Positions 1-64,000 of a DNA stretch of 64,000 bases are shown in pieces. The DNA lies in contig NZ_VFQE01000001.1 in NCBI RefSeq assembly GCF_006717095.1, forward strand, positions 3,534,001 to 3,598,000. The letters run 5' to 3'. Every line of letters begins with the position of its first letter. Within the stretch, counting starts at the first letter, position 1. Below the pieces are notes generated by a model. The model did not search any database. It saw nothing but the letters and a program-made list of their open reading frames with translations, and had not been told where the DNA came from. A program made the translations under genes and the position numbers. Origin of the DNA: Blastococcus colisei. Lineage in GTDB: Bacteria > Actinomycetota > Actinomycetes > Mycobacteriales > Geodermatophilaceae.

Positions 1-689
1 GCGATCACGTTGTCCTCGTAACTGCGGACGGCGGAGTCGAAGTCGCCCCCGCACGTGATCAGGCGCAGCTGGGGGTTCTCGGTGTTGCCGTAGACCTCCA
101 GGGTCGGGAAGTCGTCCTTCGGGTGGGTCTCCACCCGGTCCACCGCGAACACGGCCACGCTGCCGTCCGCGCGGGCGACGGTCACCTCGGCTCCCGGCTG
201 CAGCGCACCGAGCTCGAAGAAGACGCCGGGGCCGTGCTCAGCGGAGTCGACGTGTCCCAGGATGACTGCGGGGCCGACGGCGCCGGGGGCCGGGCCGCGC
301 TGGTACCAGCCGGCCTGGTCGTTCGGTCCCAGCGGCGGCACCTCGACGGTGCCGTCGTCGTTGAGGTCGAGGCGCAGCAGCTCACTGGTGACGCCGATCG
401 ACGGCACGGACACCGAGACGGGCTCGGCCACCTGCTCGCTCGCGGCATCGGCGGACGGCGCCGACGGCGGGGTCGTCGGCGGGGGCGCGGCCTCCCCGGC
501 GGCCGAGGGCGACGGCTCGGAGGGTGCGGCCGACTCCGAGCGGTCCTCCGCCGCTGCGGCCGGTTGCGGGGGGCTCTGCTGCCCGGTCACCGCCAGCACG
601 ACCGCCGTCACGGCTACCAGCAGGAAGACGCCGGCGACGGCCGCCCAGACGCGCCAGCTCGGGCGACGGGTGCGGGATGGCTCGGTCAC
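1..689 (-). CDS. class F sortase (3' end beyond window)
   Basis: Probable cell-surface transpeptidase of the class F sortase family, about 229 residues visible. A short basic N-terminus is followed by one membrane segment (about residues 15-33), a Ser/Pro/Ala-rich linker, and the sortase beta-barrel. The catalytic His is in VILGHVDS and the catalytic Cys in LITCGG; the expected Arg would lie in the missing C-terminus. The GTG start is chosen because GGAGGGA precedes it by a few bases and the membrane anchor follows at once. It lies 97 bp downstream of a secreted CHRD-like protein in the same direction, so co-transcription is likely. That neighbour is the obvious candidate substrate, although it has no LPXTG motif. 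Confidence 0.88.
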   Translation of the reverse strand, partial: MTEPSRTRRPSWRVWAAVAGVFLLVAVTAVVLAVTGQQSPPQPAAAAEDRSESAAPSEPSPSAAGEAAPPPTTPPSAPSADAASEQVAEPVSVSVPSIGVTSELLRLDLNDDGTVEVPPLGPNDQAGWYQRGPAPGAVGPAVILGHVDSAEHGPGVFFELGALQPGAEVTVARADGSVAVFAVDRVETHPKDDFPTLEVYGNTENPQLRLITCGGDFDSAVRSYEDNVI

Positions 690-786
690 GGGAGTCCCTC
701 CGGGGGGTGCGGCGACGGCGGTTTCAGAAGATGGGGCCTGCGCCGCGCGGGGATCGAGTGACCCCCGCGCGGCGCGGGTGGGTCGG

Positions 787-1557
787 TCAGGCCTGGTCGG
801 CGGCCTGGCGACGGCGGTAGGCGACAGCCCCCGCGGCCGCGGCACCGGTCAGCGCGAGCGCCCCGATGCCCATCGCGGCCTGCTGCTCGGTGCCGGACGT
901 GCTGCCGGCGCCCGTCTCGGCGCCACCGCTCGGGGCGGTACCCATCTGCGCCAGCTTCAGGGGACCACACGCAGCGGGAGCGGTGGCCTCCATGGGCAGC
1001 GACGGGTCGAGGTCGCTCATGATGTCGCCGTCGTAGGCACCGCTGCCGTTCTTGTCGACACCGTGCAGGACCAGCACCGCGGTGCCGGCGGCGAAGGACT
1101 CCTGGACGTCCTGGGTGATGGAGAACGTCCGCTCGTAGCTGACCGTGCCGTCATCGGCCGTGGGGAAGCGGTCGATCGCGAGCCCGCTGTCGGGGCTGGT
1201 GTCGCCCGTGGTGGTCAGCGACGTCCCGATGGCGCCGTACTCCTCGGAACCTTCGGTGGTGCTGACGAAGCCGTCGCCGTTGGCGTCGTCGCCGTCGGTC
1301 GGGCAGGTGCCCATGGCGCCGATGTGGAAGTGCTGGGCGTGCGGCGAGCCCGCCAGCAGGCCCGTCGCCTCGATCATCACGGTGGCCTGGTCGCCTTCGA
1401 GGGTGACCATGCCGGTGCCGGACACGCCGGACTGGTTGAGGGCGCCGAGGTCGGCCTGGTAGCTGCCGTCGTGGGCGGCGGAGGCGGCCGTCATGGTCAG
1501 CAGCGGGAACGCGGCTGCCGCGATGGCGACGGTCGGGATAGCGAATGCCTTGCGCAC
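787..1557 (-). CDS. secreted CHRD-like protein with EF-hand-like loop and C-terminal anchor
   Basis: Exported protein of 256 residues with a signal peptide ending near residue 28 (TAASAAHDG). The body resembles the CHRD (chordin) domain of bacterial surface proteins, including the PHAQHFHIGA segment at about 72-81. Residues 91-102 (DANGDGFVSTTE) match the EF-hand calcium loop pattern, and a second weaker loop occurs at VDKNGSGAYDG. The C-terminus has a Gly/Ala hydrophobic segment followed by RRR, like a membrane or cell-wall anchor, but no LPXTG. The GTG start follows AGAGGAG. It precedes the sortase gene and is probably in its operon. Its molecular function is unknown; calcium binding and surface anchoring are inferences. 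Confidence 0.8.
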   Translation of the reverse strand: MRKAFAIPTVAIAAAAFPLLTMTAASAAHDGSYQADLGALNQSGVSGTGMVTLEGDQATVMIEATGLLAGSPHAQHFHIGAMGTCPTDGDDANGDGFVSTTEGSEEYGAIGTSLTTTGDTSPDSGLAIDRFPTADDGTVSYERTFSITQDVQESFAAGTAVLVLHGVDKNGSGAYDGDIMSDLDPSLPMEATAPAACGPLKLAQMGTAPSGGAETGAGSTSGTEQQAAMGIGALALTGAAAAGAVAYRRRQAADQA

Positions 1558-1962
1558 GATGTGCTCCTCTGGATCGAGAGGTTCTCGTCGGCGCCCGGGT
1601 GGACGACGACGTCGACAGCGGTTCAGAACCGCTCTCGCGTGGATCGGACGGTCGCAGTGGTGCGGCCGCCGGCGCCTGGGTCGGGAAAGACCCGTTCAGC
1701 GGGCGGTCCCCCGGCCGATGCCACTGGCCGCCACCGCGCTGTCCGATCAGCGTTCGGTCGCACTGCCCGCATCGGTTCACTCGGTAACGCGCACCACCCG
1801 ATCGTGTTCAAAACGATTGCGCGACATCGGTTCCGGGGATCGGCCTGCCGGACGCCCTACGGCCACGCCGAAGGCATCCCGCGACCCCTGTACCTGCCCC
1901 GGCCGTGTCATCCTCCCCAGGGAGGCGACCGGTGACCGCCCCTGAACCGGGAGTGGCCCCGC
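1558..1962. other. 405-bp divergent intergenic region
   Basis: Gap between the divergent starts of the CHRD-like gene and copC. No credible coding sequence was seen. It holds a perfect 17-bp palindrome (1617-1633) on the CHRD-gene side and a slightly AT-richer patch around 1800-1830 (GTTCAAAACGATT). Promoters for both directions must lie here, but I cannot assign -10 and -35 boxes reliably. Confidence 0.6.
1617..1633. promoter_or_regulatory. perfect palindrome upstream of CHRD/sortase genes
   Basis: AGCGGTTC-A-GAACCGCT is an exact inverted repeat with 8-bp arms, 60 bp upstream of the GTG of the CHRD-like gene. It could be an operator for a dimeric regulator or overlap an ECF-type promoter (GAAC core). 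No regulator gene is adjacent, so the assignment is inference. Confidence 0.4.
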
Positions 1963-2610
1963 ATGCGAAGGACTGTCATGGCTGATCACGTGCCCACCCA
2001 CCGCCGTACGGCGCTCTCGAGGTTCGCCATACGCATGGCCGCGGGCGTGATGACCACCCTCGCCCTCCTGCTCGGATTCGGGGCAACCTCCGCCTCGGCG
2101 CACGACGCGCTGGTCGCGATCACCCCGTCCGCCGACGCGACCCTGGACGTCCCGCCTGCGCAGGTGACGCTCGAGTTCAGCGGCCGCCCGCAGGCGCTGG
2201 GCACCCAGGCCCTGGTCAGCGGTTCGGACGGCGGTCAGGTGTCCGTCGGCGCAGCCGAGCTACGCGATACGAGCGTCGTCCAGCCGCTCTCCGACGACCT
2301 CCCCAGCGGGACCTACACGGTCGAGTGGCGCGTCACCTCCTCGGATGGTCACGCCCTGTCGGGCACGTCCACCTTCACGATCGCGGAGACCTCCTCCGCA
2401 GCAGCGGATCCGTCGGCAGCCACGGTGCCGCCGGCAGCCACGACCCCGTCCGACCCCGGTCCCGCAGCACCGGCGGCGGGATCCGCGAACGCTGCGGCAC
2501 CCGCGTCGGAGACGGACGGCCTGTCCTCCCCGGTGGCCTGGACCGCCGCGGGCACGGTCCTCGCGGCGGCCGGGGTCCTCATCGTCCGGCGACGGCGCGC
2601 GCGGCCGTGA
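1963..2610 (+). CDS. copC: copper resistance protein CopC
   Basis: Periplasmic-type copper-binding protein of 215 residues. After the signal peptide (cleavage at SASA) the mature chain would begin with His (HDALV). A conserved SSDGH follows later. Together these give the N-terminal His, Asp and internal His used as the Cu(II) site in CopC proteins. A Pro/Ala-rich linker leads to a C-terminal membrane helix ending in RRRRARP, so the protein is probably tethered outside the membrane, as in other Gram-positive CopC. ATG at 1963 follows GGGAG; an in-frame ATG at 1978 is an alternative start. The stop overlaps the GTG of copD, implying coupled translation. Confidence 0.9.
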   Translation: MRRTVMADHVPTHRRTALSRFAIRMAAGVMTTLALLLGFGATSASAHDALVAITPSADATLDVPPAQVTLEFSGRPQALGTQALVSGSDGGQVSVGAAELRDTSVVQPLSDDLPSGTYTVEWRVTSSDGHALSGTSTFTIAETSSAAADPSAATVPPAATTPSDPGPAAPAAGSANAAAPASETDGLSSPVAWTAAGTVLAAAGVLIVRRRRARP

Positions 2611-4061
2611 CGACCGGTCGCGCGGCCGGCGCGACGGCCCTCGCCGAGGCTCCCGGGACGGCTGCCGCCGGCACCTCGACGGCAGCCGCTCCGGAGGACG
2701 CCGCACCACTCCGGGGCCGCGTCCTCGGGGCCGTGGCCGCGGGCATCGCGGGCCTCGTCGCGCTGCTCCTGCTCGCCCTCGCCGTGGGCGGTGGCGGCCA
2801 GGCCGATGCATCGGGGCTGGACCAGTCCGGCCGGCTCGTCGACCTGGGACTGCCGATCTCCGCGCTGGCCGCGCGGGTGGCCGCACTGGGCACGGTGGGC
2901 ACCCTGCTGTTCGCCGCCGTCCTGCTGCCCGGCCCCGGGCGCGCACTGCCCGCCGCGGCACAGCGCGCCGCCCGGGCGGCGTCCCTGTGGGCGGCGGCCT
3001 GGGTCGGCGCGACCGCGCTCAACGCCCTCTTCACGGTGAGCGAGCTGGTCGGCGTCCCGCCGACCTCGCTGACGTCGTCCTCGGTGCGGATCTTCGTCAC
3101 TGACGTGGCGGCGGGACGGGCCGCTGTTGCCGTGATCGCGGCAGCCGGCTTCCTCGCCCTGGTCGCCCGGCGGTGCCGCGGCACTGCGTCGGCGGCCCTG
3201 CTGCTCGCCGTGGCGCTGTCGGGCCTGGTCGTCCCCGCCGTCCTCACCGGCCACTCCGCCGCTGCCGACAACCACCTGCTGGCGGTCACCAACCTGAGCG
3301 TGCACGTGGTCAGCGCGGCCGTGTGGGTCGGCGGCCTGATCGCCCTGCTGGTGCACGGACGCGGCCGCGATGATCTGGCACCGGCTGCCGCCCGGTTCAG
3401 CGCGGTGGCGCTGGTCTGCTTCCTCGCCACCGGGGCGTCCGGGCTGCTGGCCGCGTGGCTGGTGCTCGGCGGGGACACCGATGCGCTGGCCGCGGTCACG
3501 GGCACCGGCTACGGCTGGCTGCTGGTCGGCAAGGCGGCCGGGCTCGCAGCCCTCGGGGTGTTCGGCTGGCAGCATCGACGCCGCACGCTGCCCGCCCTGA
3601 GGGCCGGTCGGCGACGTGCCTTCCGCCGCTTCGCCGCCCTGGAGGCCGTCGTCATGCTGGCGACGATCGCCCTGGCCGTGGCCCTGTCCGCTTCTCCCCC
3701 GCCCGCGGCGAGCTCCCCGCCGGCCGTGGCGCAGTCGGTCGCGCCGGGTGCGCAGCCCGGGCCGGCGGCCCCGGAGCCGGGTATCGAGGACATGGCCGGC
3801 CACGACCACGGGGATCTGTCGGTCACCGTGCTGATCGACGAGACGCGCTTCCACGTCTCGGCCCCGGTGTCTCCCGACACTGCGGTCACAGTGCACAACG
3901 CCACGGGCACGGAGGTCACCATCACCGCGGTCGACGGCAGCTTCGACGTCGTCGTCCCCGGAGGGACCCTCATGACGTTTCCCGCCCCGGACGAGCCGGG
4001 CAGCTACCCGTTCGAGAGCCGTCACTCGGCGTCCTTCACCGGGGTGCTCGTCGTCCGCTGA
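2607..4061 (+). CDS. copD: copper transport protein CopD with C-terminal cupredoxin-like domain
   Basis: Polytopic membrane protein of 484 residues with about eight or nine hydrophobic helices over residues 35-385 and CopD-family segments such as NLSVHVVSAAVWVGGL. It probably moves copper across the membrane using copper delivered by CopC. After a Pro/Ala-rich linker the last 85 or so residues (from AGHDHGDLSV) look like a small beta-sandwich similar to cupredoxin-like domains, but without the usual Cys ligand. The GTG start at 2607 overlaps the copC stop (GTGA). Longer in-frame starts lie inside copC and are rejected. Transport direction, and whether the tail binds copper, are not shown by sequence. 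Confidence 0.88.
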   Translation: MTTGRAAGATALAEAPGTAAAGTSTAAAPEDAAPLRGRVLGAVAAGIAGLVALLLLALAVGGGGQADASGLDQSGRLVDLGLPISALAARVAALGTVGTLLFAAVLLPGPGRALPAAAQRAARAASLWAAAWVGATALNALFTVSELVGVPPTSLTSSSVRIFVTDVAAGRAAVAVIAAAGFLALVARRCRGTASAALLLAVALSGLVVPAVLTGHSAAADNHLLAVTNLSVHVVSAAVWVGGLIALLVHGRGRDDLAPAAARFSAVALVCFLATGASGLLAAWLVLGGDTDALAAVTGTGYGWLLVGKAAGLAALGVFGWQHRRRTLPALRAGRRRAFRRFAALEAVVMLATIALAVALSASPPPAASSPPAVAQSVAPGAQPGPAAPEPGIEDMAGHDHGDLSVTVLIDETRFHVSAPVSPDTAVTVHNATGTEVTITAVDGSFDVVVPGGTLMTFPAPDEPGSYPFESRHSASFTGVLVVR

Positions 4062-4094
4062 GCGGATACCCGCTGCGCAACCGGGCGTGCCCGG

Positions 4095-4472
4095 TCAGTC
4101 CTCCTGGATCACCGAGAAGACGTTGCCCGCCGGGTCGGTGAACCAGGCGATCAGCGGCCCGCCGGCGCGCATGATGCCCCGCTCGTCGGTCGGCGGGTTC
4201 TCGTAGTGCTCGAACCGGACCCCTCGATCGACCAGCGCGTCGACGGCCTTCTCCACGTCGGGCACCGGAAAGTTGAGCACCGTGAAGGTCGCCGGCGCGT
4301 GGTCGGCCTTGGCGTATACCAGCACGTCCGTGCCGCCGCCGAGGTGGAGCCGCATGATGCCGTCCATCGCCTCATCGGTGACGCGGAGCCCCAGCGTCTC
4401 CTCGTAGAAGCGGCGGGCCGCGACCGGGTCGTCGACGGAGAAGCCGCTGTAGGCCGGGCTGTCGGTGAGCAT
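4095..4472 (-). CDS. VOC (glyoxalase/bleomycin resistance fold) family protein
   Basis: Small single-domain VOC-fold protein of 125 residues. The opening strand ([19 protein letters not shown]) and ending ([14 protein letters not shown]) are typical of glyoxalase, extradiol dioxygenase and bleomycin-resistance relatives. Such proteins use a metal held by His and Glu; the family is too broad to name a substrate here. ATG at 4472 is preferred over an upstream ATG at 4529 because AGAGGGGA lies just before it. It sits downstream of the ECF sigma factor gene in the same direction (84 bp gap) and is convergent with copD. Confidence 0.8.
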
Positions 4473-4556
4473 GAGAAGTCCCCTCTCGAAGGTCCTTCTC
4501 CTAGGACCGAGCGTCCACCCGGGAATCATCGGTGGCCGGTCCGCCGCGCCGACGGG

Positions 4557-5540
4557 TCAGTCCACGAGCGTCGGGAGGCCGAGCGTCCGGAACAGCGGGG
4601 TGTCGAGGTCGAGGAAGCTCGAGATGTGGGCGATCCGCCCGTCCGCCAGCTCGAGCACGTGCAACGCCCACGGCTCGTGGCCACCCCCCTCCCGTGGGCG
4701 GTACTGCGCGAAGGCCGGCGTGCCGTTGGCGCTGAGCGGCACGACCACCGCCCCCCGGCAGCCGGCGCCCGGGCCCAGCATCCAGGTGCCGATGTCGTCG
4801 CGGCCGCGCAGCCACATCTCGAACGGCGGCATGTGCTGGGTGGCGTCCTCGTGCAGCAGCCGGACGAAGGCGTCGATGTCGTAGCGCTCGAACGCGTCGA
4901 CGTAGCGCGCGAGCAGCTCCCGGTCGTCGGCGTCCAGCGCCCGGGGTGCGGGCACACCGCCCGCCGCGGCCAGCGTGGCCCGGGCGCGCTGCAGGGCGCT
5001 GTTGACCGACGCCACCGTCGTGTCGAGCAGCTGGGCCACCTCGTCGGCCTTCCACCGCAGCACCTCGCGGAGGATCAGCACGGCCCGCTGGCGCGGGGGC
5101 AGGTGCTGCAGGGCAGCGACGAAGGCAAGCCTGATCGACTCCTTGGCCACGGCGTGCTCCGCGGGGTCGCCGTCCTCGAGGAGTACCTGCCGGTCGAGCA
5201 CCGGCTCGATCCAGGCCGTGGCGGGACGCCGTCCGGCGAGCGAGGCCTGCACCGGCGGGAACGGGGAGCCGGCCAGGTCCATCGGCAGCGCCCGGCGCTG
5301 CCGGCCGGACAGCTGGTCGAGGCAGACGTTGGTGGCGATCCGGTAGAGCCAGGACCGCAGTGCCGACCGGCCCTCGAAGTCGCTCAGGCCCCGCCAGGCC
5401 CGGACCAGCGTCTCCTGCACCGCGTCCTCGGCGTCGAAGGAGGAACCGAGCATGCGGTAGCAGAAACCCGTCAGCTCACGACGGTGCTCGAGCAGGCGGG
5501 GATCGAGCTGATCCGCCGGGCCGATCGCGACGCTGGTCAC
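4557..5540 (-). CDS. ECF sigma-70 factor with SnoaL-like C-terminal domain
   Basis: Extracytoplasmic-function sigma factor of 327 residues. Region 2 is at about 15-85 (FDAEDAVQETLVRAWR, WLYRIATNVCLD) and region 4 at about 130-190 (LPPRQRAVLILREV, TTVASVNSALQRAR). A C-terminal SnoaL-like domain follows (about 205-327, YVDAFERYDIDAFVRLLHED). This architecture and length match the SigG/SigX5-type group in actinobacteria, where the tail may sense a ligand or control activity in place of an anti-sigma factor. None is encoded next door. GTG at 5540 fits the family N-terminus. The downstream VOC gene is a plausible target or operon partner. Confidence 0.9.
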   Translation of the reverse strand: MTSVAIGPADQLDPRLLEHRRELTGFCYRMLGSSFDAEDAVQETLVRAWRGLSDFEGRSALRSWLYRIATNVCLDQLSGRQRRALPMDLAGSPFPPVQASLAGRRPATAWIEPVLDRQVLLEDGDPAEHAVAKESIRLAFVAALQHLPPRQRAVLILREVLRWKADEVAQLLDTTVASVNSALQRARATLAAAGGVPAPRALDADDRELLARYVDAFERYDIDAFVRLLHEDATQHMPPFEMWLRGRDDIGTWMLGPGAGCRGAVVVPLSANGTPAFAQYRPREGGGHEPWALHVLELADGRIAHISSFLDLDTPLFRTLGLPTLVD

Positions 5541-5614
5541 CTGAGACCACTCCTCGCAGTAGGTGTGCGCGCCAGCACACCACAGGACACCGACAGTTCG
5601 GGAGGGTCGTCGTC

Positions 5615-7288
5615 CTACTGGTAGGTGACCAGCTCGGGAACGGGGCTGACCTGCCCGATCGTCTGCTCGGGCGTGAGCATCGGCAGGTCCTCGTCGTAGA
5701 AGTTCTTCCAGCCCCAGTACAACCCCGGCGGCGCCGTCTCTTGCAGCGCGCGCCAGGTGGCCTGCTTGTCGCCCTGACCACCCTGCCCGTCCGCGTGGAT
5801 CATCACCGCGAGCTCGTCGCGGGAGGTGTCGACCCGTTCGCGGCCGGGGAGCATGTCGAGCCGGAACTGGTGCAGGACCAGCAGCTTCTGCGGCAGGGCG
5901 TTCTCGCGGGTGAGGTCGGCGAGCCAGGTGATGACCCGGTTGACCTCGTCGATCTCCACCGAGCCGATCTGGGTCAGGTGCACCTCGCCCGGGCCCAGCC
6001 GCCACTCCGGGTCCAGCGCGAGCCCGACGTGCGGCAGCTCCAGCAGGGAGCGGTACAGCTCGGCCTGGGTGACGAAGTCCGTGCGCCCCGGCTGGAGGTC
6101 GAGCACGACGTACAGCCCCGCCTCCCCGGCCGCCTCGACCCACGGGCGGAGGAACTCGGGATCGGCCTCGGCCGAGTAGTCGCCGTCCGCACCCGCGGAC
6201 GACGACGCGACGGTGGCGATGATCTCGAACGCCGGCACGACCGTGGCCTCGACCAGCGGCTCGTAGGGAGCGGCGTGCGCGCGTGCCCGCTCGATCGCCG
6301 CGTCGAGCGGCTGTTCGCCCAGCACGCCGAGGGCGCCCGTGCCGGGATGGCCGTAGAGGGCGACCAGCATCCGGCCCGGGAAGAGCAGCTGTCCGCCACC
6401 GGGCAGCTGGGTGCCCGTGGCGGCCGTCTCGAGCTTCCACTCGAGCCCGTCCTCGGCGGCGAAACCGGCGCCCAGCGCGACGACGGACTCCGGCTGCTCC
6501 TCCGACAACGACTCGACGACGTCCGCCGATGCGCGGGGGTCGGTCTGCTCGCCGGTCAGCACGACCCGAGCGCCGGCGGCCCGCGCAGTGGCGATCCCGG
6601 CCAGGGACTCCGGCCCGTCGCCGGCCAGGACCACCGTCCCGGACAGCTCGTCCGCGCGGTCCACGGCCGGCAGTTCGGCGTCCGTCCCGTCGCCTGACGC
6701 CGGCGCGGTCGCGCCGTCGCCCTGCAGAGCGACCAGCTCGTCGGGGTCCAGCGCGGCGACGGCGGCGGCCTCCCCGTCCGCCGCCACCGACTCCGCCGTC
6801 CACTCCAGCCCGGTGGCCGCGGCGACGGCGTCCGGGTCCGCAGGCACCTGCACGACCTCGGGTCCGCCCGCACCGGCCGACTCGTCCGACGCGGTCCCCG
6901 CCGCATCGCCGACGGCGAGCACCGTCACCGTCCCCAGCCGGTCCAGCTCGGCCGCCACCTCGGCGGCCACCGCCCCGCCGGCGGGCTCCAGCAGCAGCGG
7001 AACACCCAGGCCCACCGCCGCGGAAGCCGCCAGCAGGGTCCCCGCGGTATCGCCGTCCCGCGCCACGACGGTCACGTCGGCGCTGTCGAAAAGGGCCCGG
7101 CTCGTCGCCACGGCCGAGGCCACTGCCTCCGCATCGGCGACCAGCGTGAAGGCCGCGTCCGGCGGCGACGTCACCACCTGCGCGGCGTCCCGGGGGGCGT
7201 CGGCCTCGTCGCTGTCGGCTGCGTCCGAGGTGCAGCCGACGACGAGCGAGGCGGTGGCCAGACCGGCCAGGGTGGCGCGCAGGCGCAC
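5615..7288 (-). CDS. large lipoprotein of unknown function
   Basis: Predicted exported lipoprotein of 557 residues with a lipobox near residue 20 (ASLVVGC) after a short signal peptide. Residues about 25-300 are Ala/Val/Asp-rich repeated alpha/beta units (such as TVTVLAVGDAAG and ESVVALGAGF), reminiscent of cell-wall-binding repeat modules, though I could not confirm that family. The C-terminal half looks like a TIM-barrel or glycoside-hydrolase-like domain (LYVVLDLQPGRTDF, VGLALDPEWRLG, LLVLHQFRLDML, GLYWGWKNFYDED). The GTG start has a strong GGAGGAG. It stands alone, divergent from the Eis-like gene. The activity is unknown. Confidence 0.82.
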   Translation of the reverse strand: MRLRATLAGLATASLVVGCTSDAADSDEADAPRDAAQVVTSPPDAAFTLVADAEAVASAVATSRALFDSADVTVVARDGDTAGTLLAASAAVGLGVPLLLEPAGGAVAAEVAAELDRLGTVTVLAVGDAAGTASDESAGAGGPEVVQVPADPDAVAAATGLEWTAESVAADGEAAAVAALDPDELVALQGDGATAPASGDGTDAELPAVDRADELSGTVVLAGDGPESLAGIATARAAGARVVLTGEQTDPRASADVVESLSEEQPESVVALGAGFAAEDGLEWKLETAATGTQLPGGGQLLFPGRMLVALYGHPGTGALGVLGEQPLDAAIERARAHAAPYEPLVEATVVPAFEIIATVASSSAGADGDYSAEADPEFLRPWVEAAGEAGLYVVLDLQPGRTDFVTQAELYRSLLELPHVGLALDPEWRLGPGEVHLTQIGSVEIDEVNRVITWLADLTRENALPQKLLVLHQFRLDMLPGRERVDTSRDELAVMIHADGQGGQGDKQATWRALQETAPPGLYWGWKNFYDEDLPMLTPEQTIGQVSPVPELVTYQ

Positions 7289-7433
7289 GGGCTCCTCCGT
7301 CCGCCGGCATGCCGGTGGCGCAGGGGCGCGACGACGGCGGCACGCTCGGCTCCTGGCGAGCTTAGTGCGCCCGGCCATCGCGCCCGGCGGAACTCGTTGG
7401 CGAACCGTCGGACCCGCCCGGTAGACAAGTCCC

Positions 7434-8678
7434 GTGGCCGACGACCTCTACGACCAGCTGCGACCGGCGTCTCCTGCGGAGTGGCCCGACTTCCTGCAGG
7501 CGATGACGGGTGCATTCGGCGAGACGCCGACCGGGCCCTATCTCGACAGCCCCTCGCCGGTCGCCGAGCTGGACCGCTCCCTGGGTCTCTGGGAGGACGG
7601 CCGGGTCGTGGCCACCTCCGGCATCTACAGCCGTGAGCTGAGCGTGCCCGGCGCCGTCGTGCCCTGCGCCGGCGTCACCTGGGTGACCGTCGCCCCCACC
7701 CACCGCCGGCGCGGCGTCCTGACGGCGATGATGCGGCGCCAGCTGACCGAGCTGCACGAGCAGGAGCGCGAGCCGGTCGCGGCGCTGTGGGCGTCCGAGC
7801 ACACCATCTACGGCCGGTTCGGCTACGCGCCGGCGACCGTCCGCGCCCCGCTCGCCGGACCGACCGCCCGGCTGCGCCTGCGCCCCGACGTCGACCTCGG
7901 CACCGGCCGGGTCACGCTCGTCGACCAGGCCGCCTACCGGCCGGCCGCGGTCGCCGTGCACGAGAAGGTGCGCCGCTTCGTGCCGGGCAACATGGCGCGG
8001 GACGACCGCTGGTGGGACCGCCTGCTGCTCGACCTGCCGGAGCACCGGCACGGCGCCACGGCCCTTCGGTTCCTGCTGCACACCGAGGAGGACGGGACGG
8101 TCACCGGCTACGCCGCCTACCGGATGAAGGAGAACTGGACCGACACCGGCCACCCCGACGGCACGCTCACCGTCGAGGAGGTGCGCGCACTCAGCACGCC
8201 CGCATACGCCTCGCTGTGGCAGGTGCTGCTCTCGATCGACCTGGTGAGCACCGTCCGCGTGCAGCGGGCGTTCCCCGACGACCCGGTCCGCCACCTCGTC
8301 ACCGACGCCCGGGCGCTGACCGGTCCCGTCCGCGACGGGCTGTGGGTCCGGCTGGTCGACGTCGGCCGGGCGCTGTCGGCCCGCCGGTACCCGGCGCCGA
8401 TCGACCTGGTGCTCGAGGTCCGCGACCGGTTCTGCCCGTGGAACACCGGTCGCTGGCGGCTGTCGGGACACCCGGCCGGGGCCTACTGCGGCCCGACCGA
8501 CCGCGACCCCGACATCGTCCTCGGCATCGAGGAGGTGTCCGCGGCCTACCTGGGCGGCACGTCGCTGGCCACGCTGCAGGCCGCCGGGCGGGTCACCGAG
8601 ATCAGCCCTGGCGCAGTGACGCTGGCCGCCACGGCGTTCCGCTGGCCGGTGACCCCCTGGTGCCCGGACGACTTCTGA
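7434..8678 (+). CDS. Eis-type GNAT N-acetyltransferase
   Basis: Enhanced-intracellular-survival (Eis) family acetyltransferase of 414 residues. The N-terminal GNAT domain has the acetyl-CoA loop HRRRGVL; a second GNAT-like domain and an SCP2-like C-terminal domain follow. In M. tuberculosis Eis the general acid is a Tyr and the base is the C-terminal Phe carboxylate. Here FGYAPAT supplies a matching Tyr and the chain ends in Phe (CPDDF). Eis enzymes acetylate amines such as aminoglycosides or protein lysines; the natural substrate here is unknown. It starts at GTG, is divergent from the lipoprotein gene and convergent with rpiB. Confidence 0.9.
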   Translation: MADDLYDQLRPASPAEWPDFLQAMTGAFGETPTGPYLDSPSPVAELDRSLGLWEDGRVVATSGIYSRELSVPGAVVPCAGVTWVTVAPTHRRRGVLTAMMRRQLTELHEQEREPVAALWASEHTIYGRFGYAPATVRAPLAGPTARLRLRPDVDLGTGRVTLVDQAAYRPAAVAVHEKVRRFVPGNMARDDRWWDRLLLDLPEHRHGATALRFLLHTEEDGTVTGYAAYRMKENWTDTGHPDGTLTVEEVRALSTPAYASLWQVLLSIDLVSTVRVQRAFPDDPVRHLVTDARALTGPVRDGLWVRLVDVGRALSARRYPAPIDLVLEVRDRFCPWNTGRWRLSGHPAGAYCGPTDRDPDIVLGIEEVSAAYLGGTSLATLQAAGRVTEISPGAVTLAATAFRWPVTPWCPDDF

Positions 8679-8682
8679 CGAA

Positions 8683-8730
8683 GGCCCCCAAGCGCCTCGC
8701 CCGCTCGGCGCGGGACCCTGCAGCGGGGCC
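8683..8730. terminator. hairpin between convergent Eis-like gene and rpiB
   Basis: GGCCCC at 8683-8688 pairs with GGGGCC at 8725-8730, enclosing a GC-rich insert able to form inner stems. It starts a few bases after the stop of the plus-strand gene and ends before the rpiB stop, so a bidirectional terminator is likely. Confidence 0.45.
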
Positions 8731-8741
8731 GTTCCATCAGC

Positions 8742-9221
8742 TCACCTGGTGGGCTGGCCACCGGCCGGGCGGTGGCGGTCGCGCTCGTAGTCGCTGATCA
8801 GGCCGATCCGGCGGACGTGCCGCTCGTCGCCGCTGAAGTCGGTGCGCAGGAATTCGAGCACCAACTCGGTCGCCTCCTCGGGACTGTGCTGGCGGGCACC
8901 GATGGAGACCACGTTCGCGTCGTTGTGCTGGCGGGCCAGCTGCGCGGTGGCGGTGTTCCACACGAGCGCGGCACGGACGCCGGGCACCTTGTTCGCCGCG
9001 ATCTGCTCGCCGTTGCCCGAGCCCCCGATGACGACGCCGAGGCTGCCCGGCTCGGTCACGGTCCGCTCCCCCACCTCGAAGCAGAAGGGGGGGTAGTCGT
9101 CCTGGGCGTCGAACTCGAACGCGCCGCAGTCGACCGGGTCGTGGCCGGCGTCGGCGAGCGCCTGCTTGAGGTGGTCCTTGAACTCGAGGCCGGCATGGTC
9201 GGTACCGATGAAGACGCGCAC
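8742..9221 (-). CDS. rpiB: ribose-5-phosphate isomerase B
   Basis: Interconverts ribose 5-phosphate and ribulose 5-phosphate in the pentose phosphate pathway. The 159 residues show the family pattern: TDHAG near the N-terminus, the phosphate and active-site loop GGSGNGEQIAANK, and RQHNDANVVSIGAR. The loop lacks the Cys used by E. coli RpiB and carries Glu (GNGE), as in the mycobacterial Glu-type enzymes. It begins with GTG and is divergent from the DUF429 gene with only 26 bp between starts. A short basic tail (DRHRPAGGQPTR) follows the core. Confidence 0.95.
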   Translation of the reverse strand: MRVFIGTDHAGLEFKDHLKQALADAGHDPVDCGAFEFDAQDDYPPFCFEVGERTVTEPGSLGVVIGGSGNGEQIAANKVPGVRAALVWNTATAQLARQHNDANVVSIGARQHSPEEATELVLEFLRTDFSGDERHVRRIGLISDYERDRHRPAGGQPTR

Positions 9222-9247
9222 GGCGGCGAGTCTGTCAGGCTCGCGCC

Positions 9248-9919
9248 GTGGCGGTGCTGGGGGTCGACGGGTGGCGGGGGTCCTGGGTCGGCGCCCGGTT
9301 GGAGGGCCGCTCGGTCACGCTGCTCGCGCTGGAGGACGTCGCCGCGGTGCTCGCCGTCCCGGACGTCGAACTGATCGCCATCGACATGCCGATCGGCCTC
9401 TCCGACGACGGCGTGCGCGCCTGCGACGTCGCGGCGCGCAGGCTGCTGGGTCCGCTGAGCAGCTCGGTCTTCCCGACGCCGGTCCGCGCGGTGCTCGCCA
9501 CCGACGACTACGCCGAGGCCCGTGCCATCTCGCGGGCGCGCACCGACCCGCCGCGGGCGCCCTCGGCCCAGGCCTTCCAGCTCGTGAAGTCGATCCGGGC
9601 ACTGGACGACGCCCTGGGCGAGCCACCGACCGATCGGGTGGTGGAGGTGCACCCCGAGCTGGCGTTCCGCGCGCTGTCGGACGGGGTGCGTGACCGGAAG
9701 GGTTCCGCTCGCGGAACCGTGCAGCGACTGCAGGCGCTGCGCCCGGTCATGGACGTCGAGGCGGCGCTGCTCGGGGCGCCGGTGGGCGTGCCGGTCATCG
9801 ACGCGCTGGACGCGTGCGCCGCGGCGTGGTCGGCCGCCCGCCTGGCACGTGGCGACGGCGAGTGTGTCGGGGACGGCGCCGTCGACAGCCGCGGCCGCCC
9901 GATGCGGATCTGCTGGTAA
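9248..9919 (+). CDS. DUF429 domain protein
   Basis: A 223-residue protein of the DUF429 family, which has an RNase-H/actin-like fold. The N-terminal GVDGWRGSWVGA and the following AIDMPIGL are typical of the family, as is VVEVHPELAF near residue 138. The biochemical role is not known. The start is GTG at 9248, 26 bp from the divergent rpiB start, so the two promoters must overlap. It ends at a strong hairpin shared with the convergent SDR gene. Confidence 0.8.
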   Translation: MAVLGVDGWRGSWVGARLEGRSVTLLALEDVAAVLAVPDVELIAIDMPIGLSDDGVRACDVAARRLLGPLSSSVFPTPVRAVLATDDYAEARAISRARTDPPRAPSAQAFQLVKSIRALDDALGEPPTDRVVEVHPELAFRALSDGVRDRKGSARGTVQRLQALRPVMDVEAALLGAPVGVPVIDALDACAAAWSAARLARGDGECVGDGAVDSRGRPMRICW

Positions 9920-9980
9920 CGGACGGCCTCCGATCCTCGGGATCCGGTGAGCGTCCCGACTGTGTACCTACGGGTCGACC

Positions 9981-10034
9981 CGGGCCGTGCAGGGTTGAGC
10001 CGCGTCAGCCCGCGGCTCAACCCTGCGCGGCCCG
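9981..10034. terminator. long perfect hairpin between convergent genes
   Basis: Arms 9989-10004 and 10011-10026 are exact reverse complements (16 bp) with a 6-nt loop. The stem extends outward by eight more pairs including one G-T, giving about 24 bp. It lies between the DUF429 stop and the SDR stop. There is no U-tract, as is usual in high-GC actinobacteria. Likely a bidirectional terminator. Confidence 0.7.
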
Positions 10035-10048
10035 GCTCGACGTTCCCC

Positions 10049-10810
10049 TCAGGAACCGGTGAGGCGGCGGACCACCGAGAGCGGCAGCACGCGCAGCAGC
10101 CGCGCGATCGGCGTCCACGGCCACCCGGGGACGTAGGCCTTGGCGGGCTCGCGCTCGATCGCCGCGGTCAGCGCATCGACACCCGTGTCGAGGTCGACGG
10201 TGAACGGACCGCGCCGGCCGACGTTGATGTCGGTGGCGATGTAGCCGGGCAGGATCGTCGTCACGACGATGCCGCTCCCCCACACGTCGGAGCGGATCCC
10301 CTCGGCGAGGGCGTTGACCGCGGCCTTGCTGGCGCCGTACGCCGTCCGGGTGCCCGGCATGCCCCGGACGGAGGCCACGGAGGAGATCAGCACCAGGTGG
10401 CCCGCGCCCTGGGCGCGGAAGACCTCCATGGCGGCCTCGCACTGGGCGTGGGCCCCGAGGACGTTCGTGTGCAGGACGGCCCGGTTCGCTCCCGCCTTGC
10501 CGGTGCCGATCGAGGCGCCCTTCCCGATGCCGGCGTTGACGATCACGCGGTCGAGGCCGCCCAGCTCGGTGGCGAGGGCCGGGATCACCCGGGCCACGGT
10601 CTCGGGATCGTCGACGTCGAGCGCCGCCGTCGTCACCCGGATGCCGGGGTGCGCGGCGAGCAGCTCCTTCTTCAGCGACTCGAGCAGCTCGGTGCGTCGG
10701 GCGACGAGCGCCAGGTCGCGGCCCATGGCGGCGAACCGGCGGGCCATGCCCTCGCCGAGGCCGGAGCTCGCGCCGGTGATGAGGATGCGCTGACGGGCGG
10801 GGTTCGGCAC
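10049..10810 (-). CDS. short-chain dehydrogenase/reductase (SDR)
   Basis: Classical SDR of 253 residues. It has the NAD(P)-binding motif TGASSGLG near the N-terminus, a following Arg pair (VARRTE) that suggests NADP(H), NAG at IVNAGIG, the catalytic Ser in ISSVAS and the YGASK motif. The substrate is not predictable from sequence. The GTG at 10810 is chosen because the first Rossmann strand starts ten residues later; the open frame extends upstream but into the divergent MFS gene. It is convergent with the DUF429 gene. Confidence 0.85.
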   Translation of the reverse strand: MPNPARQRILITGASSGLGEGMARRFAAMGRDLALVARRTELLESLKKELLAAHPGIRVTTAALDVDDPETVARVIPALATELGGLDRVIVNAGIGKGASIGTGKAGANRAVLHTNVLGAHAQCEAAMEVFRAQGAGHLVLISSVASVRGMPGTRTAYGASKAAVNALAEGIRSDVWGSGIVVTTILPGYIATDINVGRRGPFTVDLDTGVDALTAAIEREPAKAYVPGWPWTPIARLLRVLPLSVVRRLTGS

Positions 10811-11029
10811 CGCGACAGCATGCCGCAGGGTCCTTGGACCCGGCGTCCGACCCCACGGCGTGACCGACCCGTCGCAGTTGCGCAGTACGCGCCGCAACCG
10901 GCTGGACCCGCGAACCGCTGAGCATTCTGGGACGCCGCGCGCCTCGGTAGCGTCCCGCGCGGTCCGAGGCCGAGGCCCCGCGTCGCGTTCTCGACCAGCA
11001 CGGGGGCCGGCTCTGCACGGAGGACACCC

Positions 11030-12700
11030 ATGAGGACCCGTCGCCCAGACATCCCCGATCCACGGCTCCCCGCGGACGAGCCGTCGTCCAGCGCCGCAGC
11101 CCCACCCGCGGCGGAGGCGCGCACGGGACCCGGCGGACACCCGCTGTGGGTCGCCCTCGTCCTGATCAGCACCGTCCAGCTCATGGTGGTGCTCGACGGG
11201 TCGGTGGTGAACATCGCGCTCCCCCGCATCCAGGACGAACTGGCGATCACCGATGCCGACCTCACCTGGGTGGTCACCGCGTACGCCATCGCCTTCGGCG
11301 GCCTGCTGCTGCTCGGGGGCCGGCTCGGCGACGTCATCGGTCGCCGCAAGGTGTTCTTCGCGGGGGTGCTGCTGTTCTCCGTCGGCTCGCTGCTCGCCGG
11401 TCTCGCCCAGGAGCAGTGGCAGCTCCTCGCCGCCCGCGCCCTGCAGGGCGGCGGCGCAGCAGCAGCCTCACCCACGGCGCTGGCGCTGATCACCACGACG
11501 TTCCCGGCCGGTCCGCCGCGGAACCGGGCCTTCGCCGTCTACGCGGCCATGTCCGGTGCCGGCGCGGCGGTCGGGCTCATCCTCGGCGGCGCGCTCACCG
11601 AGGCCTCGTGGCGCTGGACGATGCTGATCAACGTGCCGATCGGCCTCGCCGTCGCGGTGCTGGCGCCCCGGTTCCTGGCCGAGTCCGAGCCTCAGCCGGG
11701 CCGCTGGGACCTCCCCGGAGCGCTGACCGCGACCCTCGGGCTGGCCGCCGTCGTCTACGGTTTCAACCGCAAGGCCCAGACCGATGCCGACACCGGGCTG
11801 CCCCAGGAGTGGTCGGACACCCTCGTCTACGGCCCGGTCGTCGCCGGCGTCCTGCTGCTGGTCGCCTTCTTCGTGATCGAGGCCCGCTCCCCGCACGCGT
11901 TGCTGCCGATGCGGGTGATCGCCGACCGGACGAGGGCGGTGAGCTTCGCGGTCATGCTCGTCACCGGTGCGGCGATCTTCGCGATGTTCCTGTTCGTGTC
12001 GCTGTTCGTGCAGCAGGTGCTCGGCTACAGCCCGCTGGAGGCCGGCATCGCGTTCCTGCCGTTCACCGTCGGCATCGTGGTCGCCGCGCAGGTGGCCTCG
12101 GCGCTGGCCTCCCGGGTCGATCCCCGCTGGATCGCGGGTTCCGGCGGAGCGCTGTCGGTCCTGGCGATGTGGGGCTACAGCCAGATGGACGTCGGCGCAG
12201 GGTACGCGACCGACCTGCTGCCGTGGGTCGTCGTCCAGGCGGTCGGGATGGGCCTGCTGTTCGTGCCGCTCACCCTGACGGCGGTCAGCCGGGTCGACCC
12301 GGGTGACGCCGGCGTGGGCTCGGCCGTGCTCAACACGGTGCAGCAGGTCGGCGGCGCCATGGGCATCGCCGTCCTGGGCACGGTGTTCGCCAACGGGATC
12401 AGCGAGCGCACCGCCGAACTGGCCGCGGCCGGCGCTCCGCCTGGCCCGGCGGCCGCCCTGGAGGCGCAGGCGTTCGGCACCTCCGAGGCCTTCGGCGTGG
12501 CCCTCTGGATGATGGCCGCTGTCACCGCGGTCATCCTGGTCGGCCTCTCCATCGGGCACGAGGAACTGGCCACCGACGTCACCCCGGGGGCGGCACCCGT
12601 CCCCGGAGGACCGCCGGAGGTCCCGCTGCAGACGGATGCCCCGAGGGAGGACGGCGCCGGCCCGTCCACCCAGGCCCGCGTCGCAGGCACCCGCGAGTAG
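11030..12700 (+). CDS. DHA2-family MFS drug/proton antiporter
   Basis: Major facilitator of 556 residues with about 14 transmembrane helices, typical of the DHA2 (EmrB/QacA) exporters. Motif A is GGRLGDVIGRRK and the first helix carries VVLDGSVVNIALP, which resembles the DHA2 motif D1. It probably exports toxic or amphipathic compounds using the proton gradient. The N-terminal 35 residues and C-terminal 55 or so are cytosolic and Pro-rich. ATG follows GGAGG. The 219-bp divergent gap to the SDR gene contains an inverted repeat GTTGCG/CGCAAC (10877-10898), but no regulator gene is adjacent. Confidence 0.92.
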   Translation: MRTRRPDIPDPRLPADEPSSSAAAPPAAEARTGPGGHPLWVALVLISTVQLMVVLDGSVVNIALPRIQDELAITDADLTWVVTAYAIAFGGLLLLGGRLGDVIGRRKVFFAGVLLFSVGSLLAGLAQEQWQLLAARALQGGGAAAASPTALALITTTFPAGPPRNRAFAVYAAMSGAGAAVGLILGGALTEASWRWTMLINVPIGLAVAVLAPRFLAESEPQPGRWDLPGALTATLGLAAVVYGFNRKAQTDADTGLPQEWSDTLVYGPVVAGVLLLVAFFVIEARSPHALLPMRVIADRTRAVSFAVMLVTGAAIFAMFLFVSLFVQQVLGYSPLEAGIAFLPFTVGIVVAAQVASALASRVDPRWIAGSGGALSVLAMWGYSQMDVGAGYATDLLPWVVVQAVGMGLLFVPLTLTAVSRVDPGDAGVGSAVLNTVQQVGGAMGIAVLGTVFANGISERTAELAAAGAPPGPAAALEAQAFGTSEAFGVALWMMAAVTAVILVGLSIGHEELATDVTPGAAPVPGGPPEVPLQTDAPREDGAGPSTQARVAGTRE

Positions 12701-12715
12701 GGCCCGCGGGCGGCC

Positions 12716-13381
12716 TCAGCGGCGGGCGGTGAGCTCCAGGGTGTCGGCGGGCACCGAGTCCATGTCGGGACCGGAGAGCCGGGTGCGCTTGAGCTCCCAG
12801 AAGTCGGGAAGGTTGGCCAGCAGGACCGCGCCGTCGAACGCCTTGCCGGCGTCCTCGCCGGTCGGCACCTTGCTGATCACCGGGCCGAAGAACGCGACGC
12901 CGTCGATGTGCATGACCGGGGTGCCGACGTCGTCGCCCACCGGATCCATGCCCTCGTGGTGGCTCTTCTCCAGCGCCTGGTCGTACTCGGTGGAGGTGGC
13001 GGCCTCGATCAACGACGCCGGCAGCCCGGCCCGCTCGAGCGCCGGGGCGATGAGCTCGTCCAGCTCCAGCCCCTCGTGGTGCCGGAGCGTGCCCATCGCG
13101 GTGTAGAGGTTCCCGAGCACCTCGTCACCGTGCTGCTGGGCGGCGGCGATCGCGACCCGGACGGGCCCGATCGCCTGCTTCATCATCTCGGCGTAGTCCT
13201 CGGGCAGTTCCCGCCCGCGGTTGAGGACGGCGAGGGACATGACGTGCCAGTGCAGGTCGATGTCGCGCACCTTGGCCGCCTCGAGCACCCACCGGCTGGT
13301 GAGCCAGGCCCACGGGCACAGCGGGTCGAACCAGAAGTCCACGCGGGCCGTGGTGGGGGCGCTCTGCACTGCCTCGGTCAT
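12716..13381 (-). CDS. DsbA-fold mycothiol-dependent nitroreductase family protein, single-Cys variant
   Basis: A 221-residue thioredoxin-fold protein of the Rv2466c-like (mycothiol-dependent nitroreductase) family. The active-site region reads [16 protein letters not shown]. Rv2466c has a CPWC motif; here the second Cys is Ala, so only the mycothiol-reactive first Cys remains. The helical insertion and the conserved [18 protein letters not shown] segment with its cis-Pro are retained. ATG at 13381 follows GAGGAG; the open frame extends upstream without support. It is divergent from pepN. Mycothiol use is inferred from family and taxon. Confidence 0.85.
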
Positions 13382-13533
13382 CGTCGGTCTCCTCACGTCG
13401 GGTCGGCCGGCCGCTCGCGCCGCGCCTGCTCTTCGTGCCAATCCGGATCGACAGCGGCTTGTTCCCGTGCCGTGGGGCCGACGGCGGTGGAGCGCCGGAG
13501 AACGTGTCGTCCCGGCATGGGAAGCTGCCCGCT

Positions 13534-16086
13534 GTGGCCGTACCGAACCTGACCCGCACCGATGCCGCTGCCCGCGCCGAGCTCCTCGCCGTGCAGAGCT
13601 ACGACCTCTCCCTCGACGTCACCGACGGCGCCGGACACCCCGGCGAGCGCACGTTCCGGTCGGTCACGACCGTCGAGTTCACCGCCCGGCAGGCGGGAGC
13701 GGAGACGTTCATCGACCTGGTCGCAGAGACCGTGCACTCGGCCACCCTCAACGGGGCCGAGCTCGACGTCAGCACCTACACCGAGGACGGCGGCCTGCCG
13801 CTGCCCGGCCTGGCCGAGCAGAACACCCTGGTCGTCACCGCCGACTGCCGGTACTCCAACTCGGGCGAGGGGCTGCACCGCTTCGAGGACCCCGAGGACG
13901 GGCAGGTCTACCTTTACACGCAGTTCGAGCCGGCCGACGCCAAGCGCATGTTCGCCTGCTTCGACCAACCCGACCTCAAGGCCGCGTTCACGCTGCACGT
14001 GGTCGCACCGTTCGACTGGCAGGTCGTCTCCAACACCGGTGGGCGCACCATCGAGGCCGGCCCCGCCGGCTCGCAGCTCGTCCACTTCGAGCCCACCAAG
14101 CGCATCTCCACCTACCTGGTGGCGCTGATCGCCGGGCCGTACGCCAAGGTCACCGACTCCCACGAGGGCATCCCGCTGGGGCTGTACTGCCGCGCCTCGC
14201 TGGCCAAGCACCTCGATGCCGACGAGCTGTTCCGCGTCACCAAGCAGGGGTTCGACTTCTACCACCGGGTGTTCGACTACCCGTACCCGTTCGACAAGTA
14301 CGACCAGCTGTTCGTGCCCGAGTTCAACGCCGGAGCCATGGAGAACGCCGGCGCGGTCACCTTCCTGGAGGACTACGTCTTCCGCTCCAAGGTCAGCCGG
14401 GCCCGGTACGAGCGGCGCGCGGAGACGATCCTGCACGAGCTCGGGCACATGTGGTTCGGCGACCTGGTGACGATGCGCTGGTGGGACGACCTCTGGCTCA
14501 ACGAGTCGTTCGCGACCTACATCAGCACGCTCTGCCAGGCCGAGGCCACCGAGTACACGACCGCGTGGACGACGTTCGCCAACACCGAGAAGGCATGGGC
14601 CTACGCCCAGGACCAGCTGCCGTCGACGCACCCCATCGCCGCGGACATCCCCGACGTCGCGGCTGTCGAGGTCAACTTCGACGGCATCACCTACGCCAAG
14701 GGCGCCTCGGTGCTCAAGCAGCTGGTGGCCTACGTGGGCAGGGACGAGTTCCTCGCCGGCGTGCGGCGGTACTTCCGGCGCCACGAGTACGGCAACACCA
14801 CGCTGGCCGACCTGCTCGCGCCGCTGGAGGAGAGCTCGGGTCGCGACCTCGGCGAGTGGGTCGAGCAGTGGCTGAAGACCAGCCAGGTCAACACCCTGCG
14901 GCCGGTCTTCGAGCTGACCAACGACGGCCGGTACAAGACCTTCGCGATCGAGCAGACGGCGGTCGCCGAGCACCCGGTGCTGCGCAACCACCGGCTGGCG
15001 GTGGGCCTCTACAGCGAGGGCCCGCAGGGTCTCACCCGCAGCGACCGGGTCGAGCTGGACGTCGCCGGCGCACGCACCGAGGTGCCCGAGCTCGTGGGAC
15101 ACCCGGCCGCGGACCTGGTGCTGGTCAACGACGACGACCTCACCTACGCCAAGCTGCGGCTCGACGAGCGGTCGCTCGGCACCTTGCGCAGCCGCATCGG
15201 GGCGATGCCCGACCCGCTGGCCCGGGCACTGTGCTGGTCCGCGGCCTGGGACATGACCCGGGATGCCGAGCTGCCGGCCCGCGAGTGGGTGCAGCTGGTG
15301 CTGGCCGGGGTCGACGCCGAGTCCGAGATCAGCGTCGTCCAGGCACTGCTGGGCCGGGTGCAGACCGCGCTGACCTCCTACACCGACCCCTCCTGGGCGC
15401 CGACGGGGTGGGCGGCCCTGGCCGACCACGCCTTGAGCGCGCTGCAGACCGCACCGGCCGGCAGCGACATGCAGCTGCAGTGGTCCCGGACGCTGGCCAG
15501 CGCGGCGCGCTCCGAGGAGCACGCGGCCGTGCTGCGCGGGCTGCTCGACGGCTCGCACACCGTCGAGGGCCTGCAGGTCGACGCCGATGCGCGCTGGGCC
15601 TTCCTCTTCGGACTGGTGGCGATCGGGGCCGCCGGGGACGCCGAGATCGACGCCGAGGCCGAGCGGGACGCCACCGCGACCGGCGTCCGGCGGGCGGCGA
15701 CCGCCCGCGCACTGCGCCCGACGGCGGAGGCGAAGGAGGAGACCTGGCAGCGGGCCTTCCACGACGAGCAGGTGCCCAACGCCGTGCACGAGGCGCTCCT
15801 GCAGGGCTTCTGGCACCCCGCCCAGCGGGAGCGCACCGCCGGCTACGTGGACCGGTACTTCACCGAGATCGGCCCCATCTGGGAGCGCCGTCCGGGCGAG
15901 ATCGCGAAGAACGCGGTGCAGTACCTGTTCCCGCCGATCGTCGAGCCCCGGACCATCGCCGCGGCCGACGGCTGGCTGGCCGACACCGACCAACCAGCCC
16001 CGCTGCGCCGGTTGGTCTCGGAGGGCCGCGACGGGATCGCCCGGGCGCTACGCGCCCGCGAGCGGGACGCCGACGCGCACCTGTAG
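13534..16086 (+). CDS. pepN: aminopeptidase N (M1 metallopeptidase)
   Basis: Zinc aminopeptidase of the M1 family, 850 residues, close to the usual actinobacterial PepN length. The substrate-recognition motif GAMENAG is at about residue 267. The zinc motif HELGH begins at residue 301, with the third ligand Glu in WLNESFATY. An ERAP1-like C-terminal helical domain follows. It removes N-terminal residues from peptides in the cytoplasm. The GTG at 13534 is selected because homologues start shortly before the NLTR segment; an upstream ATG gives an unlikely low-complexity extension. A strong hairpin follows the stop. Confidence 0.95.
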
Positions 16087-16093
16087 GACGAAC

Positions 16094-16134
16094 GACGGGC
16101 GCCGCACCACCGCGAGGTGGATGCGGCGCCCGTC
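16094..16134. terminator. pepN terminator hairpin
   Basis: Arms 16094-16111 and 16116-16134 form an 18-bp stem with one bulged A and a GCGA tetraloop, starting 7 nt after the pepN stop. A very stable intrinsic-type terminator without a U-tract. Confidence 0.75.
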
Positions 16135-16162
16135 GGCGTTCGCGCACGATCCGCCCAGGCAA

Positions 16163-16212
16163 AGGAACCTTTACCCCCCTCCTCGGCGCCCGAGACAGGG
16201 GTAAAGGTTCCT
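16163..16212. repeat. inverted repeat with AGGTTCCT-type arms
   Basis: Arms at 16163-16177 and 16198-16212 (AGGAACCTTTACCCC and its exact reverse complement) flank a 20-nt spacer. It lies between convergent pepN and the DUF5130 gene. The arms resemble those of the element at 39789-39847 (shared A-AGGT-CCTA core), suggesting a dispersed repeat family. Confidence 0.6.
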
Positions 16213-16221
16213 ATGCCTCGC

Positions 16222-16692
16222 TCAGTGCGGGCGGCGCAGGGAGGCCGGGTGACCGGCCTGGTCCGACAGCTGCCGGAGTCCGTTCACGGTGCCGCCGACC
16301 AGGTCGCCCGCGGCGAAGGACGTCGTCATGGACAGCACGGCCAGCGCGCACGCCCGGTCGGGCAGCCGTCGCGCCGCGCCCGCCCCGGTGACGACCTCGA
16401 CGACCTTCTGCCCGGGTGAGATCGCGATGAGCACCGAGTCGGTCGGATTGGCGCCGGAGCGGGAGTGCATCTCCTCGGCCTGGACGCGGGTGCGCTTGCC
16501 CAGGTCGCCGATGTAGAGGGTGAAGCGCAGGCCGGTCTCCCGGGAGGACATGGTCAGCGCCTCGTCCAGCCGCGCGAGCTCCTGGAAGGTGAAGATCTCG
16601 TCGAGCGCGGACCGCTGCGACTCGTCGGTACGTGCCGGAGCCGTCTGGTTCGTGGCCGTGTCGTGCGACTCGGTCTCCAGCGCGCTGGTCAT
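16222..16692 (-). CDS. DUF5130 family protein
   Basis: A 156-residue protein that appears to belong to the actinobacterial DUF5130 family. It resembles TPM-type domains in strands such as LRFTLYIGDLG and VLIAISPGQKVVEVVTG. The N-terminal 35 residues are polar and probably disordered. There is no signal peptide. ATG at 16692 is preceded by GGGAGGA. It lies downstream of the ctaJ-like gene in the same direction (43 bp gap), so the two are likely co-transcribed. The function is unknown; a link to respiratory-complex maintenance is only inference from context. Confidence 0.75.
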   Translation of the reverse strand: MTSALETESHDTATNQTAPARTDESQRSALDEIFTFQELARLDEALTMSSRETGLRFTLYIGDLGKRTRVQAEEMHSRSGANPTDSVLIAISPGQKVVEVVTGAGAARRLPDRACALAVLSMTTSFAAGDLVGGTVNGLRQLSDQAGHPASLRRPH

Positions 16693-16735
16693 CGCCGTCC
16701 TCCCGGGACAGTGGTCGTGGAGTGGGTCATCGTCG

Positions 16736-17128
16736 TCACCAGGTCCCGCGGGCGCCGCCGAGCGGGCCGGCGTCCACCGGCGGGTACCCGACGTGGGCGC
16801 TGTGCGCCCCGGAGCTCCCGTGCGACAGGGAACCTCCGCCGTCCGTGTCGAGGTTTCGTTCCTCGGGCTGCTCCGGGTACATCGACGAGCCCAGGGCCGA
16901 CGTCGACCTCCCGGGCACCGCCGCCGGGCCGGAGGCAGGAGCCGGCCCGTGGGCCTCCGACCCGCCGTTCTCCGGGTGCGGCTCGTACCAGACCGGCGCG
17001 TGGTCCCACGGCTGGCCCGGCTTGTAGCGGAGGCGCTTGCGCCCACCGGGCAGGGTCAGCAGCGCCAGCACCACGATGACGGCCAGCGGGATGCCGACGA
17101 GTATCAGGAGGACCTCGACGGTGTTCAC
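16736..17128 (-). CDS. ctaJ: aa3-type cytochrome oxidase subunit CtaJ-like
   Basis: Small membrane protein of 130 residues with one N-terminal helix (about residues 5-25, VEVLLILVGIPLAVIVVLAL) followed by GGRKRLRYKPGQPWDHAPVW. That pattern is characteristic of CtaJ, an accessory subunit of the actinobacterial aa3 oxidase in the III-IV supercomplex. The remaining 85 residues are Gly/Ser/Pro-rich and probably disordered. GTG at 17128 is chosen; a TTG three codons earlier is possible. The DUF5130 gene follows. I am fairly sure of the family from memory but could not search. Confidence 0.7.
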   Translation of the reverse strand: MNTVEVLLILVGIPLAVIVVLALLTLPGGRKRLRYKPGQPWDHAPVWYEPHPENGGSEAHGPAPASGPAAVPGRSTSALGSSMYPEQPEERNLDTDGGGSLSHGSSGAHSAHVGYPPVDAGPLGGARGTW

Positions 17129-17158
17129 GGGCGACAACTTACCGGCACGGGTCGCTGT

Positions 17159-18592
17159 TCACCCCGTCTGCTCCCACGACGCGGGGTGCCGGTGGGCCCA
17201 GGGGCGGGCGGCCTCCAGCTGGGCCGACAGCGCGAGCAGCGTTCCCTCGTCCGCGGGGCGCCCCACGAGCATGCTGCCGACCGGCAGCCCGGCGTCGGTC
17301 CAGTACAGCGGGACGCTCACGGCCGGCTGTCCGGTGACGTTGAACAGCGCGGTGAAGGCGGCGTAGCGCTTCTGTCGTTCGAAGTCCTCGGCGCCGTCGC
17401 CGTCGGCGTCGAACCAGCCCAGCGGCCGCGGCGTCATCGTGCAGACCGGAGCCAGCAGCACGTCGTAATCGGCGGTCGCCTGCAGGAACCGGCGGGAGAA
17501 GAGCCGCAGCGCCGCCATCGACTCCATCGCGGCCCGGGCCGACATCGCCAGCCCGCGCCCCCGCAGCTCGCGGGTGAGCGGGCGGAGCTCGCCCACCCGG
17601 TCCGGCGGGACGGGCAGCATCGTCCCGGACAGCGCCCACACCTGCTCGAAGGACGGGAGGACGTCGGGTCCGAGCAGCCCGGCGGGCACGTCCACGACCT
17701 CGTGCCCGAGACCGCCCAGCAGCGCCGACGCGTCCTCGAACGCCGCCGTCACCTCGGGGTCCAGGACGACGTCGGGCATCGGCGACTCCAGGTAGCGGCC
17801 GATCCGCAGGCGCCCCGGTTCGCGGTCGGCGGCGCCCAGGAAGGTCTCCCCGGCCGGCAGCGGGGGCGCCCAGGCGTGGTCGCCGAGCACGGGGCCGGCC
17901 ATGGCGTCGAGCATCGCGGCGCCGTCGCGGACGGTGCGGGTGAGCGGGCCGTTGATGCCCAGACCGGTCACGTCGCTGCCGAACGGTGCGTTGCTGATCC
18001 GTCCGCGGCTGGGCTTGATCCCGTAGATGCCGTTGATCGACGCCGGGATGCGGATGGAGCCACCGCCGTCGCTCCCCTGGGCGACCGGCACCATGCCGGC
18101 CGCCACGGCCACGGCCGCGCCACCGCTGGACCCACCCGCCAGCCGGGAGGGATCCCACGGGCATCGGGCCGGCCCGGCCAACTCGTTGTCGGTGTAGCAG
18201 GGGAAACCGAACTCCGGAGTGTTGGTCTTGCCCAGGCTGATCGTCCCGGCGGCGGCCAGCTTGGTCACCACGGCGTCGTCGGTGGAGGGGACGAAGTCGG
18301 CCATGACCGTCGAGCCGAACGTCGTCCGGACGCCGGCGGTGTTGTTCAGGTCCTTGATCGCCGTCGGGACGCCCAGCAGGGGCGGCAGGTCGTCCCCCCG
18401 GCGGATCAGCGCCTCCGCCCGGCGGGCGGCGGCGAGGGCCCGGTCCGGCGTCACGGTCAGGAACGCGCCGAGCCCCGCGTCGAGGGCAGCGATACGGCCG
18501 AGGGAGTGCTCGACCAGCTCGGTCGGACTCACCTCCTTCGCCCGGACGGCGGCGGCCTGCTCGAGCGCGCTCAGGTCGTGCAGCTGGGTCAC
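17159..18592 (-). CDS. amidase signature family amidohydrolase
   Basis: Amidase signature enzyme of 477 residues. The Ser-cisSer-Lys triad is visible: Lys in GVPTAIKDL (about residue 80), and the serines in AGGSSGGAA and GSDGGGSIR. It hydrolyses amide bonds in the cytoplasm. The substrate cannot be told from sequence, and the family includes aliphatic and aryl amidases. It lacks the GatB and GatC partners nearby, so it is not likely to be GatA. It starts with GTG and lies 27 bp downstream of the SCO6745-like gene, in the same direction. Confidence 0.9.
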
Positions 18593-18619
18593 GGGCGGGA
18601 CGCTAGTCCCGCCCGCTGG

Positions 18620-19483
18620 TCAGTCGGCTTCGGGTGCGCCGATCGGGTTGCCGGCCGGCCAGTCCCCCGCCGCCACCACCGCACGGCGCACCGGGGCGAG
18701 GAGTTCGGCGAGGCGGTCGCACCCGGCGTCGCCGAGCGCCTGCCACGGGCGCAGCGCGAGCCGGTCGGTGTCGGCCTCGATGGCGGCGACCATGGCCAGG
18801 CCCTGGGCGGTCAACCCGTCCTCGTCCAGCCAGCGCCGCTCGACCAGTCGGGCGACCGCGTCGTCCCAGGCGGCGTCGTCCCAGCCGCGGGCCCGCATCA
18901 GCCATTCGCGGTCCGACCGCCCGGCGGCCGCGGCGAGGACGTGGGCGGTGATGCCGTCGACCTCGCGTTGCACGAGGGCGACGGAGTGCCCGTCGCCGCG
19001 GTGCTCCCGCAGGGTGGTGAGCGCCTGCCACAGCACCAGGTGCGGCTCGCCGGGCACGTCCACCGCGGTGTTGGCGGCGGCCAGCGGACGCCCGGGGAGG
19101 TCGACGGCTGCCGCCGCCCTCGCCGCCAGCTCCATCGCCTCGATCGCGTCGTCGGAGGCGATCCACTCGTCGCCGAACAACCGGAGGACGGCCGCGTCGA
19201 CGCCGGCCAGGCGTGCCTCCAGAGCGGCGGCCGGAGCGAGGCCGTCCCAGACCCCGGGCACCCGGCGCGCCACGAACCCGGGCGCGAAGTTGTAGAAGAC
19301 CGCCGTCACGACCTCGGGACCCACGGCCCCCAGCGGGGCGGCGCGGAAGGCGAAGTAGCCGTTCCAGAAGCCGCGCAGCCCCGCCCGCTCGGCGGCGTCG
19401 CGGCACTCCTGCGCGAAGTAGGTGAGCGCCTGGAAGGGCTCGGCGAGGGCCCACAACCGGCGGGCGGTGCCCGGCGACGTCAT
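18620..19483 (-). CDS. SCO6745-family protein
   Basis: A 287-residue protein resembling the SCO6745 family, an actinobacterial group of winged-helix-like all-alpha proteins. The start RRLWALAEPFQALTYFAQE and the middle AVFYNFAPGFVARRVPGVWD match my memory of that family. The C-terminal third (about 180-240) could be a winged helix (VARLVERRWLDEDG). No catalytic motif is visible and the function is unknown. ATG at 19483 overlaps the HNH endonuclease stop by 4 bp (ATGA), so the two are translationally coupled; the open frame upstream lies within the HNH gene. Confidence 0.75.
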   Translation of the reverse strand: MTSPGTARRLWALAEPFQALTYFAQECRDAAERAGLRGFWNGYFAFRAAPLGAVGPEVVTAVFYNFAPGFVARRVPGVWDGLAPAAALEARLAGVDAAVLRLFGDEWIASDDAIEAMELAARAAAAVDLPGRPLAAANTAVDVPGEPHLVLWQALTTLREHRGDGHSVALVQREVDGITAHVLAAAAGRSDREWLMRARGWDDAAWDDAVARLVERRWLDEDGLTAQGLAMVAAIEADTDRLALRPWQALGDAGCDRLAELLAPVRRAVVAAGDWPAGNPIGAPEAD

Positions 19484-20088
19484 GCGCTCACGCTCTCGGG
19501 CACGCCGAGCCAGTCGCGCCAGCGCGGGTCGACCGTCCGGGTGCCCAGGAGCCGCCACGCGGCCCCGCTGGGCGTGCGGGGCGGGTGCGGCAGCGCCCAG
19601 CCCATTTCGGCCAGCGAGCGGTCGGCCTTGGTGTGGTTGCACCGGCGGCAGGCGGCGACCACGTTGTCCCAGGTGTGCGTGCCACCCCGGCTGCGCGGCA
19701 CGACGTGGTCGATGCTCGTGGCCGACCCGCCGCAGTAGACGCACGTCTGCCCGTCACGGGTGAAGACGGCGCGGCGGGACAGCGGCACCGACGCCGGATA
19801 GGGAACCCGGACGTACCGGGTCAGCCGGACGACGACGGGCACCGGGAGGCTGACGCGCTCGGCGTGCACCACGTCCGCCGCGGAGTCGACCGGCTCGGCC
19901 TTCTGCGCCAGCACGAGCACGATGGCCCGCCGGCTCGACACCACGCACAGCGGCTCGTAGGTGGCGTTGAGCAGCAGGGTGGCGCTGGTCGTGCCCGGTG
20001 ACGGGACGGGCACGACCGAGGGACAGTGTGGGTCGCGGCGCGGGCCTGGGTGACCCACCGACGTCGACCCGGACGCGGCGCGCAGCAC
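19480..20088 (-). CDS. HNH endonuclease
   Basis: HNH nuclease of 202 residues of the common actinobacterial stand-alone type. LLLNATYEPL opens the conserved region, followed by the zinc Cys pair CVYCGG, the catalytic SIDHVVPRSRGG, WDNVVAAC, and the second pair CRRCNHTKAD. The target is unknown; relatives are chromosomal housekeeping genes rather than homing elements. The GTG at 20088 is supported by a near-ideal GGAGGTGAT ribosome-binding site, though the conserved part begins about 35 residues later. The stop overlaps the SCO6745-like start. Confidence 0.88.
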   Translation of the reverse strand: MLRAASGSTSVGHPGPRRDPHCPSVVPVPSPGTTSATLLLNATYEPLCVVSSRRAIVLVLAQKAEPVDSAADVVHAERVSLPVPVVVRLTRYVRVPYPASVPLSRRAVFTRDGQTCVYCGGSATSIDHVVPRSRGGTHTWDNVVAACRRCNHTKADRSLAEMGWALPHPPRTPSGAAWRLLGTRTVDPRWRDWLGVPESVSA

Positions 20089-20230
20089 GGATCACCTCCG
20101 GTCGCCGCGGACCGCCGGTGGCTCCGAGACCCGCGGGCTGCCCCATTCTGACCTGAGAACGCCCGATCGGCGCTGCCGGATTTCCCGGGAGTCCGGGTCG
20201 GAAGCCCCGAGCGGCACTACCGTGGGTGCG

Positions 20231-22339
20231 ATGCGCTACCCCGAGGCCACCCGGCTCGACCTCGTCGAGGACCTGCACGGACACCGCGTCGCCGACCCCT
20301 ACCGCTGGCTCGAGGACGACGCCGACCCGCGCACGCGGGCCTGGAGCGAGGCGCAGGACGCGCTCACCGGCGAGCTGCTCCGTGCGCTGCCGATGCGCCC
20401 GGAGTTCACCGCCCGACTGGAGGCCTTGGTGCGCTCCGGCGCCGTCGGCGTGCCCGTCTGGCGGAGCGGCCGGGCCTTCTCGACCCGGCGCGACCCGGGC
20501 CAGGAGCACGCGGTCCTGCGCGTGCGCGAAGCCGACGGCGCCGTGCGGGTGCTGGTCGACCCGATGGCGCTCGACCCCGAGGGGACGACGACGCTCGACG
20601 CGTGGTCGCCTTCGTGGGACGGCGACCGGCTGGCCTACCAGCTCTCCACCGGCGGGGACGAGGAGTCCCGGCTCTACGTCCTCGACGTCACCACCGGCGA
20701 GACCGTCGACGGGCCGATCGACCGGTGCCGCTACTCCCCCGTCGCCTGGCTGCCCGGGGGCGAGGAGCTGTTCTACGTGCGCCGCCTCGCCCCCGACCGG
20801 GTGCCGGACGGTGAGGAGCAGTTCCACCGCCGGGTGTGGCGCCACCGCGTCGGGACGCCGGCCGACGACGACGCGCTCGTGCACGGCGAGGGCAGCGACC
20901 CCACCACCTACTTCGGCGTGCACACCAGCCGCGACGGCCGCTGGCTCGTGGTCTCCGGATCGGCCGGCACCGCGCCGCGCGACGACGTCTGGATCGCCGA
21001 CCTGGCCGCGGCGTCCCCGGGAACCCGCCCACCCCTGCGCGAGCTGCAGGTCGGCGTCGACGCGCAGACCGCCGCCTGGGTCGCCCGCGACGGCCGGCTG
21101 TGGCTCATGTCCGACCGGGACGCCCCCCGCTGGCGGCTGGCCGTCGCCGATCCCGCGGACCCGGCGACCTGGGCGCCCGAGGCCTGGCAGGACGTCGTCC
21201 CCGAGCTCCCGGACGCCGTGCTCTCCGACGTGGCGTTGGTCGACGCCCCCGACGGCTCGCTGCAGGTGCTCGCCGTCCACGCCGTCGACGCGACCGACCG
21301 CCTCTCCGTGTGGGCGGGTCCCGAAGCCGCCCACCCCGGGCGGCTCGCCGACGTCGAGGGGCTCGGCGCCGGCAGCATCTCCGGCGTCAGCTCACCCCCG
21401 GAAGGGGGCGGCACCGCCTGGGTCGGCTACACCGACTACGCGACGCCGCCGTCGGTGCTGCGCTGGGACGCCGGCTCGCCGACGGCCCTGGAGAGCTGGG
21501 AGCAGGCGGCGGTCGCCGGCGCGGTGCCGGAGCTGACCGTCGTCGAGACGCACGCGACCTCGCCCGACGGGACCCCGGTGCACCTCTTCGTCCTGTCGCA
21601 GGCGGGCGCTCCTGACACTCCCCGGCCGACGGTGCTCTACGGCTACGGCGGCTTCAACGTCTCGGTCACCCCCGCCTACAGCGCGCAGGCGCTGTCCTGG
21701 GTCGCGGCGGGCGGGGTCTGGGCGGTGGCCAACCTGCGGGGTGGCTCGGAGCACGGCGAGGAGTGGCACCGGGCGGGGATGCGCGAACGCAAGCAGAACG
21801 TGTTCGACGACTTCGCGGCCGCGGCCGAGCACCTGGCCGCCGAGGGCTGGACGACGCACGAGCAGCTGGGGATCTTCGGCGGGTCGAACGGCGGCCTGCT
21901 GGTCGGGGCAACGGTGACCCAGCGTCCCGAGCTCGCCGCGGCGGCCGTCTGCAGCGCCCCGCTGCTGGACATGGTCCGCTACGAGCTGTTCGGGCTGGGG
22001 CGTACCTGGAACGACGAGTACGGCACGGCCGAGGACCCCACCGAGCTGGGCTGGCTGCTCGGCTACTCGCCCTACCACGCCGTCCGGGAGGGGACGGCGT
22101 ACCCGGCGATCCTGTTCACGACCTTCGAGTCCGACACCCGGGTGCACCCGCTGCACGGCCGCAAGCTCGCCGCCGCGCTGCAGCACGCCACGTCGTCCGA
22201 GGCGCCGATCGTGCTGCGCCGGGAGACGTCGGTCGGGCACGGGGCGCGGGCGGTCAGCCGCACCGTGGGGCTGGCCGCCGACCAGCTCGCCTTCCTGGCG
22301 AAGCACACCGGTCTGCACACCCGCGTGGCCCTTCGGTAG
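20231..22339 (+). CDS. prolyl oligopeptidase family serine peptidase (S9A)
   Basis: Serine peptidase of 702 residues with the S9A layout. It has an N-terminal strand and helix (PYRWLEDD), a seven-bladed beta-propeller (about 70-400) and an alpha/beta-hydrolase domain with the nucleophile in FGGSNGGLL. The catalytic Asp is probably in ESDTRVHPLHGRK, with His near the C-terminus (SVGHGA). It cleaves short peptides after Pro in the cytoplasm; no signal peptide is present. ATG at 20231 is preferred over GTG at 20222. It is divergent from the HNH gene. Confidence 0.92.
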   Translation: MRYPEATRLDLVEDLHGHRVADPYRWLEDDADPRTRAWSEAQDALTGELLRALPMRPEFTARLEALVRSGAVGVPVWRSGRAFSTRRDPGQEHAVLRVREADGAVRVLVDPMALDPEGTTTLDAWSPSWDGDRLAYQLSTGGDEESRLYVLDVTTGETVDGPIDRCRYSPVAWLPGGEELFYVRRLAPDRVPDGEEQFHRRVWRHRVGTPADDDALVHGEGSDPTTYFGVHTSRDGRWLVVSGSAGTAPRDDVWIADLAAASPGTRPPLRELQVGVDAQTAAWVARDGRLWLMSDRDAPRWRLAVADPADPATWAPEAWQDVVPELPDAVLSDVALVDAPDGSLQVLAVHAVDATDRLSVWAGPEAAHPGRLADVEGLGAGSISGVSSPPEGGGTAWVGYTDYATPPSVLRWDAGSPTALESWEQAAVAGAVPELTVVETHATSPDGTPVHLFVLSQAGAPDTPRPTVLYGYGGFNVSVTPAYSAQALSWVAAGGVWAVANLRGGSEHGEEWHRAGMRERKQNVFDDFAAAAEHLAAEGWTTHEQLGIFGGSNGGLLVGATVTQRPELAAAAVCSAPLLDMVRYELFGLGRTWNDEYGTAEDPTELGWLLGYSPYHAVREGTAYPAILFTTFESDTRVHPLHGRKLAAALQHATSSEAPIVLRRETSVGHGARAVSRTVGLAADQLAFLAKHTGLHTRVALR

Positions 22340-22391
22340 GACGCGACCGGCATCTCACTGACATCGGGCCACTCACCTGGGAGGATTTCCG

Positions 22392-23402
22392 GTGATGAGC
22401 CGATCACTGACAGTGCGGGCCGTGGACGACGACGCCTCGGGCATGCCCGACTGCGTGGACTACTGGCTCTGCGAGAAGCTCTACGACTGGTTCGGGCTCG
22501 ACTGGCTCGCCGAGAACGCGCGGGTACTGGTCGACACACCCGCCCGGATCCTGCTCGTCGTCGTGGTGGCCGCCGTCGCCCGGGCCCTGGCCCACCGGGC
22601 GATCCGGCGGCTCACCGACCGCACCGCGACCGGCGCGGTGCCGACGATCCTGCGGCCGCTGCGCGACCGCGTGGCCCTCACCGACGTCGACGGGCAGAGC
22701 ACCGCACGCCGCTCCCAGCGCGCCGCGGCGATCGGCTCGGCGCTGCGCAGCTTCGCGTCGATCCTCATCCTCGGTATCGCCGTCGTGCTGGTGCTCGGCG
22801 AGCTGGGGATCAACCTCGCCCCGATCATGGCGAGTGCCGGGGTCGTCGGCGTGGCCCTCGGGTTCGGCGCACAGAACCTGATCAAGGACTTCATCGCCGG
22901 GATCGGCATCATCCTGGAGGACCAGTACGGCGTCGGCGACGTCGTCGACCTGGGCGAGGCCGTCGGCACCGTCGAAGCCGTGGGACTGCGGATCACCCGC
23001 CTGCGCGACATCAACGGCGTGGTCTGGTACGTCCGCAACGGCGAGGTCCTGCGGGTGGGCAACATGAGCCAGGGTTACGCCCAGGTCGTCATCGACATGC
23101 CGGTCGCCCATGACACCGACCTCGAGCGCTGCCGTGCGGTGATGCAGGACGTCGGCGACGAGATGTACGCGCAAGCCGAGTGGGCGGCGGTGCTGCTCGC
23201 CGAGCCCGAGTCCCTCGGCGTCGAGCGGATCGCCCCCGAGGGGATCTACCTGCGGCTCATGGTGCGCGCGACCAACGCCGACCAGTGGCGGGTCGCCCGG
23301 GAGCTGCGGATGCGGCTCAAGGAACGGTTCGTGGCCGAGGGCATCCGCACGCCACTGCCGATGCTGGCCGCACCCACCGGCACCGCGACGGGAGTCCGCT
23401 GA
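22392..23402 (+). CDS. MscS-family mechanosensitive ion channel
   Basis: Small-conductance mechanosensitive channel of 336 residues. Hydrophobic helices lie at about 45-65 and 115-140, and the pore-lining region GVVGVALGFGAQNLIKDFIAG matches the Gly/Ala-rich TM3. The beta domain with EDQYGVGDVVDLGE is followed by an alpha/beta C-terminal domain. It relieves turgor on osmotic down-shock. GTG and ATG are adjacent at 22392 and 22395, after GGGAGGA. It is first in a coupled unit with an MFS permease and a truncated haemoglobin. Confidence 0.93.
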   Translation: MMSRSLTVRAVDDDASGMPDCVDYWLCEKLYDWFGLDWLAENARVLVDTPARILLVVVVAAVARALAHRAIRRLTDRTATGAVPTILRPLRDRVALTDVDGQSTARRSQRAAAIGSALRSFASILILGIAVVLVLGELGINLAPIMASAGVVGVALGFGAQNLIKDFIAGIGIILEDQYGVGDVVDLGEAVGTVEAVGLRITRLRDINGVVWYVRNGEVLRVGNMSQGYAQVVIDMPVAHDTDLERCRAVMQDVGDEMYAQAEWAAVLLAEPESLGVERIAPEGIYLRLMVRATNADQWRVARELRMRLKERFVAEGIRTPLPMLAAPTGTATGVR

Positions 23403-24712
23403 CCGCGCCCGCGCCGGAGGGGGTCTCCTCCACCGGCGCACCGCTGAGGCAGGCGACGTTCCGCGAGGTCTTCGCCGTCCCGGAGTTCCGGCCGCTGTTC
23501 GGCACCTTCCTGCTCTCCACCGCCGGCGACGAGCTGGCCCGCGTGGCGCTGACGGTGCTGGTCTACCAGCGCACGTCGTCCCCGCTGCTGTCGGCGCTGA
23601 CCTTCGCGATCGGCTACCTGCCGTGGCTGCTCGGCGGCCCGCTGCTGTCGGCCTTCGCCGACCGGCTCCCCCGCCATCAGGTGCTCATCGTCACCGACGC
23701 CGCGCGGGCGGTGCTCCTGGCCTGCATGGCGATACCCGGGATGCCGCTGCCGGCGATGCTGGGCCTCCTCTTCCTCGTCTCGCTCGGATCGCCACCGTTC
23801 GAGTCGGCGCGCTCGGCGCTGATGGCCGACGTCCTGGACGGCGACCGGTACGCCGTCGCGACCTCCCTCACCAACATCACGCTCCAGCTGGCCCAGGTGG
23901 TCGGCTTCCTGGTCGCCGGCGCGCTCGTCGCCGCCCTGAGCCCCTCGGCCGCGCTGCTCATCGACGCCGTCACCTTCGCGGTGTCGGCGGTGTGGCTCTG
24001 GGCCCGCCTGCAGCCACGCCCCGCGCCGGCGAGCGAGTCCGGGAACGCCCGGCAGTCGTTGCTCCGGGACACCGGCGACGGTCTGCGGCTGATCCGCCGG
24101 TCCCCCCGCCTGGTGGCGATCGTCGGCGTCCTGTGGGTGGCGACCCTGTTCGCCTACGCCGCCGAGGGCGTGGCCGCCCCGTGGGCCGACGAGCTGGGCA
24201 CGGGAGCCACCGGGCTCGGGGTGCTACTGGCCGCCAACCCGCTCGGGGTGGCCCTCGGCGGGCTGGTGATCGCCCGGCTGGTCTCCCCGGAACGGCGCGA
24301 ACGGCTCGTGGTGCCGCTCGTGGTGCTGTCCCTGGTGCCGGTCCTGCTCGCGGGCCTCGTCGGCCTGGTGCTCGGCGCCGGCAGCCTGCCGTTCGGCCTG
24401 GTGATCGGGCTGTTGTTCGTGTCCGGCATCGGTGCGGCATGGCTGATCCCGCTGAACGTCTCGTTCGTCCAGGCCGTGCCGGCCTCGTTCCGGGGGCGCG
24501 CGTTCGGGGTCGCGGTGAGCGGCCTCTACGGCGTGCAGGGCCTCGGGGCGCTCGGTGCCGGGCTCGCGGCCGAGGGCGTCTCGGCCAGTGCCGCCGTCGC
24601 GCTGGCCGGAGCGGTGGGACTGGTCGCCGTCGCCCCCATGCTCGTCGCGTTCCGCCGCACCCAGGGCTCCGTGGCGGCTGCCCCCACCGGTGAGGGACCA
24701 TCGGAGGCATGA
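23399..24712 (+). CDS. MFS transporter, probable CTG start
   Basis: Major facilitator of 437 residues with about 12 helices, resembling the MFS_3/enterobactin-exporter-like group ([34 protein letters not shown]). The substrate is unknown. The start is unusual. Homology and the ribosome-binding site (GGGAG, 6 nt upstream) point to CTG at 23399, which overlaps the mscS stop as CTGA. The nearest upstream in-frame GTG (23285) lies deep inside mscS, and no ATG, GTG or TTG occurs before the first helix. The stop overlaps the start of glbO as ATGA. Confidence 0.85.
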
Positions 24713-25143
24713 GCGAGTCGAGCAGGTCCCTGCCCTCGGCCCGCACGTTCCACGACGAGGTCGGCGGTGGCCCGACCTTCACGAAGCTGGTCGGCCGGTT
24801 CTACGCCACCGTCCGCACCGATCCGGTGCTCGCACCGCTGTACCCGCAGGACGACTGGGACGGCGCCGAGATCCGGCTCCGAGGCTTCCTGGAGCAGTAC
24901 TGGGGCGGTCCGGCGACGTACTCCCAGCAGCGCGGCCACCCCCGGCTTCGGATGCGGCACGCGCCCTTCGCGATCGGGCCGGCCGAGCGGGACGCGTGGC
25001 TCCGGCACATGCGGGCCGCCGTCGACTCCCTCGACCTGACGGCCGAGCAGGACGCCACGCTCTGGGGCTACCTGGAGATGGCGGCGCGCAGCATGCAGAA
25101 CCGGTTCCCGGACGACGCCGGCGGCGATCTCTCCCCCGCCTGA
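24709..25143 (+). CDS. glbO: group II truncated haemoglobin
   Basis: Truncated haemoglobin of 144 residues, close to actinobacterial TrHbO. Tyr B10 is in RFYATV, a CD-region Tyr is in APLYPQDDW, the proximal His is in RMRHAPF, and the group II Trp G8 is in RDAWLRHM. Such globins bind O2 and nitric oxide tightly and are tied to redox or NO chemistry. The ATG overlaps the MFS stop by 4 bp. A terminator-like repeat begins directly at its stop codon. Confidence 0.92.
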
Positions 25144-25200
25144 AACTGGATCCCGTCCTCCCCGACCCTTCGCGCGCCCAGGGTGGGACCGGGACGGGGC
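25141..25200. repeat. terminator-like repeat element, copy 1
   Basis: This segment begins at the TGA of glbO and closely matches 53045-53105, which begins at the TGA of metS. CCCGTCC (25152-25158) can pair with GGACGGG (25192-25198) around an inner CCCTTCGCGCG...CAGGG loop. A dispersed terminator element is the simplest reading. Confidence 0.6.
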
Positions 25201-25232
25201 CGCGCATGACCACACGACCCCTGAGGAGCCCG

Positions 25233-26819
25233 GTGCCCCCGCACCCGAACAGCGTCCTGCCCGTGTCCACCGACTGGTGGCGGGACGCGGTCTTCTACCA
25301 GATCTACGTGCGCAGCTTCGCCGACGGCAACGGCGACGGCATCGGCGACCTGGCCGGGATCCGCTCGCGGCTTCCCTACCTGGCCGACCTGGGCGTGGAC
25401 GCTCTCTGGATGACGCCGTTCTACCCCTCGCCCATGGCCGACCACGGGTACGACGTCGCCGACCCGCGGGACGTGGAACCGGTGTTCGGCGACCTCGCCG
25501 AGTTCGACGCGCTCCTCGCAGAGGCCCACGCGCTGGGCCTGCGGGTGACGATCGACCTGGTGCCCAACCACAGCTCGCACGACCACGAGTGGTTCCAGGC
25601 GGCGCTGGCCGCGGGCCCGGGCTCACCGGAGCGCGCCCGTTACCTGTTCCGGGACGGCCGCGGCGCCGACGGCAGCGAGCCGCCGAACAACTGGCCGTCG
25701 GTCTTCGGCGGACCGGCATGGACGCGGGTGCCCGACGGGCAGTGGTACCTGCACATCTTCGCGCCCGAGCAGCCCGACCTGAACTTCACCAATCCCGAGG
25801 TCGTCGCCGACCTCGAGGAGACCATGCGGTTCTGGCTGGACCGGGGCGTCGACGGCTTCCGGATCGACGTCGCGCACGGGATGGCCAAGCCCGACGGGCT
25901 CCCGGACATGGTCCCGATGGACGACACCGGACTGCTCGCCGACCACGGCCCCGGCGACCACCGGTTCGACCAGGACGGCGTGCACCTGGTGCACCGCCGC
26001 ATCCGCGCGGTCCTCGACCGGTACCCCGGGACCATGGCGGTCGGCGAGGTCTGGGTGTCCGACGACGTCCGGCTCGCCCAGTACCTTCGCCAGGACGAGC
26101 TACAGCTCGCCTTCAACTTCAAGCTGCTCACCGCCGAGTGGGACGCCGACGCGCTGCGGCAGGCCGTCACCGACTCCCTCGCCGCGGTCGAGGGGACCCC
26201 CGCGCCGGCGTGCTGGGTGCTGTCCAACCACGACCGGCCCCGGCACGTCACCCGCTACGGCGGCGGGGAACTCGGCCTGCGGCGGGCCCGGGCCGCCGCC
26301 CTCCTGCAGCTGGCCCTCCCGGGCGCGGCCTACCTGTACAACGGCGACGAGCTGGGCATGCCCGATGTCGATCTCCCCGACGAGGTGCTGCAGGACCCGA
26401 TGTGGGAGCGGTCCGGCCGCACCGAGCGGGGCCGTGACGCCTGCCGGATCCCGGTGCCGTGGTCGGGCGCCGAGCCGCCGTACGGATTCACCTCGCTCGC
26501 GAGCACCTGGCTGCCGATGCCGGAGGGCTGGCAGCAGCTCACCGCACAGGCCCAGACGGGCGATCCGGCGTCGATACAGTCGCTGTACCGAGCGGCGCTA
26601 AGGCTGCGGAGGACGTCGGGGGCCTTCGGTGACGCGAACCTGGAGTGGCTGCCCTCCCCCGACGGTTGTCTCGCGTTCCGCCGTCCTGGCGGTCTGGTGT
26701 GCCTGGTGAATCTCTCCGCCGGCGCCCTGCAGCTGCCCGAGGGACGGGTCCTGCTCGCCAGCGCCGAGGTCGGCGACGGCACCCTGCCCGCCGACGCCGC
26801 GGTGTGGCTGACCGCCTGA
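25233..26819 (+). CDS. GH13 alpha-glucosidase
   Basis: Glycoside hydrolase family 13 enzyme of 528 residues, most like subfamily 30 alpha-glucosidases of actinobacteria. It opens with [18 protein letters not shown]. The four conserved regions are present: DLVPNHSS, the nucleophile Asp in GFRIDVAH, the acid Glu in VGEVWV and the stabilising Asp in LSNHDRPRH. It probably releases glucose from maltose-type or sucrose-type oligosaccharides in the cytoplasm; no signal peptide is seen. GTG at 25233 follows GAGGAG and is preferred over ATG at 25206. Downstream lies bioY. Confidence 0.92.
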
Positions 26820-26924
26820 CCCTCGGCCCTCTCGACCGGCGCAGCGACCGGGCGGGGCGGTAGGGCAGACTCTCCGGTGATCAGCGGCGCCACCGGCGCC
26901 GCACCCGCCGTTCCAGGAGGATCC

Positions 26925-27521
26925 GTGGCCACCGCCTCGATGCCCGCGCTGCCGTCGCGCCCGCTCGTTCTCGCTGACCTCGTCCCGGCCGTGCGTGCCC
27001 GAAGCGCCGGACTCGTGGCGCTCGGCGTGCTGTTCACGGCGCTGCTGGCTCAGGTCGCGGTGCCGGTGCCGGGCTCGCCCGTGCCGATCACCGGGCAGAC
27101 GCTGGCCGTGGTGCTCACCGCCGCCGCCCTCGGCCCGGCCCGCGGGGTCGCGGTGCAGGGCGTCTACATCCTGGCCGCGCTCGTCGGGCTGCCCTTCTAC
27201 TCGGAGGCCAGCGGCGGCGTCGACGTCGTCCTGGGGGCAACCGGCGGCTACGTCGTCGGCTTCATCCCGGCCGCGTTCCTGATCGGGCTGGCGGCCAAGC
27301 ACGGCGCCGACCGCAACCCGCTGAAGTCCGTGCCGCTGTTCGTCGGCGGCCAGGCGGTCATCTTCGCGGTGGGCGTCCCGTGGCTGGCCCTGAGCGCCGG
27401 CATGTCGGCGAGCCAGGCCCTGGACGCCGGCTTCTACCCGTTCATCCTGGGCGGGATCGTCAAGGCCGCGGTCGCCGCGGCGGTGCTCGGCACGGCCTGG
27501 AAGCTCACCCGCCGCAGCTGA
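26925..27521 (+). CDS. bioY: biotin transporter BioY
   Basis: Substrate-binding S component of an ECF-type biotin importer, 198 residues with about six helices. The family signature is visible in VPVPGSPVPITGQTLAVVLTA and in GPARGVAVQGVYILAALVGLPFY. No BioM or BioN is adjacent, so it either works alone or shares a general ECF module elsewhere. GTG at 26925 follows AGGAGG. It is a single gene ending in a strong hairpin. Biotin supply is relevant to the biotin-dependent carboxylase operon at 57.6-60.9 kb, but no direct regulatory link is visible. Confidence 0.93.
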   Translation: MATASMPALPSRPLVLADLVPAVRARSAGLVALGVLFTALLAQVAVPVPGSPVPITGQTLAVVLTAAALGPARGVAVQGVYILAALVGLPFYSEASGGVDVVLGATGGYVVGFIPAAFLIGLAAKHGADRNPLKSVPLFVGGQAVIFAVGVPWLALSAGMSASQALDAGFYPFILGGIVKAAVAAAVLGTAWKLTRRS

Positions 27522-27536
27522 CGGCTGCTCGCTCCT

Positions 27537-27568
27537 CGACCCCCTGGCGCTTCGGCGCCAGGGGGTCG
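27537..27568. terminator. bioY terminator with TTCG tetraloop
   Basis: A perfect 14-bp stem (27537-27550 with 27555-27568) closed by TTCG, 15 nt after the bioY stop and before the convergent thioesterase stop. A stable intrinsic-type hairpin. Confidence 0.85.
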
Positions 27569-27598
27569 TCGCGTTCGGGGCCGGGCAGCCCAGCCGAC

Positions 27599-28021
27599 TC
27601 AGGCGTCGGGTTCGTCGAGGTAGCGGAGGAGGAAGGCCTTCTCCTCCGGCGTGATGCGCCGCGGTCGCTCGAGGGCGAAGTCGAAGGGCACCAGCACGGT
27701 GCTGCCGGTGACGGCCAGCCGACCGTGGTCGAAGAGTTCGTAGTGGCACCGGAAGGACGCCGCCCGGATGGTGGAGACCCAGATCTGGATCTCCAGCGGA
27801 TCGGCGTCGTAGACCACCGAGCGCTTGTAGGCGATCTCGTGCGAGTGGACGACGAGACCGCGCCGCATGCCGGTCTTCTCGTCGTGGGTGGGGTGCTCGA
27901 AGAACAGGTTGACGCGGGCCATCTCGAAGTATCCCAGGAAGGCCACGTTGTTGATGTGCTGGTAGGCGTCCATGTCCGACCAGCGCATCGGCACGTGCAC
28001 CGTGTGTCTCACGCGGGCCAC
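27599..28021 (-). CDS. acyl-CoA thioesterase (hotdog fold)
   Basis: Single-domain 4HBT hotdog thioesterase of 140 residues. The pattern RWSDMDAYQHINNVAFLGYFE carries the catalytic Asp region of YbgC/FcbC-type enzymes. It hydrolyses acyl-CoA thioesters; the acyl chain preference is unknown. GTG at 28021 is used, though GTG at 28012 is equally possible and no clear ribosome-binding site is visible. It is divergent from the phosphatase-like gene and convergent with bioY. Confidence 0.85.
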   Translation of the reverse strand: MARVRHTVHVPMRWSDMDAYQHINNVAFLGYFEMARVNLFFEHPTHDEKTGMRRGLVVHSHEIAYKRSVVYDADPLEIQIWVSTIRAASFRCHYELFDHGRLAVTGSTVLVPFDFALERPRRITPEEKAFLLRYLDEPDA

Positions 28022-28082
28022 CCTGCCGTACCGCGGTCCGGCTGCGCACCCGGGCCCCGCGAACCGCTTCTACGGTGATGCG

Positions 28083-28514
28083 GTGGGCGATCCCTGGGCC
28101 GCGGACGTGGCGGGCGTGCTGTCCCTGCCGTCGGGGCGCCGGGTGTTGGGACGCAGCCTGCGGGAGCCGCCGCCCCGGCCGCTGCCCGAGTACGGCATCT
28201 ACCTGCTGGGCCGCCCACCACCGGTGACCGCCTGGGATCAGCGCTGGGTGCGATGGCGGGACTTCGGCCTCCCGGCCGACCCGCGGGATCTGCGCGAGGC
28301 GCTAGGGACGGCGTGGGAGAGGGCAGCCGGCGAGCGGGTGGAGATCGCCTGCCGCGGCGGCACCGGAGGCACCGGCACGGCGCTGGCCTGTCTGGCCGTG
28401 CTGGACGGCCTGCCCGCGGAGGAGGCCGTCGCGTTCGTGCGCCGCCAGTACCGGCTGCGCGCGGTCGAGACCAGGCGCCAGCGGACGTTCGTGACGCGGT
28501 TCGACGGCGAGTGA
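28083..28514 (+). CDS. protein-tyrosine-phosphatase-like protein lacking the P-loop Arg
   Basis: A 143-residue protein of the actinobacterial Cys-based phosphatase-like family. The P-loop reads ACRGGTGGTGTAL. Family members normally have the pattern C-x5-R, with Arg directly before the Thr (GRT); here that Arg is Gly (codon GGA), one base from CGA. The nucleophile Cys remains. Without the Arg the phosphate cannot be held in the usual way, so this may be a pseudo-phosphatase, or the base may be a sequencing error. GTG at 28083 follows a divergent gap of 61 bp to the thioesterase. Confidence 0.75.
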   Translation: MGDPWAADVAGVLSLPSGRRVLGRSLREPPPRPLPEYGIYLLGRPPPVTAWDQRWVRWRDFGLPADPRDLREALGTAWERAAGERVEIACRGGTGGTGTALACLAVLDGLPAEEAVAFVRRQYRLRAVETRRQRTFVTRFDGE

Positions 28515-28560
28515 ACGACGGCGACCGGCCGGGGCTGGGCTCCGGCCGGCCCGTCCTCGA

Positions 28561-30231
<1,671 letters not shown>

Positions 30232-30334
30232 TGGGGTTGCCGAGCCTTCCGTCGTCTTGCGAGCAGGGGTGGGGCGGCGGGCTCGCGGCCCCACCCCGTG
30301 CGTTCTCGCTGCCGATCCTCCCAGCCCGGGACAA

Positions 30335-30880
30335 CTACACGTGCGCGGGCTCCGGCGAGAGGTCGGGGTCGTCCGCGGGGTGCAACGTCGCGTCGTCACC
30401 CACGTAATCCCGTCCGGCGAGCAGGTCCTCCTGCGACGGGTAGTCCTCCCCCGGCGCACCGTCGGAGGGCGGCTGGTGCAGTTCGCCGGTCGCGACGGCG
30501 TCCGCCGCATCGGGAGCCCGGTCGGCCCGGTCGCGCTTGAAGACGGACCTCCCACGGGTCAGATCGGGGCCCACGGCGAACGCCTTGATGCGCGGCTTGC
30601 TGCGGCGGCCGGTCTCGGAGTCCCAGCTGTGCGTGGTCAGCGCGCCGTGCACGATCACCGGGTCCCCCTTGCTGACCGACGCCGAGACGTTGCCGCTCAG
30701 CGCGTTCCAGCACTCGACGTCGACCCAGAACGTGCCCGAGTCGACGAACTGCTGGCTGCCGGCGTCGTAGCGACGGGCGGTGGAGGCCATCCGGAAGTTG
30801 GTGACCGCCCCGTTCTGCGTGTTGTTGCGGCGCGGTGCGTCGACGACGTTGCCGACGACGGTGACGATGGTGTCGTTCAC
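30335..30880 (-). CDS. single-stranded DNA-binding protein (paralogue)
   Basis: OB-fold SSB-type protein of 181 residues. The N-terminal 110 residues follow the SSB pattern (VTVVGNVVDAPRRNN, FWVDVECWNALSGNVSASVSKGDPVIVHG). The C-terminal tail is acidic and Pro-rich (ADDPDLSPEPAHV) but lacks the DDDxPF partner-binding tip of the main replication SSB. It is therefore probably a second SSB for recombination or transformation rather than the essential copy. GTG at 30880 follows TGAGGAG. Confidence 0.9.
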   Translation of the reverse strand: MNDTIVTVVGNVVDAPRRNNTQNGAVTNFRMASTARRYDAGSQQFVDSGTFWVDVECWNALSGNVSASVSKGDPVIVHGALTTHSWDSETGRRSKPRIKAFAVGPDLTRGRSVFKRDRADRAPDAADAVATGELHQPPSDGAPGEDYPSQEDLLAGRDYVGDDATLHPADDPDLSPEPAHV

Positions 30881-31097
30881 GGTGCTCCTCAGGGGTGCGG
30901 CGCCGAGTGGCGCGGCCGGCGGAGTGCCGGTGTGCCTCGACCTTGGCCGTCGCCCGCCGCCGAGCGCCGACGCCGACGGGATCTGTGGACGACCCTCCCG
31001 CCTGTGGACGAAACCGTCGGCGCACTCACCCCGCTGCATGACTGCTCGCGGGCTGTCGCCGCCAGAACCCCCGGTCGATGCGATGATCGGCAACCGA

Positions 31098-31170
31098 GCG
31101 CCCGTAGCTCAGTGGATAGAGCAGGTGCCTTCTAAGCACTTGGCCGCAGGTTCGAGTCCTGCCGGGCGCG
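31098..31170 (+). tRNA. tRNA-Arg (anticodon TCT)
   Basis: A 73-nt cloverleaf. Acceptor arms GCGCCCG and CGGGCGC pair perfectly. The D-arm is GCTCAGTGGATAGAGC, the anticodon loop CTTCTAA gives TCT (reads AGA), and the T-arm is GCAGGTTCGAGTCCTGC. The CCA end is not encoded. Confidence 0.97.
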
Positions 31171-31187
31171 CTCAGGGACTGCCTCAG

Positions 31188-31214
31188 GCCGCGCGGACGA
31201 TCTCCGCGTGCGGC
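31188..31214 (+). terminator. hairpin downstream of tRNA-Arg
   Basis: GCCGCGCGGA (31188-31197) pairs with TCCGC and GCGGC (31203-31214) with a 2-nt bulge, starting 17 nt after the tRNA. Probable tRNA terminator. Confidence 0.5.
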
Positions 31215-31413
31215 AAGGATCGTCGCCGTCGGGGAAGGCGCCGAGCTGGGCGCATGTCCGCGATCCTGCCCGCCGCATGACCGTGGCGCCGCAGTCGGTC
31301 CGTTATCCGTGATTTCGGGTCGCAGTTTCATGCGTTGCACGGCAACGACCGGGGTAGACGCCCCCCGGCAGGTCACGGGGACCCGAGTCAACGATGGATC
31401 GTCGGGAGTGACG

Positions 31414-32832
31414 GTGGGGCAGTCGATGTCGCCAGGTCAGTTCGAGCCGCCCAACAGCGCGCCCCGGGGCGGAGCCCACCGTGCCCACGCCCTCGACAGG
31501 CGGCCACGCCGACGGCTGGGTCGGCGCCGTTGGTTCGTCGCGGCCGGCGTCGTGGCGGCGTTCACCGCCATGGTCGCTCCCCCGGCGGAGTCCCGGGACA
31601 TGGTCGCGGTGGGGCACGCGGACGACTTCGCCGTGCCGCGGACCCTCGCCGCCCGCTGGGCCATCCCTGCCCTCTCCGAAGGGGCTCCGCGCGGGTCGAC
31701 GACGCTCTCCGTCGTGCCCGCGCAGGTGGCGGGTCCGCAGCCCGCGCCGGAAGCGGTCGTCACCGGGCTGGCGGCCAACGGCATCCCCAACGTGGCGCTC
31801 AACGCCTACCGCGTCGCCGCCGCCCGCATGGCGTCGGCGAAGCCGGGCTGCGGCGTCGACTGGTCGCTGCTGGCCGGCATCGGGCGGGTCGAGTCCAACC
31901 ACGGACGCTACGGCGGCGCCGTCCTCGGGCCGGACGGCTCGGCGACGCCGAAGATCCTCGGCCCTGCCCTCGACGGCGGGAAGTTCGCCTACATCGGCGA
32001 CAGCGACAACGGCATGTGGGACAACGACACCACCTACGACCGCGCCATGGGGCCCATGCAATTCATCCCGACCACGTGGCGCTCCTACGCGATCGACGCC
32101 GACGGAAACGGCGTGACCGACCCCTTCAACATCAACGACGCCGCCCTGGCAGCGGCCAACTACCTCTGCGTCGCCGGTGGCGATCTGCGGACCGAGGCCG
32201 GCCAGCGCAAGGCTGTCTTCGCCTACAACCACTCCGACGAGTACGTCGCCGAGGTGCTCGCACTCGCCCGGGCCTACGCCACCGGAATTCCGGTGGCCGA
32301 TCTCCCGCTCGTGGGGAACATCAGCGGGGCCGTACCGCCGCCGTCGGCCTTCTACCGCGCTCCCGCCGCACCCGGGCCCGCGATCGGCCTGCGGGACACG
32401 ACGTCCTCGCCGCCGGAGGAGACCACCGCCTACACACCTCCTCCCGGCACCGGAGGCGGGGCACCGGCCCAGCCCGCGGCGACCGGCGGGAGCGCCCCGG
32501 CGCAGCCGGCCGACAGTGGCCGCAACACCGCATCCGCGCCGCAGCAGGGCAGCACGCCGCCGGCGTCGGGTCAGGCGCCCCCCGCGACGTCCGGCGGTCA
32601 GCCGGCTCCGGCACCCGCCCCGGCCCCGGCCCCGGCCCCGGCTCCGGCTCCCGCGCCCGCGCCCGTACCGGCGACCCTTCCCGTCCCGGTCGCAATCCCG
32701 GTCCCGGCGCCTGCGCCGCCGCCCTCGAACACCGTGAACCCGCCTGCGGTGAACCTCGTCGAAGGGGCCACCTGCAACGTGGGGGGCAACCTCGTCCCGG
32801 ACCTGCCGGGCCTGCCTGCCTGCCCGGCCTGA
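31414..32832 (+). CDS. exported lytic transglycosylase with Pro-Ala repeat region
   Basis: Cell-wall hydrolase of about 472 residues. A basic N-terminus and one hydrophobic helix (about 38-57) act as signal or anchor. A lytic-transglycosylase domain (about 115-300) carries the catalytic Glu in GIGRVESNHGRYGG and the family segment AMGPMQFIPTTWRSY. A long Pro/Ala/Thr/Ser-rich region follows, including an uninterrupted Pro-Ala dipeptide run around 32613-32680, probably spanning the wall. The end holds a small Cys pair (TCNVGG and LPACPA). GTG at 31414 is favoured by GGGAG; ATG at 31426 is possible. The 243-bp leader after the tRNA may hold regulation, but I recognised no riboswitch. Confidence 0.88.
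   Translation: MGQSMSPGQFEPPNSAPRGGAHRAHALDRRPRRRLGRRRWFVAAGVVAAFTAMVAPPAESRDMVAVGHADDFAVPRTLAARWAIPALSEGAPRGSTTLSVVPAQVAGPQPAPEAVVTGLAANGIPNVALNAYRVAAARMASAKPGCGVDWSLLAGIGRVESNHGRYGGAVLGPDGSATPKILGPALDGGKFAYIGDSDNGMWDNDTTYDRAMGPMQFIPTTWRSYAIDADGNGVTDPFNINDAALAAANYLCVAGGDLRTEAGQRKAVFAYNHSDEYVAEVLALARAYATGIPVADLPLVGNISGAVPPPSAFYRAPAAPGPAIGLRDTTSSPPEETTAYTPPPGTGGGAPAQPAATGGSAPAQPADSGRNTASAPQQGSTPPASGQAPPATSGGQPAPAPAPAPAPAPAPAPAPAPVPATLPVPVAIPVPAPAPPPSNTVNPPAVNLVEGATCNVGGNLVPDLPGLPACPA
32613..32680. repeat. Pro-Ala codon repeat inside transglycosylase gene
   Basis: Tandem GCC/GCT/CCG/CCC codons encode about eleven Pro-Ala dipeptides. The low-complexity GC-rich run could change length by slippage in multiples of 6 bp without loss of frame. 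Confidence 0.7.
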
Positions 32833-32854
32833 CACGGAGCCGGCGGCGAGGTCG

Positions 32855-34879
32855 TCAGAACTCCCACGAGGTGGGCATCCGCGGGTCGGGGACGTAGGAG
32901 CAGTAGGTCCCGGTGCGGACCGTCCGCTCCAGGTGGTCGGCCATCGCTGGATGGTGCTCGGCGATGCGGGCAACCGCGTAGCGCAGTGACCGCGTGACGC
33001 TGGCCCGGGCCCGCTCGGACGTGGATCCCGCGACCCGGTACCGCCCTCCGAGCCCGAAGGCGCCCGCCAGTTCGCGAAGGAGGTAGTCGCGGTCGGCCTG
33101 GGCGAGCGCCTGCCGCTCGCTGTCGCCCAGCACCACGGCCTCGTCCATGTCGTCGTCGATCTCGGCCAGCCGGCGCTTGTAGGCCGCCCGCGCCTGGCCG
33201 TCGATCACCGGACCCAGGTCTGCACCGGATCGCGCGACTTCGCCGATCTCCCCCGCGACCAGGTCGAGGACGTGGAACTCCCGGTCCGGCGCCGCCAGCA
33301 GCCGGGCCAGGTAGCGCATGCCCTTGAGGTCCCGCAGGACGACGGCCCGGCCGGCGAAGGCGACCGTCCGGACATCCCCCTCGAGGCGGAAGACGCAGTC
33401 CGAACCGGTGGGCGACGGCGGCACCGGGGCGGGACGGCAGGTCAGGAGGCGGGCGCCGATGCGGTCGGCCGTTGCTAGAGCGGCGCGCTCCTGGAGCCGG
33501 GCCCGCTCCGTCCGCCCCAGGAGTCGCTCCCCGTCGGCCAGGGCCAGTCGCGCGACGGCGGCTTCGTACGCGGCCCCCACCTCGCTCCAGCCGGCCAGCG
33601 CCTCCTCGCACTCGCGGACGGCGACCTCGGCGTCCCCCTCGGCGAGGGCGACGCGACCACGCGCGAGTGCGGCCGCGGCGGTCAGCGCCCGGCTGCGGAA
33701 GGTCTCCGCGATGCCCGACAGCTCTGCGGTGGCAGTCCGCGCCGTCCCGATGTCCGCTGCCGCGATGCCGATCTCGACCTGGGCCGCGAGCAGCGGGGCC
33801 CGGCGCAGGGCACCCAGTGGCGGCCGCTCCTTGGACGGCACCGGGCACGGGTGCTCCAGCTCGTCGGCGATCATGGTCGCGGCGCTTCCGACGTCGCCCT
33901 GCGCCAGCCGGAGCAGCGCCAGCCACGGTTGGGGGTCCCAGCCGTGCTCCAGCGCCTGGCTGAAGACCTCCTCCGCGCCGGCCAGGTCGCCGGTTCGCAA
34001 CCGGATGGCGCCCAGCTCGGTGAGCGGCCAGCCGAACTCCCGGCGCATCCACGGCCGCAGCTCCCTGCAGGCTTCGAGCGCTTCCTCCTCGGCCGCCGAG
34101 CACGACCCGCGCAGCCGCAGGATCTCGGCGCGATGGACGCGGCAGCGGCCGTTGATGCCCCCGTAGGCGTTGCCCGCCCGCCAGAGCTCCATGGCCTCGG
34201 TCCACTGCTCGGCCCGGTCGTACTGCGCCAGCCCTTGCATCGCACAGATCAGCTCGCAATAGACCATCCCGGCACCGAGCGGATCGAGCTCACCGGAGAC
34301 CACGCTCACGGCCGCCTCGTCCAGCAACTCAAGCCCGCGATCCACCGAGCCGCCCAGGATCACCAGCCGCGCGGCCGCCACCCGGCCGAGCGCCGCCGCC
34401 AACGGGACGCCCTGGCGTCCCCCCACGTCGATGGCCCGCTCGGCCCAGCGCGCGGCGGATTCGGCGTCCCCGCACATGAAGCGCTCGTAGGTGCGCGCCA
34501 TCGCGACGAGTGCGTGCGTCGGCGACTCCGGCCGCTCCCCCAGCAGCCGGTCCGCCCGCGCGAGCCAGCCGCGCACCGGCGCCATCAGGCCGGTGTCCAT
34601 CATCAGGTACATGGCGACCGTCGCGGCCGCCGCCGCCGCATTCGCGTCGTCCCCGAGCGACTGGCACAGCGCGCACTGCTGCTCCCAGGCGGTGATCGCG
34701 GACTCGAACTCGCCGGCTCCGTAGGCGGCGCGGCCCAGCAGGTCCAGTTCCGCCGGCGTCAGCGGCCGCTGCTGCTGGATCCCTCGCAGCAGCGCGACCG
34801 CCGCCGACCACTCCCCCTGTTCCAGGGCCGCGTCGACGCGCCCGTCCGCCGCGACCTGGCCGAGCTCGCCCACCGTCAT
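32855..34879 (-). CDS. TPR-type regulatory protein without visible HTH
   Basis: A 674-residue cytoplasmic protein made mostly of TPR-like helical pairs (about 1-500, e.g. AYGAGEFESAITAWEQQ). A globular C-terminal part contains FAGRAVVLRDLKGMRYLARLLAAPDREFHVLDLVAG and ends SLRYAVARIAEHHPAMADHLERTV. Similar C-terminal segments occur in large actinobacterial LuxR/ATPase-type regulators, but I see neither a P-loop nor a clear DNA-binding domain. ATG at 34879 follows GGAGG. It is divergent from a cupin gene; control of that gene is a reasonable guess only. Confidence 0.7.
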   Translation of the reverse strand: MTVGELGQVAADGRVDAALEQGEWSAAVALLRGIQQQRPLTPAELDLLGRAAYGAGEFESAITAWEQQCALCQSLGDDANAAAAAATVAMYLMMDTGLMAPVRGWLARADRLLGERPESPTHALVAMARTYERFMCGDAESAARWAERAIDVGGRQGVPLAAALGRVAAARLVILGGSVDRGLELLDEAAVSVVSGELDPLGAGMVYCELICAMQGLAQYDRAEQWTEAMELWRAGNAYGGINGRCRVHRAEILRLRGSCSAAEEEALEACRELRPWMRREFGWPLTELGAIRLRTGDLAGAEEVFSQALEHGWDPQPWLALLRLAQGDVGSAATMIADELEHPCPVPSKERPPLGALRRAPLLAAQVEIGIAAADIGTARTATAELSGIAETFRSRALTAAAALARGRVALAEGDAEVAVRECEEALAGWSEVGAAYEAAVARLALADGERLLGRTERARLQERAALATADRIGARLLTCRPAPVPPSPTGSDCVFRLEGDVRTVAFAGRAVVLRDLKGMRYLARLLAAPDREFHVLDLVAGEIGEVARSGADLGPVIDGQARAAYKRRLAEIDDDMDEAVVLGDSERQALAQADRDYLLRELAGAFGLGGRYRVAGSTSERARASVTRSLRYAVARIAEHHPAMADHLERTVRTGTYCSYVPDPRMPTSWEF

Positions 34880-34954
34880 CGCGCCTCCGCCGCCGAGGCG
34901 CCCGAGCGTAGGGGCGGAGGCGGTCCGGCGGCAGACGGGCGACGTTCCCGCCGT

Positions 34955-34967
34955 AACAACGTTTGTT
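34955..34967. promoter_or_regulatory. AT-rich near-palindrome between TPR regulator and cupin
   Basis: AACAACGTTTGTT is nearly self-complementary and unusually AT-rich for this 145-bp divergent region. It may be a promoter or operator element for the cupin gene, the regulator gene or both. Weak evidence. Confidence 0.35.
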
Positions 34968-35024
34968 CCGCCTCTACCCATGACCGGCCGGATGGCCGGC
35001 CCCGGACGACGAGAGGACACGACC

Positions 35025-35387
35025 ATGAACGGCGCGCTCGACGAACTCCCCATCGAACTGCAGCAGGGCGACATCGTCACCCGGTACGCGGAGTGGGGCG
35101 ACATGGCGGTGCGCTTCGCGCGCGTTCCCGCGGGAACGGACATGAGCCCGGTGCTGGAAGGGCTGCCCGGTGACCGGTGCCCGAGCCCGCACTGGGGCCT
35201 CGTCCTGGAGGGGGCCGTGCGGCTCACCGGTGCGGACGGCGACGAGGAGGTCACCCGCGCCGGGCACGCCTACTACTGGCCGGCCGGCCACACCGCGCGG
35301 ATGGACGAGGACACCGCGTTCCTCGAGATCGGACCGGTGGCGGCGATGCGTCAGTTCAGCGAGCACGCCAAGGCCAAGTTCGCCTGA
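35025..35387 (+). CDS. cupin domain protein
   Basis: A 120-residue single-cupin protein. The core strands include PHWGLVLEGAVRLTGADGDEE and HAYYWPAGHTARMDEDTAFLEI, which resemble the two cupin motifs but with few metal-binding His residues. Metal or ligand sensing is possible; no enzyme activity can be claimed. ATG at 35025 is chosen over 34980 because GAGAGGA precedes it. It is divergent from the TPR-type regulator and convergent with the NrtR-type gene (33 bp apart). Confidence 0.75.
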   Translation: MNGALDELPIELQQGDIVTRYAEWGDMAVRFARVPAGTDMSPVLEGLPGDRCPSPHWGLVLEGAVRLTGADGDEEVTRAGHAYYWPAGHTARMDEDTAFLEIGPVAAMRQFSEHAKAKFA

Positions 35388-35420
35388 TCCGACGCCGGCA
35401 TCCCAAGGGCGGCGGAGTGC

Positions 35421-36131
35421 TCAGCGCACCCGGGACGACGGCGGCCGGAAGACCGCGAACGGGTCGGTGACCTCGAGGCTCGCGGACGCGAAGCGGTAGA
35501 GCATCGCGGGTCGCCCACCCGATCGACCGGGGTGGGCGAGCTCGCCCGTCGCCTCGAGGACGCCGCGCCGCAGCAGCACCCGTTGCAGGTTCGTCGCGGT
35601 CACGTCGTAGCCGATCGCGGCGACGTAGACGTCGCGCAGCTCGGCGATGCTGAACTCCGGCGGCGCCAGCGCGAAGCCGACGTTGGTGTACGACAGCTTG
35701 GCGCGGAGCCGAGCGAGCGCGGAGCCGACGATCGAGCCGTGGTCGAAGGCCGTGGCCGGCAGCGCGTCGGTGGGGTGCCAGGCGGTGTCGTCGGGCAGTG
35801 CGGGATCGAGGTGCGAGGGCACCAGGCCGAGGTAGGCGGTGGCCACCGTCCGTCCGCGCGGGTCGCGGTCGGGATCGCTGCGCGTCTCCAGCTGCTCCAG
35901 GTGGGCGAGCTGGTGCACCTCCACCTTGCTCGCCAGCTGCCGGGCGACGGACGTGCCCAGCCGCTCGTCGGGCAGCAACGGGCCGCCCGGCAGCGCCCAG
36001 GCGCCCGCGAAGGGCTCGTTGGCCCGCCGCCAGAGCATGACGTGCAGCCGTGCCGACCGGACCTGCAGCACGGCGGCGAGCGCGTGGTGGGGGTAGGCGG
36101 GCCGGTCCGGCGAGGACCACACAGAAGGCAC
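35421..36131 (-). CDS. nrtR: NrtR-type Nudix-fold repressor of NAD biosynthesis
   Basis: A 236-residue protein with an N-terminal Nudix fold (about 15-150) and a C-terminal winged helix (about 155-225, [28 protein letters not shown]). This is the layout of NrtR regulators that sense ADP-ribose or related NAD metabolites. The Nudix box is degenerate: [22 protein letters not shown] lacks the REUxEE core. It is therefore likely a sensor rather than a hydrolase. It is divergent from nadABC, the classic NrtR target. GTG at 36131 is preceded by a TAGCAT -10-like box 7 nt upstream, consistent with leaderless transcription. Confidence 0.85.
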
Positions 36132-36138
36132 GACGGGA

Positions 36139-36144
36139 ATGCTA
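36139..36144 (-). promoter_or_regulatory. candidate -10 box for leaderless nrtR transcript
   Basis: On the minus strand TAGCAT lies 7 nt before the GTG start and matches TAnnnT. No ribosome-binding site is present, so transcription may begin at the start codon. Confidence 0.4.
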
Positions 36145-36158
36145 GGGTCCGTTCTGCA

Positions 36159-36183
36159 GGTTTTCGACTGTAAGTATGAAACC
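36159..36183. promoter_or_regulatory. candidate NrtR operator upstream of nadA
   Basis: GGTTTTC at one side and GAAACC at the other form an imperfect inverted repeat within 25 bp, between the divergent nrtR and nadA starts. It is AT-rich against the background and overlaps where a nadA promoter should lie. The position suits autoregulation and repression of nadABC; binding is inferred. Confidence 0.5.
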
Positions 36184-36204
36184 CCACTCCTCCGGAGGTC
36201 CCCG

Positions 36205-37218
36205 GTGACCGCAACGCTGCCCGCCCCCACCGCCAGCATCTGGTCTCCGGTCCAGTGGGAGTCCTGGCGCGACGAGGTCCGCCGACTCGCCCGAGAGCGC
36301 GACGCCGTCCTCCTCGCGCACAACTACCAGGCGCCGGAGATCCAGGACGTCGCCGACCACGTGGGCGACTCCCTCGCCCTCTCCCGCCTCGCCGCGGCGG
36401 CCGAGCAGTCGACCATCGTCTTCGCCGGCGTCCACTTCATGGCCGAGACCGCCAAGATCCTGGCGCCGGAGAAGACGGTGCTGGTGCCCGACGCCGCCGC
36501 CGGCTGCTCGCTGGCCGACACCATCACCGCCGATCAGCTGCGGGCGTGGAAGGCCGAGCACCCCGGCGCCGTCGTCGTCTCCTACGTCAACACCTCCGCG
36601 GAGGTGAAGGCCGAGACCGACATCTGCTGCACGTCGTCCAACGCCGTCGAGGTCGTGGAGTCGATCCCGGCCGACCGCGAGGTGCTCTTCCTCCCCGACC
36701 AGTTCCTCGGCGCGCACGTCCAGCGGGTCACCGGCCGGAAGAACATGCGCATCTGGATGGGCGAGTGCCACGTGCACGCCGGCATCTCCCCCACCGACCT
36801 GCGGGCCAGCGTCGAGGCCGCGCCGGACGCCGAACTGCTGGTGCACCCGGAGTGCGGCTGCGCGACCAGCGCGCTGTGGATGGTGTCGGACGGCCAGCTC
36901 CCGACCGACCGGGTGCACGTCCTCTCCACCGGCGGGATGCTCGACCAGGCCCGACGGACGACGGCGAAGCGGGTGCTGGTCGCCACCGAGATCGGCATGC
37001 TGCACCAGCTGCGCCAGGCCAACCCGGTCACCTCGTTCGAGCCGGTCAACTCCCGCGCGGCCTGCCCGTACATGAAGATGTCGACGCCGGAGAAGCTGCT
37101 CCGCGCGCTGCGCGAAGGCCGCGACGAGATCACCGTCGACCCGGAGATCGCCGCCCGCGCCCGTGCGGCGGTCGAGGCCATGGTGGCCATCGGCACGCCG
37201 TCACCGGTCGGTGAGTGA
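36205..37218 (+). CDS. nadA: quinolinate synthase
   Basis: Condenses iminoaspartate with dihydroxyacetone phosphate to quinolinate, the second step of de novo NAD synthesis. The protein has 337 residues with three conserved Cys for the 4Fe-4S cluster, visible at [18 protein letters not shown] and RAACPYMKM. The NYQ motif HNYQAPEIQ is near the N-terminus. GTG at 36205 has the strong site GGAGGT. It is first in the nadABC operon, with 1 bp between its stop and the nadB start. Confidence 0.97.
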
Positions 37219-37219
37219 C

Positions 37220-38890
37220 ATGAGCGCGAGCCTCACCCGCGTCGTCGCCGCGCTGCCGCTCCCGGCGGCCGGCTGGACCCGCAGCACCGACGTCGTCGTA
37301 GTGGGCACCGGCGCCGCGGGGCTCATGACGGCGGTGGCGCTCGCCGACGCCGGCCGTGCGGTCACCGTCGTCACGAAGGGGGCGCTCGGCGACGGCAGCA
37401 GCGCGTGGGCGCAGGGCGGCCTGGCCGCGGTGCTCGGTCCGGACGACGACGCCGATCTGCACGTGCACGACACCCTCGTCGCCGGGGCCGGCCTGTGCGA
37501 CGAGGACGCCGTCCGGACGCTCGTGGCCGAGGCGCCCGCCGCCGTCGCCCTGCTGCAGGAGCTCGGCGCCCGGCTGGACCTCGACGCCGACGGGCGCCCG
37601 GCCCTGACCCGCGAGGGCGGGCACAGCCGCGACCGGATCGTGCACGCCGGGGGCGACGCGAGCGGCGCCGAGGTCACCCGCACGCTCGGCGACGCGCTGC
37701 GCGCCCGCGGCATCGAGGTGCTCGAGCACACCGCGGCGCTGGAGATCCTGCGCACCGGCGACGGCCGCGTCGTGGGACTGCGCGTCGCGCGGATCGAGGA
37801 CGGCGCCCTCGTCGACGCCGGAGACCTCTACGCACCCGCCGTCGTGCTGGCGACCGGGGGCTACGGCCAGGTCTACGCCGCCAGCTCCAACCCGGCCGGT
37901 GCCACCGGCGACGGGCTAGCCCTGGCGCTGCGGGCCGGCGCCGAGGTCGCCGACGTCGAGATGGTGCAGTTCCACCCGACCGTGCTCTGGTGCGGGCCGG
38001 GTGCCGAGGGGCAGCAGGTGCTCGTCTCCGAGGCGGTGCGCGGCGAGGGGGCGGTCCTGGTCGACGCCACGGGACGGCGGATCATGCTCGGCGCCCACCC
38101 GCTGGCCGACCTCGCCCCGCGCGACGTCGTCTCGGCGACGATCGCCGCCCACCTCCGGGCCACCGGCGAGGACCACGTCTTCCTCGATGCCACGCACCTG
38201 GGCGCGGAGTTCGTCGCCCGGCGCTTCCCCGGGATCACCGCGGCCTGCGCGGCGGCCGGCTTCGACCTGTCCCGGGAGCCGGTGCCCGTCGCCCCGGCTG
38301 CCCACTACGCCTGCGGCGGGGTGGTCGCCGACCTCGACGGGCGGACCACCGTGCCGGGGCTCTACGCCGTCGGCGAGGTCGCCTGCACCGGCGTGCAGGG
38401 AGCCAACCGGCTGGCCTCGAACTCGATCACCGAGGGGCTGGTCGCCGCCCGTCGCTGCGCCGCCCTGCTGTCCACAGAAATGGCCACATCTGCGGGGGTT
38501 CCGGCAACGATGACGGGAACGGCCGGCGCGCTCGATCCGGCCGCACGGCCGGCGCTCGCCGCGGCGACCACCCGGCACGCCGGTGTCGTCCGCGACGCCG
38601 CCGGGCTGACCGAGCTGGCCGGCCTCCTCGGCGCCCTCCCCCGGACGGGGCCCGACGCCGTCCTCGATGCCGCGGCAGTGGAGACGACGGCCCTGCACAC
38701 CGTGGCCACGCTGCTCGCCGCCGCGGCCCTGACGCGCACCGAGAGCCGCGGCTGCCACCGACGGCTCGACGCGCCCGGGACCCGCCCGGAGTGGCAGGTC
38801 CGGCTGGTGCACCGGCTCGACCGGAGCGGGCACGTGCACACCCGCACCGAGCCCGTCCGGACCCTCGCGGCTGCGCAGGTGGTCGCATGA
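37220..38890 (+). CDS. nadB: L-aspartate oxidase
   Basis: FAD-dependent oxidation of L-aspartate to iminoaspartate, the first step of NAD synthesis, feeding NadA. The 556 residues include the FAD dinucleotide motif VVVGTGAAGLMTAV, SSAWAQGGLAA, the active-site region RDIVHAGGDASG-like (here SRDRIVHAGGDASG), MVQFHPTVL, and the C-terminal FAD segment GANRLASNSITEGLV. ATG at 37220 immediately follows the nadA stop, and the stop overlaps nadC as ATGA. Confidence 0.97.
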   Translation: MSASLTRVVAALPLPAAGWTRSTDVVVVGTGAAGLMTAVALADAGRAVTVVTKGALGDGSSAWAQGGLAAVLGPDDDADLHVHDTLVAGAGLCDEDAVRTLVAEAPAAVALLQELGARLDLDADGRPALTREGGHSRDRIVHAGGDASGAEVTRTLGDALRARGIEVLEHTAALEILRTGDGRVVGLRVARIEDGALVDAGDLYAPAVVLATGGYGQVYAASSNPAGATGDGLALALRAGAEVADVEMVQFHPTVLWCGPGAEGQQVLVSEAVRGEGAVLVDATGRRIMLGAHPLADLAPRDVVSATIAAHLRATGEDHVFLDATHLGAEFVARRFPGITAACAAAGFDLSREPVPVAPAAHYACGGVVADLDGRTTVPGLYAVGEVACTGVQGANRLASNSITEGLVAARRCAALLSTEMATSAGVPATMTGTAGALDPAARPALAAATTRHAGVVRDAAGLTELAGLLGALPRTGPDAVLDAAAVETTALHTVATLLAAAALTRTESRGCHRRLDAPGTRPEWQVRLVHRLDRSGHVHTRTEPVRTLAAAQVVA

Positions 38891-39780
38891 CCGGCGAGGG
38901 GGTGCTGCGCCCTGCCCTGACGACGGCGCTGGACTCGGCCGGCCTGGATCCGGCCGAGGTGGTGCGCGTCATCCGCCGCGCGCTCGAGGAGGACCTGACG
39001 CTCGGTCCCGACGTCACCACGAACTCGACCGTCCCGGCGGACGCCCGGGCCACCGGTGACGTCGTCCCGCGAACCTCCGGCGTGCTCGCCGGGGTGCCGG
39101 TGGCCGCAGCGGTGTTCGAGCTGGTCGGCGGGCCTGATGTCGAGGTCGGGTTGCACGTCCCCGACGGCGCCACGGCACAGCCGGGGCGGCCGGTGCTGTC
39201 CGTCGTCGGGCCGACCCGGTCGCTGCTCACCGCCGAGCGCACGGCGCTGAACCTGATCAGCCACCTGTCCGGCGTCGCGACGCTGACCCGCCGGTGGGTG
39301 GACGCCGTCGACGGAACGCGGGCCGCCATCCGCGACACCCGCAAGACCACGCCCGGGCTCCGCGCGCTGGAGAAGTACGCGGTCCGGTGCGGTGGCGGGG
39401 TCAACCACCGGATGGCCCTCGGCGACGCCGCGCTGGTCAAGGACAACCACGTGGCCGCGGCAGGCGGGATCACGGCCGCGGTGGACGCGGTCCGCGCCCA
39501 TGCGCCGGGCGTCCCGCTCGAGGTCGAGTGCGACACGCTCGACCAGGTGCGCGAGGCCGTCGCGGTCGGCGTCGAACTCGTGCTGCTGGACAACTTCTCG
39601 CTCGAGGACACCCGCGCGGCCGTGGATCTGATGCGCGGATCCGGGGTGCGCCTGGAGGCTAGCGGTGGGCTCTCGCTGGACCGGGCTCCGGAGGTCGCGG
39701 CGACCGGCGTCGACTACCTCGCCGTCGGCGCGCTGACCCACAGCGCCCCGGTGCTCGACCTCGGCTTCGACCTACGCTGA
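38887..39780 (+). CDS. nadC: nicotinate-nucleotide pyrophosphorylase (carboxylating)
   Basis: Quinolinate phosphoribosyltransferase of 297 residues, converting quinolinate and PRPP to nicotinate mononucleotide. Key segments are EDLTLGPDVTT, ERTALNLISHLSGVAT, the substrate-binding RDTRKTTPGLRALEKYAV, GGGVNHRMAL, the Lys in LVKDNH and the C-terminal SGGLSL. Its ATG overlaps the nadB stop. It ends the operon, followed by a palindromic repeat. Confidence 0.97.
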   Translation: MTGEGVLRPALTTALDSAGLDPAEVVRVIRRALEEDLTLGPDVTTNSTVPADARATGDVVPRTSGVLAGVPVAAAVFELVGGPDVEVGLHVPDGATAQPGRPVLSVVGPTRSLLTAERTALNLISHLSGVATLTRRWVDAVDGTRAAIRDTRKTTPGLRALEKYAVRCGGGVNHRMALGDAALVKDNHVAAAGGITAAVDAVRAHAPGVPLEVECDTLDQVREAVAVGVELVLLDNFSLEDTRAAVDLMRGSGVRLEASGGLSLDRAPEVAATGVDYLAVGALTHSAPVLDLGFDLR

Positions 39781-39788
39781 CTGAGCCA

Positions 39789-39847
39789 GGTATAGGTACC
39801 TATACATGCGGTTCGGGCCCGAAAACACAGGCATAGGTACCTATACC
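39789..39847. repeat. palindromic repeat with GGTATAGGTACCTAT arms
   Basis: Arms 39789-39803 and 39833-39847 are exact reverse complements. Each arm also overlaps its own short palindrome (GTATAGGTACCTATAC at 39790-39805 and ATAGGTACCTAT at 39833-39844). The spacer has a GGGCCC centre. It lies between convergent nadC and the LLM gene and resembles the element at 16163-16212. Confidence 0.7.
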
Positions 39848-39864
39848 CAGGAGCGGGGGCGGGA

Positions 39865-40950
39865 TCAGGCGGTGCGCTGGACCGGGTGCACCCAGCCGAT
39901 CGCCGGGGCGACGTGCCGCACGATGTTCTCCAGCAGCCGGGCGTTGTAGTCCACGCCCAGCATGTTGGGCACCGTGATCAGCAGCGTGTCGGCCTCCTGC
40001 ACGGCGGCGTCCTTCGCCAGTTCCTCGGCCAGCGCATCGGGCTCGCCGACGTAGCTCTTGCCGAACCGGGCCCGCACGCCCTCGAGGACGCCGACCTGGT
40101 CCTCGCCGGACCGCTCGCCGCCGAAGTAGGCGCGGTCCTCGTCGCTCACGATCGGCAGCACGCTGCGGCTCACGGAGACGCGCGGCTCACGTCCCCACCC
40201 GGCCTGCGCCCACGCGGCCCGGAACCGCGCGATCTGCTCGGCCTGAAGCTCGTCGAACGGCACGCCGGTGTCCTCCACGAGCAGCGTCGAGCTCATCAGG
40301 TTCATCCCCTGCTGCGCGGTCCACTCGGCCGTCGCCCTGGTGCCCGAACCCCACCAGATCCGCTCGCGGAGTCCCGGCGACTGCGGCTGGATCGCGAGGC
40401 GGCCCCGCGCACCTCCGGTCATCCGGGGATCGGCCTCGACCACGGTCTGACCCTCGAGGGCGACCAGGAACAGCGCGGTCTTGTCACGCGCCAGGTCGGC
40501 GTCGTTCACACCCTCCGGCGGTACGTAGCCGAACGCCTCCGACCCACGCAACGCCGTCTCCGGTGAGCCCCGGCTGATGCCCAGCTGCAGCCGGCCGTCG
40601 GCGAGCAGGTCGGTCGCGGCGGCCTCCTCGGCCATGTACAGCGGGTTCTCGTAGCGCATGTCCACGACGCCGGTGCCGATCTCGATCCGGCTGGTGCGGG
40701 CGGCCATCGCCGCCAGCAAGGGGAACGGCGAGGCCAGCTGCCGCGCGAAGTGGTGGACGCGCACGTAGGCGCCGTCCACACCGATCTCCTCGGCTGCCAC
40801 GGCCAGTTCGACGCTCTGCACCAGCGCGTCCCGCCCGGTGCGCACCTGCGACCCGGGGATGGGCTGCCAGTGCCCGAAGGACAGGAACCCGATCTTCTTC
40901 TCCACGGCACGTGGAGCGCTCGGTGCCCACGACCTGTTCCCGAGGGTCAT
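39865..40950 (-). CDS. LLM-class flavin-dependent oxidoreductase
   Basis: Bacterial luciferase-like TIM-barrel oxidoreductase of about 361 residues. Typical segments are KIGFLSFGHW at the start, VRVHHFARQLASPFPLLAAMAARTSRIEIGTGV, and RLQLGISRGSPE. These enzymes use FMN or F420; since fbiC is present in this window, F420 use is possible. The substrate is unknown. ATG at 40950 is given; a GTG at 40905, just before EKKIGF, matches usual family starts and may be the true one. Confidence 0.85.
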   Translation of the reverse strand: MTLGNRSWAPSAPRAVEKKIGFLSFGHWQPIPGSQVRTGRDALVQSVELAVAAEEIGVDGAYVRVHHFARQLASPFPLLAAMAARTSRIEIGTGVVDMRYENPLYMAEEAAATDLLADGRLQLGISRGSPETALRGSEAFGYVPPEGVNDADLARDKTALFLVALEGQTVVEADPRMTGGARGRLAIQPQSPGLRERIWWGSGTRATAEWTAQQGMNLMSSTLLVEDTGVPFDELQAEQIARFRAAWAQAGWGREPRVSVSRSVLPIVSDEDRAYFGGERSGEDQVGVLEGVRARFGKSYVGEPDALAEELAKDAAVQEADTLLITVPNMLGVDYNARLLENIVRHVAPAIGWVHPVQRTA

Positions 40951-41098
40951 CCGCGCGGGAGGGTCGCCGCCCTCGCGGTGTACGGCGCAGTCGGCAGCTG
41001 TACCGCGAGGTCGACGGGCGACCCCGCGCACAGATGTGACGGGCCGGTCCCCGTCGCTTGGCACAAAGCGCCCACAGACATGAGGGAACTAACGCACT

Positions 41099-43111
41099 GT
41101 GACGGCACGATCACGACTCTCCGTGAGGAGGTTCCGTCACTTCCCGCCCACGATGGGTGACCCTGTGCTGGTGAGTCTTCCTGCCTCCGAGGTGCCCCCG
41201 ACGCCCGCAGGACCTCCCGGCAGCGCCGCCGGGCAGCGCATGCGGGCCATCGACACCCTCCTCGCCGACCGGGGGCAGCTGTTCCAGGCGCTGTTCCTGT
41301 CCGCACCGATCCCCAAGGCGCTGGTCGGCCTCGACGGGCACATCCTGGTGGCCAACCCCATGCTCTGCGCCCTCACCGGGCGGACCGCGGAGGAGCTGAC
41401 CGGCCGGCACGTCGACCTCTTCGCCCATCCGGACGACCCGCCGGTGGCCGACCTCGGCCTCGTACCGGCGGCGAACGAGCCGGCCGACCTCGACCCGCAC
41501 CTGCTGCTGGACGGCGAGCGCCGCCTCCGCCGCTCCGACAGCACGGAGCTGTGGGTCGTCCAGTCCCACGAGCTCGTGCGGCACAACAACGGCGCGGCAC
41601 AGTTCGCCGTCCTCTCCCTCGTCGACGTCACCGACCGTCGCCGTGCGGAGGACGACCTGGTCCGCCGCGCCTACACCGACCCGCTCACCGGGCTGCCCAA
41701 CCGGCGGGCCCTGACCGACCGGCTCCGCCACGCCGTCGCGCTGTCCCGCCGCCGCGATCTGCACGTCGGTCTGGTGCACCTCAACATCGACCGCTTCAAG
41801 GCCGTCAACGACTCCCTGGGCCACGAGGCGGGCGACCTCCTGCTCAGCCAGGTGGCCGACCGGCTCCGCTGGAGCACCCGCGTCGAGGACACCGCCGTCC
41901 GGCTCGGTGCCGACGAGTTCCTCGTCGTGGCCGAGGACGTCGAGGACCTCGACGGCCTGCGCGCCCTGGCCGACCGGCTGCTGGCCGTCCTGGACGAGCC
42001 CTTCCTCGTCCAGGACCGCGAGCTCACGCTCTCGGCGAGCGTCGGCCTCACCCTCGGCTCGGACACGACGCCCGACGACCTGCTGCGCCAGGCGCAGAGC
42101 GCACTCACCCGCGCCAAGGCCGACGGCAGCCGGGCGCGGATCGAGGTGCACGAGGGTGCGCTCAGCCGGGACGACGTCGACGCGCTCCAGCTGGAGACCG
42201 ACCTCAAGCACGCGCTCGACAACGAGGAGCTGCGGCTCTTCTACCAGCCGATCGTCCACCTCGCGGACGAGACGCTGCTGGGCTACGAGGCACTCGTGCG
42301 CTGGGAGCACCCCACCCGCGGGCTGCTCCCCCCGGGTGCCTTCCTCGACGCCGCCGAGAACAACCGGCTCACCTCCAAGCTCGGCGCATGGGTGCTGCAC
42401 CGCGCCTGCACCGACGCCGCCGCGTGGCCCGACGACCTGCGCGTGCACGTCAACGTCTCCGCACGGCACCTCGCCGAGGAGGGCTTCAGCGAGCTGGTCG
42501 CCGAGGCGCTGGCGGTCTCGGGGCTTGCCCCGCACCGGCTCGAGCTGGAGATCACCGAGTCGACGGCGCTGTTCGCGGCCGAGGCCACCCTGCACTCGGT
42601 CGCCGTCGTCACCGACCAGGGCGTGACGCTGGCGCTCGATGACTTCGGCACCGGCTACTCGGCGATCACCGCGCTGCACCGGCTCCCGATCCACACCGTC
42701 AAGATCGACCGCTCCTTCGTCGCCGACGTCGTCACCGAGCCCTCCACGGCCGCCCTCGTGCAGGGGCTGCTCCAGCTCGGCCGCGGCATGGGGCTCCAGG
42801 TCATCGCGGAGGGCATCGAGGACCTGGACCAGGCGGCCTGGCTGCTCGACCACGGCTGCGCCATGGCCCAGGGTTACGCATTCGGCCGCCCCGCACCGCT
42901 GCCGAGCCCGGCCGAGGTGTTCATCGGCGAGATGACCGACGCCCCGGCCGAGCACGTCGCCGGCGAGCTGCTGCCCGTGGAGCGGGAGATCCCCGCGGTG
43001 CCGCGGCAGCGCAGCGAGCCGACGCTCCGGCAGACCGACCTCGACGACACCGGCGCGTTCGCCACGGGTGCCCTGTCCGAGGAGCCCGCCGACCCCGACG
43101 CGCAGGACTGA
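41099..43111 (+). CDS. PAS-GGDEF-EAL cyclic-di-GMP protein
   Basis: Signalling protein of 670 residues with a PAS sensor (about 60-185, APIPKALVGLDGHILVANPM), a GGDEF domain (about 195-350) and an EAL domain (about 365-620). The GGDEF signature reads RLGADEF, so the second Gly is Ala and cyclase activity is doubtful. The EAL domain keeps YEALVRW, NVSARHL, ELEITES, LDDFGTGYS, KIDRSF and IAEGIED, so it is probably an active c-di-GMP phosphodiesterase. No membrane helix is seen. The start is uncertain: GTG at 41099 is used, and ATG at 41153 is an alternative. Confidence 0.9.
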   Translation: MTARSRLSVRRFRHFPPTMGDPVLVSLPASEVPPTPAGPPGSAAGQRMRAIDTLLADRGQLFQALFLSAPIPKALVGLDGHILVANPMLCALTGRTAEELTGRHVDLFAHPDDPPVADLGLVPAANEPADLDPHLLLDGERRLRRSDSTELWVVQSHELVRHNNGAAQFAVLSLVDVTDRRRAEDDLVRRAYTDPLTGLPNRRALTDRLRHAVALSRRRDLHVGLVHLNIDRFKAVNDSLGHEAGDLLLSQVADRLRWSTRVEDTAVRLGADEFLVVAEDVEDLDGLRALADRLLAVLDEPFLVQDRELTLSASVGLTLGSDTTPDDLLRQAQSALTRAKADGSRARIEVHEGALSRDDVDALQLETDLKHALDNEELRLFYQPIVHLADETLLGYEALVRWEHPTRGLLPPGAFLDAAENNRLTSKLGAWVLHRACTDAAAWPDDLRVHVNVSARHLAEEGFSELVAEALAVSGLAPHRLELEITESTALFAAEATLHSVAVVTDQGVTLALDDFGTGYSAITALHRLPIHTVKIDRSFVADVVTEPSTAALVQGLLQLGRGMGLQVIAEGIEDLDQAAWLLDHGCAMAQGYAFGRPAPLPSPAEVFIGEMTDAPAEHVAGELLPVEREIPAVPRQRSEPTLRQTDLDDTGAFATGALSEEPADPDAQD

Positions 43112-43171
43112 GCAGCAGCGAGGACGTACTGCACGCGCGGGAAACAGCAGGCGGACGCCAGGATGGCGGCC

Positions 43172-43957
43172 ATGCGTATCGACGTCGCCGCCACCCTCAC
43201 CGTGAGCTCCCCGGAGCCGGCGACCGCGCTGCTGCAGATCGCCGTCGCCGATCCGGTAGCCGAGCAGCTCACCGTGCTCTCCGGCGGCACCGCCGTGGAG
43301 CCTGAGGAGTTCGAGGTGAACGGCGCCCGGGTGCACCGGCTGCAGCTCCTCGCGGGCGACACGACGGTCACGTACTCGGCGTCGGCCCAGGACGGCGGGT
43401 CCCCGCGGAAGGTCTCCTCCGCCGAGTGGGCCGAGGCCCTGCGCCCGAGCCGCTACTGCCCCTCCGACCAGCTCGAGGGGTTCGCGGGCACCGAGTTCGA
43501 CCGGACGCTCCCCCGCGCCCGGCTGGTCAGCACCGTCGCGGACTGGGTGCACCGCCGGCTGGTCTACACGTCGGGCGCCAGCCGCCCCGTCGACACCGCC
43601 GTCGACACGCTGCTCGCCGGCCGGGGCGTGTGCCGGGACTACGCGCATCTGACGGTCACCCTGCTCAGGGCCCTGGAGATCCCGGCACGCCTGGTGGCGG
43701 TCTACGCGCCGGGGCTCGCGCCGATGGACTTCCACGCCGTCGTCGAGGCCGAGGTCGACGGCGTCTGGTCCGTGGTCGACGCCACCCGCCTCGCACCGAC
43801 CAGGTCGCTGGTGCGCATCTGCTCGGGCCGGGACGCCGCCGACACCGCGTTCCTGTCCCTGTTCGGCGGGGTGGCGCAGTTCCGCACGATGCGCGTCACG
43901 GCGACGACGGACGGCCCGCTGCCGGCTCCGGACGAGGCTCCGTTCCCGCTGCCCTGA
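43172..43957 (+). CDS. transglutaminase-like family protein
   Basis: A 261-residue papain-fold protein of the transglutaminase-like superfamily. The catalytic triad is visible: Cys in GRGVCRDYAHLTVTLLRAL, His in MDFHAVVEAEVDG and Asp in VVDATRLAP. An N-terminal beta-rich domain (about 1-105) precedes it. It probably acts as a peptidase or amidase rather than a cross-linker. ATG at 43172 follows AGGA; ATG at 43163 is possible. Its last 62 bp overlap the end of the convergent gene. Confidence 0.85.
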   Translation: MRIDVAATLTVSSPEPATALLQIAVADPVAEQLTVLSGGTAVEPEEFEVNGARVHRLQLLAGDTTVTYSASAQDGGSPRKVSSAEWAEALRPSRYCPSDQLEGFAGTEFDRTLPRARLVSTVADWVHRRLVYTSGASRPVDTAVDTLLAGRGVCRDYAHLTVTLLRALEIPARLVAVYAPGLAPMDFHAVVEAEVDGVWSVVDATRLAPTRSLVRICSGRDAADTAFLSLFGGVAQFRTMRVTATTDGPLPAPDEAPFPLP

Positions 43958-44879
43958 CCCCGTTCCCGAGTGCCCGGATGCCGTTCCAGGCCACATCCGG
44001 CCGCGGCAGCGAGCGCTTCTCGAGATAGCCCGCGGCGGCACGCCGCAGCCGGCGGATCTCGCGGACCAGCGCGAACGGACCGACCGCGCCCGCGCCATCG
44101 ACGACCCGCTCGGGCTGGAAGGTCCACACGTCGGTCGCGATCAGCTCCCCGGTCACGACGACGCTGCGCAGCGACCACAGTCTCTCGTCGTGCCCGTGTG
44201 CCAGCAGGCTGGCCGGCCCCTCGCGCAGCGACTCGTCGGGCGGTACGTCGAGCCGCAACCGCCCCGCGGCGCCCGGTCCAGTGACGCGGGCCCGCTGGAG
44301 GCTCGGCATACCGTCGTCCGTCCGGGTCGCGAGGACGGCGCTGGGATAGGCCGCCAGCTCGGCCAGCGCCCGTGCGGAGACGCCGTCCGGGACACCGGTG
44401 AACACCGTCGCGGGGCCCGCGGGCAACGGCGGCCGCGTGATCCACGCCGTCGGCGTGACCGTGATCAGCAGCCGCATGTAGTACCAGTCGAACAGCCGCC
44501 GGGTGACCACGTTGCGGGAGTACACGTGGTTGAACGGCTGGCGCTCGTGCAGCCGCCGCCAGTACTCCGGCGCGCCGGCGACGTCGGTGACGATCTCGTC
44601 CGGACAGCGGGCGCGCCCCTGCACGAGCACCTGCGGAGCCCCCGCCATGCCGCTCCCCGTGGGCTCGCTGAACAGCAGCGCCACGCGGTCGTCGCGGCGG
44701 ATGTTGTAGGCCTTCTGCGGCAGCGCGATCGACGTGGTGATCAGGAAGGTGCCGTCCGATCGGTAGAGCACGGCCGTCGGCCAGGTGATCGGGACGCCGG
44801 ACCTCGTGAGGGTGGCGAACTCGCATGTCCGGTAACGATCGACCACCTCCAGCACCTGCGGATCCGACGGCGGCGTCAT
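43896..44879 (-). CDS. pyridoxamine 5'-phosphate oxidase-fold (PPOX) protein, double domain
   Basis: A 327-residue protein with two split-barrel flavin-binding domains of the PPOX type (about 10-150, e.g. FATLTRSGVPITWPTAVLYRSDGTFLITTS, and about 160-280, AVLATRTDDGMPSLQRARV). Members bind FMN, F420 or haem; the cofactor is unknown here. ATG at 44879 follows GAGGAG. The C-terminal 30 or so residues are Pro/Arg-rich and are encoded in the 62 bp shared with the convergent transglutaminase-like gene. Confidence 0.78.
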   Translation of the reverse strand: MTPPSDPQVLEVVDRYRTCEFATLTRSGVPITWPTAVLYRSDGTFLITTSIALPQKAYNIRRDDRVALLFSEPTGSGMAGAPQVLVQGRARCPDEIVTDVAGAPEYWRRLHERQPFNHVYSRNVVTRRLFDWYYMRLLITVTPTAWITRPPLPAGPATVFTGVPDGVSARALAELAAYPSAVLATRTDDGMPSLQRARVTGPGAAGRLRLDVPPDESLREGPASLLAHGHDERLWSLRSVVVTGELIATDVWTFQPERVVDGAGAVGPFALVREIRRLRRAAAGYLEKRSLPRPDVAWNGIRALGNGVRAAGTEPRPEPAAGRPSSP

Positions 44880-44928
44880 CCGGGACTCCTCGGGGCGGCG
44901 TGACTGCCCAGAGGGTGGCAGCAGCGGG

Positions 44929-46341
44929 TCAGCCGCGGTAGGCCTCCAGCAGCCGCAGCCAGATCTCGCTGACCGTCGGGTAGGCGGGCACGGCGTGCCA
45001 GAGCCGGCGGATCGGCACCTCGCCGACGACGGCGATCGTCGCGGCCTGCAGCAGCTCACCCACGGCCGGCCCGACGAACGTCAGACCGAGCAGCACGTCG
45101 CGGTCGGTGTCGATGACCGCGATCGCCCTCCCCTCGTAGCCGTCGGCGAACAGCGACGAGCCGGCCACCTCCAGCGGGATGTCGACGACCCGGTGCGGGA
45201 GGCCGGCGTCGTCTGCCTCTTTCGCGGTGCGGCCCACGCTGGCCACCTGCGGGACGGTGAAGACGACCGACGGCGTGGCGTACCGGTCCGCCGTGGCGAC
45301 GAACGGCGACCAGTCCGAGGTGTCGACGTCCTCCCCCGTCGCCCGGGCGACGATCGCCGCCCCGGCCTGGCGCGCCTGGTACTTGCCCATGTGCGTGAGC
45401 AGGGCGCGGCCGTTGACGTCGCCCACTCCGTAGAGCCAGGACGATCCGTCCACCCGGAGCGTGTCGTCCACCTCGAGGTAGTTCCCGGGCTCCAGTCCGA
45501 CGACGTCCAGCCCCACGTCGCCGGTACGGGCGGCGCGGCCGACGGCGACGAGCACCTCGTCGCCACGGAACTCGCCGCCCGAGGTCGTCAGCACGACCTC
45601 GCCGTCGTCACGCCGGGCGGCGGTGACGTCGGTGTCCAGCCGGACGTCGACACCGCTGTCCCGCAGGGACCGGGCCACCGCGTCGCCCGCCGCCGGCTCC
45701 ATGCCCTCCAGCAGCCGGTCGCCCCGCTGCAGAACGGTGACCTGGGAACCCAGCGCCTGCCAGGCGGTCGCCATCTCGCAGCCCACGTAGCCCCCGCCCA
45801 GCACCAGCAGCCGGCCGGGCGCCTCCTTGGCGCTGGTCGCCTCCCGCGGGCCCCAGGGGTCGACGTCGGCCAGCCCGTCGATCGGAGGCGTGGCGGACAT
45901 CGACCCCGTGCACACGGCGACCGCGTGCCGCGCGGTCAGGCGGGTCTCGGTGCCGTCGGCGGCAGTGACGACGACGGTGCGCTCGCCGGCCAGCCGTCCG
46001 GTGCCGCGGATCAGGTCGATCCCGGCGCCCTGGACCCACTCGACCTGACCGGAGTCGTCCCAGTGCGAGGTGAACGAGCTGCGGCGTTCCAGCGTGGCCG
46101 CGACGTCCTGCTCACCGGTGACCGCCTGCCTCGCCCCGTCGACGTCACGGGCCTCGGAGAGCACCTCCGTGCCGCGCAGCAGCGCCTTGCTGGGCATGCA
46201 CGCCCAGTAGGAGCACTCGCCGCCGACCAGTTCGCTCTCCACGAGGACGGCGGTCAACCCACCCCGGACGACGACGTCGGCGACGTTCTCCCCCGTCGAC
46301 CCGGCCCCGAGGACGACGACGTCATAGCTCTGCTCAGTCAC
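44929..46341 (-). CDS. lipoamide-dehydrogenase-like flavoprotein disulfide reductase
   Basis: FAD- and NAD(P)-dependent oxidoreductase of 470 residues. FAD motif VVLGAGSTGENVAD is at the N-terminus, the redox disulfide lies in GGECSYWACMPSKALL, the NAD(P) motif is LVLGGGYVGCEMAT, and GVGDVNG precedes the dimer domain. The partner-subunit catalytic His expected in an HPTxSE motif is Tyr (AYPTVSE). It is therefore not a standard lipoamide dehydrogenase; a quinone or other disulfide substrate is more likely. GTG at 46341 is used. It is divergent from the flavin reductase gene, 35 bp apart. Confidence 0.85.
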   Translation of the reverse strand: MTEQSYDVVVLGAGSTGENVADVVVRGGLTAVLVESELVGGECSYWACMPSKALLRGTEVLSEARDVDGARQAVTGEQDVAATLERRSSFTSHWDDSGQVEWVQGAGIDLIRGTGRLAGERTVVVTAADGTETRLTARHAVAVCTGSMSATPPIDGLADVDPWGPREATSAKEAPGRLLVLGGGYVGCEMATAWQALGSQVTVLQRGDRLLEGMEPAAGDAVARSLRDSGVDVRLDTDVTAARRDDGEVVLTTSGGEFRGDEVLVAVGRAARTGDVGLDVVGLEPGNYLEVDDTLRVDGSSWLYGVGDVNGRALLTHMGKYQARQAGAAIVARATGEDVDTSDWSPFVATADRYATPSVVFTVPQVASVGRTAKEADDAGLPHRVVDIPLEVAGSSLFADGYEGRAIAVIDTDRDVLLGLTFVGPAVGELLQAATIAVVGEVPIRRLWHAVPAYPTVSEIWLRLLEAYRG

Positions 46342-46376
46342 ACGCCCCATCCTGTCCGTGTGGTCGACTGGCCGCC

Positions 46377-46889
46377 ATGCCGGTCGATGCCGCCGATTTC
46401 GCCGCCGCCCTGGGGCAGTACGCCGCCGGGGTCTGCCTGCTGACCGTGCGCGACGGGATCGACGACGTCGGGACGACGGTCAGCTCGGTGATGAGCGTGT
46501 CGGCCGCCCCACCGCTGGTCGCCGTCGGGCTCTCGGCCCAGGGCTACCCGGCGGAGGTGCTGGAGGAGGTCGGGACGTGCGGGCTGACGGTGCTCGCGGC
46601 GCAGCACGCGATCGTCGCCTCGCGGTTCGCCTCGGCCGGCCGCCCGAGCGCCCGGCACCTCCTGGAGTCGGTGCCCTGGTCGCGGGCCCCGGGCAGCGAC
46701 GCGATCGTGCTCGACGACGGCCTCGCCGCCCTGGACTGCCGGCTCGAGCGGCTGGTCGAGGCGGGCGACCACGTGGTGGCGCTGCTGGCCGTCGAGGCCG
46801 TGCCGGTGCTCGACGCGGACGCCCGCCCGCTGCTGCGCCTGCGGGGCCGGTACGTCGACGAGTCCGGCTCCCCGCGCCCCCGCGCCTGA
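46377..46889 (+). CDS. flavin reductase (FMN-binding split barrel)
   Basis: A 170-residue flavin reductase-like protein. The family pattern is seen in QYAAGVCLLTVRDG, VSSVMSVSAAPPLVAVGLS and LDCRLERLVEAGDHVVALLAVEAV. It would supply reduced FMN to a flavin monooxygenase, or reduce other acceptors with NAD(P)H. The LLM oxidoreductase at 39.9 kb is one possible partner, but it is not adjacent. ATG at 46377. Confidence 0.88.
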   Translation: MPVDAADFAAALGQYAAGVCLLTVRDGIDDVGTTVSSVMSVSAAPPLVAVGLSAQGYPAEVLEEVGTCGLTVLAAQHAIVASRFASAGRPSARHLLESVPWSRAPGSDAIVLDDGLAALDCRLERLVEAGDHVVALLAVEAVPVLDADARPLLRLRGRYVDESGSPRPRA

Positions 46890-47043
46890 AGGGCGTTCAT
46901 GGCCATAATCGCCTTGACTGTCACATCCACGGCGTCGGCGGTGCTTACCCGTTGTGGAACCCGTACGGCCATCGGCCACCGCAGCAGTGCCCTTCCCCGG
47001 GGTGCGCGGCATGGCGCGGCCCCGGACTGAACGGGGCACCGGC

Positions 47044-47556
47044 ATGTCTCGCGGGCGGGTCGACGTCCGGACGGACCTCGAGCAGGTCTTCCGCAGCAAC
47101 TATGCGGGCGTCGTCGCCGTCGCCGCCCGGGTGCTCGGCTCCCGCGACCAGGCCGAGGACGTCGCCCAGGAGGTCTTCCTCTCCTTCGGCCGCTCCTCGG
47201 TGCCGGCCGACGAGGCCGGCGGCTGGCTGACCGTCGCCGCGACCCACACCGCCCTGAACCTGCTCCGCTCGGGCCGCCGTCGCAGTGCCCGGGAGGAGAA
47301 CGCCTGCGACGGTCCGGCGGTCGTGCCCGACGTCGCCGACCTCGTGATCACCCGCGAGGAGCGCAGCGCCGTCCGGGCCGCGCTCGCCCGGCTGCCGCAC
47401 AAGCAGGCGGTCACGCTGGTGCTCCGGCACAGCGGCCTCAGCTACGCCGAGGTCGCCTCGGCACTCGATCTGTCCCCAGGGAGCGTGGGCACCACCGTGC
47501 GCCGCGCCGAATCCGTGTTGCTCAAGGAGCTGAACCGCCATGCGTCACCCGAGTGA
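47044..47556 (+). CDS. ECF RNA polymerase sigma factor
   Basis: Sigma-70-like factor of 170 residues. Region 2 is QVFRSNYAGVVAVAARVLGSRDQAEDVAQEVFLSF, and region 4 runs over about 110-165 (ALARLPHKQAVTLVLRH, YAEVASALDLSPGSVGTTVRRAE). ATG at 47044 gives the usual length; upstream in-frame ATGs at 47011 and 46954 would add low-complexity residues. Its end overlaps the anti-sigma gene by 17 bp, so the pair is coupled. The 154-bp leader contains TGGAACCC (46953-46960), which could be the -35 of an autoregulated ECF promoter. Confidence 0.9.
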   Translation: MSRGRVDVRTDLEQVFRSNYAGVVAVAARVLGSRDQAEDVAQEVFLSFGRSSVPADEAGGWLTVAATHTALNLLRSGRRRSAREENACDGPAVVPDVADLVITREERSAVRAALARLPHKQAVTLVLRHSGLSYAEVASALDLSPGSVGTTVRRAESVLLKELNRHASPE

Positions 47557-48631
47557 CGGCGTCCTGCGCCGACTGGTCGACGAGCCGGCCGGCGTGACCG
47601 ACGACGACCGCGCCCACGTGGCCTCCTGCCCGGCCTGCCTGCGCGCGCTGGACAGCGCCCGCGCCGACGCCCGGCTGGTCGGCTCCGCGCTGGCGGCGCC
47701 TCGGACCGGCGACGTCGACACCGACGCGGCCTGGGCGCGGCTCTCGTCGGCGGCCTCGGCCACCACCACGCCCGCGTTCCGCCCGGCACCCACCGCCGCA
47801 CGCCGGCGCTGGGGGTCGGCGGTGCGGCGGCCCGCGGCCGCCGCGCTCGGCGCGGTGGTGATCCTGACCGGCGCCGGCGTCGCTGCGGCCAACGACTGGC
47901 TGCCGATCTTCCAGACCGAGCGCGTCGACCCCGTCGAGGTGACCGCCACCGATCTGGTCCAGGTGCCCGACCTCTCCGCGTACGGCGACCTGCAGATCAC
48001 GCAGGACCCTGAACCGGGGCAGGTGGCCGACGCCGAGACCGCGCGCGAGCGGACCGGTCTCGCCGTCCCCGAGGTCGCCGACCTGCCCGAGGGCGTGACC
48101 GGGGAGCCGACCTACCAGGTCGCCGGCGTCGCCGAGGCGACGTTCACCTTCTCGGCCGACAAGGCCGCCCGGGCCGCGGCCGCCGAGGGCGAGGTCCTGC
48201 CGCCCCCGCCGGCCGGGCTGGACGGCAGCCAGCTGCGGCTGCAGGCGGGCCCCGGTGTCGCGGCGATGTGGTCGCAGCCGACCGGGGTGCCGACTCTCGT
48301 CGTCGCCCGGGTCGGCGCTCCGACGGTCTACTCGTCGGGCGTGCCGTTCGAGACGGTCCGCGACTACCTGCTGTCCCTGCCCGGCCTGCCGGAGGGGCTC
48401 GCGGACCAGCTGCGCACGCTCTCGGCGGACGGCGGGACGCTGCCCCTGCCCGTCCCGGCGGAGCTGGTGACCAGCTCCACGGCCGACGTCGGCGGTGCGG
48501 AGGCCACCGTGCTCACCTCCCGCAACGGACTGTTCGCCGGCGTGGTCTGGGTGGAGGACGGCGTGATGACCGGCGTGGCCGGGTCGCTGAGTGCCGACGA
48601 GCTCCTGTCGGTCGCCCGTGACCTGGGCTGA
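47540..48631 (+). CDS. membrane anti-sigma factor with zinc-binding motif
   Basis: A 363-residue partner of the preceding ECF sigma factor. The N-terminal cytoplasmic part carries a short H-x3-C-x2-C zinc anti-sigma motif (HVASCPACL, about residues 28-36). One membrane helix (about 96-114, AAALGAVVILTGAGVAAAN) leads to a 245-residue extracytoplasmic domain of unknown fold, probably the sensor. The start overlaps the sigma gene, and the stop is 19 bp from the ABC transporter ATPase. The transporter may be a target of this sigma factor (inference). Confidence 0.85.
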   Translation: MRHPSDGVLRRLVDEPAGVTDDDRAHVASCPACLRALDSARADARLVGSALAAPRTGDVDTDAAWARLSSAASATTTPAFRPAPTAARRRWGSAVRRPAAAALGAVVILTGAGVAAANDWLPIFQTERVDPVEVTATDLVQVPDLSAYGDLQITQDPEPGQVADAETARERTGLAVPEVADLPEGVTGEPTYQVAGVAEATFTFSADKAARAAAAEGEVLPPPPAGLDGSQLRLQAGPGVAAMWSQPTGVPTLVVARVGAPTVYSSGVPFETVRDYLLSLPGLPEGLADQLRTLSADGGTLPLPVPAELVTSSTADVGGAEATVLTSRNGLFAGVVWVEDGVMTGVAGSLSADELLSVARDLG

Positions 48632-48650
48632 CGCCGCTACCGTCCGCGGG

Positions 48651-49607
48651 ATGACCCCTTCCGGCTCGTCGGTGGAGCTCGCCGACCTCCCGCCGTCCCC
48701 GGCGGTCTGGTGCTCCGGGCTGCGCAAGCGGTACGGACGCCGGACCGCCGTCGACGACGTGTCCTTCTCCGTGGCCCGCGGCGAGGTGCTCGGCCTGCTG
48801 GGCCCCAACGGCGCCGGCAAGACCAGCGTCATCAAGATGCTGCTGGGCCTCGTCCGGCCCGACGCCGGCGAGGTGCTGCTGCTCGGGCGGCGAGCGTCCG
48901 ACCCTCGATCCCGCAGCGCCGTCGGGTACCTGCCGGAGCTCTTCCGCTACCAGCCGTGGCTGACCCCGACCGAGGTGCTGGACCTGCACGTCCGGCTGGC
49001 CAGGTCCGACGTGCCCCCGGCCGAGCGGCGGGAGTGCCTGGCGCTCGTCGGGCTGGCCGGCCGCGCGGGCGACCGCTTGGGCGGGTTCTCCAAGGGCATG
49101 CAGCAACGGCTCGGCCTCGCCGTCGCGCTGGTCGCCCGGCCCGAGCTGGTCGTGCTCGACGAGCCCACGAGCGCGCTGGACCCGATCGGCCGGGTCGACG
49201 TCCGCGACCTCGTGCTCTCGCTGAAGTCCCGCGGCGTCGCCGTGCTGCTCAACTCGCACCTCATCGGCGAGGTGGAGCGCGTGTGCGACCGGGTGGTGAT
49301 CCTCGACGAGGGCCGGGTGGCGGCGTCGGGCACCCTGGCCGAGCTGCTCGGTCAGCGGGAGGTCCGGCTGCGGCTGGCCGGGGTCGACGGACGGGCGGAG
49401 GACCGGCTGCGGGCGGCTGGCTCGCTCGCGCACAGCGGCGACTGGTTCACCGTGCAGCTCTCCGCAGACGACGACGGCGTCACCGTCCCGGACCTGGTAC
49501 GCGACCTCGTCGGCCTCGGCGTCCGCGTGCACGCCGTCGAGCCGGTGCGGATCAGCCTGGAGGAACGGCTGCTCGCCGTCCTCCGGCATGAGGAGGTCAG
49601 TCCGTGA
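48651..49607 (+). CDS. ABC transporter ATP-binding protein
   Basis: ATPase of 318 residues for a two-gene ABC exporter. Walker A is GPNGAGKTS, the signature is LGGFSKGMQQRL, Walker B is LVVLDEPTSALDP, and the H-loop is in LNSHLIGEVE. The C-terminal 90 residues are the accessory domain typical of CcmA/NatA-like exporters. The ATG is 19 bp after the anti-sigma stop, and the stop overlaps the permease start as GTGA. The substrate is unknown. Confidence 0.92.
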   Translation: MTPSGSSVELADLPPSPAVWCSGLRKRYGRRTAVDDVSFSVARGEVLGLLGPNGAGKTSVIKMLLGLVRPDAGEVLLLGRRASDPRSRSAVGYLPELFRYQPWLTPTEVLDLHVRLARSDVPPAERRECLALVGLAGRAGDRLGGFSKGMQQRLGLAVALVARPELVVLDEPTSALDPIGRVDVRDLVLSLKSRGVAVLLNSHLIGEVERVCDRVVILDEGRVAASGTLAELLGQREVRLRLAGVDGRAEDRLRAAGSLAHSGDWFTVQLSADDDGVTVPDLVRDLVGLGVRVHAVEPVRISLEERLLAVLRHEEVSP

Positions 49608-50452
49608 TCGTGCTGACCGTCGCCGGGCTCACCCTGCGCGAGGCGTTCCGGCGGCGGGTCGTCTGGGCGCTCCTGGTCCTGACCGTGGCGCTGCTCGTGC
49701 TCAGCGGCTGGGGCTTCTCGAAACTGATCGGCCTGGACACCGAGCTGGGCACCATGACCAGCGGCGAGGCCCGCCTCGTGGCCTCGCTGCTGCTCAACCT
49801 GATCATGTTCGGGTTCAGCCTCATCGCCGCGATCGGCACCGCATTCCTCGCTGGGCCGACGCTCGCGGGCGAGGTGGAGTCGGGGCAGGCACTGGCGATC
49901 CTCGCGCGACCGGTCCGCCGATCGTCGGTCCTGCTCGGCAAATGGCTGGGCCTGCTCACCTTCGGCTGCGGCTACGTGGTCCTGGCCGGTCTCGCGCAGC
50001 TGCTCATCGTGCGTGCGGTGGTCGGCTACTGGCCTCCGGCACCTGCCTCGGGCCTCGCGCTGCTCGCGGCCGAGACGGTCGTGCTGCTGACGCTGGCCCT
50101 CCTGCTGTCCAGCGTCGTCTCGCCGATGGCGTCCGGGATCGTCGCCGTCGGCCTCTTCGGGGCGACCTGGGTCGCCGGTGTGGTCGGCGGCATCGGCGGG
50201 GCCCTGGGCAACGAGGGCGTCGAGCGCGTCGGCACCGTGTCCCGGGTCCTGCTGCCCACCGACGGCCTGTGGCGCGGCGCCATGAACGCGTTCCAGGACC
50301 CGATCGCACTGGTCCAGATGGGTCCTGGGGAGGGCGGGTTCCCGTTCCTGGCCGAGGCGCCGCTGGCGCCGGCCTACCTGGCATGGGCCGTGGTGTGGAT
50401 CGCCGTGATCCTGGGGCTGACCGCCCTCTCCTTCCAGCGCCGGGACATCTAG
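49604..50452 (+). CDS. ABC transporter permease (ABC-2 type)
   Basis: Membrane subunit of 282 residues with about six helices (e.g. VVWALLVLTVALLVLSGWGF, LLLNLIMFGFSLIAAIGTAFL). GEVESGQALAILARPVRRSSVLLGKW matches ABC-2 permeases of the NosY/CcmB-like group. With the preceding ATPase it forms a half-size exporter. GTG overlaps the ATPase stop. It lies at the end of the sigma/anti-sigma/ABC unit. Confidence 0.88.
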   Translation: MIVLTVAGLTLREAFRRRVVWALLVLTVALLVLSGWGFSKLIGLDTELGTMTSGEARLVASLLLNLIMFGFSLIAAIGTAFLAGPTLAGEVESGQALAILARPVRRSSVLLGKWLGLLTFGCGYVVLAGLAQLLIVRAVVGYWPPAPASGLALLAAETVVLLTLALLLSSVVSPMASGIVAVGLFGATWVAGVVGGIGGALGNEGVERVGTVSRVLLPTDGLWRGAMNAFQDPIALVQMGPGEGGFPFLAEAPLAPAYLAWAVVWIAVILGLTALSFQRRDI

Positions 50453-50549
50453 CGTCCGTCTCCGCGCACTCGCGGCCCCCGACGACGATGAATCCGGCCG
50501 TGGTTCGCGGTCTTCTCTGCCACCCGATCCGCACGCGAAGGGGAGCACC

Positions 50550-51128
50550 ATGACCGCGATCTACACCTTCGACGTCTTCTGCAGCCTCGACGGCTTCGGC
50601 GCCGCCGGCGGCGACTGGACCGGTTACTGGGGCAAGCAGGGCCCCGAGCTGCTCGAACGCCGCCTCGCGATCTACGACCAGGACCAGCGGATGGTCTTCG
50701 GGGCCCACACCTTCCGCGCCTTCGTGCGGATGCTGGCCGAGAGCACCGAGGAGGCCGAGGTCCGGGACCCGTGGGTCACCCGCATGCGGAACCTCCCCGC
50801 AACGGTGGTGTCGACGACGCTGGACGGCCCCCTCGACTGGCCGGACGCGACCCTCGTGCGCGGCGACGCCGTCGACGTCGTCGCACGGCTCAGGGAGGAG
50901 TCCGAGCTGCCGTTGCGCTCGCACGGCAGCCTGTCGATGAACCGGGCGCTGATGGCCGCCGGCCTGGTCGACCGCGTCCAGGTGACGATCTTCCCGGTCA
51001 TCACCGGTCGGACCGGGGTGGAACCTATCTTCGGGGGTGCGGCCGACTTCGACCTCGAGCTGATCGGGAGCCGGACGCTCGACGGCCGCATCCAGGAGCT
51101 CGTCTACCAGCCCACCCTGCACGTCTGA
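50550..51128 (+). CDS. dihydrofolate reductase family protein (RibD C-terminal-like)
   Basis: A 192-residue Rossmann-like reductase of the DHFR/RibD-C superfamily common in actinobacteria. It begins IYTFDVFCSLDGFGA and ends with the VTIFPVITGRTGVEPIFGG segment typical of the group. These proteins probably bind NADPH; their substrates are rarely known and this is unlikely to be the housekeeping FolA. ATG at 50550 follows AGGGGAG. Confidence 0.85.
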   Translation: MTAIYTFDVFCSLDGFGAAGGDWTGYWGKQGPELLERRLAIYDQDQRMVFGAHTFRAFVRMLAESTEEAEVRDPWVTRMRNLPATVVSTTLDGPLDWPDATLVRGDAVDVVARLREESELPLRSHGSLSMNRALMAAGLVDRVQVTIFPVITGRTGVEPIFGGAADFDLELIGSRTLDGRIQELVYQPTLHV

Positions 51129-51281
51129 CGGAACACCCCGCCAGACTCGCAGCCATCGTTGGCAACGTCCGAGATTCTCGGACAGCCGAGCCTCCCGAGT
51201 CCTGCCATCCTCTCTTCGACGGCGCAACGTTGGCCGGTACTCGATGTGCAGGGCTCGGCGGATCACGACAGAGGAGGTCGC

Positions 51282-52916
51282 ATGAGCACGACGGCGGGGG
51301 GAGCCACGGAGCAGGCTGACGAGGAGCGCCGCCGCGGCGGTTTCAGCTCCCGGCGCGTCTTCATCCTGGCGGCGATCGGGTCGGCTGTCGGACTCGGCAA
51401 CATCTGGCGGTTTCCCTACGTCGCCTACGAGAACGGCGGCGGCGCCTTCGTGGTGCCCTACCTGGTCGCACTGCTGACCGCCGGCATCCCGTTCCTGCTG
51501 CTCGACTACGCGATCGGCCACCGCCACCGCGGCTCCGCGCCGCTCTCCTTCGCCCGGCTGCGCCGCGGCACCGAGGGGTTCGGCTGGTGGCAGGTGGCCA
51601 TCTGCGCCGTCATCGCCGTCTACTACGCCGCGGTGCTGGCCTGGGCGCTGCGCTACACGTTCTTCTCGCTCGACGAGGCGTGGGGCGCCGACCCCGAAGG
51701 GTTCTTCTTCGGCGAGTTCCTCCAGGCCGGTGACGTCGAGGTCACCGCCGACGTGGTGCCCGGGGTGCTCGTCCCCCTCCTGGTCGTCTGGCTGGCCGTA
51801 CTCGTGATCATGGCCCTCGGCGTCCAGCGCGGGATCGGTGCGACCTCGCTGATCTTCATCCCGGTGCTGGTGCTCGCCTTCGCCGTCCTCGTGGTGCAGG
51901 CGCTGCTGCTGCCGGGCGCAGGAGCCGGCCTCGACGCGCTGTTCACGCCCGACTGGTCGGCGCTCACCTCGGCCTCGGTCTGGGCCGCCGCGTTCGGCCA
52001 GATCTTCTTCTCCCTGTCGATCGGCTTCGGCATCATGATCACGTACGCCTCGTACGTCCGCCGCCGCGAGGACATGATCGGCTCCGGCCTCGTCGTCGGC
52101 TTCTCGAACTCCAGTTTCGAGCTGCTCGCCGGCATCGGCGTCTTCGCCGCCCTCGGCTTCATGGCCCAGTCCGGCGGGGTCGCGGTGGGCGAGGTCGCCA
52201 GCGACGGGATCGGGCTGGCCTTCATCGCCTTCCCGACGATCATCAGCGAGGCCCCGGCCGGTGCCCTCATCGGCGTCCTGTTCTTCGGGTCGCTGGTCAT
52301 CGCCGGCATCACCTCGCTGATCAGTGTCATCGAGGTCGTGATCTCCGCCGTCCGCGACAAGCTCGACACCAGCCGGCTCACCGCGACCCTCGCGGTCGTC
52401 GTTCCCACCGCGGTGCTGAGCCTGGTGCTCTTCAGCACGACGAGCGGCATCTACGTGCTCGACGTCGTCGACCACTTCGTCAACCAGTACGGCATCCTCG
52501 TCGTGGCGCTGCTGAGCATGCTGGTCGTCGCGTGGGTGCTCCGGGCCCTGCCCAGGCTCGGCGAGCACCTCAACGTCCACGGCCGGCCCCGGGTCGGCAC
52601 CGGCTGGCGGGTGCTGACGAGCGTCGTCGCCCCCACGGCCTTGGCCGTCGTGCTCGTCCTCGCGGTGCGGGACGACCTCGCCGCGCCGTACGGGGACTAC
52701 CCCGGCTGGCTGCTGCTGATCTTCGGCTGGCTGATGGTCGTGGCGCTGCCGCTGATCGGCTTCCTGCTCGCCCGGCTGAAGTGGCGCGCCGGCACCCACC
52801 TGGACGGGCCGCCACCCGGCTCCGACCCGGCGGCGCCGTTGCACGCCACCAGCCCGACGGACCGGACCCTCCGGAACCGGCCGGTGAGCGGGCACGACGA
52901 GGGAGGACCCCGATGA
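51282..52916 (+). CDS. metP: sodium-dependent amino-acid importer (NSS family, MetP-like)
   Basis: Neurotransmitter:sodium symporter-type transporter of 544 residues with about 12 helices. The Na+/substrate site region GSAVGLGNIWRFPYVAYENGGGAF is near the N-terminus, and GQIFFSLSIGFGIMITYASY is helix 6-like. A directly following tiny membrane gene (metS) marks it as the large subunit of a MetPS-type methionine/alanine importer. ATG at 51282 follows GAGGAGG. The stop overlaps the metS start (ATGA). Confidence 0.9.
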   Translation: MSTTAGGATEQADEERRRGGFSSRRVFILAAIGSAVGLGNIWRFPYVAYENGGGAFVVPYLVALLTAGIPFLLLDYAIGHRHRGSAPLSFARLRRGTEGFGWWQVAICAVIAVYYAAVLAWALRYTFFSLDEAWGADPEGFFFGEFLQAGDVEVTADVVPGVLVPLLVVWLAVLVIMALGVQRGIGATSLIFIPVLVLAFAVLVVQALLLPGAGAGLDALFTPDWSALTSASVWAAAFGQIFFSLSIGFGIMITYASYVRRREDMIGSGLVVGFSNSSFELLAGIGVFAALGFMAQSGGVAVGEVASDGIGLAFIAFPTIISEAPAGALIGVLFFGSLVIAGITSLISVIEVVISAVRDKLDTSRLTATLAVVVPTAVLSLVLFSTTSGIYVLDVVDHFVNQYGILVVALLSMLVVAWVLRALPRLGEHLNVHGRPRVGTGWRVLTSVVAPTALAVVLVLAVRDDLAAPYGDYPGWLLLIFGWLMVVALPLIGFLLARLKWRAGTHLDGPPPGSDPAAPLHATSPTDRTLRNRPVSGHDEGGPR

Positions 52917-53047
52917 GCACGTCCGCGATCGTGATGATGCTGGTGGCGATGGCCGTGATCTGGGGCGGCCTCACCCTGGCCGTGGTCAGCCTGCTGCGCC
53001 ACGGCGCCGTCGAGGACCGCGCCGGGGATCTGCGCCGCGACCTCTGA
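52913..53047 (+). CDS. metS: MetS-like NSS transporter small subunit
   Basis: A 44-residue single-helix membrane protein ([21 protein letters not shown]) with a charged tail, matching the small subunit of methionine/alanine NSS importers. Its ATG overlaps the stop of the large subunit. A terminator-like repeat begins at its stop codon. Confidence 0.85.
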
Positions 53048-53105
53048 GAAAGGACCCCGTCCTCCCCACCCTTCGCACGCTCAGGGCGAGCCCCGGGACG
53101 GGGCC
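53045..53105. repeat. terminator-like repeat element, copy 2
   Basis: Begins at the metS TGA and matches 25141-25200 over most of its length. CCCCGTCC (53055-53062) pairs with GGACGGGG (53096-53103) around an inner CCCTTCGCACGCTCAGGG loop. Likely terminator. Confidence 0.65.
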
Positions 53106-53192
53106 GGTGCGCGCCTTCGGTGGGCTCGCCGCCGGGCCGAACCGGGGTGGGAAGCCTGGCCGTCACCTGCCGGGGATAGCGTCGGGGTCGAC

Positions 53193-55796
53193 ATGAGTGC
53201 CCTGCCTGCCCCGTCCGAGTCCGCCCTGCGCCGTGCGCTCACCCGCGCCGAGCGCGGGGTCACCCTCGACCCCGTCGAGGCGGAGACACTCCTGCACGCC
53301 CGCGGGCTCGGCGAGCGCGAGCCGCTGGACCGGCTGCTGACCGCCGCCGGCCGGGTGCGGGACGCCGGGCTCGCCTCCGCCGGACGCCCGGGTGTGGTGA
53401 CCTACAGCCGCAAGGTGTTCATCCCGCTCACCCACCTGTGCCGCGACCGCTGCCACTACTGCACGTTCGTCACGACGCCGGGGCAGCTGCGTGCCCAGGG
53501 GAAGGCCCCCTACCTCTCCCCCGACGAGGTGCTCGACATCGCGCGGGCGGGCGCGGCGATGGGCTGCAAGGAGGCGCTGTTCACCCTCGGCGACCGCCCC
53601 GAGGACCGCTGGCCGGTCGCGGCCGAGTGGCTGGAGGCGCACGGCTTCGACTCGACGCTGGGCTACCTGCGGGCGATGGCGATCCGCGTGCTCGAGGAGA
53701 CCGGGCTGCTCCCCCACCTCAACCCGGGCGTGCTGACCTGGGAGGAGATCCAGCGGCTCAAGCCGGTCTCCGCCTCGATGGGGATGATGCTGGAGACGAC
53801 AGCGACGCGCCTGTGGTCGGAGCCCGGCGGCCCGCACTTCGGGTCGCCGGACAAGGACCCCGCCGTCCGCCTCCGGGTGCTGGAGGACGCCGGGCGCTCC
53901 GCCGTCCCGTTCACCACCGGCGTGCTGCTCGGCATCGGCGAGGACTACGCCGAGCGGGTGGACGCCGTCGGCGCGATCCGGGCCGCAGCACTTCGGCACG
54001 GGCACGTTCAGGAGGTCATCGTCCAGAACTTCCGGGCCAAGCCGCGCACGGCGATGCAGGCGCACGACGACCTGGAGCTGCAGGAGTACGTCGCGGCCGT
54101 CGCCGTCACCCGGCTGCTGCTCGGCCCGAAGGCACGGGTGCAGGCGCCGCCCAACCTGTCGGACTCCACCGAGCTCGGGCTGCTGCTCCGCGCCGGGGTC
54201 GACGACTGGGGCGGGGTCTCACCGCTGACCCCCGACCACGTGAACCCCGAGCGCCCGTGGCCGAACATCGACAAGCTGGCGGCGCTCTCGGCCGAGGCCG
54301 GCTTCGAGCTGCGCGAGCGGCTGGCCGCCCAGCCGCCGTACGTGCGGCAGTCCGAGCCGTGGCTGGACCCGCGGGTGCGCCCGCACGTGTCCGCGCTGGC
54401 CGGTCCGGACGGGCTGGCGGTCGAGGGCCGGATCCCGGCCGGTCTGCCGTGGCAGGAACCCGACGAGGCGTGGACGTCGTCGGGGCGGGTGGACCTGCAC
54501 GTGGAGGTCGACACCGTCGGGCGCACCTCGGACCGGCGCAGCGACTTCGACGCCGTCTACGGCGACTGGTCGGAGCTGCGCTCCCGCACGGAGAGCGCCC
54601 GGGACGGGCACTCGACGGCGTTGGCCGCCGGCGACCGCGAGGTGCTGGCCGCCCTGCTGCACGCCGAACGCGACCCGGCCGGGCTCTCCGCCGCCGAGTA
54701 CCTGGCGCTCCTGGGCGCCGACGGCAGCGACCTGGAGCACCTGTGCGCCCTGGCCGACGCCGTCCGTGCCGACGTCAACGGCGACGACGTCACCTACGTG
54801 GTGAACCGGAACATCAACTTCACCAACGTCTGCTACACCGGCTGCCGGTTCTGCGCCTTCGCCCAGCGACGCACCGACGCCGACGCCTACACGCTGTCGA
54901 TGGCCCAGGTCGGCGACCGGGTCGACGAGGCGTGGGCCGCCGGGGCGACCGAGATCTGCATGCAGGGCGGCATCCACCCCGACCTGCCCGGGACGGCGTA
55001 CTTCGAGCTCGCCCGCGAGGTGAAGCAACGGCAGCCCGGCATCCACCTGCACGCGTTCTCACCCATGGAGATCGTGAACGGCGCCGCGCGGACGGGGCTG
55101 TCGTTCCGCGACTTCCTGACCGAGGCCAAGGCCGCGGGTCTGGATTCGATCCCCGGGACGGCGGCGGAAATCCTCGACGACGACGTCCGCTGGGTGCTCA
55201 CCAAGGGCAAGCTGCCGACGGCGACCTGGCTGGAGATCATCCGGACGGCGCACGAGGTCGGGATCCCGACGACGTCGACGATGATGTACGGACACGTCGA
55301 CACCCCGGCGCACTGGGTCGGGCACCTGCGCACGCTCAGCCGCCTGCAGGACGAAACGGGCGGCTTCACCGAGTTCGTGCTGCTGCCGTTCGTGCACCAC
55401 AACTCGCCGATCTACCTGGCCGGCGTCGCGCGGCCCGGGCCGACGGTGCGGGAGAACCGGGCGGTGCACGCGGTCGCGCGGCTGTTGCTTCACGGCCGGA
55501 TCCCGAACATCCAGACGTCGTGGGTGAAGCTCGCCGAGGCCGGCACCAAGGCGGTGCTGCGGGGCGGGGCCAACGACCTCGGCGGCACGCTGATGGAGGA
55601 GACGATCAGCCGGATGGCCGGCAGCGAGAACGGCTCGCTGAAGACCATCGCCGAGCTGGAGGCGATGGCCGCCGCGATCGGCCGGCCGGCCCGTCAGCGG
55701 ACGACGGAGTACGGGACCCCGTCCGCAGAGCGCCTGGCCACGGCCCGCTCCGACGAGGGCCGCCGCCGGCTCACCCTGTCGATCACGCCGTCCTGA
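53193..55796 (+). CDS. fbiC: FO synthase, fused CofG-CofH
   Basis: Makes the deazaflavin FO, the chromophore of coenzyme F420, from tyrosine and 5-amino-6-ribitylaminouracil. The 867-residue chain fuses two radical-SAM enzymes. The CofG half has CRDRCHYC starting at residue 83, and the CofH half has CYTGCRFC starting at residue 547; each is a CX3CX2C motif binding a 4Fe-4S cluster. The fused form is typical of actinobacteria. ATG at 53193. It is followed by an imperfect hairpin and a convergent FNT gene. Confidence 0.97.
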
Positions 55797-55874
55797 GGCC
55801 GTCCGCGCGAACAGTGGGCGCCGATGAGCAGTTTCGGGCCGCGAACTGCCCATCCGCGCACACCGTCGGCACGG
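55797..55874. terminator. imperfect hairpin between convergent fbiC and FNT genes
   Basis: GCAGTT (about 55830-55835) and AACTGC (about 55846-55851) form the core of a longer imperfect inverted structure spanning the 78-bp gap. A bidirectional terminator is likely; pairing outside the core is broken by mismatches. Confidence 0.45.
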
Positions 55875-56723
55875 TCAGGCACGCTCGGCGGGCTCCTGGT
55901 CCGCCGCCGCGGGCTCCTCCGGCTTGTCCTTGAGGAACAGGTACCAGTAGCTCGTCGCCACGAAGATGACCGCGCCGACCAGGTTCCCCGTTCCGGCGAG
56001 CAGCCAGTTCAGCAGGGCGTCGCCCCAACCGAGATCGGGAACGCCGGCGAAGATCGCAGCCGGGATGAAGAACATGTTGGCGACCACGTGGTCGAAGCCC
56101 ATCGCGACGAACGCCATGATGGGGAAGAAGAGGGCGAGGATCTTCCCGGACACCGTCGTCGCGGCCAGCGACATCCACACCGCCAGGCAGACCAGCCAGT
56201 TGCACCCCACCCCGCGCAGGAACGTCTCCCACGCGGTGTGCCCGCCCGCCTTGCCCTGGGCGATCTCGGCCAGCCGGTCGTAGGTCAGCCCGCTGCTCCC
56301 GGTCGCGCCGGCGTCGCCGATGACCCCGGTCTGCACGGACAGGAAGTACGCCACGAACAGCGCGCCGATGAGGTTGCCGAGCAGCACCAGCGTCAGGTTC
56401 TTGGCGACGTCTCCCACGCCGATCTTGCCCCGCATCGCGCTGAGCGGGACGAGCAGCATGTTGCCGGTCGCCAGATCCGAGCCGGCGATGAGCACCAGCA
56501 CCAGGCCGAGGGTGAAGGCGATGCCGGTGAAGAGCGTCGGCAGCGTGCCCCACGTCCCGGGATCCAGCCCCGCGGAGACGGTGATCGCCACCAGCCCACC
56601 GAACGCGATGTACGCGCCGGCCAGGAAGGCACTGACCAGCACCCGGTCCCAGGTGCGCCGGGTCTTCTTGGCTCCGGTCTCTGTCGCGACCTGCGCCATC
56701 TCTGCTGGTTCACGTGCGGACAC
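55875..56723 (-). CDS. formate/nitrite transporter (FNT) family channel
   Basis: Membrane channel of 282 residues with six or seven helices. FNT features include GLVLVLIAGSDLATGNM, RGVGCNWLVCLAVWMS and the central-pore His in FDHVVANMFFIP (usually EHVVANM, here Asp before His). FNT proteins pass formate, nitrite, hydrosulfide or other small monocarboxylates. GTG at 56723 has GGGAGG upstream, better than the internal ATG at 56699. It follows the HAD gene by 71 bp in the same direction and may be the last gene of the carboxylase operon. Confidence 0.9.
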   Translation of the reverse strand: MSAREPAEMAQVATETGAKKTRRTWDRVLVSAFLAGAYIAFGGLVAITVSAGLDPGTWGTLPTLFTGIAFTLGLVLVLIAGSDLATGNMLLVPLSAMRGKIGVGDVAKNLTLVLLGNLIGALFVAYFLSVQTGVIGDAGATGSSGLTYDRLAEIAQGKAGGHTAWETFLRGVGCNWLVCLAVWMSLAATTVSGKILALFFPIMAFVAMGFDHVVANMFFIPAAIFAGVPDLGWGDALLNWLLAGTGNLVGAVIFVATSYWYLFLKDKPEEPAAADQEPAERA

Positions 56724-56794
56724 CGAAGCCTCCCGAGGTCGGACCGACAGTCGAGGGCGGTAGTGCCCGCTCGGCGACCGGTCCACGCCCGGCT

Positions 56795-57637
56795 TCAGCT
56801 CCTGAGCAGCCGGGCCAGCTCCCCCACGTCGGCCAGGTCCAGGTGCGGGCGCACCTCGGGCGGCAGGTCGGTGTAGGACTCCGCGTGCCCGATCCCGGTG
56901 TGCACGGCCACGGCGAACGCCCCGCCGGCGTGCGCCATCGGCACCTCGAGCTCCGGGTCGTCGCCGACCACCGCCAGCTCGCCGGCCGGCACGCCCAGCC
57001 GCCGTCCCGCCGTCCGCAGAGCGCTCGGCGACGGCTTGCCGACGACGGTCACCTCGCAGCCGGTGATGTCGCGGACGACGGCGCTGATCGCCCGCGACGT
57101 CCCGAGCGACTTGCCCTCCGCCGTCGCGAAGAACTGCGACTGGGAGGCGCTGTAGAACTCCGCCCCGTCGAAGACCGCGAAGCAGGCGGCCTCCAGGGAC
57201 TCGAAGGTCAGCTCCTGCCGGTACCAGCCGGCCATCACCGCGTCGCAGTCCGTCCCCCGCAGCGGGGGCACCGTCTCGATGCCCGCCGCCTCCAGCGGCT
57301 CGGTGATGCCCTTCCCACCCAGCACCATCACCCGCCGGTGACCGCGCTCGCCGAAGACGTCCACCGCGGTGGAGGCCGGCGTCAGCGCCTGGTCGGCCGT
57401 GACCGGCAAGCCGAGTTGCTGCAGTGCGTCCGCGCACTGTGCCGGCGTCTTCACGGTGCCGTTGGTGAAGACGCAGAAGGGGATCGAGAGCTCGTGCAGG
57501 GTCTGCAGCAGCTCCAGCGCCCCCGGCAGCGGCGTCAGCCCCCGGTTGTCGCGATCGCCGAGCACCAGCGTGCCGTCCATGTCGAGGACGAAGCCGCGCA
57601 CCTGCCGCAGCCGGTCGAGGACAGCAGGGTCAGGCAA
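56795..57637 (-). CDS. HAD-IIA family hydrolase (NagD-like phosphatase)
   Basis: Haloacid-dehalogenase superfamily phosphatase of 280 residues. The nucleophile motif is FVLDMDGTLVLGD near residue 20, FTNGT is motif II, the motif III Lys is in VVGKPSP, and VVGDDPELEV is motif IV. It has the C2a-type cap of the NagD/4-nitrophenylphosphatase group. The start is probably TTG at 57637, inside the end of the carboxyltransferase gene (8-bp overlap), with GAAGGGA upstream. The coupling suggests it serves the operon, perhaps removing a phosphorylated intermediate; that is inference. Confidence 0.85.
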   Translation of the reverse strand: MPDPAVLDRLRQVRGFVLDMDGTLVLGDRDNRGLTPLPGALELLQTLHELSIPFCVFTNGTVKTPAQCADALQQLGLPVTADQALTPASTAVDVFGERGHRRVMVLGGKGITEPLEAAGIETVPPLRGTDCDAVMAGWYRQELTFESLEAACFAVFDGAEFYSASQSQFFATAEGKSLGTSRAISAVVRDITGCEVTVVGKPSPSALRTAGRRLGVPAGELAVVGDDPELEVPMAHAGGAFAVAVHTGIGHAESYTDLPPEVRPHLDLADVGELARLLRS

Positions 57638-59111
57638 CGGAGGTCCCTTCGGAGGCCCGGCCGACCGACATGCGCAGGCCCGGCGTGGTGACGGCGAGAT
57701 CGTGGACGGACGTCCGTGACCCGAGCTCGCGCAGCAGCGTGAGCACGGGCGCCAGCGAGGGGTTGAAGTGCCGGGGCGCCGGCCCGGCCGCGAGCATCGC
57801 GTCGACCTGGTCCTCGGGCATGTGCGCGCGCAGGAGCAGCTCCTCGTCGCTGATCCCTGGGCGGAACTGCCTCCGCAGCTCGGCGGGCGTCGGCGGCGGC
57901 GGCTCCGACGCGAGCTCGCGCGCCCGCGGCCGGTCGAGGATGCGGTCCTGCACGGTCGGGTCGATCGGTGCGGTGGGCCGGCCGAAGCTGCCCAGCACGT
58001 ACCGGATGACCTGGTCGGGGACGTTCGCGTACCGCTCGCCGATGACGTTGAACAGGGCCTGGGACACCACCATCTGCGGGAACGGCGTGACCATGATCGG
58101 GTGGCCCAGCTCCGCCCGGACGGCGCCCACCTCCTCTACCAGGGCCTCGAACCGGTGCTCCATGCCGATCTCGCGCAGCTGCCGCCGCGTCGTCGTCATC
58201 ACGCCGCCGGCGATCTGGTGGTGCAGGAACGCCGCGTCGAAGTCCTGCGGCCGGCCGACCGGCAGCTCCTCCGCCACCGCCAGCCCGTCGAGGAAGTCGC
58301 AGACCAGGCCCAGCGCGCGGTCGTCGACGTCCACCCGGTGGCCCATCTCCCGCAGGTTGGCCACCGTCCGCCGCGCCTCGGGCAGCGACGAGCCGTTGCC
58401 CAGCGGCCCGCTGCCCACCTGCACGACCTCGACGCCGAGCTCCGGCGCGATCGAGTAGGTGAGCGGGGAGAGGCCGATGGTCGCGTGCGAGTGCAGCTCC
58501 AGCGGCGTGCCGTCCAGCCGCCCGACGATCGCCGGCAGCAGCGTCCGGGCCCGCTCGGCGGTGAGGATCCCGGCCGGGTCCTTCACGTAGACGCGGTCGA
58601 AGTTCGGATCGGCGGCGAACTGCGCGGCCAGGTCGGCGTAGAAGGCGTCGTCGTGCACCACGCTGATCGTGAAGGTCAGCGCCCCGATCACCTCGTCGAC
58701 GCCGGCCTGTTTGAGCCGGCGCGCGGTCTCGCGGGCGGCGTCCATGTCGTGCATCGGGTCGAGGACGACGACCCGGTCGATCCCGTTGGCCACGAGCCGG
58801 TCGTAGACCAGTTGCATGGTCTCCGGGTGGGAGTTCTGCCAGCTGATGAACCGGAAGCCGGTGCCGATGAACTGCAGCTTCGTCGTCGGCATCGCCGCCC
58901 GGGTCAGCCGCAGCCGCTCCCACGGGTCCTCCCTGTGGGTGCGGACGGCGACCCCCATCGCCGTGCTGGAGCTGTAGTCCAGCGCCCGGAAGCCGACCCG
59001 CTCCATCAGCGGGGCGACCTGCGCGATGTGCGCCGTCCGCAGGCCCGTGGCACCCCACAGGCTCTGGTTCCCGTCGCGGATCGAGACGTCCACGAGTCCC
59101 ACGTCGGCCAT
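57630..59111 (-). CDS. biotin-dependent carboxyltransferase, pyruvate carboxylase/oxaloacetate decarboxylase type
   Basis: TIM-barrel carboxyltransferase of 493 residues. Metal and catalytic motifs are conserved: IRDGNQSLWGA (usual RDAHQSLLA), the carboxylated Lys in VYVKDPAGIL, and the metal His pair in LHSHAT. EDPWERLRLTRAAMP aligns with the PC/OAD family. Near the substrate, the usual GGATFD stretch is SSTAMG, so the acceptor may not be pyruvate. A C-terminal helical domain follows, with no biotin domain; that is supplied by a separate gene. ATG at 59111 overlaps the biotin carboxylase stop (TGATG). Acceptor unknown; a ketone is suggested by context. Confidence 0.88.
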   Translation of the reverse strand: MADVGLVDVSIRDGNQSLWGATGLRTAHIAQVAPLMERVGFRALDYSSSTAMGVAVRTHREDPWERLRLTRAAMPTTKLQFIGTGFRFISWQNSHPETMQLVYDRLVANGIDRVVVLDPMHDMDAARETARRLKQAGVDEVIGALTFTISVVHDDAFYADLAAQFAADPNFDRVYVKDPAGILTAERARTLLPAIVGRLDGTPLELHSHATIGLSPLTYSIAPELGVEVVQVGSGPLGNGSSLPEARRTVANLREMGHRVDVDDRALGLVCDFLDGLAVAEELPVGRPQDFDAAFLHHQIAGGVMTTTRRQLREIGMEHRFEALVEEVGAVRAELGHPIMVTPFPQMVVSQALFNVIGERYANVPDQVIRYVLGSFGRPTAPIDPTVQDRILDRPRARELASEPPPPTPAELRRQFRPGISDEELLLRAHMPEDQVDAMLAAGPAPRHFNPSLAPVLTLLRELGSRTSVHDLAVTTPGLRMSVGRASEGTSVA

Positions 59112-60475
59112 CAGCGCGCCCCCACGAGCTGGGAGTCGAGGAACCGCTCGAAGAACGTCGTGTCCACTCCTCCGGCGGCGAACTCCGGATCGGCCAGCAG
59201 CGCCCGGTGCACCGGCACCGTCGTCGTCACGCCCTCGATCCGCAGCAGGTCCAGGGCGGCACGGGCCCGGGCGACGGCGTCGTCCCGGTCGGTCCCGTGC
59301 ACGATCAGCTTGGCGAGCAGCGAGTCGTAGTACGGCGGGACGACGGAGCCGCCCTGCACGTGGGTGTCCACGCGCAGGCCTTCCCCCACCGGCAGCACCA
59401 CCCGGTGGATCCGGCCCGGCGAGGGACGGAAGCCCAGCGCCGCGTCCTCGGCGTTGATCCGGCACTCCACGGCATGCCCGGTCAGGACGACGTCCTCCTG
59501 CCGGAGCCCCAGCGGCAGGCCCTCGGCGACGGCGAGCTGCTCGGCAACCAGGTCCAGGCCGGTGACCATCTCGGTGACCGGGTGCTCGACCTGGATGCGG
59601 GCGTTCATCTCCAGGAAGTAGAAGGAGCCGCGCTCGCGGTCCACCAGCAGTTCCACGGTGCCCAGGCCGCGGTAGTGCAGGTGCTCGGCGAGGGCGAGAG
59701 CGGCGGCGGCCATCTCCGCCCGCAGGGCGTCGGGCAGCAGCGGCGCGGGCGCCTCCTCGAACAGCTTCTGGTACCGGCGCTGGACGGAGCAGTCCCGGTC
59801 CCCGAGCGCCACGGCACGCGCACCGTCGCCCAGGATCTGCACCTCGACATGTCGACCTGACGACACGAAGCGCTCCAGGTACACCCGCGGGTCGCCGAAC
59901 GCGGCGGCGGCCTCGGAGACGGCGAGGTCGAGGGTGTGCGCCAGGTCGTCCGGGCCGGCGACGAGCTTCATGCCGCGGCCGCCGCCACCACCGACGGCCT
60001 TCACCAGCAGCGGGTAGCCGACCTCGGCCGCCACCTCCTGCGCCCCGGCCAGGTCGGCGGCCTCGCCACCGGGGACGACGGGTAGCCCGGCGGCCACCGC
60101 GTGCGAGCGGGCGGTGAGCTTGTCCCCCACCGCCTCCAGCGACTCCGGCGCCGGCCCCACGAAGACGATCCCGGCCGTCGCGCAGGCCCGGGCGAGCGAC
60201 GGGTTCTCCGACAGGAAGCCGTAGCCCGGGTGCACCGCGTCCGCCTCCACCGCCTGCGCGGCCCGCACGACGGCCGCCGGGTCGAGGTAGCTCTGCGCCG
60301 CGTTCGCCGGTCCGAGCCGGACGACGCGGTCGGCCAGCCGCGCGGGGAGCGACTCCGTGTCGGCGTCGGAGGCGGCCAGCACCGACTCGATGCCGAGTCG
60401 CCTGCAGGTCCGGATCACCCGGGCGGCGATCTCGCCCCGGTTGGCGATCAGCAGCCGGCGGATCCGTGTAGTCAT
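59111..60475 (-). CDS. biotin carboxylase subunit
   Basis: ATP-grasp biotin carboxylase of 454 residues that carboxylates biotin using ATP and bicarbonate. It starts RRLLIANRGEIAARVIRTCRRLG, has the Gly-rich loop VGGGGGRGMK, the bicarbonate region FLEMNARIQVEHPVTEM and HAVECRINAED. It resembles AccC, but its operon contains a pyruvate-type carboxyltransferase rather than AccA/AccD. The start overlaps the biotin carrier gene (ATGA) and the stop overlaps the carboxyltransferase gene. Confidence 0.93.
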   Translation of the reverse strand: MTTRIRRLLIANRGEIAARVIRTCRRLGIESVLAASDADTESLPARLADRVVRLGPANAAQSYLDPAAVVRAAQAVEADAVHPGYGFLSENPSLARACATAGIVFVGPAPESLEAVGDKLTARSHAVAAGLPVVPGGEAADLAGAQEVAAEVGYPLLVKAVGGGGGRGMKLVAGPDDLAHTLDLAVSEAAAAFGDPRVYLERFVSSGRHVEVQILGDGARAVALGDRDCSVQRRYQKLFEEAPAPLLPDALRAEMAAAALALAEHLHYRGLGTVELLVDRERGSFYFLEMNARIQVEHPVTEMVTGLDLVAEQLAVAEGLPLGLRQEDVVLTGHAVECRINAEDAALGFRPSPGRIHRVVLPVGEGLRVDTHVQGGSVVPPYYDSLLAKLIVHGTDRDDAVARARAALDLLRIEGVTTTVPVHRALLADPEFAAGGVDTTFFERFLDSQLVGAR

Positions 60476-60939
60476 GCCGGCTCCACCACCAGCAGCACCG
60501 CGTCCGCGTCGGCGAACTCGCCGTTGCCCAGCCGGAACTCGACCACGGTGCCCCGGACGCCGGCGTGCACCGGCGTCATCATCTTCATGGTCTCGACGAT
60601 CCCGACGACGGTCTCCGTGCCGACCTCGTCGCCGATGTCCACGAACGGCGGGGCGCCCGGCTGCGGCGCGCGGTAGAACGTGCCCAGCAGCGGCGGGTGC
60701 ACGGCCACCAGCCCCTCGCCGACCTCCGCGGCGGGCGCGGGCGCCTCGGCGGCGGCCGCGGGCGCGGCGGCCTGCTCCACCTGCGGCGCGCGCGTGACCT
60801 GCTGCTCGGCGGTCCAGCCGGCGGCGCCCTCCCGGCGGACGGTCAGGGTCAGGTCGGCGAGCTCCAGGTGCAGCTCCTGCAGGCCGCTGGAGTCGAGGGC
60901 CCGCAGGACGTCGCGGACGTCGTCGGGGGTCAACTCCAC
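60472..60939 (-). CDS. biotin carboxyl carrier protein
   Basis: Carrier of 155 residues. An AccB-like N-terminal helix-strand segment (VRDVLRALDSSGLQELHLELADLTL) is followed by an Ala/Pro-rich hinge (about 60-85) and the biotinyl domain with Lys in VETMKMMTPV. It shuttles carboxybiotin between the two enzymes encoded downstream. GTG at 60939 lies 9 nt after GGAGGG. The gap to the preceding ATP-binding subunit gene is only 5 bp, placing the PEP-synthase-like pair and the carboxylase in one transcript. Confidence 0.9.
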   Translation of the reverse strand: MELTPDDVRDVLRALDSSGLQELHLELADLTLTVRREGAAGWTAEQQVTRAPQVEQAAAPAAAAEAPAPAAEVGEGLVAVHPPLLGTFYRAPQPGAPPFVDIGDEVGTETVVGIVETMKMMTPVHAGVRGTVVEFRLGNGEFADADAVLLVVEPA

Positions 60940-60944
60940 GTCGC

Positions 60945-62024
60945 TCAGCCCTCCGACGGGCGCTTGCCGCCCAGCAGGTTGAAGACGTGGTCGAACGGGC
61001 GTGCGGCCGGGGCAGCCTTGGCCGCGCGGTCCTTCTCCGCCCACACCGTCTCCGGCCGGCTCTGCAGCAGGAAGACCTCGCCGGCGTCGTTCACCGCCCA
61101 CTCGATGTCCTGCGGGCAGCCGTAGTGCCCTTCGACCCGCCGCGCGACCGCCACCAGCTCGGCGATCTCGTCGTCGGAGATCGCCGGCCGGTCCTGCAGC
61201 TCGGCCGGCACGTCGGTCTCCACCACCCCGGAGCCGGACGGGTCCGGCCGGTGCCAGCGGGTCTTCGTGGCCACGGTTCGCTTCATCTTGCCGGTCACCT
61301 TGCTGACGACGAACGAGTCGGGCGTGACGTCACCACTGACGACGGCCGAGCCCAGCCCCCAGCTTGCATCGATGGCGACCACCGACTTGTCGCCGCTCCT
61401 CGGGCTGCGGGTGAACAGCACGCCGGAGCTGCGCGCGCCGACCATCCGCTGGACGACGACGGCCATCCCCAGATCGGTCTCCGGGATGCCGCGGCGCAGC
61501 CGGTAGGTCACCGACTCGACGCTGTAGAGGCTGGCCCAGCAGCGGCGCACGTGCTGCAGCACCGAGTCGGCCCCGCGCACCCACAGGTAGGTGTCCTGCA
61601 GCCCGGCGAAGCTGGCCTCGGCGCTGTCCTCGCTGGTCGCACTCGACCGCACGGCCACGGGCAACGCGGGGTCGCCGCACTCCTCGCACAGCGCCGCATA
61701 CGCCGCGGTGACCGCCTCGATGACCTCACCCGGCGGGGGCGCGGACTCCAGCACCGCCCGGATCCCGGCGGTGGCGGCAGCGAGCCCCTCGGCGTCCGCG
61801 GGATCGAGGGCGGCCACCCGGGCCGGGATCGACTCGCCGTCGACGGTCAGGTGCTCGACGGTCTGCCGGAAGGCCGCCGTCGTCACCGCGAAGCCGGTCG
61901 GCACCCGGATGCCGGCGCGCAGCAGCTCGCCGAGGCTGGCGCCCTTCCCGCCGACGGTCGCGACGTCGCCCAGGCCGACGTCGCGGAAGTGCAGGACGGA
62001 GCGGATGGCCATGAGCGTTCCCAT
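60945..62024 (-). CDS. PEP-synthase-type ATP-binding subunit (phenylphosphate synthase beta-like)
   Basis: A 359-residue protein equal to the N-terminal ATP-binding domain of PEP synthase and pyruvate phosphate dikinase. GGKGASLGELLRAGIRVPTGFAVTT opens the chain, followed by VAVRSSATSEDSAEASFAGLQ and QDIEWAVNDAGEVFLLQSRPET. It ends there, with no swivel or TIM-barrel domain. Splitting into a 359-aa ATP subunit and a 602-aa phosphohistidine subunit is the plan of phenylphosphate synthase (about 40 and 70 kDa). It would phosphorylate the partner's His with ATP. ATG at 62024 overlaps the preceding stop (TGATG); ATG at 62012 is possible. Confidence 0.85.
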   Translation of the reverse strand: MGTLMAIRSVLHFRDVGLGDVATVGGKGASLGELLRAGIRVPTGFAVTTAAFRQTVEHLTVDGESIPARVAALDPADAEGLAAATAGIRAVLESAPPPGEVIEAVTAAYAALCEECGDPALPVAVRSSATSEDSAEASFAGLQDTYLWVRGADSVLQHVRRCWASLYSVESVTYRLRRGIPETDLGMAVVVQRMVGARSSGVLFTRSPRSGDKSVVAIDASWGLGSAVVSGDVTPDSFVVSKVTGKMKRTVATKTRWHRPDPSGSGVVETDVPAELQDRPAISDDEIAELVAVARRVEGHYGCPQDIEWAVNDAGEVFLLQSRPETVWAEKDRAAKAAPAARPFDHVFNLLGGKRPSEG

Positions 62025-63832
62025 CAGCTCAGCACGGTGACGACGCCGCGGTCGCCGTCGACCCGGACGCGGTCGCCGGTCCTGATCCGGGCGGTGGCCA
62101 TGCCGGTGCCGACGACCGCCGGCATGCCGTACTCGCGGGCCACGATCGCCGCGTGCGACATCGTGCCGCCGATGTCGGAGACGGCCGCGGCGATCTTGCC
62201 GAAGACCGGGCCCCAGCTGGGGGCGGTCACCGGGCAGACGAGCACCTCGCCCTCGCGGATCTGACCGATGTCGTTGACGTTCAGCAGCACGCGAGCGACG
62301 CCTTCGACCACGCCGGGTGAGGCCGCGTAGCCGCGCACGGTCGACTCGTCGTCGTCGTCACCGCCGAGCCAGGTCTCGATCGTCTCCTGGGTGATGCCCC
62401 AGAGCATCTTCACGGCGGGGTCGTTCAGCGCCTCGGGGACGGCGCCCAGCGCGGGCGGCGGCGACCAGCCCGACAGCGCCTCGACGATCCGCTTGCGCTC
62501 GGCGACGATCGGCTGCCAGTGGCGGGCGCCGAGTTCGGTGCCGCCCGAGGCCCAGGCCAACTGGACGTCGGCGAGCGCGTCCTCGACCTCCACGTGCCGC
62601 AGGTGGAAGACGTCGTCGGCGGTCAGCAGCACGCCCCGCTCGGCCAGCAGCGCCCCGAAGGCCCGGATCTTCTGGAAGAAGCGGGTGGTGAACCAGTGCT
62701 CGCAGTAGAACTTGTGCGACTCGATGTAGGGGAACACCTGGCGGCACAGGCCCAGCATCTGGTCGAAGGCGGCCTTCTCCTCCTCGGCGTCCAGCAGGGC
62801 CCGGTACTGCCCGGCGATCCGGTCGCGCTCCTCGGCCAGGCGCTCGGTCGGGCGGGTGAGGTCCTCGCCGGCCGCGATCTGCTCGACGTAGCGCGGCAGG
62901 GCGGCGAAGGGCACGGTCAGGTCGTCGGCCCAGGACAGGTGGTGGTGGTAGAAGCCGTCACCGACCGAGACGTTGAACCACGGGTCCTTCGCCGCCTCCA
63001 GCGCGGCCAGCCAGCGGGCGCCGGCGTCCCCGCGCTCGCCGAGCGCCGCCAGCACCTTCGCCGGCTCCGCGCCCTCCACGAACAGATCCCCGAGATCGAG
63101 CTCCACGGCGAGCGCGGCGAGCTTCTTCAGCTCGTCGTCCGGCCGGTACATGGTGACGTCCATGCCGGCGACCATGCGGGCCACCATCTGGTCGCCCATC
63201 TCCGGGAAGGCCTGCTTGCAGAACTCGAAGAAGACGACGTAGGCGCCGTACCCGAGCATCAGCAGCTCGGTGTGGTGGTGCCACATCTTCGAGTACAGGT
63301 CGATGCAGCGGTGGAAGTTCTCGCGGAGGTAGTGGTTGGAGGCGATCCCGCGGCCACCCGTGACCACCTCGAGGGGGTCGAGCTCACCGAGTTCGGGCAC
63401 CTCGACGGCCTCGATGTCGGCGATCAGCGCCTCGATGCGCTGCTGCCACTCGCCGTAGATCCGGTCCCAGTTGCCGTAGTAGTGGCCGGCCCGCTCCTGG
63501 AAGGCCGCGAACCGCCTGCCCTGCTCCGCCTCGTCGAGCACCGGGTTGGCGGTGATGTAGACCCGCCCGTTGACGATGCGGTACTCGATCCCCATGGTCG
63601 TCGGGAAGGAGAACAGCCGGGCGGTGTTGGCGCCGATGGCGGTGTACGGGATCTCCGAGGTGAGGCCGTCGAAGGCCGGGATCACCTCCGGGAAGTGCAT
63701 GGAGTTGTAGAACCAGAAGCGCTGGTCGTCCTCGGGCTGGAACCGGGTGAAGTACGGGTACATCGCCTCCCAGCCCTCGGCGCCGGGGACGGCCTCGATC
63801 TGGGACGGCAGGGGGAACGATCGCTCGGGCAT
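62024..63832 (-). CDS. PEP-utilising phosphohistidine (swivel) domain protein, phenylphosphate synthase alpha-like
   Basis: A 602-residue protein. The last 90 residues are the PEP-utiliser mobile domain with the phosphorylated His in GGTMSHAAIVAREYGMPAVVGTG. The first 500 or so form a mainly helical domain of the type found in two-subunit relatives of PEP synthase, with aromatic-rich stretches (DDQRFWFYNSMHFPEVIPAFDGL, YHHHLSWADDL). It likely binds the acceptor molecule and transfers phosphate from His to it. ATG follows AGGAG, 23 bp after the ligase stop. The substrate is unknown: phenol in Thauera, perhaps a ketone enol here. Confidence 0.83.
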   Translation of the reverse strand: MPERSFPLPSQIEAVPGAEGWEAMYPYFTRFQPEDDQRFWFYNSMHFPEVIPAFDGLTSEIPYTAIGANTARLFSFPTTMGIEYRIVNGRVYITANPVLDEAEQGRRFAAFQERAGHYYGNWDRIYGEWQQRIEALIADIEAVEVPELGELDPLEVVTGGRGIASNHYLRENFHRCIDLYSKMWHHHTELLMLGYGAYVVFFEFCKQAFPEMGDQMVARMVAGMDVTMYRPDDELKKLAALAVELDLGDLFVEGAEPAKVLAALGERGDAGARWLAALEAAKDPWFNVSVGDGFYHHHLSWADDLTVPFAALPRYVEQIAAGEDLTRPTERLAEERDRIAGQYRALLDAEEEKAAFDQMLGLCRQVFPYIESHKFYCEHWFTTRFFQKIRAFGALLAERGVLLTADDVFHLRHVEVEDALADVQLAWASGGTELGARHWQPIVAERKRIVEALSGWSPPPALGAVPEALNDPAVKMLWGITQETIETWLGGDDDDESTVRGYAASPGVVEGVARVLLNVNDIGQIREGEVLVCPVTAPSWGPVFGKIAAAVSDIGGTMSHAAIVAREYGMPAVVGTGMATARIRTGDRVRVDGDRGVVTVLS

Positions 63833-63855
63833 GGTGGGCTCCTGTCGGGGCGGGG

Positions 63856-64000
63856 TCAGCGCAGCGAGTAGTCGCGCTGGGTGCGGGCGTACTCGACGAA
63901 GTCGTCCAGGGCGGTGGGATCGGCCATGGCGTCGGGGTCGGCGACGACGGCGGGGTCGGCGCCCAGGAGCAGCCGGCGGACCGGGATCTCCAGCTTCTTG
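63856..64000 (-). CDS. acetoacetyl-CoA synthetase-like ligase, C-terminus only
   Basis: Only 47 codons are in the window. The fragment starts KKLEIPVRRLLLGADP and continues DAMADPTALDDFVEYA to the stop. This matches the end of acetoacetate-CoA ligases (AMP-forming), where the A10 motif (GKxxE) is followed by a V-rich strand and a DALANPEAL-like helix. Gene length and start lie beyond the window. It is the first visible gene of the operon. Another adenylate-forming ligase cannot be excluded. Confidence 0.6.
   Translation of the reverse strand, partial: KKLEIPVRRLLLGADPAVVADPDAMADPTALDDFVEYARTQRDYSLR

Follow-up and report, generated by a model that had tools for sequence, protein, structure and literature searches.

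Aryl ketone carboxylation in described systems

The Hpe (hydroxyphenylethanone) pathway of Rhodococcus rhodochrous GD02 is encoded by hpeHICBADEF and was reported in PNAS in 2022. HpeHI phosphorylates the phenol hydroxyl of 4-hydroxyacetophenone or acetovanillone. HpeCBA then acts on the phosphorylated ketone alone, with no detectable carboxylation of unphosphorylated ketones, and HpeD takes off the phosphate (PMC9618137). These three steps were demonstrated biochemically, and HpeE and HpeF are proposed to yield acetyl-CoA and hydroxybenzoate (PMC9618137). All eight genes together enable another Rhodococcus to grow on both ketones (PMC13101465). HpeHI belongs to the same two-part dikinase family as the phenylphosphate synthase PpsAB and the 4-cresol kinase CreHI; the characterised two-part kinases phosphorylate phenolic hydroxyls, and GD02 HpeHI takes several phenols (PMC12167813). 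As PMC9618137 and PMC13101465 describe it, Sphingobium lignivorans SYK-6 (Higuchi 2022) has in acvABCDEF six homologous, syntenous genes for the kinase, carboxylase and phosphatase; the last steps are encoded elsewhere, as in the genome studied here, but are carried out by the non-homologous VceA/VceB. According to PMC9618137, Aromatoleum aromaticum EbN1 has a homologous 4-hydroxyacetophenone biotin carboxylase, XccABC, which is clustered with hpeHI homologues but serves an anaerobic ethylphenol pathway. PMC13101465 calls the Novosphingobium aromaticivorans MarK pathway (Hall 2025) very similar, except that a single-component kinase is used instead of HpeHI. In 2022, the Hpe cluster was complete and syntenous in only four genomes besides GD02 (PMC9618137), and a later count quoted in PMC13101465 has the kinase clustered with the carboxylase in only 52 of 836 cases.

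The Blastococcus operon

The window, i.e. the whole 64,000-nucleotide stretch of Blastococcus colisei DNA analysed here, carries an operon on its minus strand at 56795-63832, plus a ligase gene that passes the window edge and reaches 65868. The genes, with the adjoining transporter gene, are as follows:

63856..64000, minus strand: C-terminus of an hpeE-like AMP-forming acyl-CoA ligase (acetoacetyl-CoA synthetase family; TIGR01217)
62024..63832, minus strand: hpeH-like kinase subunit (substrate-binding and swivel domain, catalytic His), 602 aa; Pfam PEP-utilizers only
60945..62024, minus strand: hpeI-like ATP-grasp kinase subunit; PPDK_N, E 2.7e-105
60472..60939, minus strand: hpeC-like biotin carrier, ~155 aa, biotinylation motif ETMKM; TIGR00531, Biotin_lipoyl
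59111..60475, minus strand: biotin carboxylase subunit, 454 aa; Biotin_carb_N, CPSase_L_D2, Biotin_carb_C
57630..59111, minus strand: pyruvate carboxylase (PC)-type carboxyltransferase subunit, 493 aa; PYC_OADA
56795..57637, minus strand: hpeD-like HAD-IIA (NagD-type) phosphatase, 280 aa, TTG start; Hydrolase_6, E 1.1e-22, and Hydrolase_like
55875..56723, minus strand: formate/nitrite-family transporter, 71 bp downstream of the phosphatase gene; Form_Nir_trans, E 9.3e-76

The tight gene cluster noticed in a preliminary description of this DNA is real: all operon genes have intact reading frames on the minus strand, and their junctions range from an 8-bp overlap (carboxyltransferase/phosphatase) to a 23-bp gap (ligase to H). 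H and I either overlap by 1 bp (ATG 62024; I of 359 aa) or are separated by 11 bp (ATG 62012; I of 355 aa), I and the biotin carrier gene are 5 bp apart given the carrier start that we chose (GTG 60939), and the carrier/carboxylase and carboxylase/carboxyltransferase pairs overlap by 4 bp and 1 bp, respectively. Upstream, where that description had advised looking for a full ligase, a regulator, a thiolase and a secondary alcohol dehydrogenase, we found the complete ligase gene (L009:7357-9369, i.e. window 63856-65868; 670 aa) and a divergent IclR-type regulator beside the operon. A Pfam scan of six upstream genes gave no thiolase, and a gene of the zinc-type dehydrogenase/reductase family is located past the regulator on the opposite strand. 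No promoter upstream of the ligase was found by a scan whose consensus fits a GC-rich actinomycete poorly. The transporter was dropped as an operon member because, of 14 distinct Geodermatophilaceae genomes, 3 have it next to the phosphatase gene (6 of the 20 loci are duplicates from a genome already counted, and L072 has only 315 bases downstream, too few to tell); it probably lies outside the conserved system.

The likeness to GD02 extends to a two-part dikinase, a three-part biotin carboxylase, a HAD phosphatase, an AMP-forming ligase of the acetoacetyl-CoA synthetase family and a CouO-type hydrolase. The six genes from H to the phosphatase are ordered as in the GD02-type cluster of Rhodococcus sp. 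JS3073 (L044), which has the GD02 order H-I-carrier-biotin carboxylase-carboxyltransferase-phosphatase-ligase-HpeF. Every Hpe protein has a counterpart in the window genome, with 35-67% identity to JS3073; apart from HpeF, the identities are 35-53% to JS3073 and 40-57% to a Rhizobium cluster. In contrast to GD02, the ligase gene stands first, upstream of H, the hpeF homologue lies outside the operon near pob/pca genes, the sequences are divergent, and the operon is flanked by the divergent regulator. The ligase scores 794 bits against TIGR01217 (acetoacetate--CoA ligase; cut-off 520.9). It shares 63% identity with the ligase in the carboxylase cluster of Pseudomonas putida YC-AE1, 51% with the other member of the family encoded in the genome and 46% with the GD02-type ligase of JS3073. 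As the JS3073 HpeE counterpart is 50% identical to the genome's other acetoacetyl-CoA synthetase versus 46% to the operon ligase, the latter is not a clear orthologue of GD02 HpeE, although the family matches.

Kinase, carboxylase and predicted chemistry

The H subunit carries the swivel motif SDIGGTMSH, which fits the phenolic kinase motif T/SxxGGxxxH with Met two residues before His (PMC12167813), a motif also common to Pps and Cre kinases. H is 49% identical to its JS3073 (GD02-type) and 55% to its Rhizobium counterpart, and I is 44% identical to JS3073 HpeI, which itself differs from the GD02 HpeI structure 9GOJ by 8 mismatches and one gap in 329 aligned residues (counted by hand from the alignment). 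In a tree of 31 hand-picked kinase rows, one of which (L110, labelled hpe) is without the swivel motif, the window protein belongs to a supported group (96/90) made up of 24 carboxylase-linked kinases, with neither Pps nor Cre inside. The GD02-type kinase of JS3073 lies outside this group, farther out than a Thermomicrobium kinase that has no carboxyltransferase linked to it (96/93), and its split from Pps is weak (80/52); the label hpe requires three changes on this tree, for which the program warns of long branches. Elsewhere in this dikinase family, the kinase in L149 adjoins phenylphosphate carboxylase genes and those in L150 and L151 adjoin P450, SDR and aldehyde dehydrogenase genes, in all three cases with no biotin carboxylase; from these neighbours we read L150 and L151 as Cre clusters.

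In the carboxylase module, the biotin carrier (TIGR00531, E 3e-32, slightly below cut-off), biotin carboxylase and carboxyltransferase are 40%, 53% and 44% identical to JS3073, respectively. The phosphatase, 35% identical to JS3073 and 43% to Rhizobium, reaches 86 bits with TIGR01460, below cut-off, and passes no NCBIfam cut-off. Aligned with PC and OadA, the carboxyltransferase retains K177, H207, H209 and T307, and has T84 in place of the Arg of their LLRG motif, with an invariant R87 three residues on. In PC this Arg presumably binds pyruvate. The column is T, S or V in 80/80 relatives (the best 80 of 441; six of these 80 recur in a second genome set), and R in 8/12 more distant homologues; LLRG itself occurs in two (L036 and L039) of the four distant homologues listed. 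The relatives were found with the peptide patterns RDGNQSLW and A[ED][LM]G[YH]PIM, so the conservation of R12, D13 and Q16, which the patterns cover, follows from the search itself; T84, R87, K177, H207, H209 and T307 fall outside. A literature search on Arg621 gave no paper with that term among the matches listed.

These features bear on whether the genes serve ordinary pyruvate metabolism, with a PEP synthase and a PC, both split, side by side. The automatic family matches do name these two enzymes, and I matches PEP synthase 8A8E and 9GOJ equally well (tied; E 1.3e-72). However, among the matches listed for H, I and the carboxyltransferase, no PEP synthase or PC model reaches its cut-off, and at E 0.001 Pfam finds no PEP_utilizers_C in either kinase subunit. 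The missing LLRG Arg and the lack of this PEP-synthase C-terminal domain in the kinase thus argue against pyruvate, and we regard this reading as very improbable.

Homology to the GD02 enzymes instead points to Hpe-type chemistry on a phenolic ketone, to which we assign a probability of roughly 0.9; this estimate takes in phenolic ketones other than 4-hydroxyacetophenone. Each reaction is assigned to Blastococcus from homologues of the genes and motifs observed here. HpeI would present ATP, the catalytic His of HpeH taking the beta-phosphate and passing it to the phenolic hydroxyl, after which the three-part biotin carboxylase would attach CO2 to the methyl group of the resulting phosphoketone. 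The HAD phosphatase would then strip the ring phosphate to leave 4-hydroxybenzoylacetate, the acetoacetyl-CoA-synthetase-like ligase would form its CoA thioester, and a CouO/HpeF-type amidohydrolase encoded elsewhere would cleave this to acetyl-CoA and 4-hydroxybenzoate, for use by a PobA-like enzyme and the protocatechuate branch.

The preliminary description had proposed a possible novel pathway in which acetone is converted to an enol phosphate and carboxylated to acetoacetate, which then gives acetoacetyl-CoA. Its outline of ATP-dependent phosphorylation, biotin-dependent methyl-ketone carboxylation and CoA ligation survives, as these are steps of, or proposed for, Hpe; acetone as substrate and an enol phosphate find no support, and the pathway is not novel, having been published in 2022 (PMC9618137). 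The operon is a fresh example of a known system rather than a novel route for acetone. Acetone has the same methyl ketone group that is carboxylated in 4-hydroxyacetophenone, the ligase is of the acetoacetyl-CoA synthetase family, and the zinc-type dehydrogenase gene lies nearby, all of which would suit acetone. Against this, the characterised two-part kinases act on phenolic hydroxyls (PMC12167813), GD02 HpeCBA leaves unphosphorylated ketones without detectable carboxylation, and other genes of the genome would form and use a 4-hydroxybenzoate-type product. The conserved phosphatase would also have no role if an enol phosphate were consumed on carboxylation, the upstream genes scanned hold no thiolase, and the genome's second acetoacetyl-CoA synthetase outscores the operon ligase. 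The Pfam matches of the operon include no hydantoinase-type subunits like those of the acetone carboxylase AcxABC. An acetone route is therefore hardly credible, and the comparison with Hpe corrects a tempting misreading of such genes as acetone or pyruvate metabolism.

Substrate and distribution

An HpeF homologue, 67% identical to JS3073 HpeF, is encoded at G000:C1:2139036-2139920, outside the operon and ~1.45 Mb away on the same contig. It lies ~7 kb from a PobA-like gene, whose product passes the subfamily cut-off NF006091 and fails the equivalog TIGR02360, and close to pcaH, pcaB, pcaD and pcaC. HpeF homologues are present in 10/10 operon-bearing genomes (own included) versus 16/31 family relatives without the operon (one-sided hypergeometric 0.005, uncorrected for relatedness). 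This count used 41 of 58 genus- and family-level genomes; the other 17 comprise nine that are <90% complete, two (G015, G049) with distant carboxyltransferases only, and six (G023, G025, G032, G039, G044, G054) left out without a set rule. No match to VanA (PF19112) was found in the genome, and 4/14 control genomes gave one. Thus 4-hydroxyacetophenone is likelier than acetovanillone, and this lignin-released ketone is most likely the substrate in this soil bacterium, a prediction from homology that offers a testable growth substrate.

The same mechanism could instead prefer another phenolic ketone, such as acetovanillone, another hydroxyacyl-benzene or an alkylphenol-derived ketone. In keeping with this, the kinase identity to the GD02 type is 44-49% only, GD02 HpeHI itself takes several phenols (PMC12167813), and kinases seem to be exchanged, since the family relative G041 (L065) joins the same carboxylase with a Cre-clade kinase. 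On the other hand, with no VanA match, the breakdown of acetovanillone would stop at vanillate in the absence of some other demethylase, and the PobA-like gene lies near the HpeF homologue, so another preferred ketone is unlikely, if by no means negligible. Somewhat more doubtful still is that the ligase-first branch, which includes the window operon and has a kinase less than 50% identical to the GD02 type, has a natural phenolic ketone that is neither 4-hydroxyacetophenone nor acetovanillone; if true, Hpe chemistry would serve aryl methyl ketones in general, and the kinase would set the substrate.

The preliminary description had also suggested a search for the same gene set in other genomes, and the block H-I-carrier-carboxylase-carboxyltransferase-phosphatase indeed recurs in the same order in many, so the arrangement is more than chance. 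Compact operons occur in Blastococcus, Geodermatophilus, Modestobacter, Actinomycetospora, Streptomyces and some Proteobacteria, so that the lignin-ketone pathway is now seen in this form in Blastococcus and other genera; ligase-first operons belong to Geodermatophilaceae, Streptomyces and relatives. Kinase H and/or I accompanies this carboxyltransferase in 48/80 loci (best 80 of 441 relatives), a count that depends on the threshold.

In related clusters, a single-gene kinase (UPF0261) replaces HI. No locus has both an H/I kinase and a UPF0261 match at at least 45% identity, although L122 combines H, I and a weak (29%) UPF0261 match; L075 (72% I match) and L137 (47% UPF0261 match) were counted as having neither because the matches are too short. 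No paper on UPF0261 in ketone catabolism appeared, by title or abstract start, among the matches listed. A new kinase type was set aside in view of the single-component MarK cited in PMC13101465, and we infer that MarK is the UPF0261 protein of these clusters.

In line with a hydroxyacetophenone substrate, the carboxylase module is also plasmid-borne, there with another kinase type, in the bisphenol-A degrader P. putida YC-AE1 and in Sphingomonas bisphenolicum AO1, whose name points to bisphenol-A degradation as well. 4-Hydroxyacetophenone is an intermediate in bisphenol-A breakdown.

The operon and the Hpe pathway

The window corresponds to G000:C1:3534001-3598000. A minus-strand operon of intact, narrowly spaced reading frames occupies its right end, and the gene names in the preliminary description agree with the family-scan assignments, confirming that observation. 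The full ligase gene, expected upstream, is complete in L009, the own-genome locus that runs past the window end.

Genes of the operon, in order of transcription
63856 to 65868, minus strand: ligase, first gene, running past the window end and completed with L009
62024-63832, minus strand: H, HpeH-like kinase subunit, second gene
60945-62024, minus strand: I, HpeI-like kinase subunit, third gene
60472-60939, minus strand: biotin carrier, fourth gene
59111-60475, minus strand: biotin carboxylase, fifth gene
57630-59111, minus strand: carboxyltransferase, sixth gene
56795-57637, minus strand: HAD phosphatase, last gene

Judged by sequence, this is the gene set of the hydroxyphenylethanone (Hpe) pathway of Rhodococcus rhodochrous GD02. 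As reported for GD02 (PMC9618137), HpeHI phosphorylates the phenol OH of 4-hydroxyacetophenone and acetovanillone, HpeCBA carboxylates the phospho-ketones (free ketones not detectably), and HpeD removes the phosphate from the carboxylated product, whereas HpeE and HpeF are proposed to form a CoA thioester and then cleave it, releasing acetyl-CoA together with hydroxybenzoate or vanillate. Table 1 of that paper labels the carboxyltransferase HpeB, whereas its stated masses and gene order suggest that HpeB is the biotin carboxylase; carboxylase subunits are therefore named by function here. The window ATP-grasp subunit matches the reported structure of GD02 HpeI (9GOJ, PMC12167813) with an E of 1.3e-72, but PEP synthase 8A8E matches equally well, so that the structure match alone cannot separate an Hpe kinase from a PEP synthase.

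As a stand-in for GD02 we used the Rhodococcus sp. JS3073 plasmid (NZ_CP113952.1), which has the GD02 gene order and whose HpeI, aligned with 9GOJ over 329 residues, shows 8 mismatches and one gap (manual count). Identities of the window proteins to this cluster are 49% (H), 44% (I), 40% (carrier), 53% (biotin carboxylase), 44% (carboxyltransferase), 35% (phosphatase) and 46% (ligase), and a Rhizobium leguminosarum plasmid carries counterparts of all eight Hpe proteins at 40-59% identity to the own-genome proteins. Unlike in GD02, the gene order is rearranged and HpeF lies outside the operon. The window H and GD02-type H do not form one exclusive group in the kinase tree, and the ligase is no clear-cut orthologue of its GD02 counterpart. 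In a family relative (L065, G041:C8:85000-104500), carboxylase, phosphatase, ligase and HpeF genes stand in a cluster with a kinase pair after them, and the carboxylase-linked H of this pair groups with Cre-type kinases, an apparent kinase exchange; together these placements speak for parts having been exchanged between clusters. The claim of novelty is not upheld, the gene set being already described (PMC9618137), and the operon reads as a further, rearranged example of the known Hpe system.

Pyruvate and acetone as substrates

Pyruvate metabolism was set aside on two grounds. The Pfam scan of H gave the swivel domain only, the PEP/pyruvate-binding C-terminal domain not being found, and the carboxyltransferase, which retains K177, H207, H209 and T307 (presumably catalytic), aligns IGTG with the LLRG of pyruvate carboxylase and oxaloacetate decarboxylase, losing an Arg that we take to be a pyruvate contact. 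Of the best 80 of 441 carboxyltransferase relatives, 76 have T in place of this Arg, 3 have S and 1 has V, and R87 is invariant; more distant homologues have R there in 8 of 12, and LLRG itself occurs in two (L036, L039) of the four shown.

The preliminary description had proposed activation and carboxylation of acetone. This outline of the mechanism agrees with the homologous Hpe chemistry, but acetone itself was set aside as substrate because the two-part kinases reported in the literature have phenols as substrates (PMC12167813) and the known carboxylase requires a phosphorylated aryl ketone. The phosphatase is also conserved (72 of the best 80 of 441 loci) and would make sense only if the phosphate survives carboxylation, which argues against acetone. 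A second acetoacetyl-CoA synthetase elsewhere in the genome scores higher than the operon ligase. Weak activity on acetone may occur.

The HpeF homologue and neighbouring genes

An HpeF homologue (Amidohydro_2; 67% identical to JS3073, 59% to Rhizobium) lies elsewhere in the genome at G000:C1:2139036-2139920, with an acyl-CoA ligase gene on one side and an SDR gene on the other, a PobA-like 4-hydroxybenzoate hydroxylase about 7 kb away and pcaH, pcaB, pcaD and pcaC close. It occurs in 10 of 10 operon-bearing genomes (own included), against 16 of the 31 family relatives that lack the operon (hypergeometric 0.005, related genomes counted as independent). A search of the own genome for VanA (PF19112) found none; 4 of 14 control genomes matched. 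Given this location and the VanA result, the operon would most simply be read as supplying the beta-ketoadipate pathway with 4-hydroxybenzoate rather than vanillate.

Upstream, where the preliminary description advised looking for a regulator and a thiolase, a divergent IclR-type gene is present (L009 about 9460-10281, Pfam), and the six genes scanned beyond it include no thiolase. These begin with a zinc-type dehydrogenase/reductase family gene, followed by DeoR regulator, PdxA-like and sugar-kinase-like genes and, further upstream, a GntP permease and an acyl-CoA dehydrogenase. The DeoR, PdxA-like, kinase-type (sugar-/nucleotide-binding domains) and GntP genes (L009:12151-16953, minus strand) look like a separate sugar-acid catabolic operon. 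At L009:17173-19460 (minus strand) the acyl-CoA dehydrogenase adjoins a frame that matches biotin carboxylase (48% to that of the operon) and ends in a biotin-carrier-like stretch; it probably belongs to an unrelated acyl-CoA carboxylase. Formate/nitrite-family transporters lie beside the operon (window 55875-56723, minus strand) and beside the pobA-like gene (L057:8136-8927, minus strand, own genome). Also next to the operon, with no evident link to it, are a radical-SAM protein (window 53193-55796, plus strand) that has a CofH region at its C-terminus and is presumably FbiC-like and of F420 biosynthesis, and a sodium:neurotransmitter symporter family protein (51159-52916, plus strand).

Distribution and kinase variants

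In one set of 98 genomes, 10 carry a carboxyltransferase relative at 45% identity or more; in another set of 396, 7 do. The own genome is counted in both. The gene set recurs elsewhere, as the preliminary description had proposed to check: among the best 80 of 441 loci, HpeH and/or HpeI homologues accompany the carboxyltransferase in 48, a UPF0261/Tm-1-like protein stands upstream of the carboxylase in place of HpeHI in 22, 10 have neither and, at the thresholds used, none has both. For the 62 loci with at least 6 kb upstream, the counts are 40, 21, 1 and 0, the single locus with neither (L075) carrying a short HpeI match. The closest solved structure to the UPF0261/Tm-1-like protein is 9MPY, and the protein is probably a single-component kinase of the type reported for MarK (PMC13101465); examples upstream of the same carboxylase-phosphatase module are L040:6883-8130 and L041:8972-10204.

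A gene for a beta-keto acid cleavage enzyme (BKACE) is found close to the carboxylase in clusters that have neither HpeE nor HpeF at the thresholds used (5 of 80 loci). It is seen at L041:8067-8915 and at L132, L133, L135, L145 and L148, and the enzyme may cleave the aroylacetate in their place. A distant variant on Rhodococcus oxybenzonivorans pRB98 (L043:1020-13175; carboxyltransferase 37% identical), with kinase-like pieces and AMP-binding, thiolase, OB-fold, tyrosine-phosphatase-like and SRPBCC proteins, is possibly a related ketone pathway.
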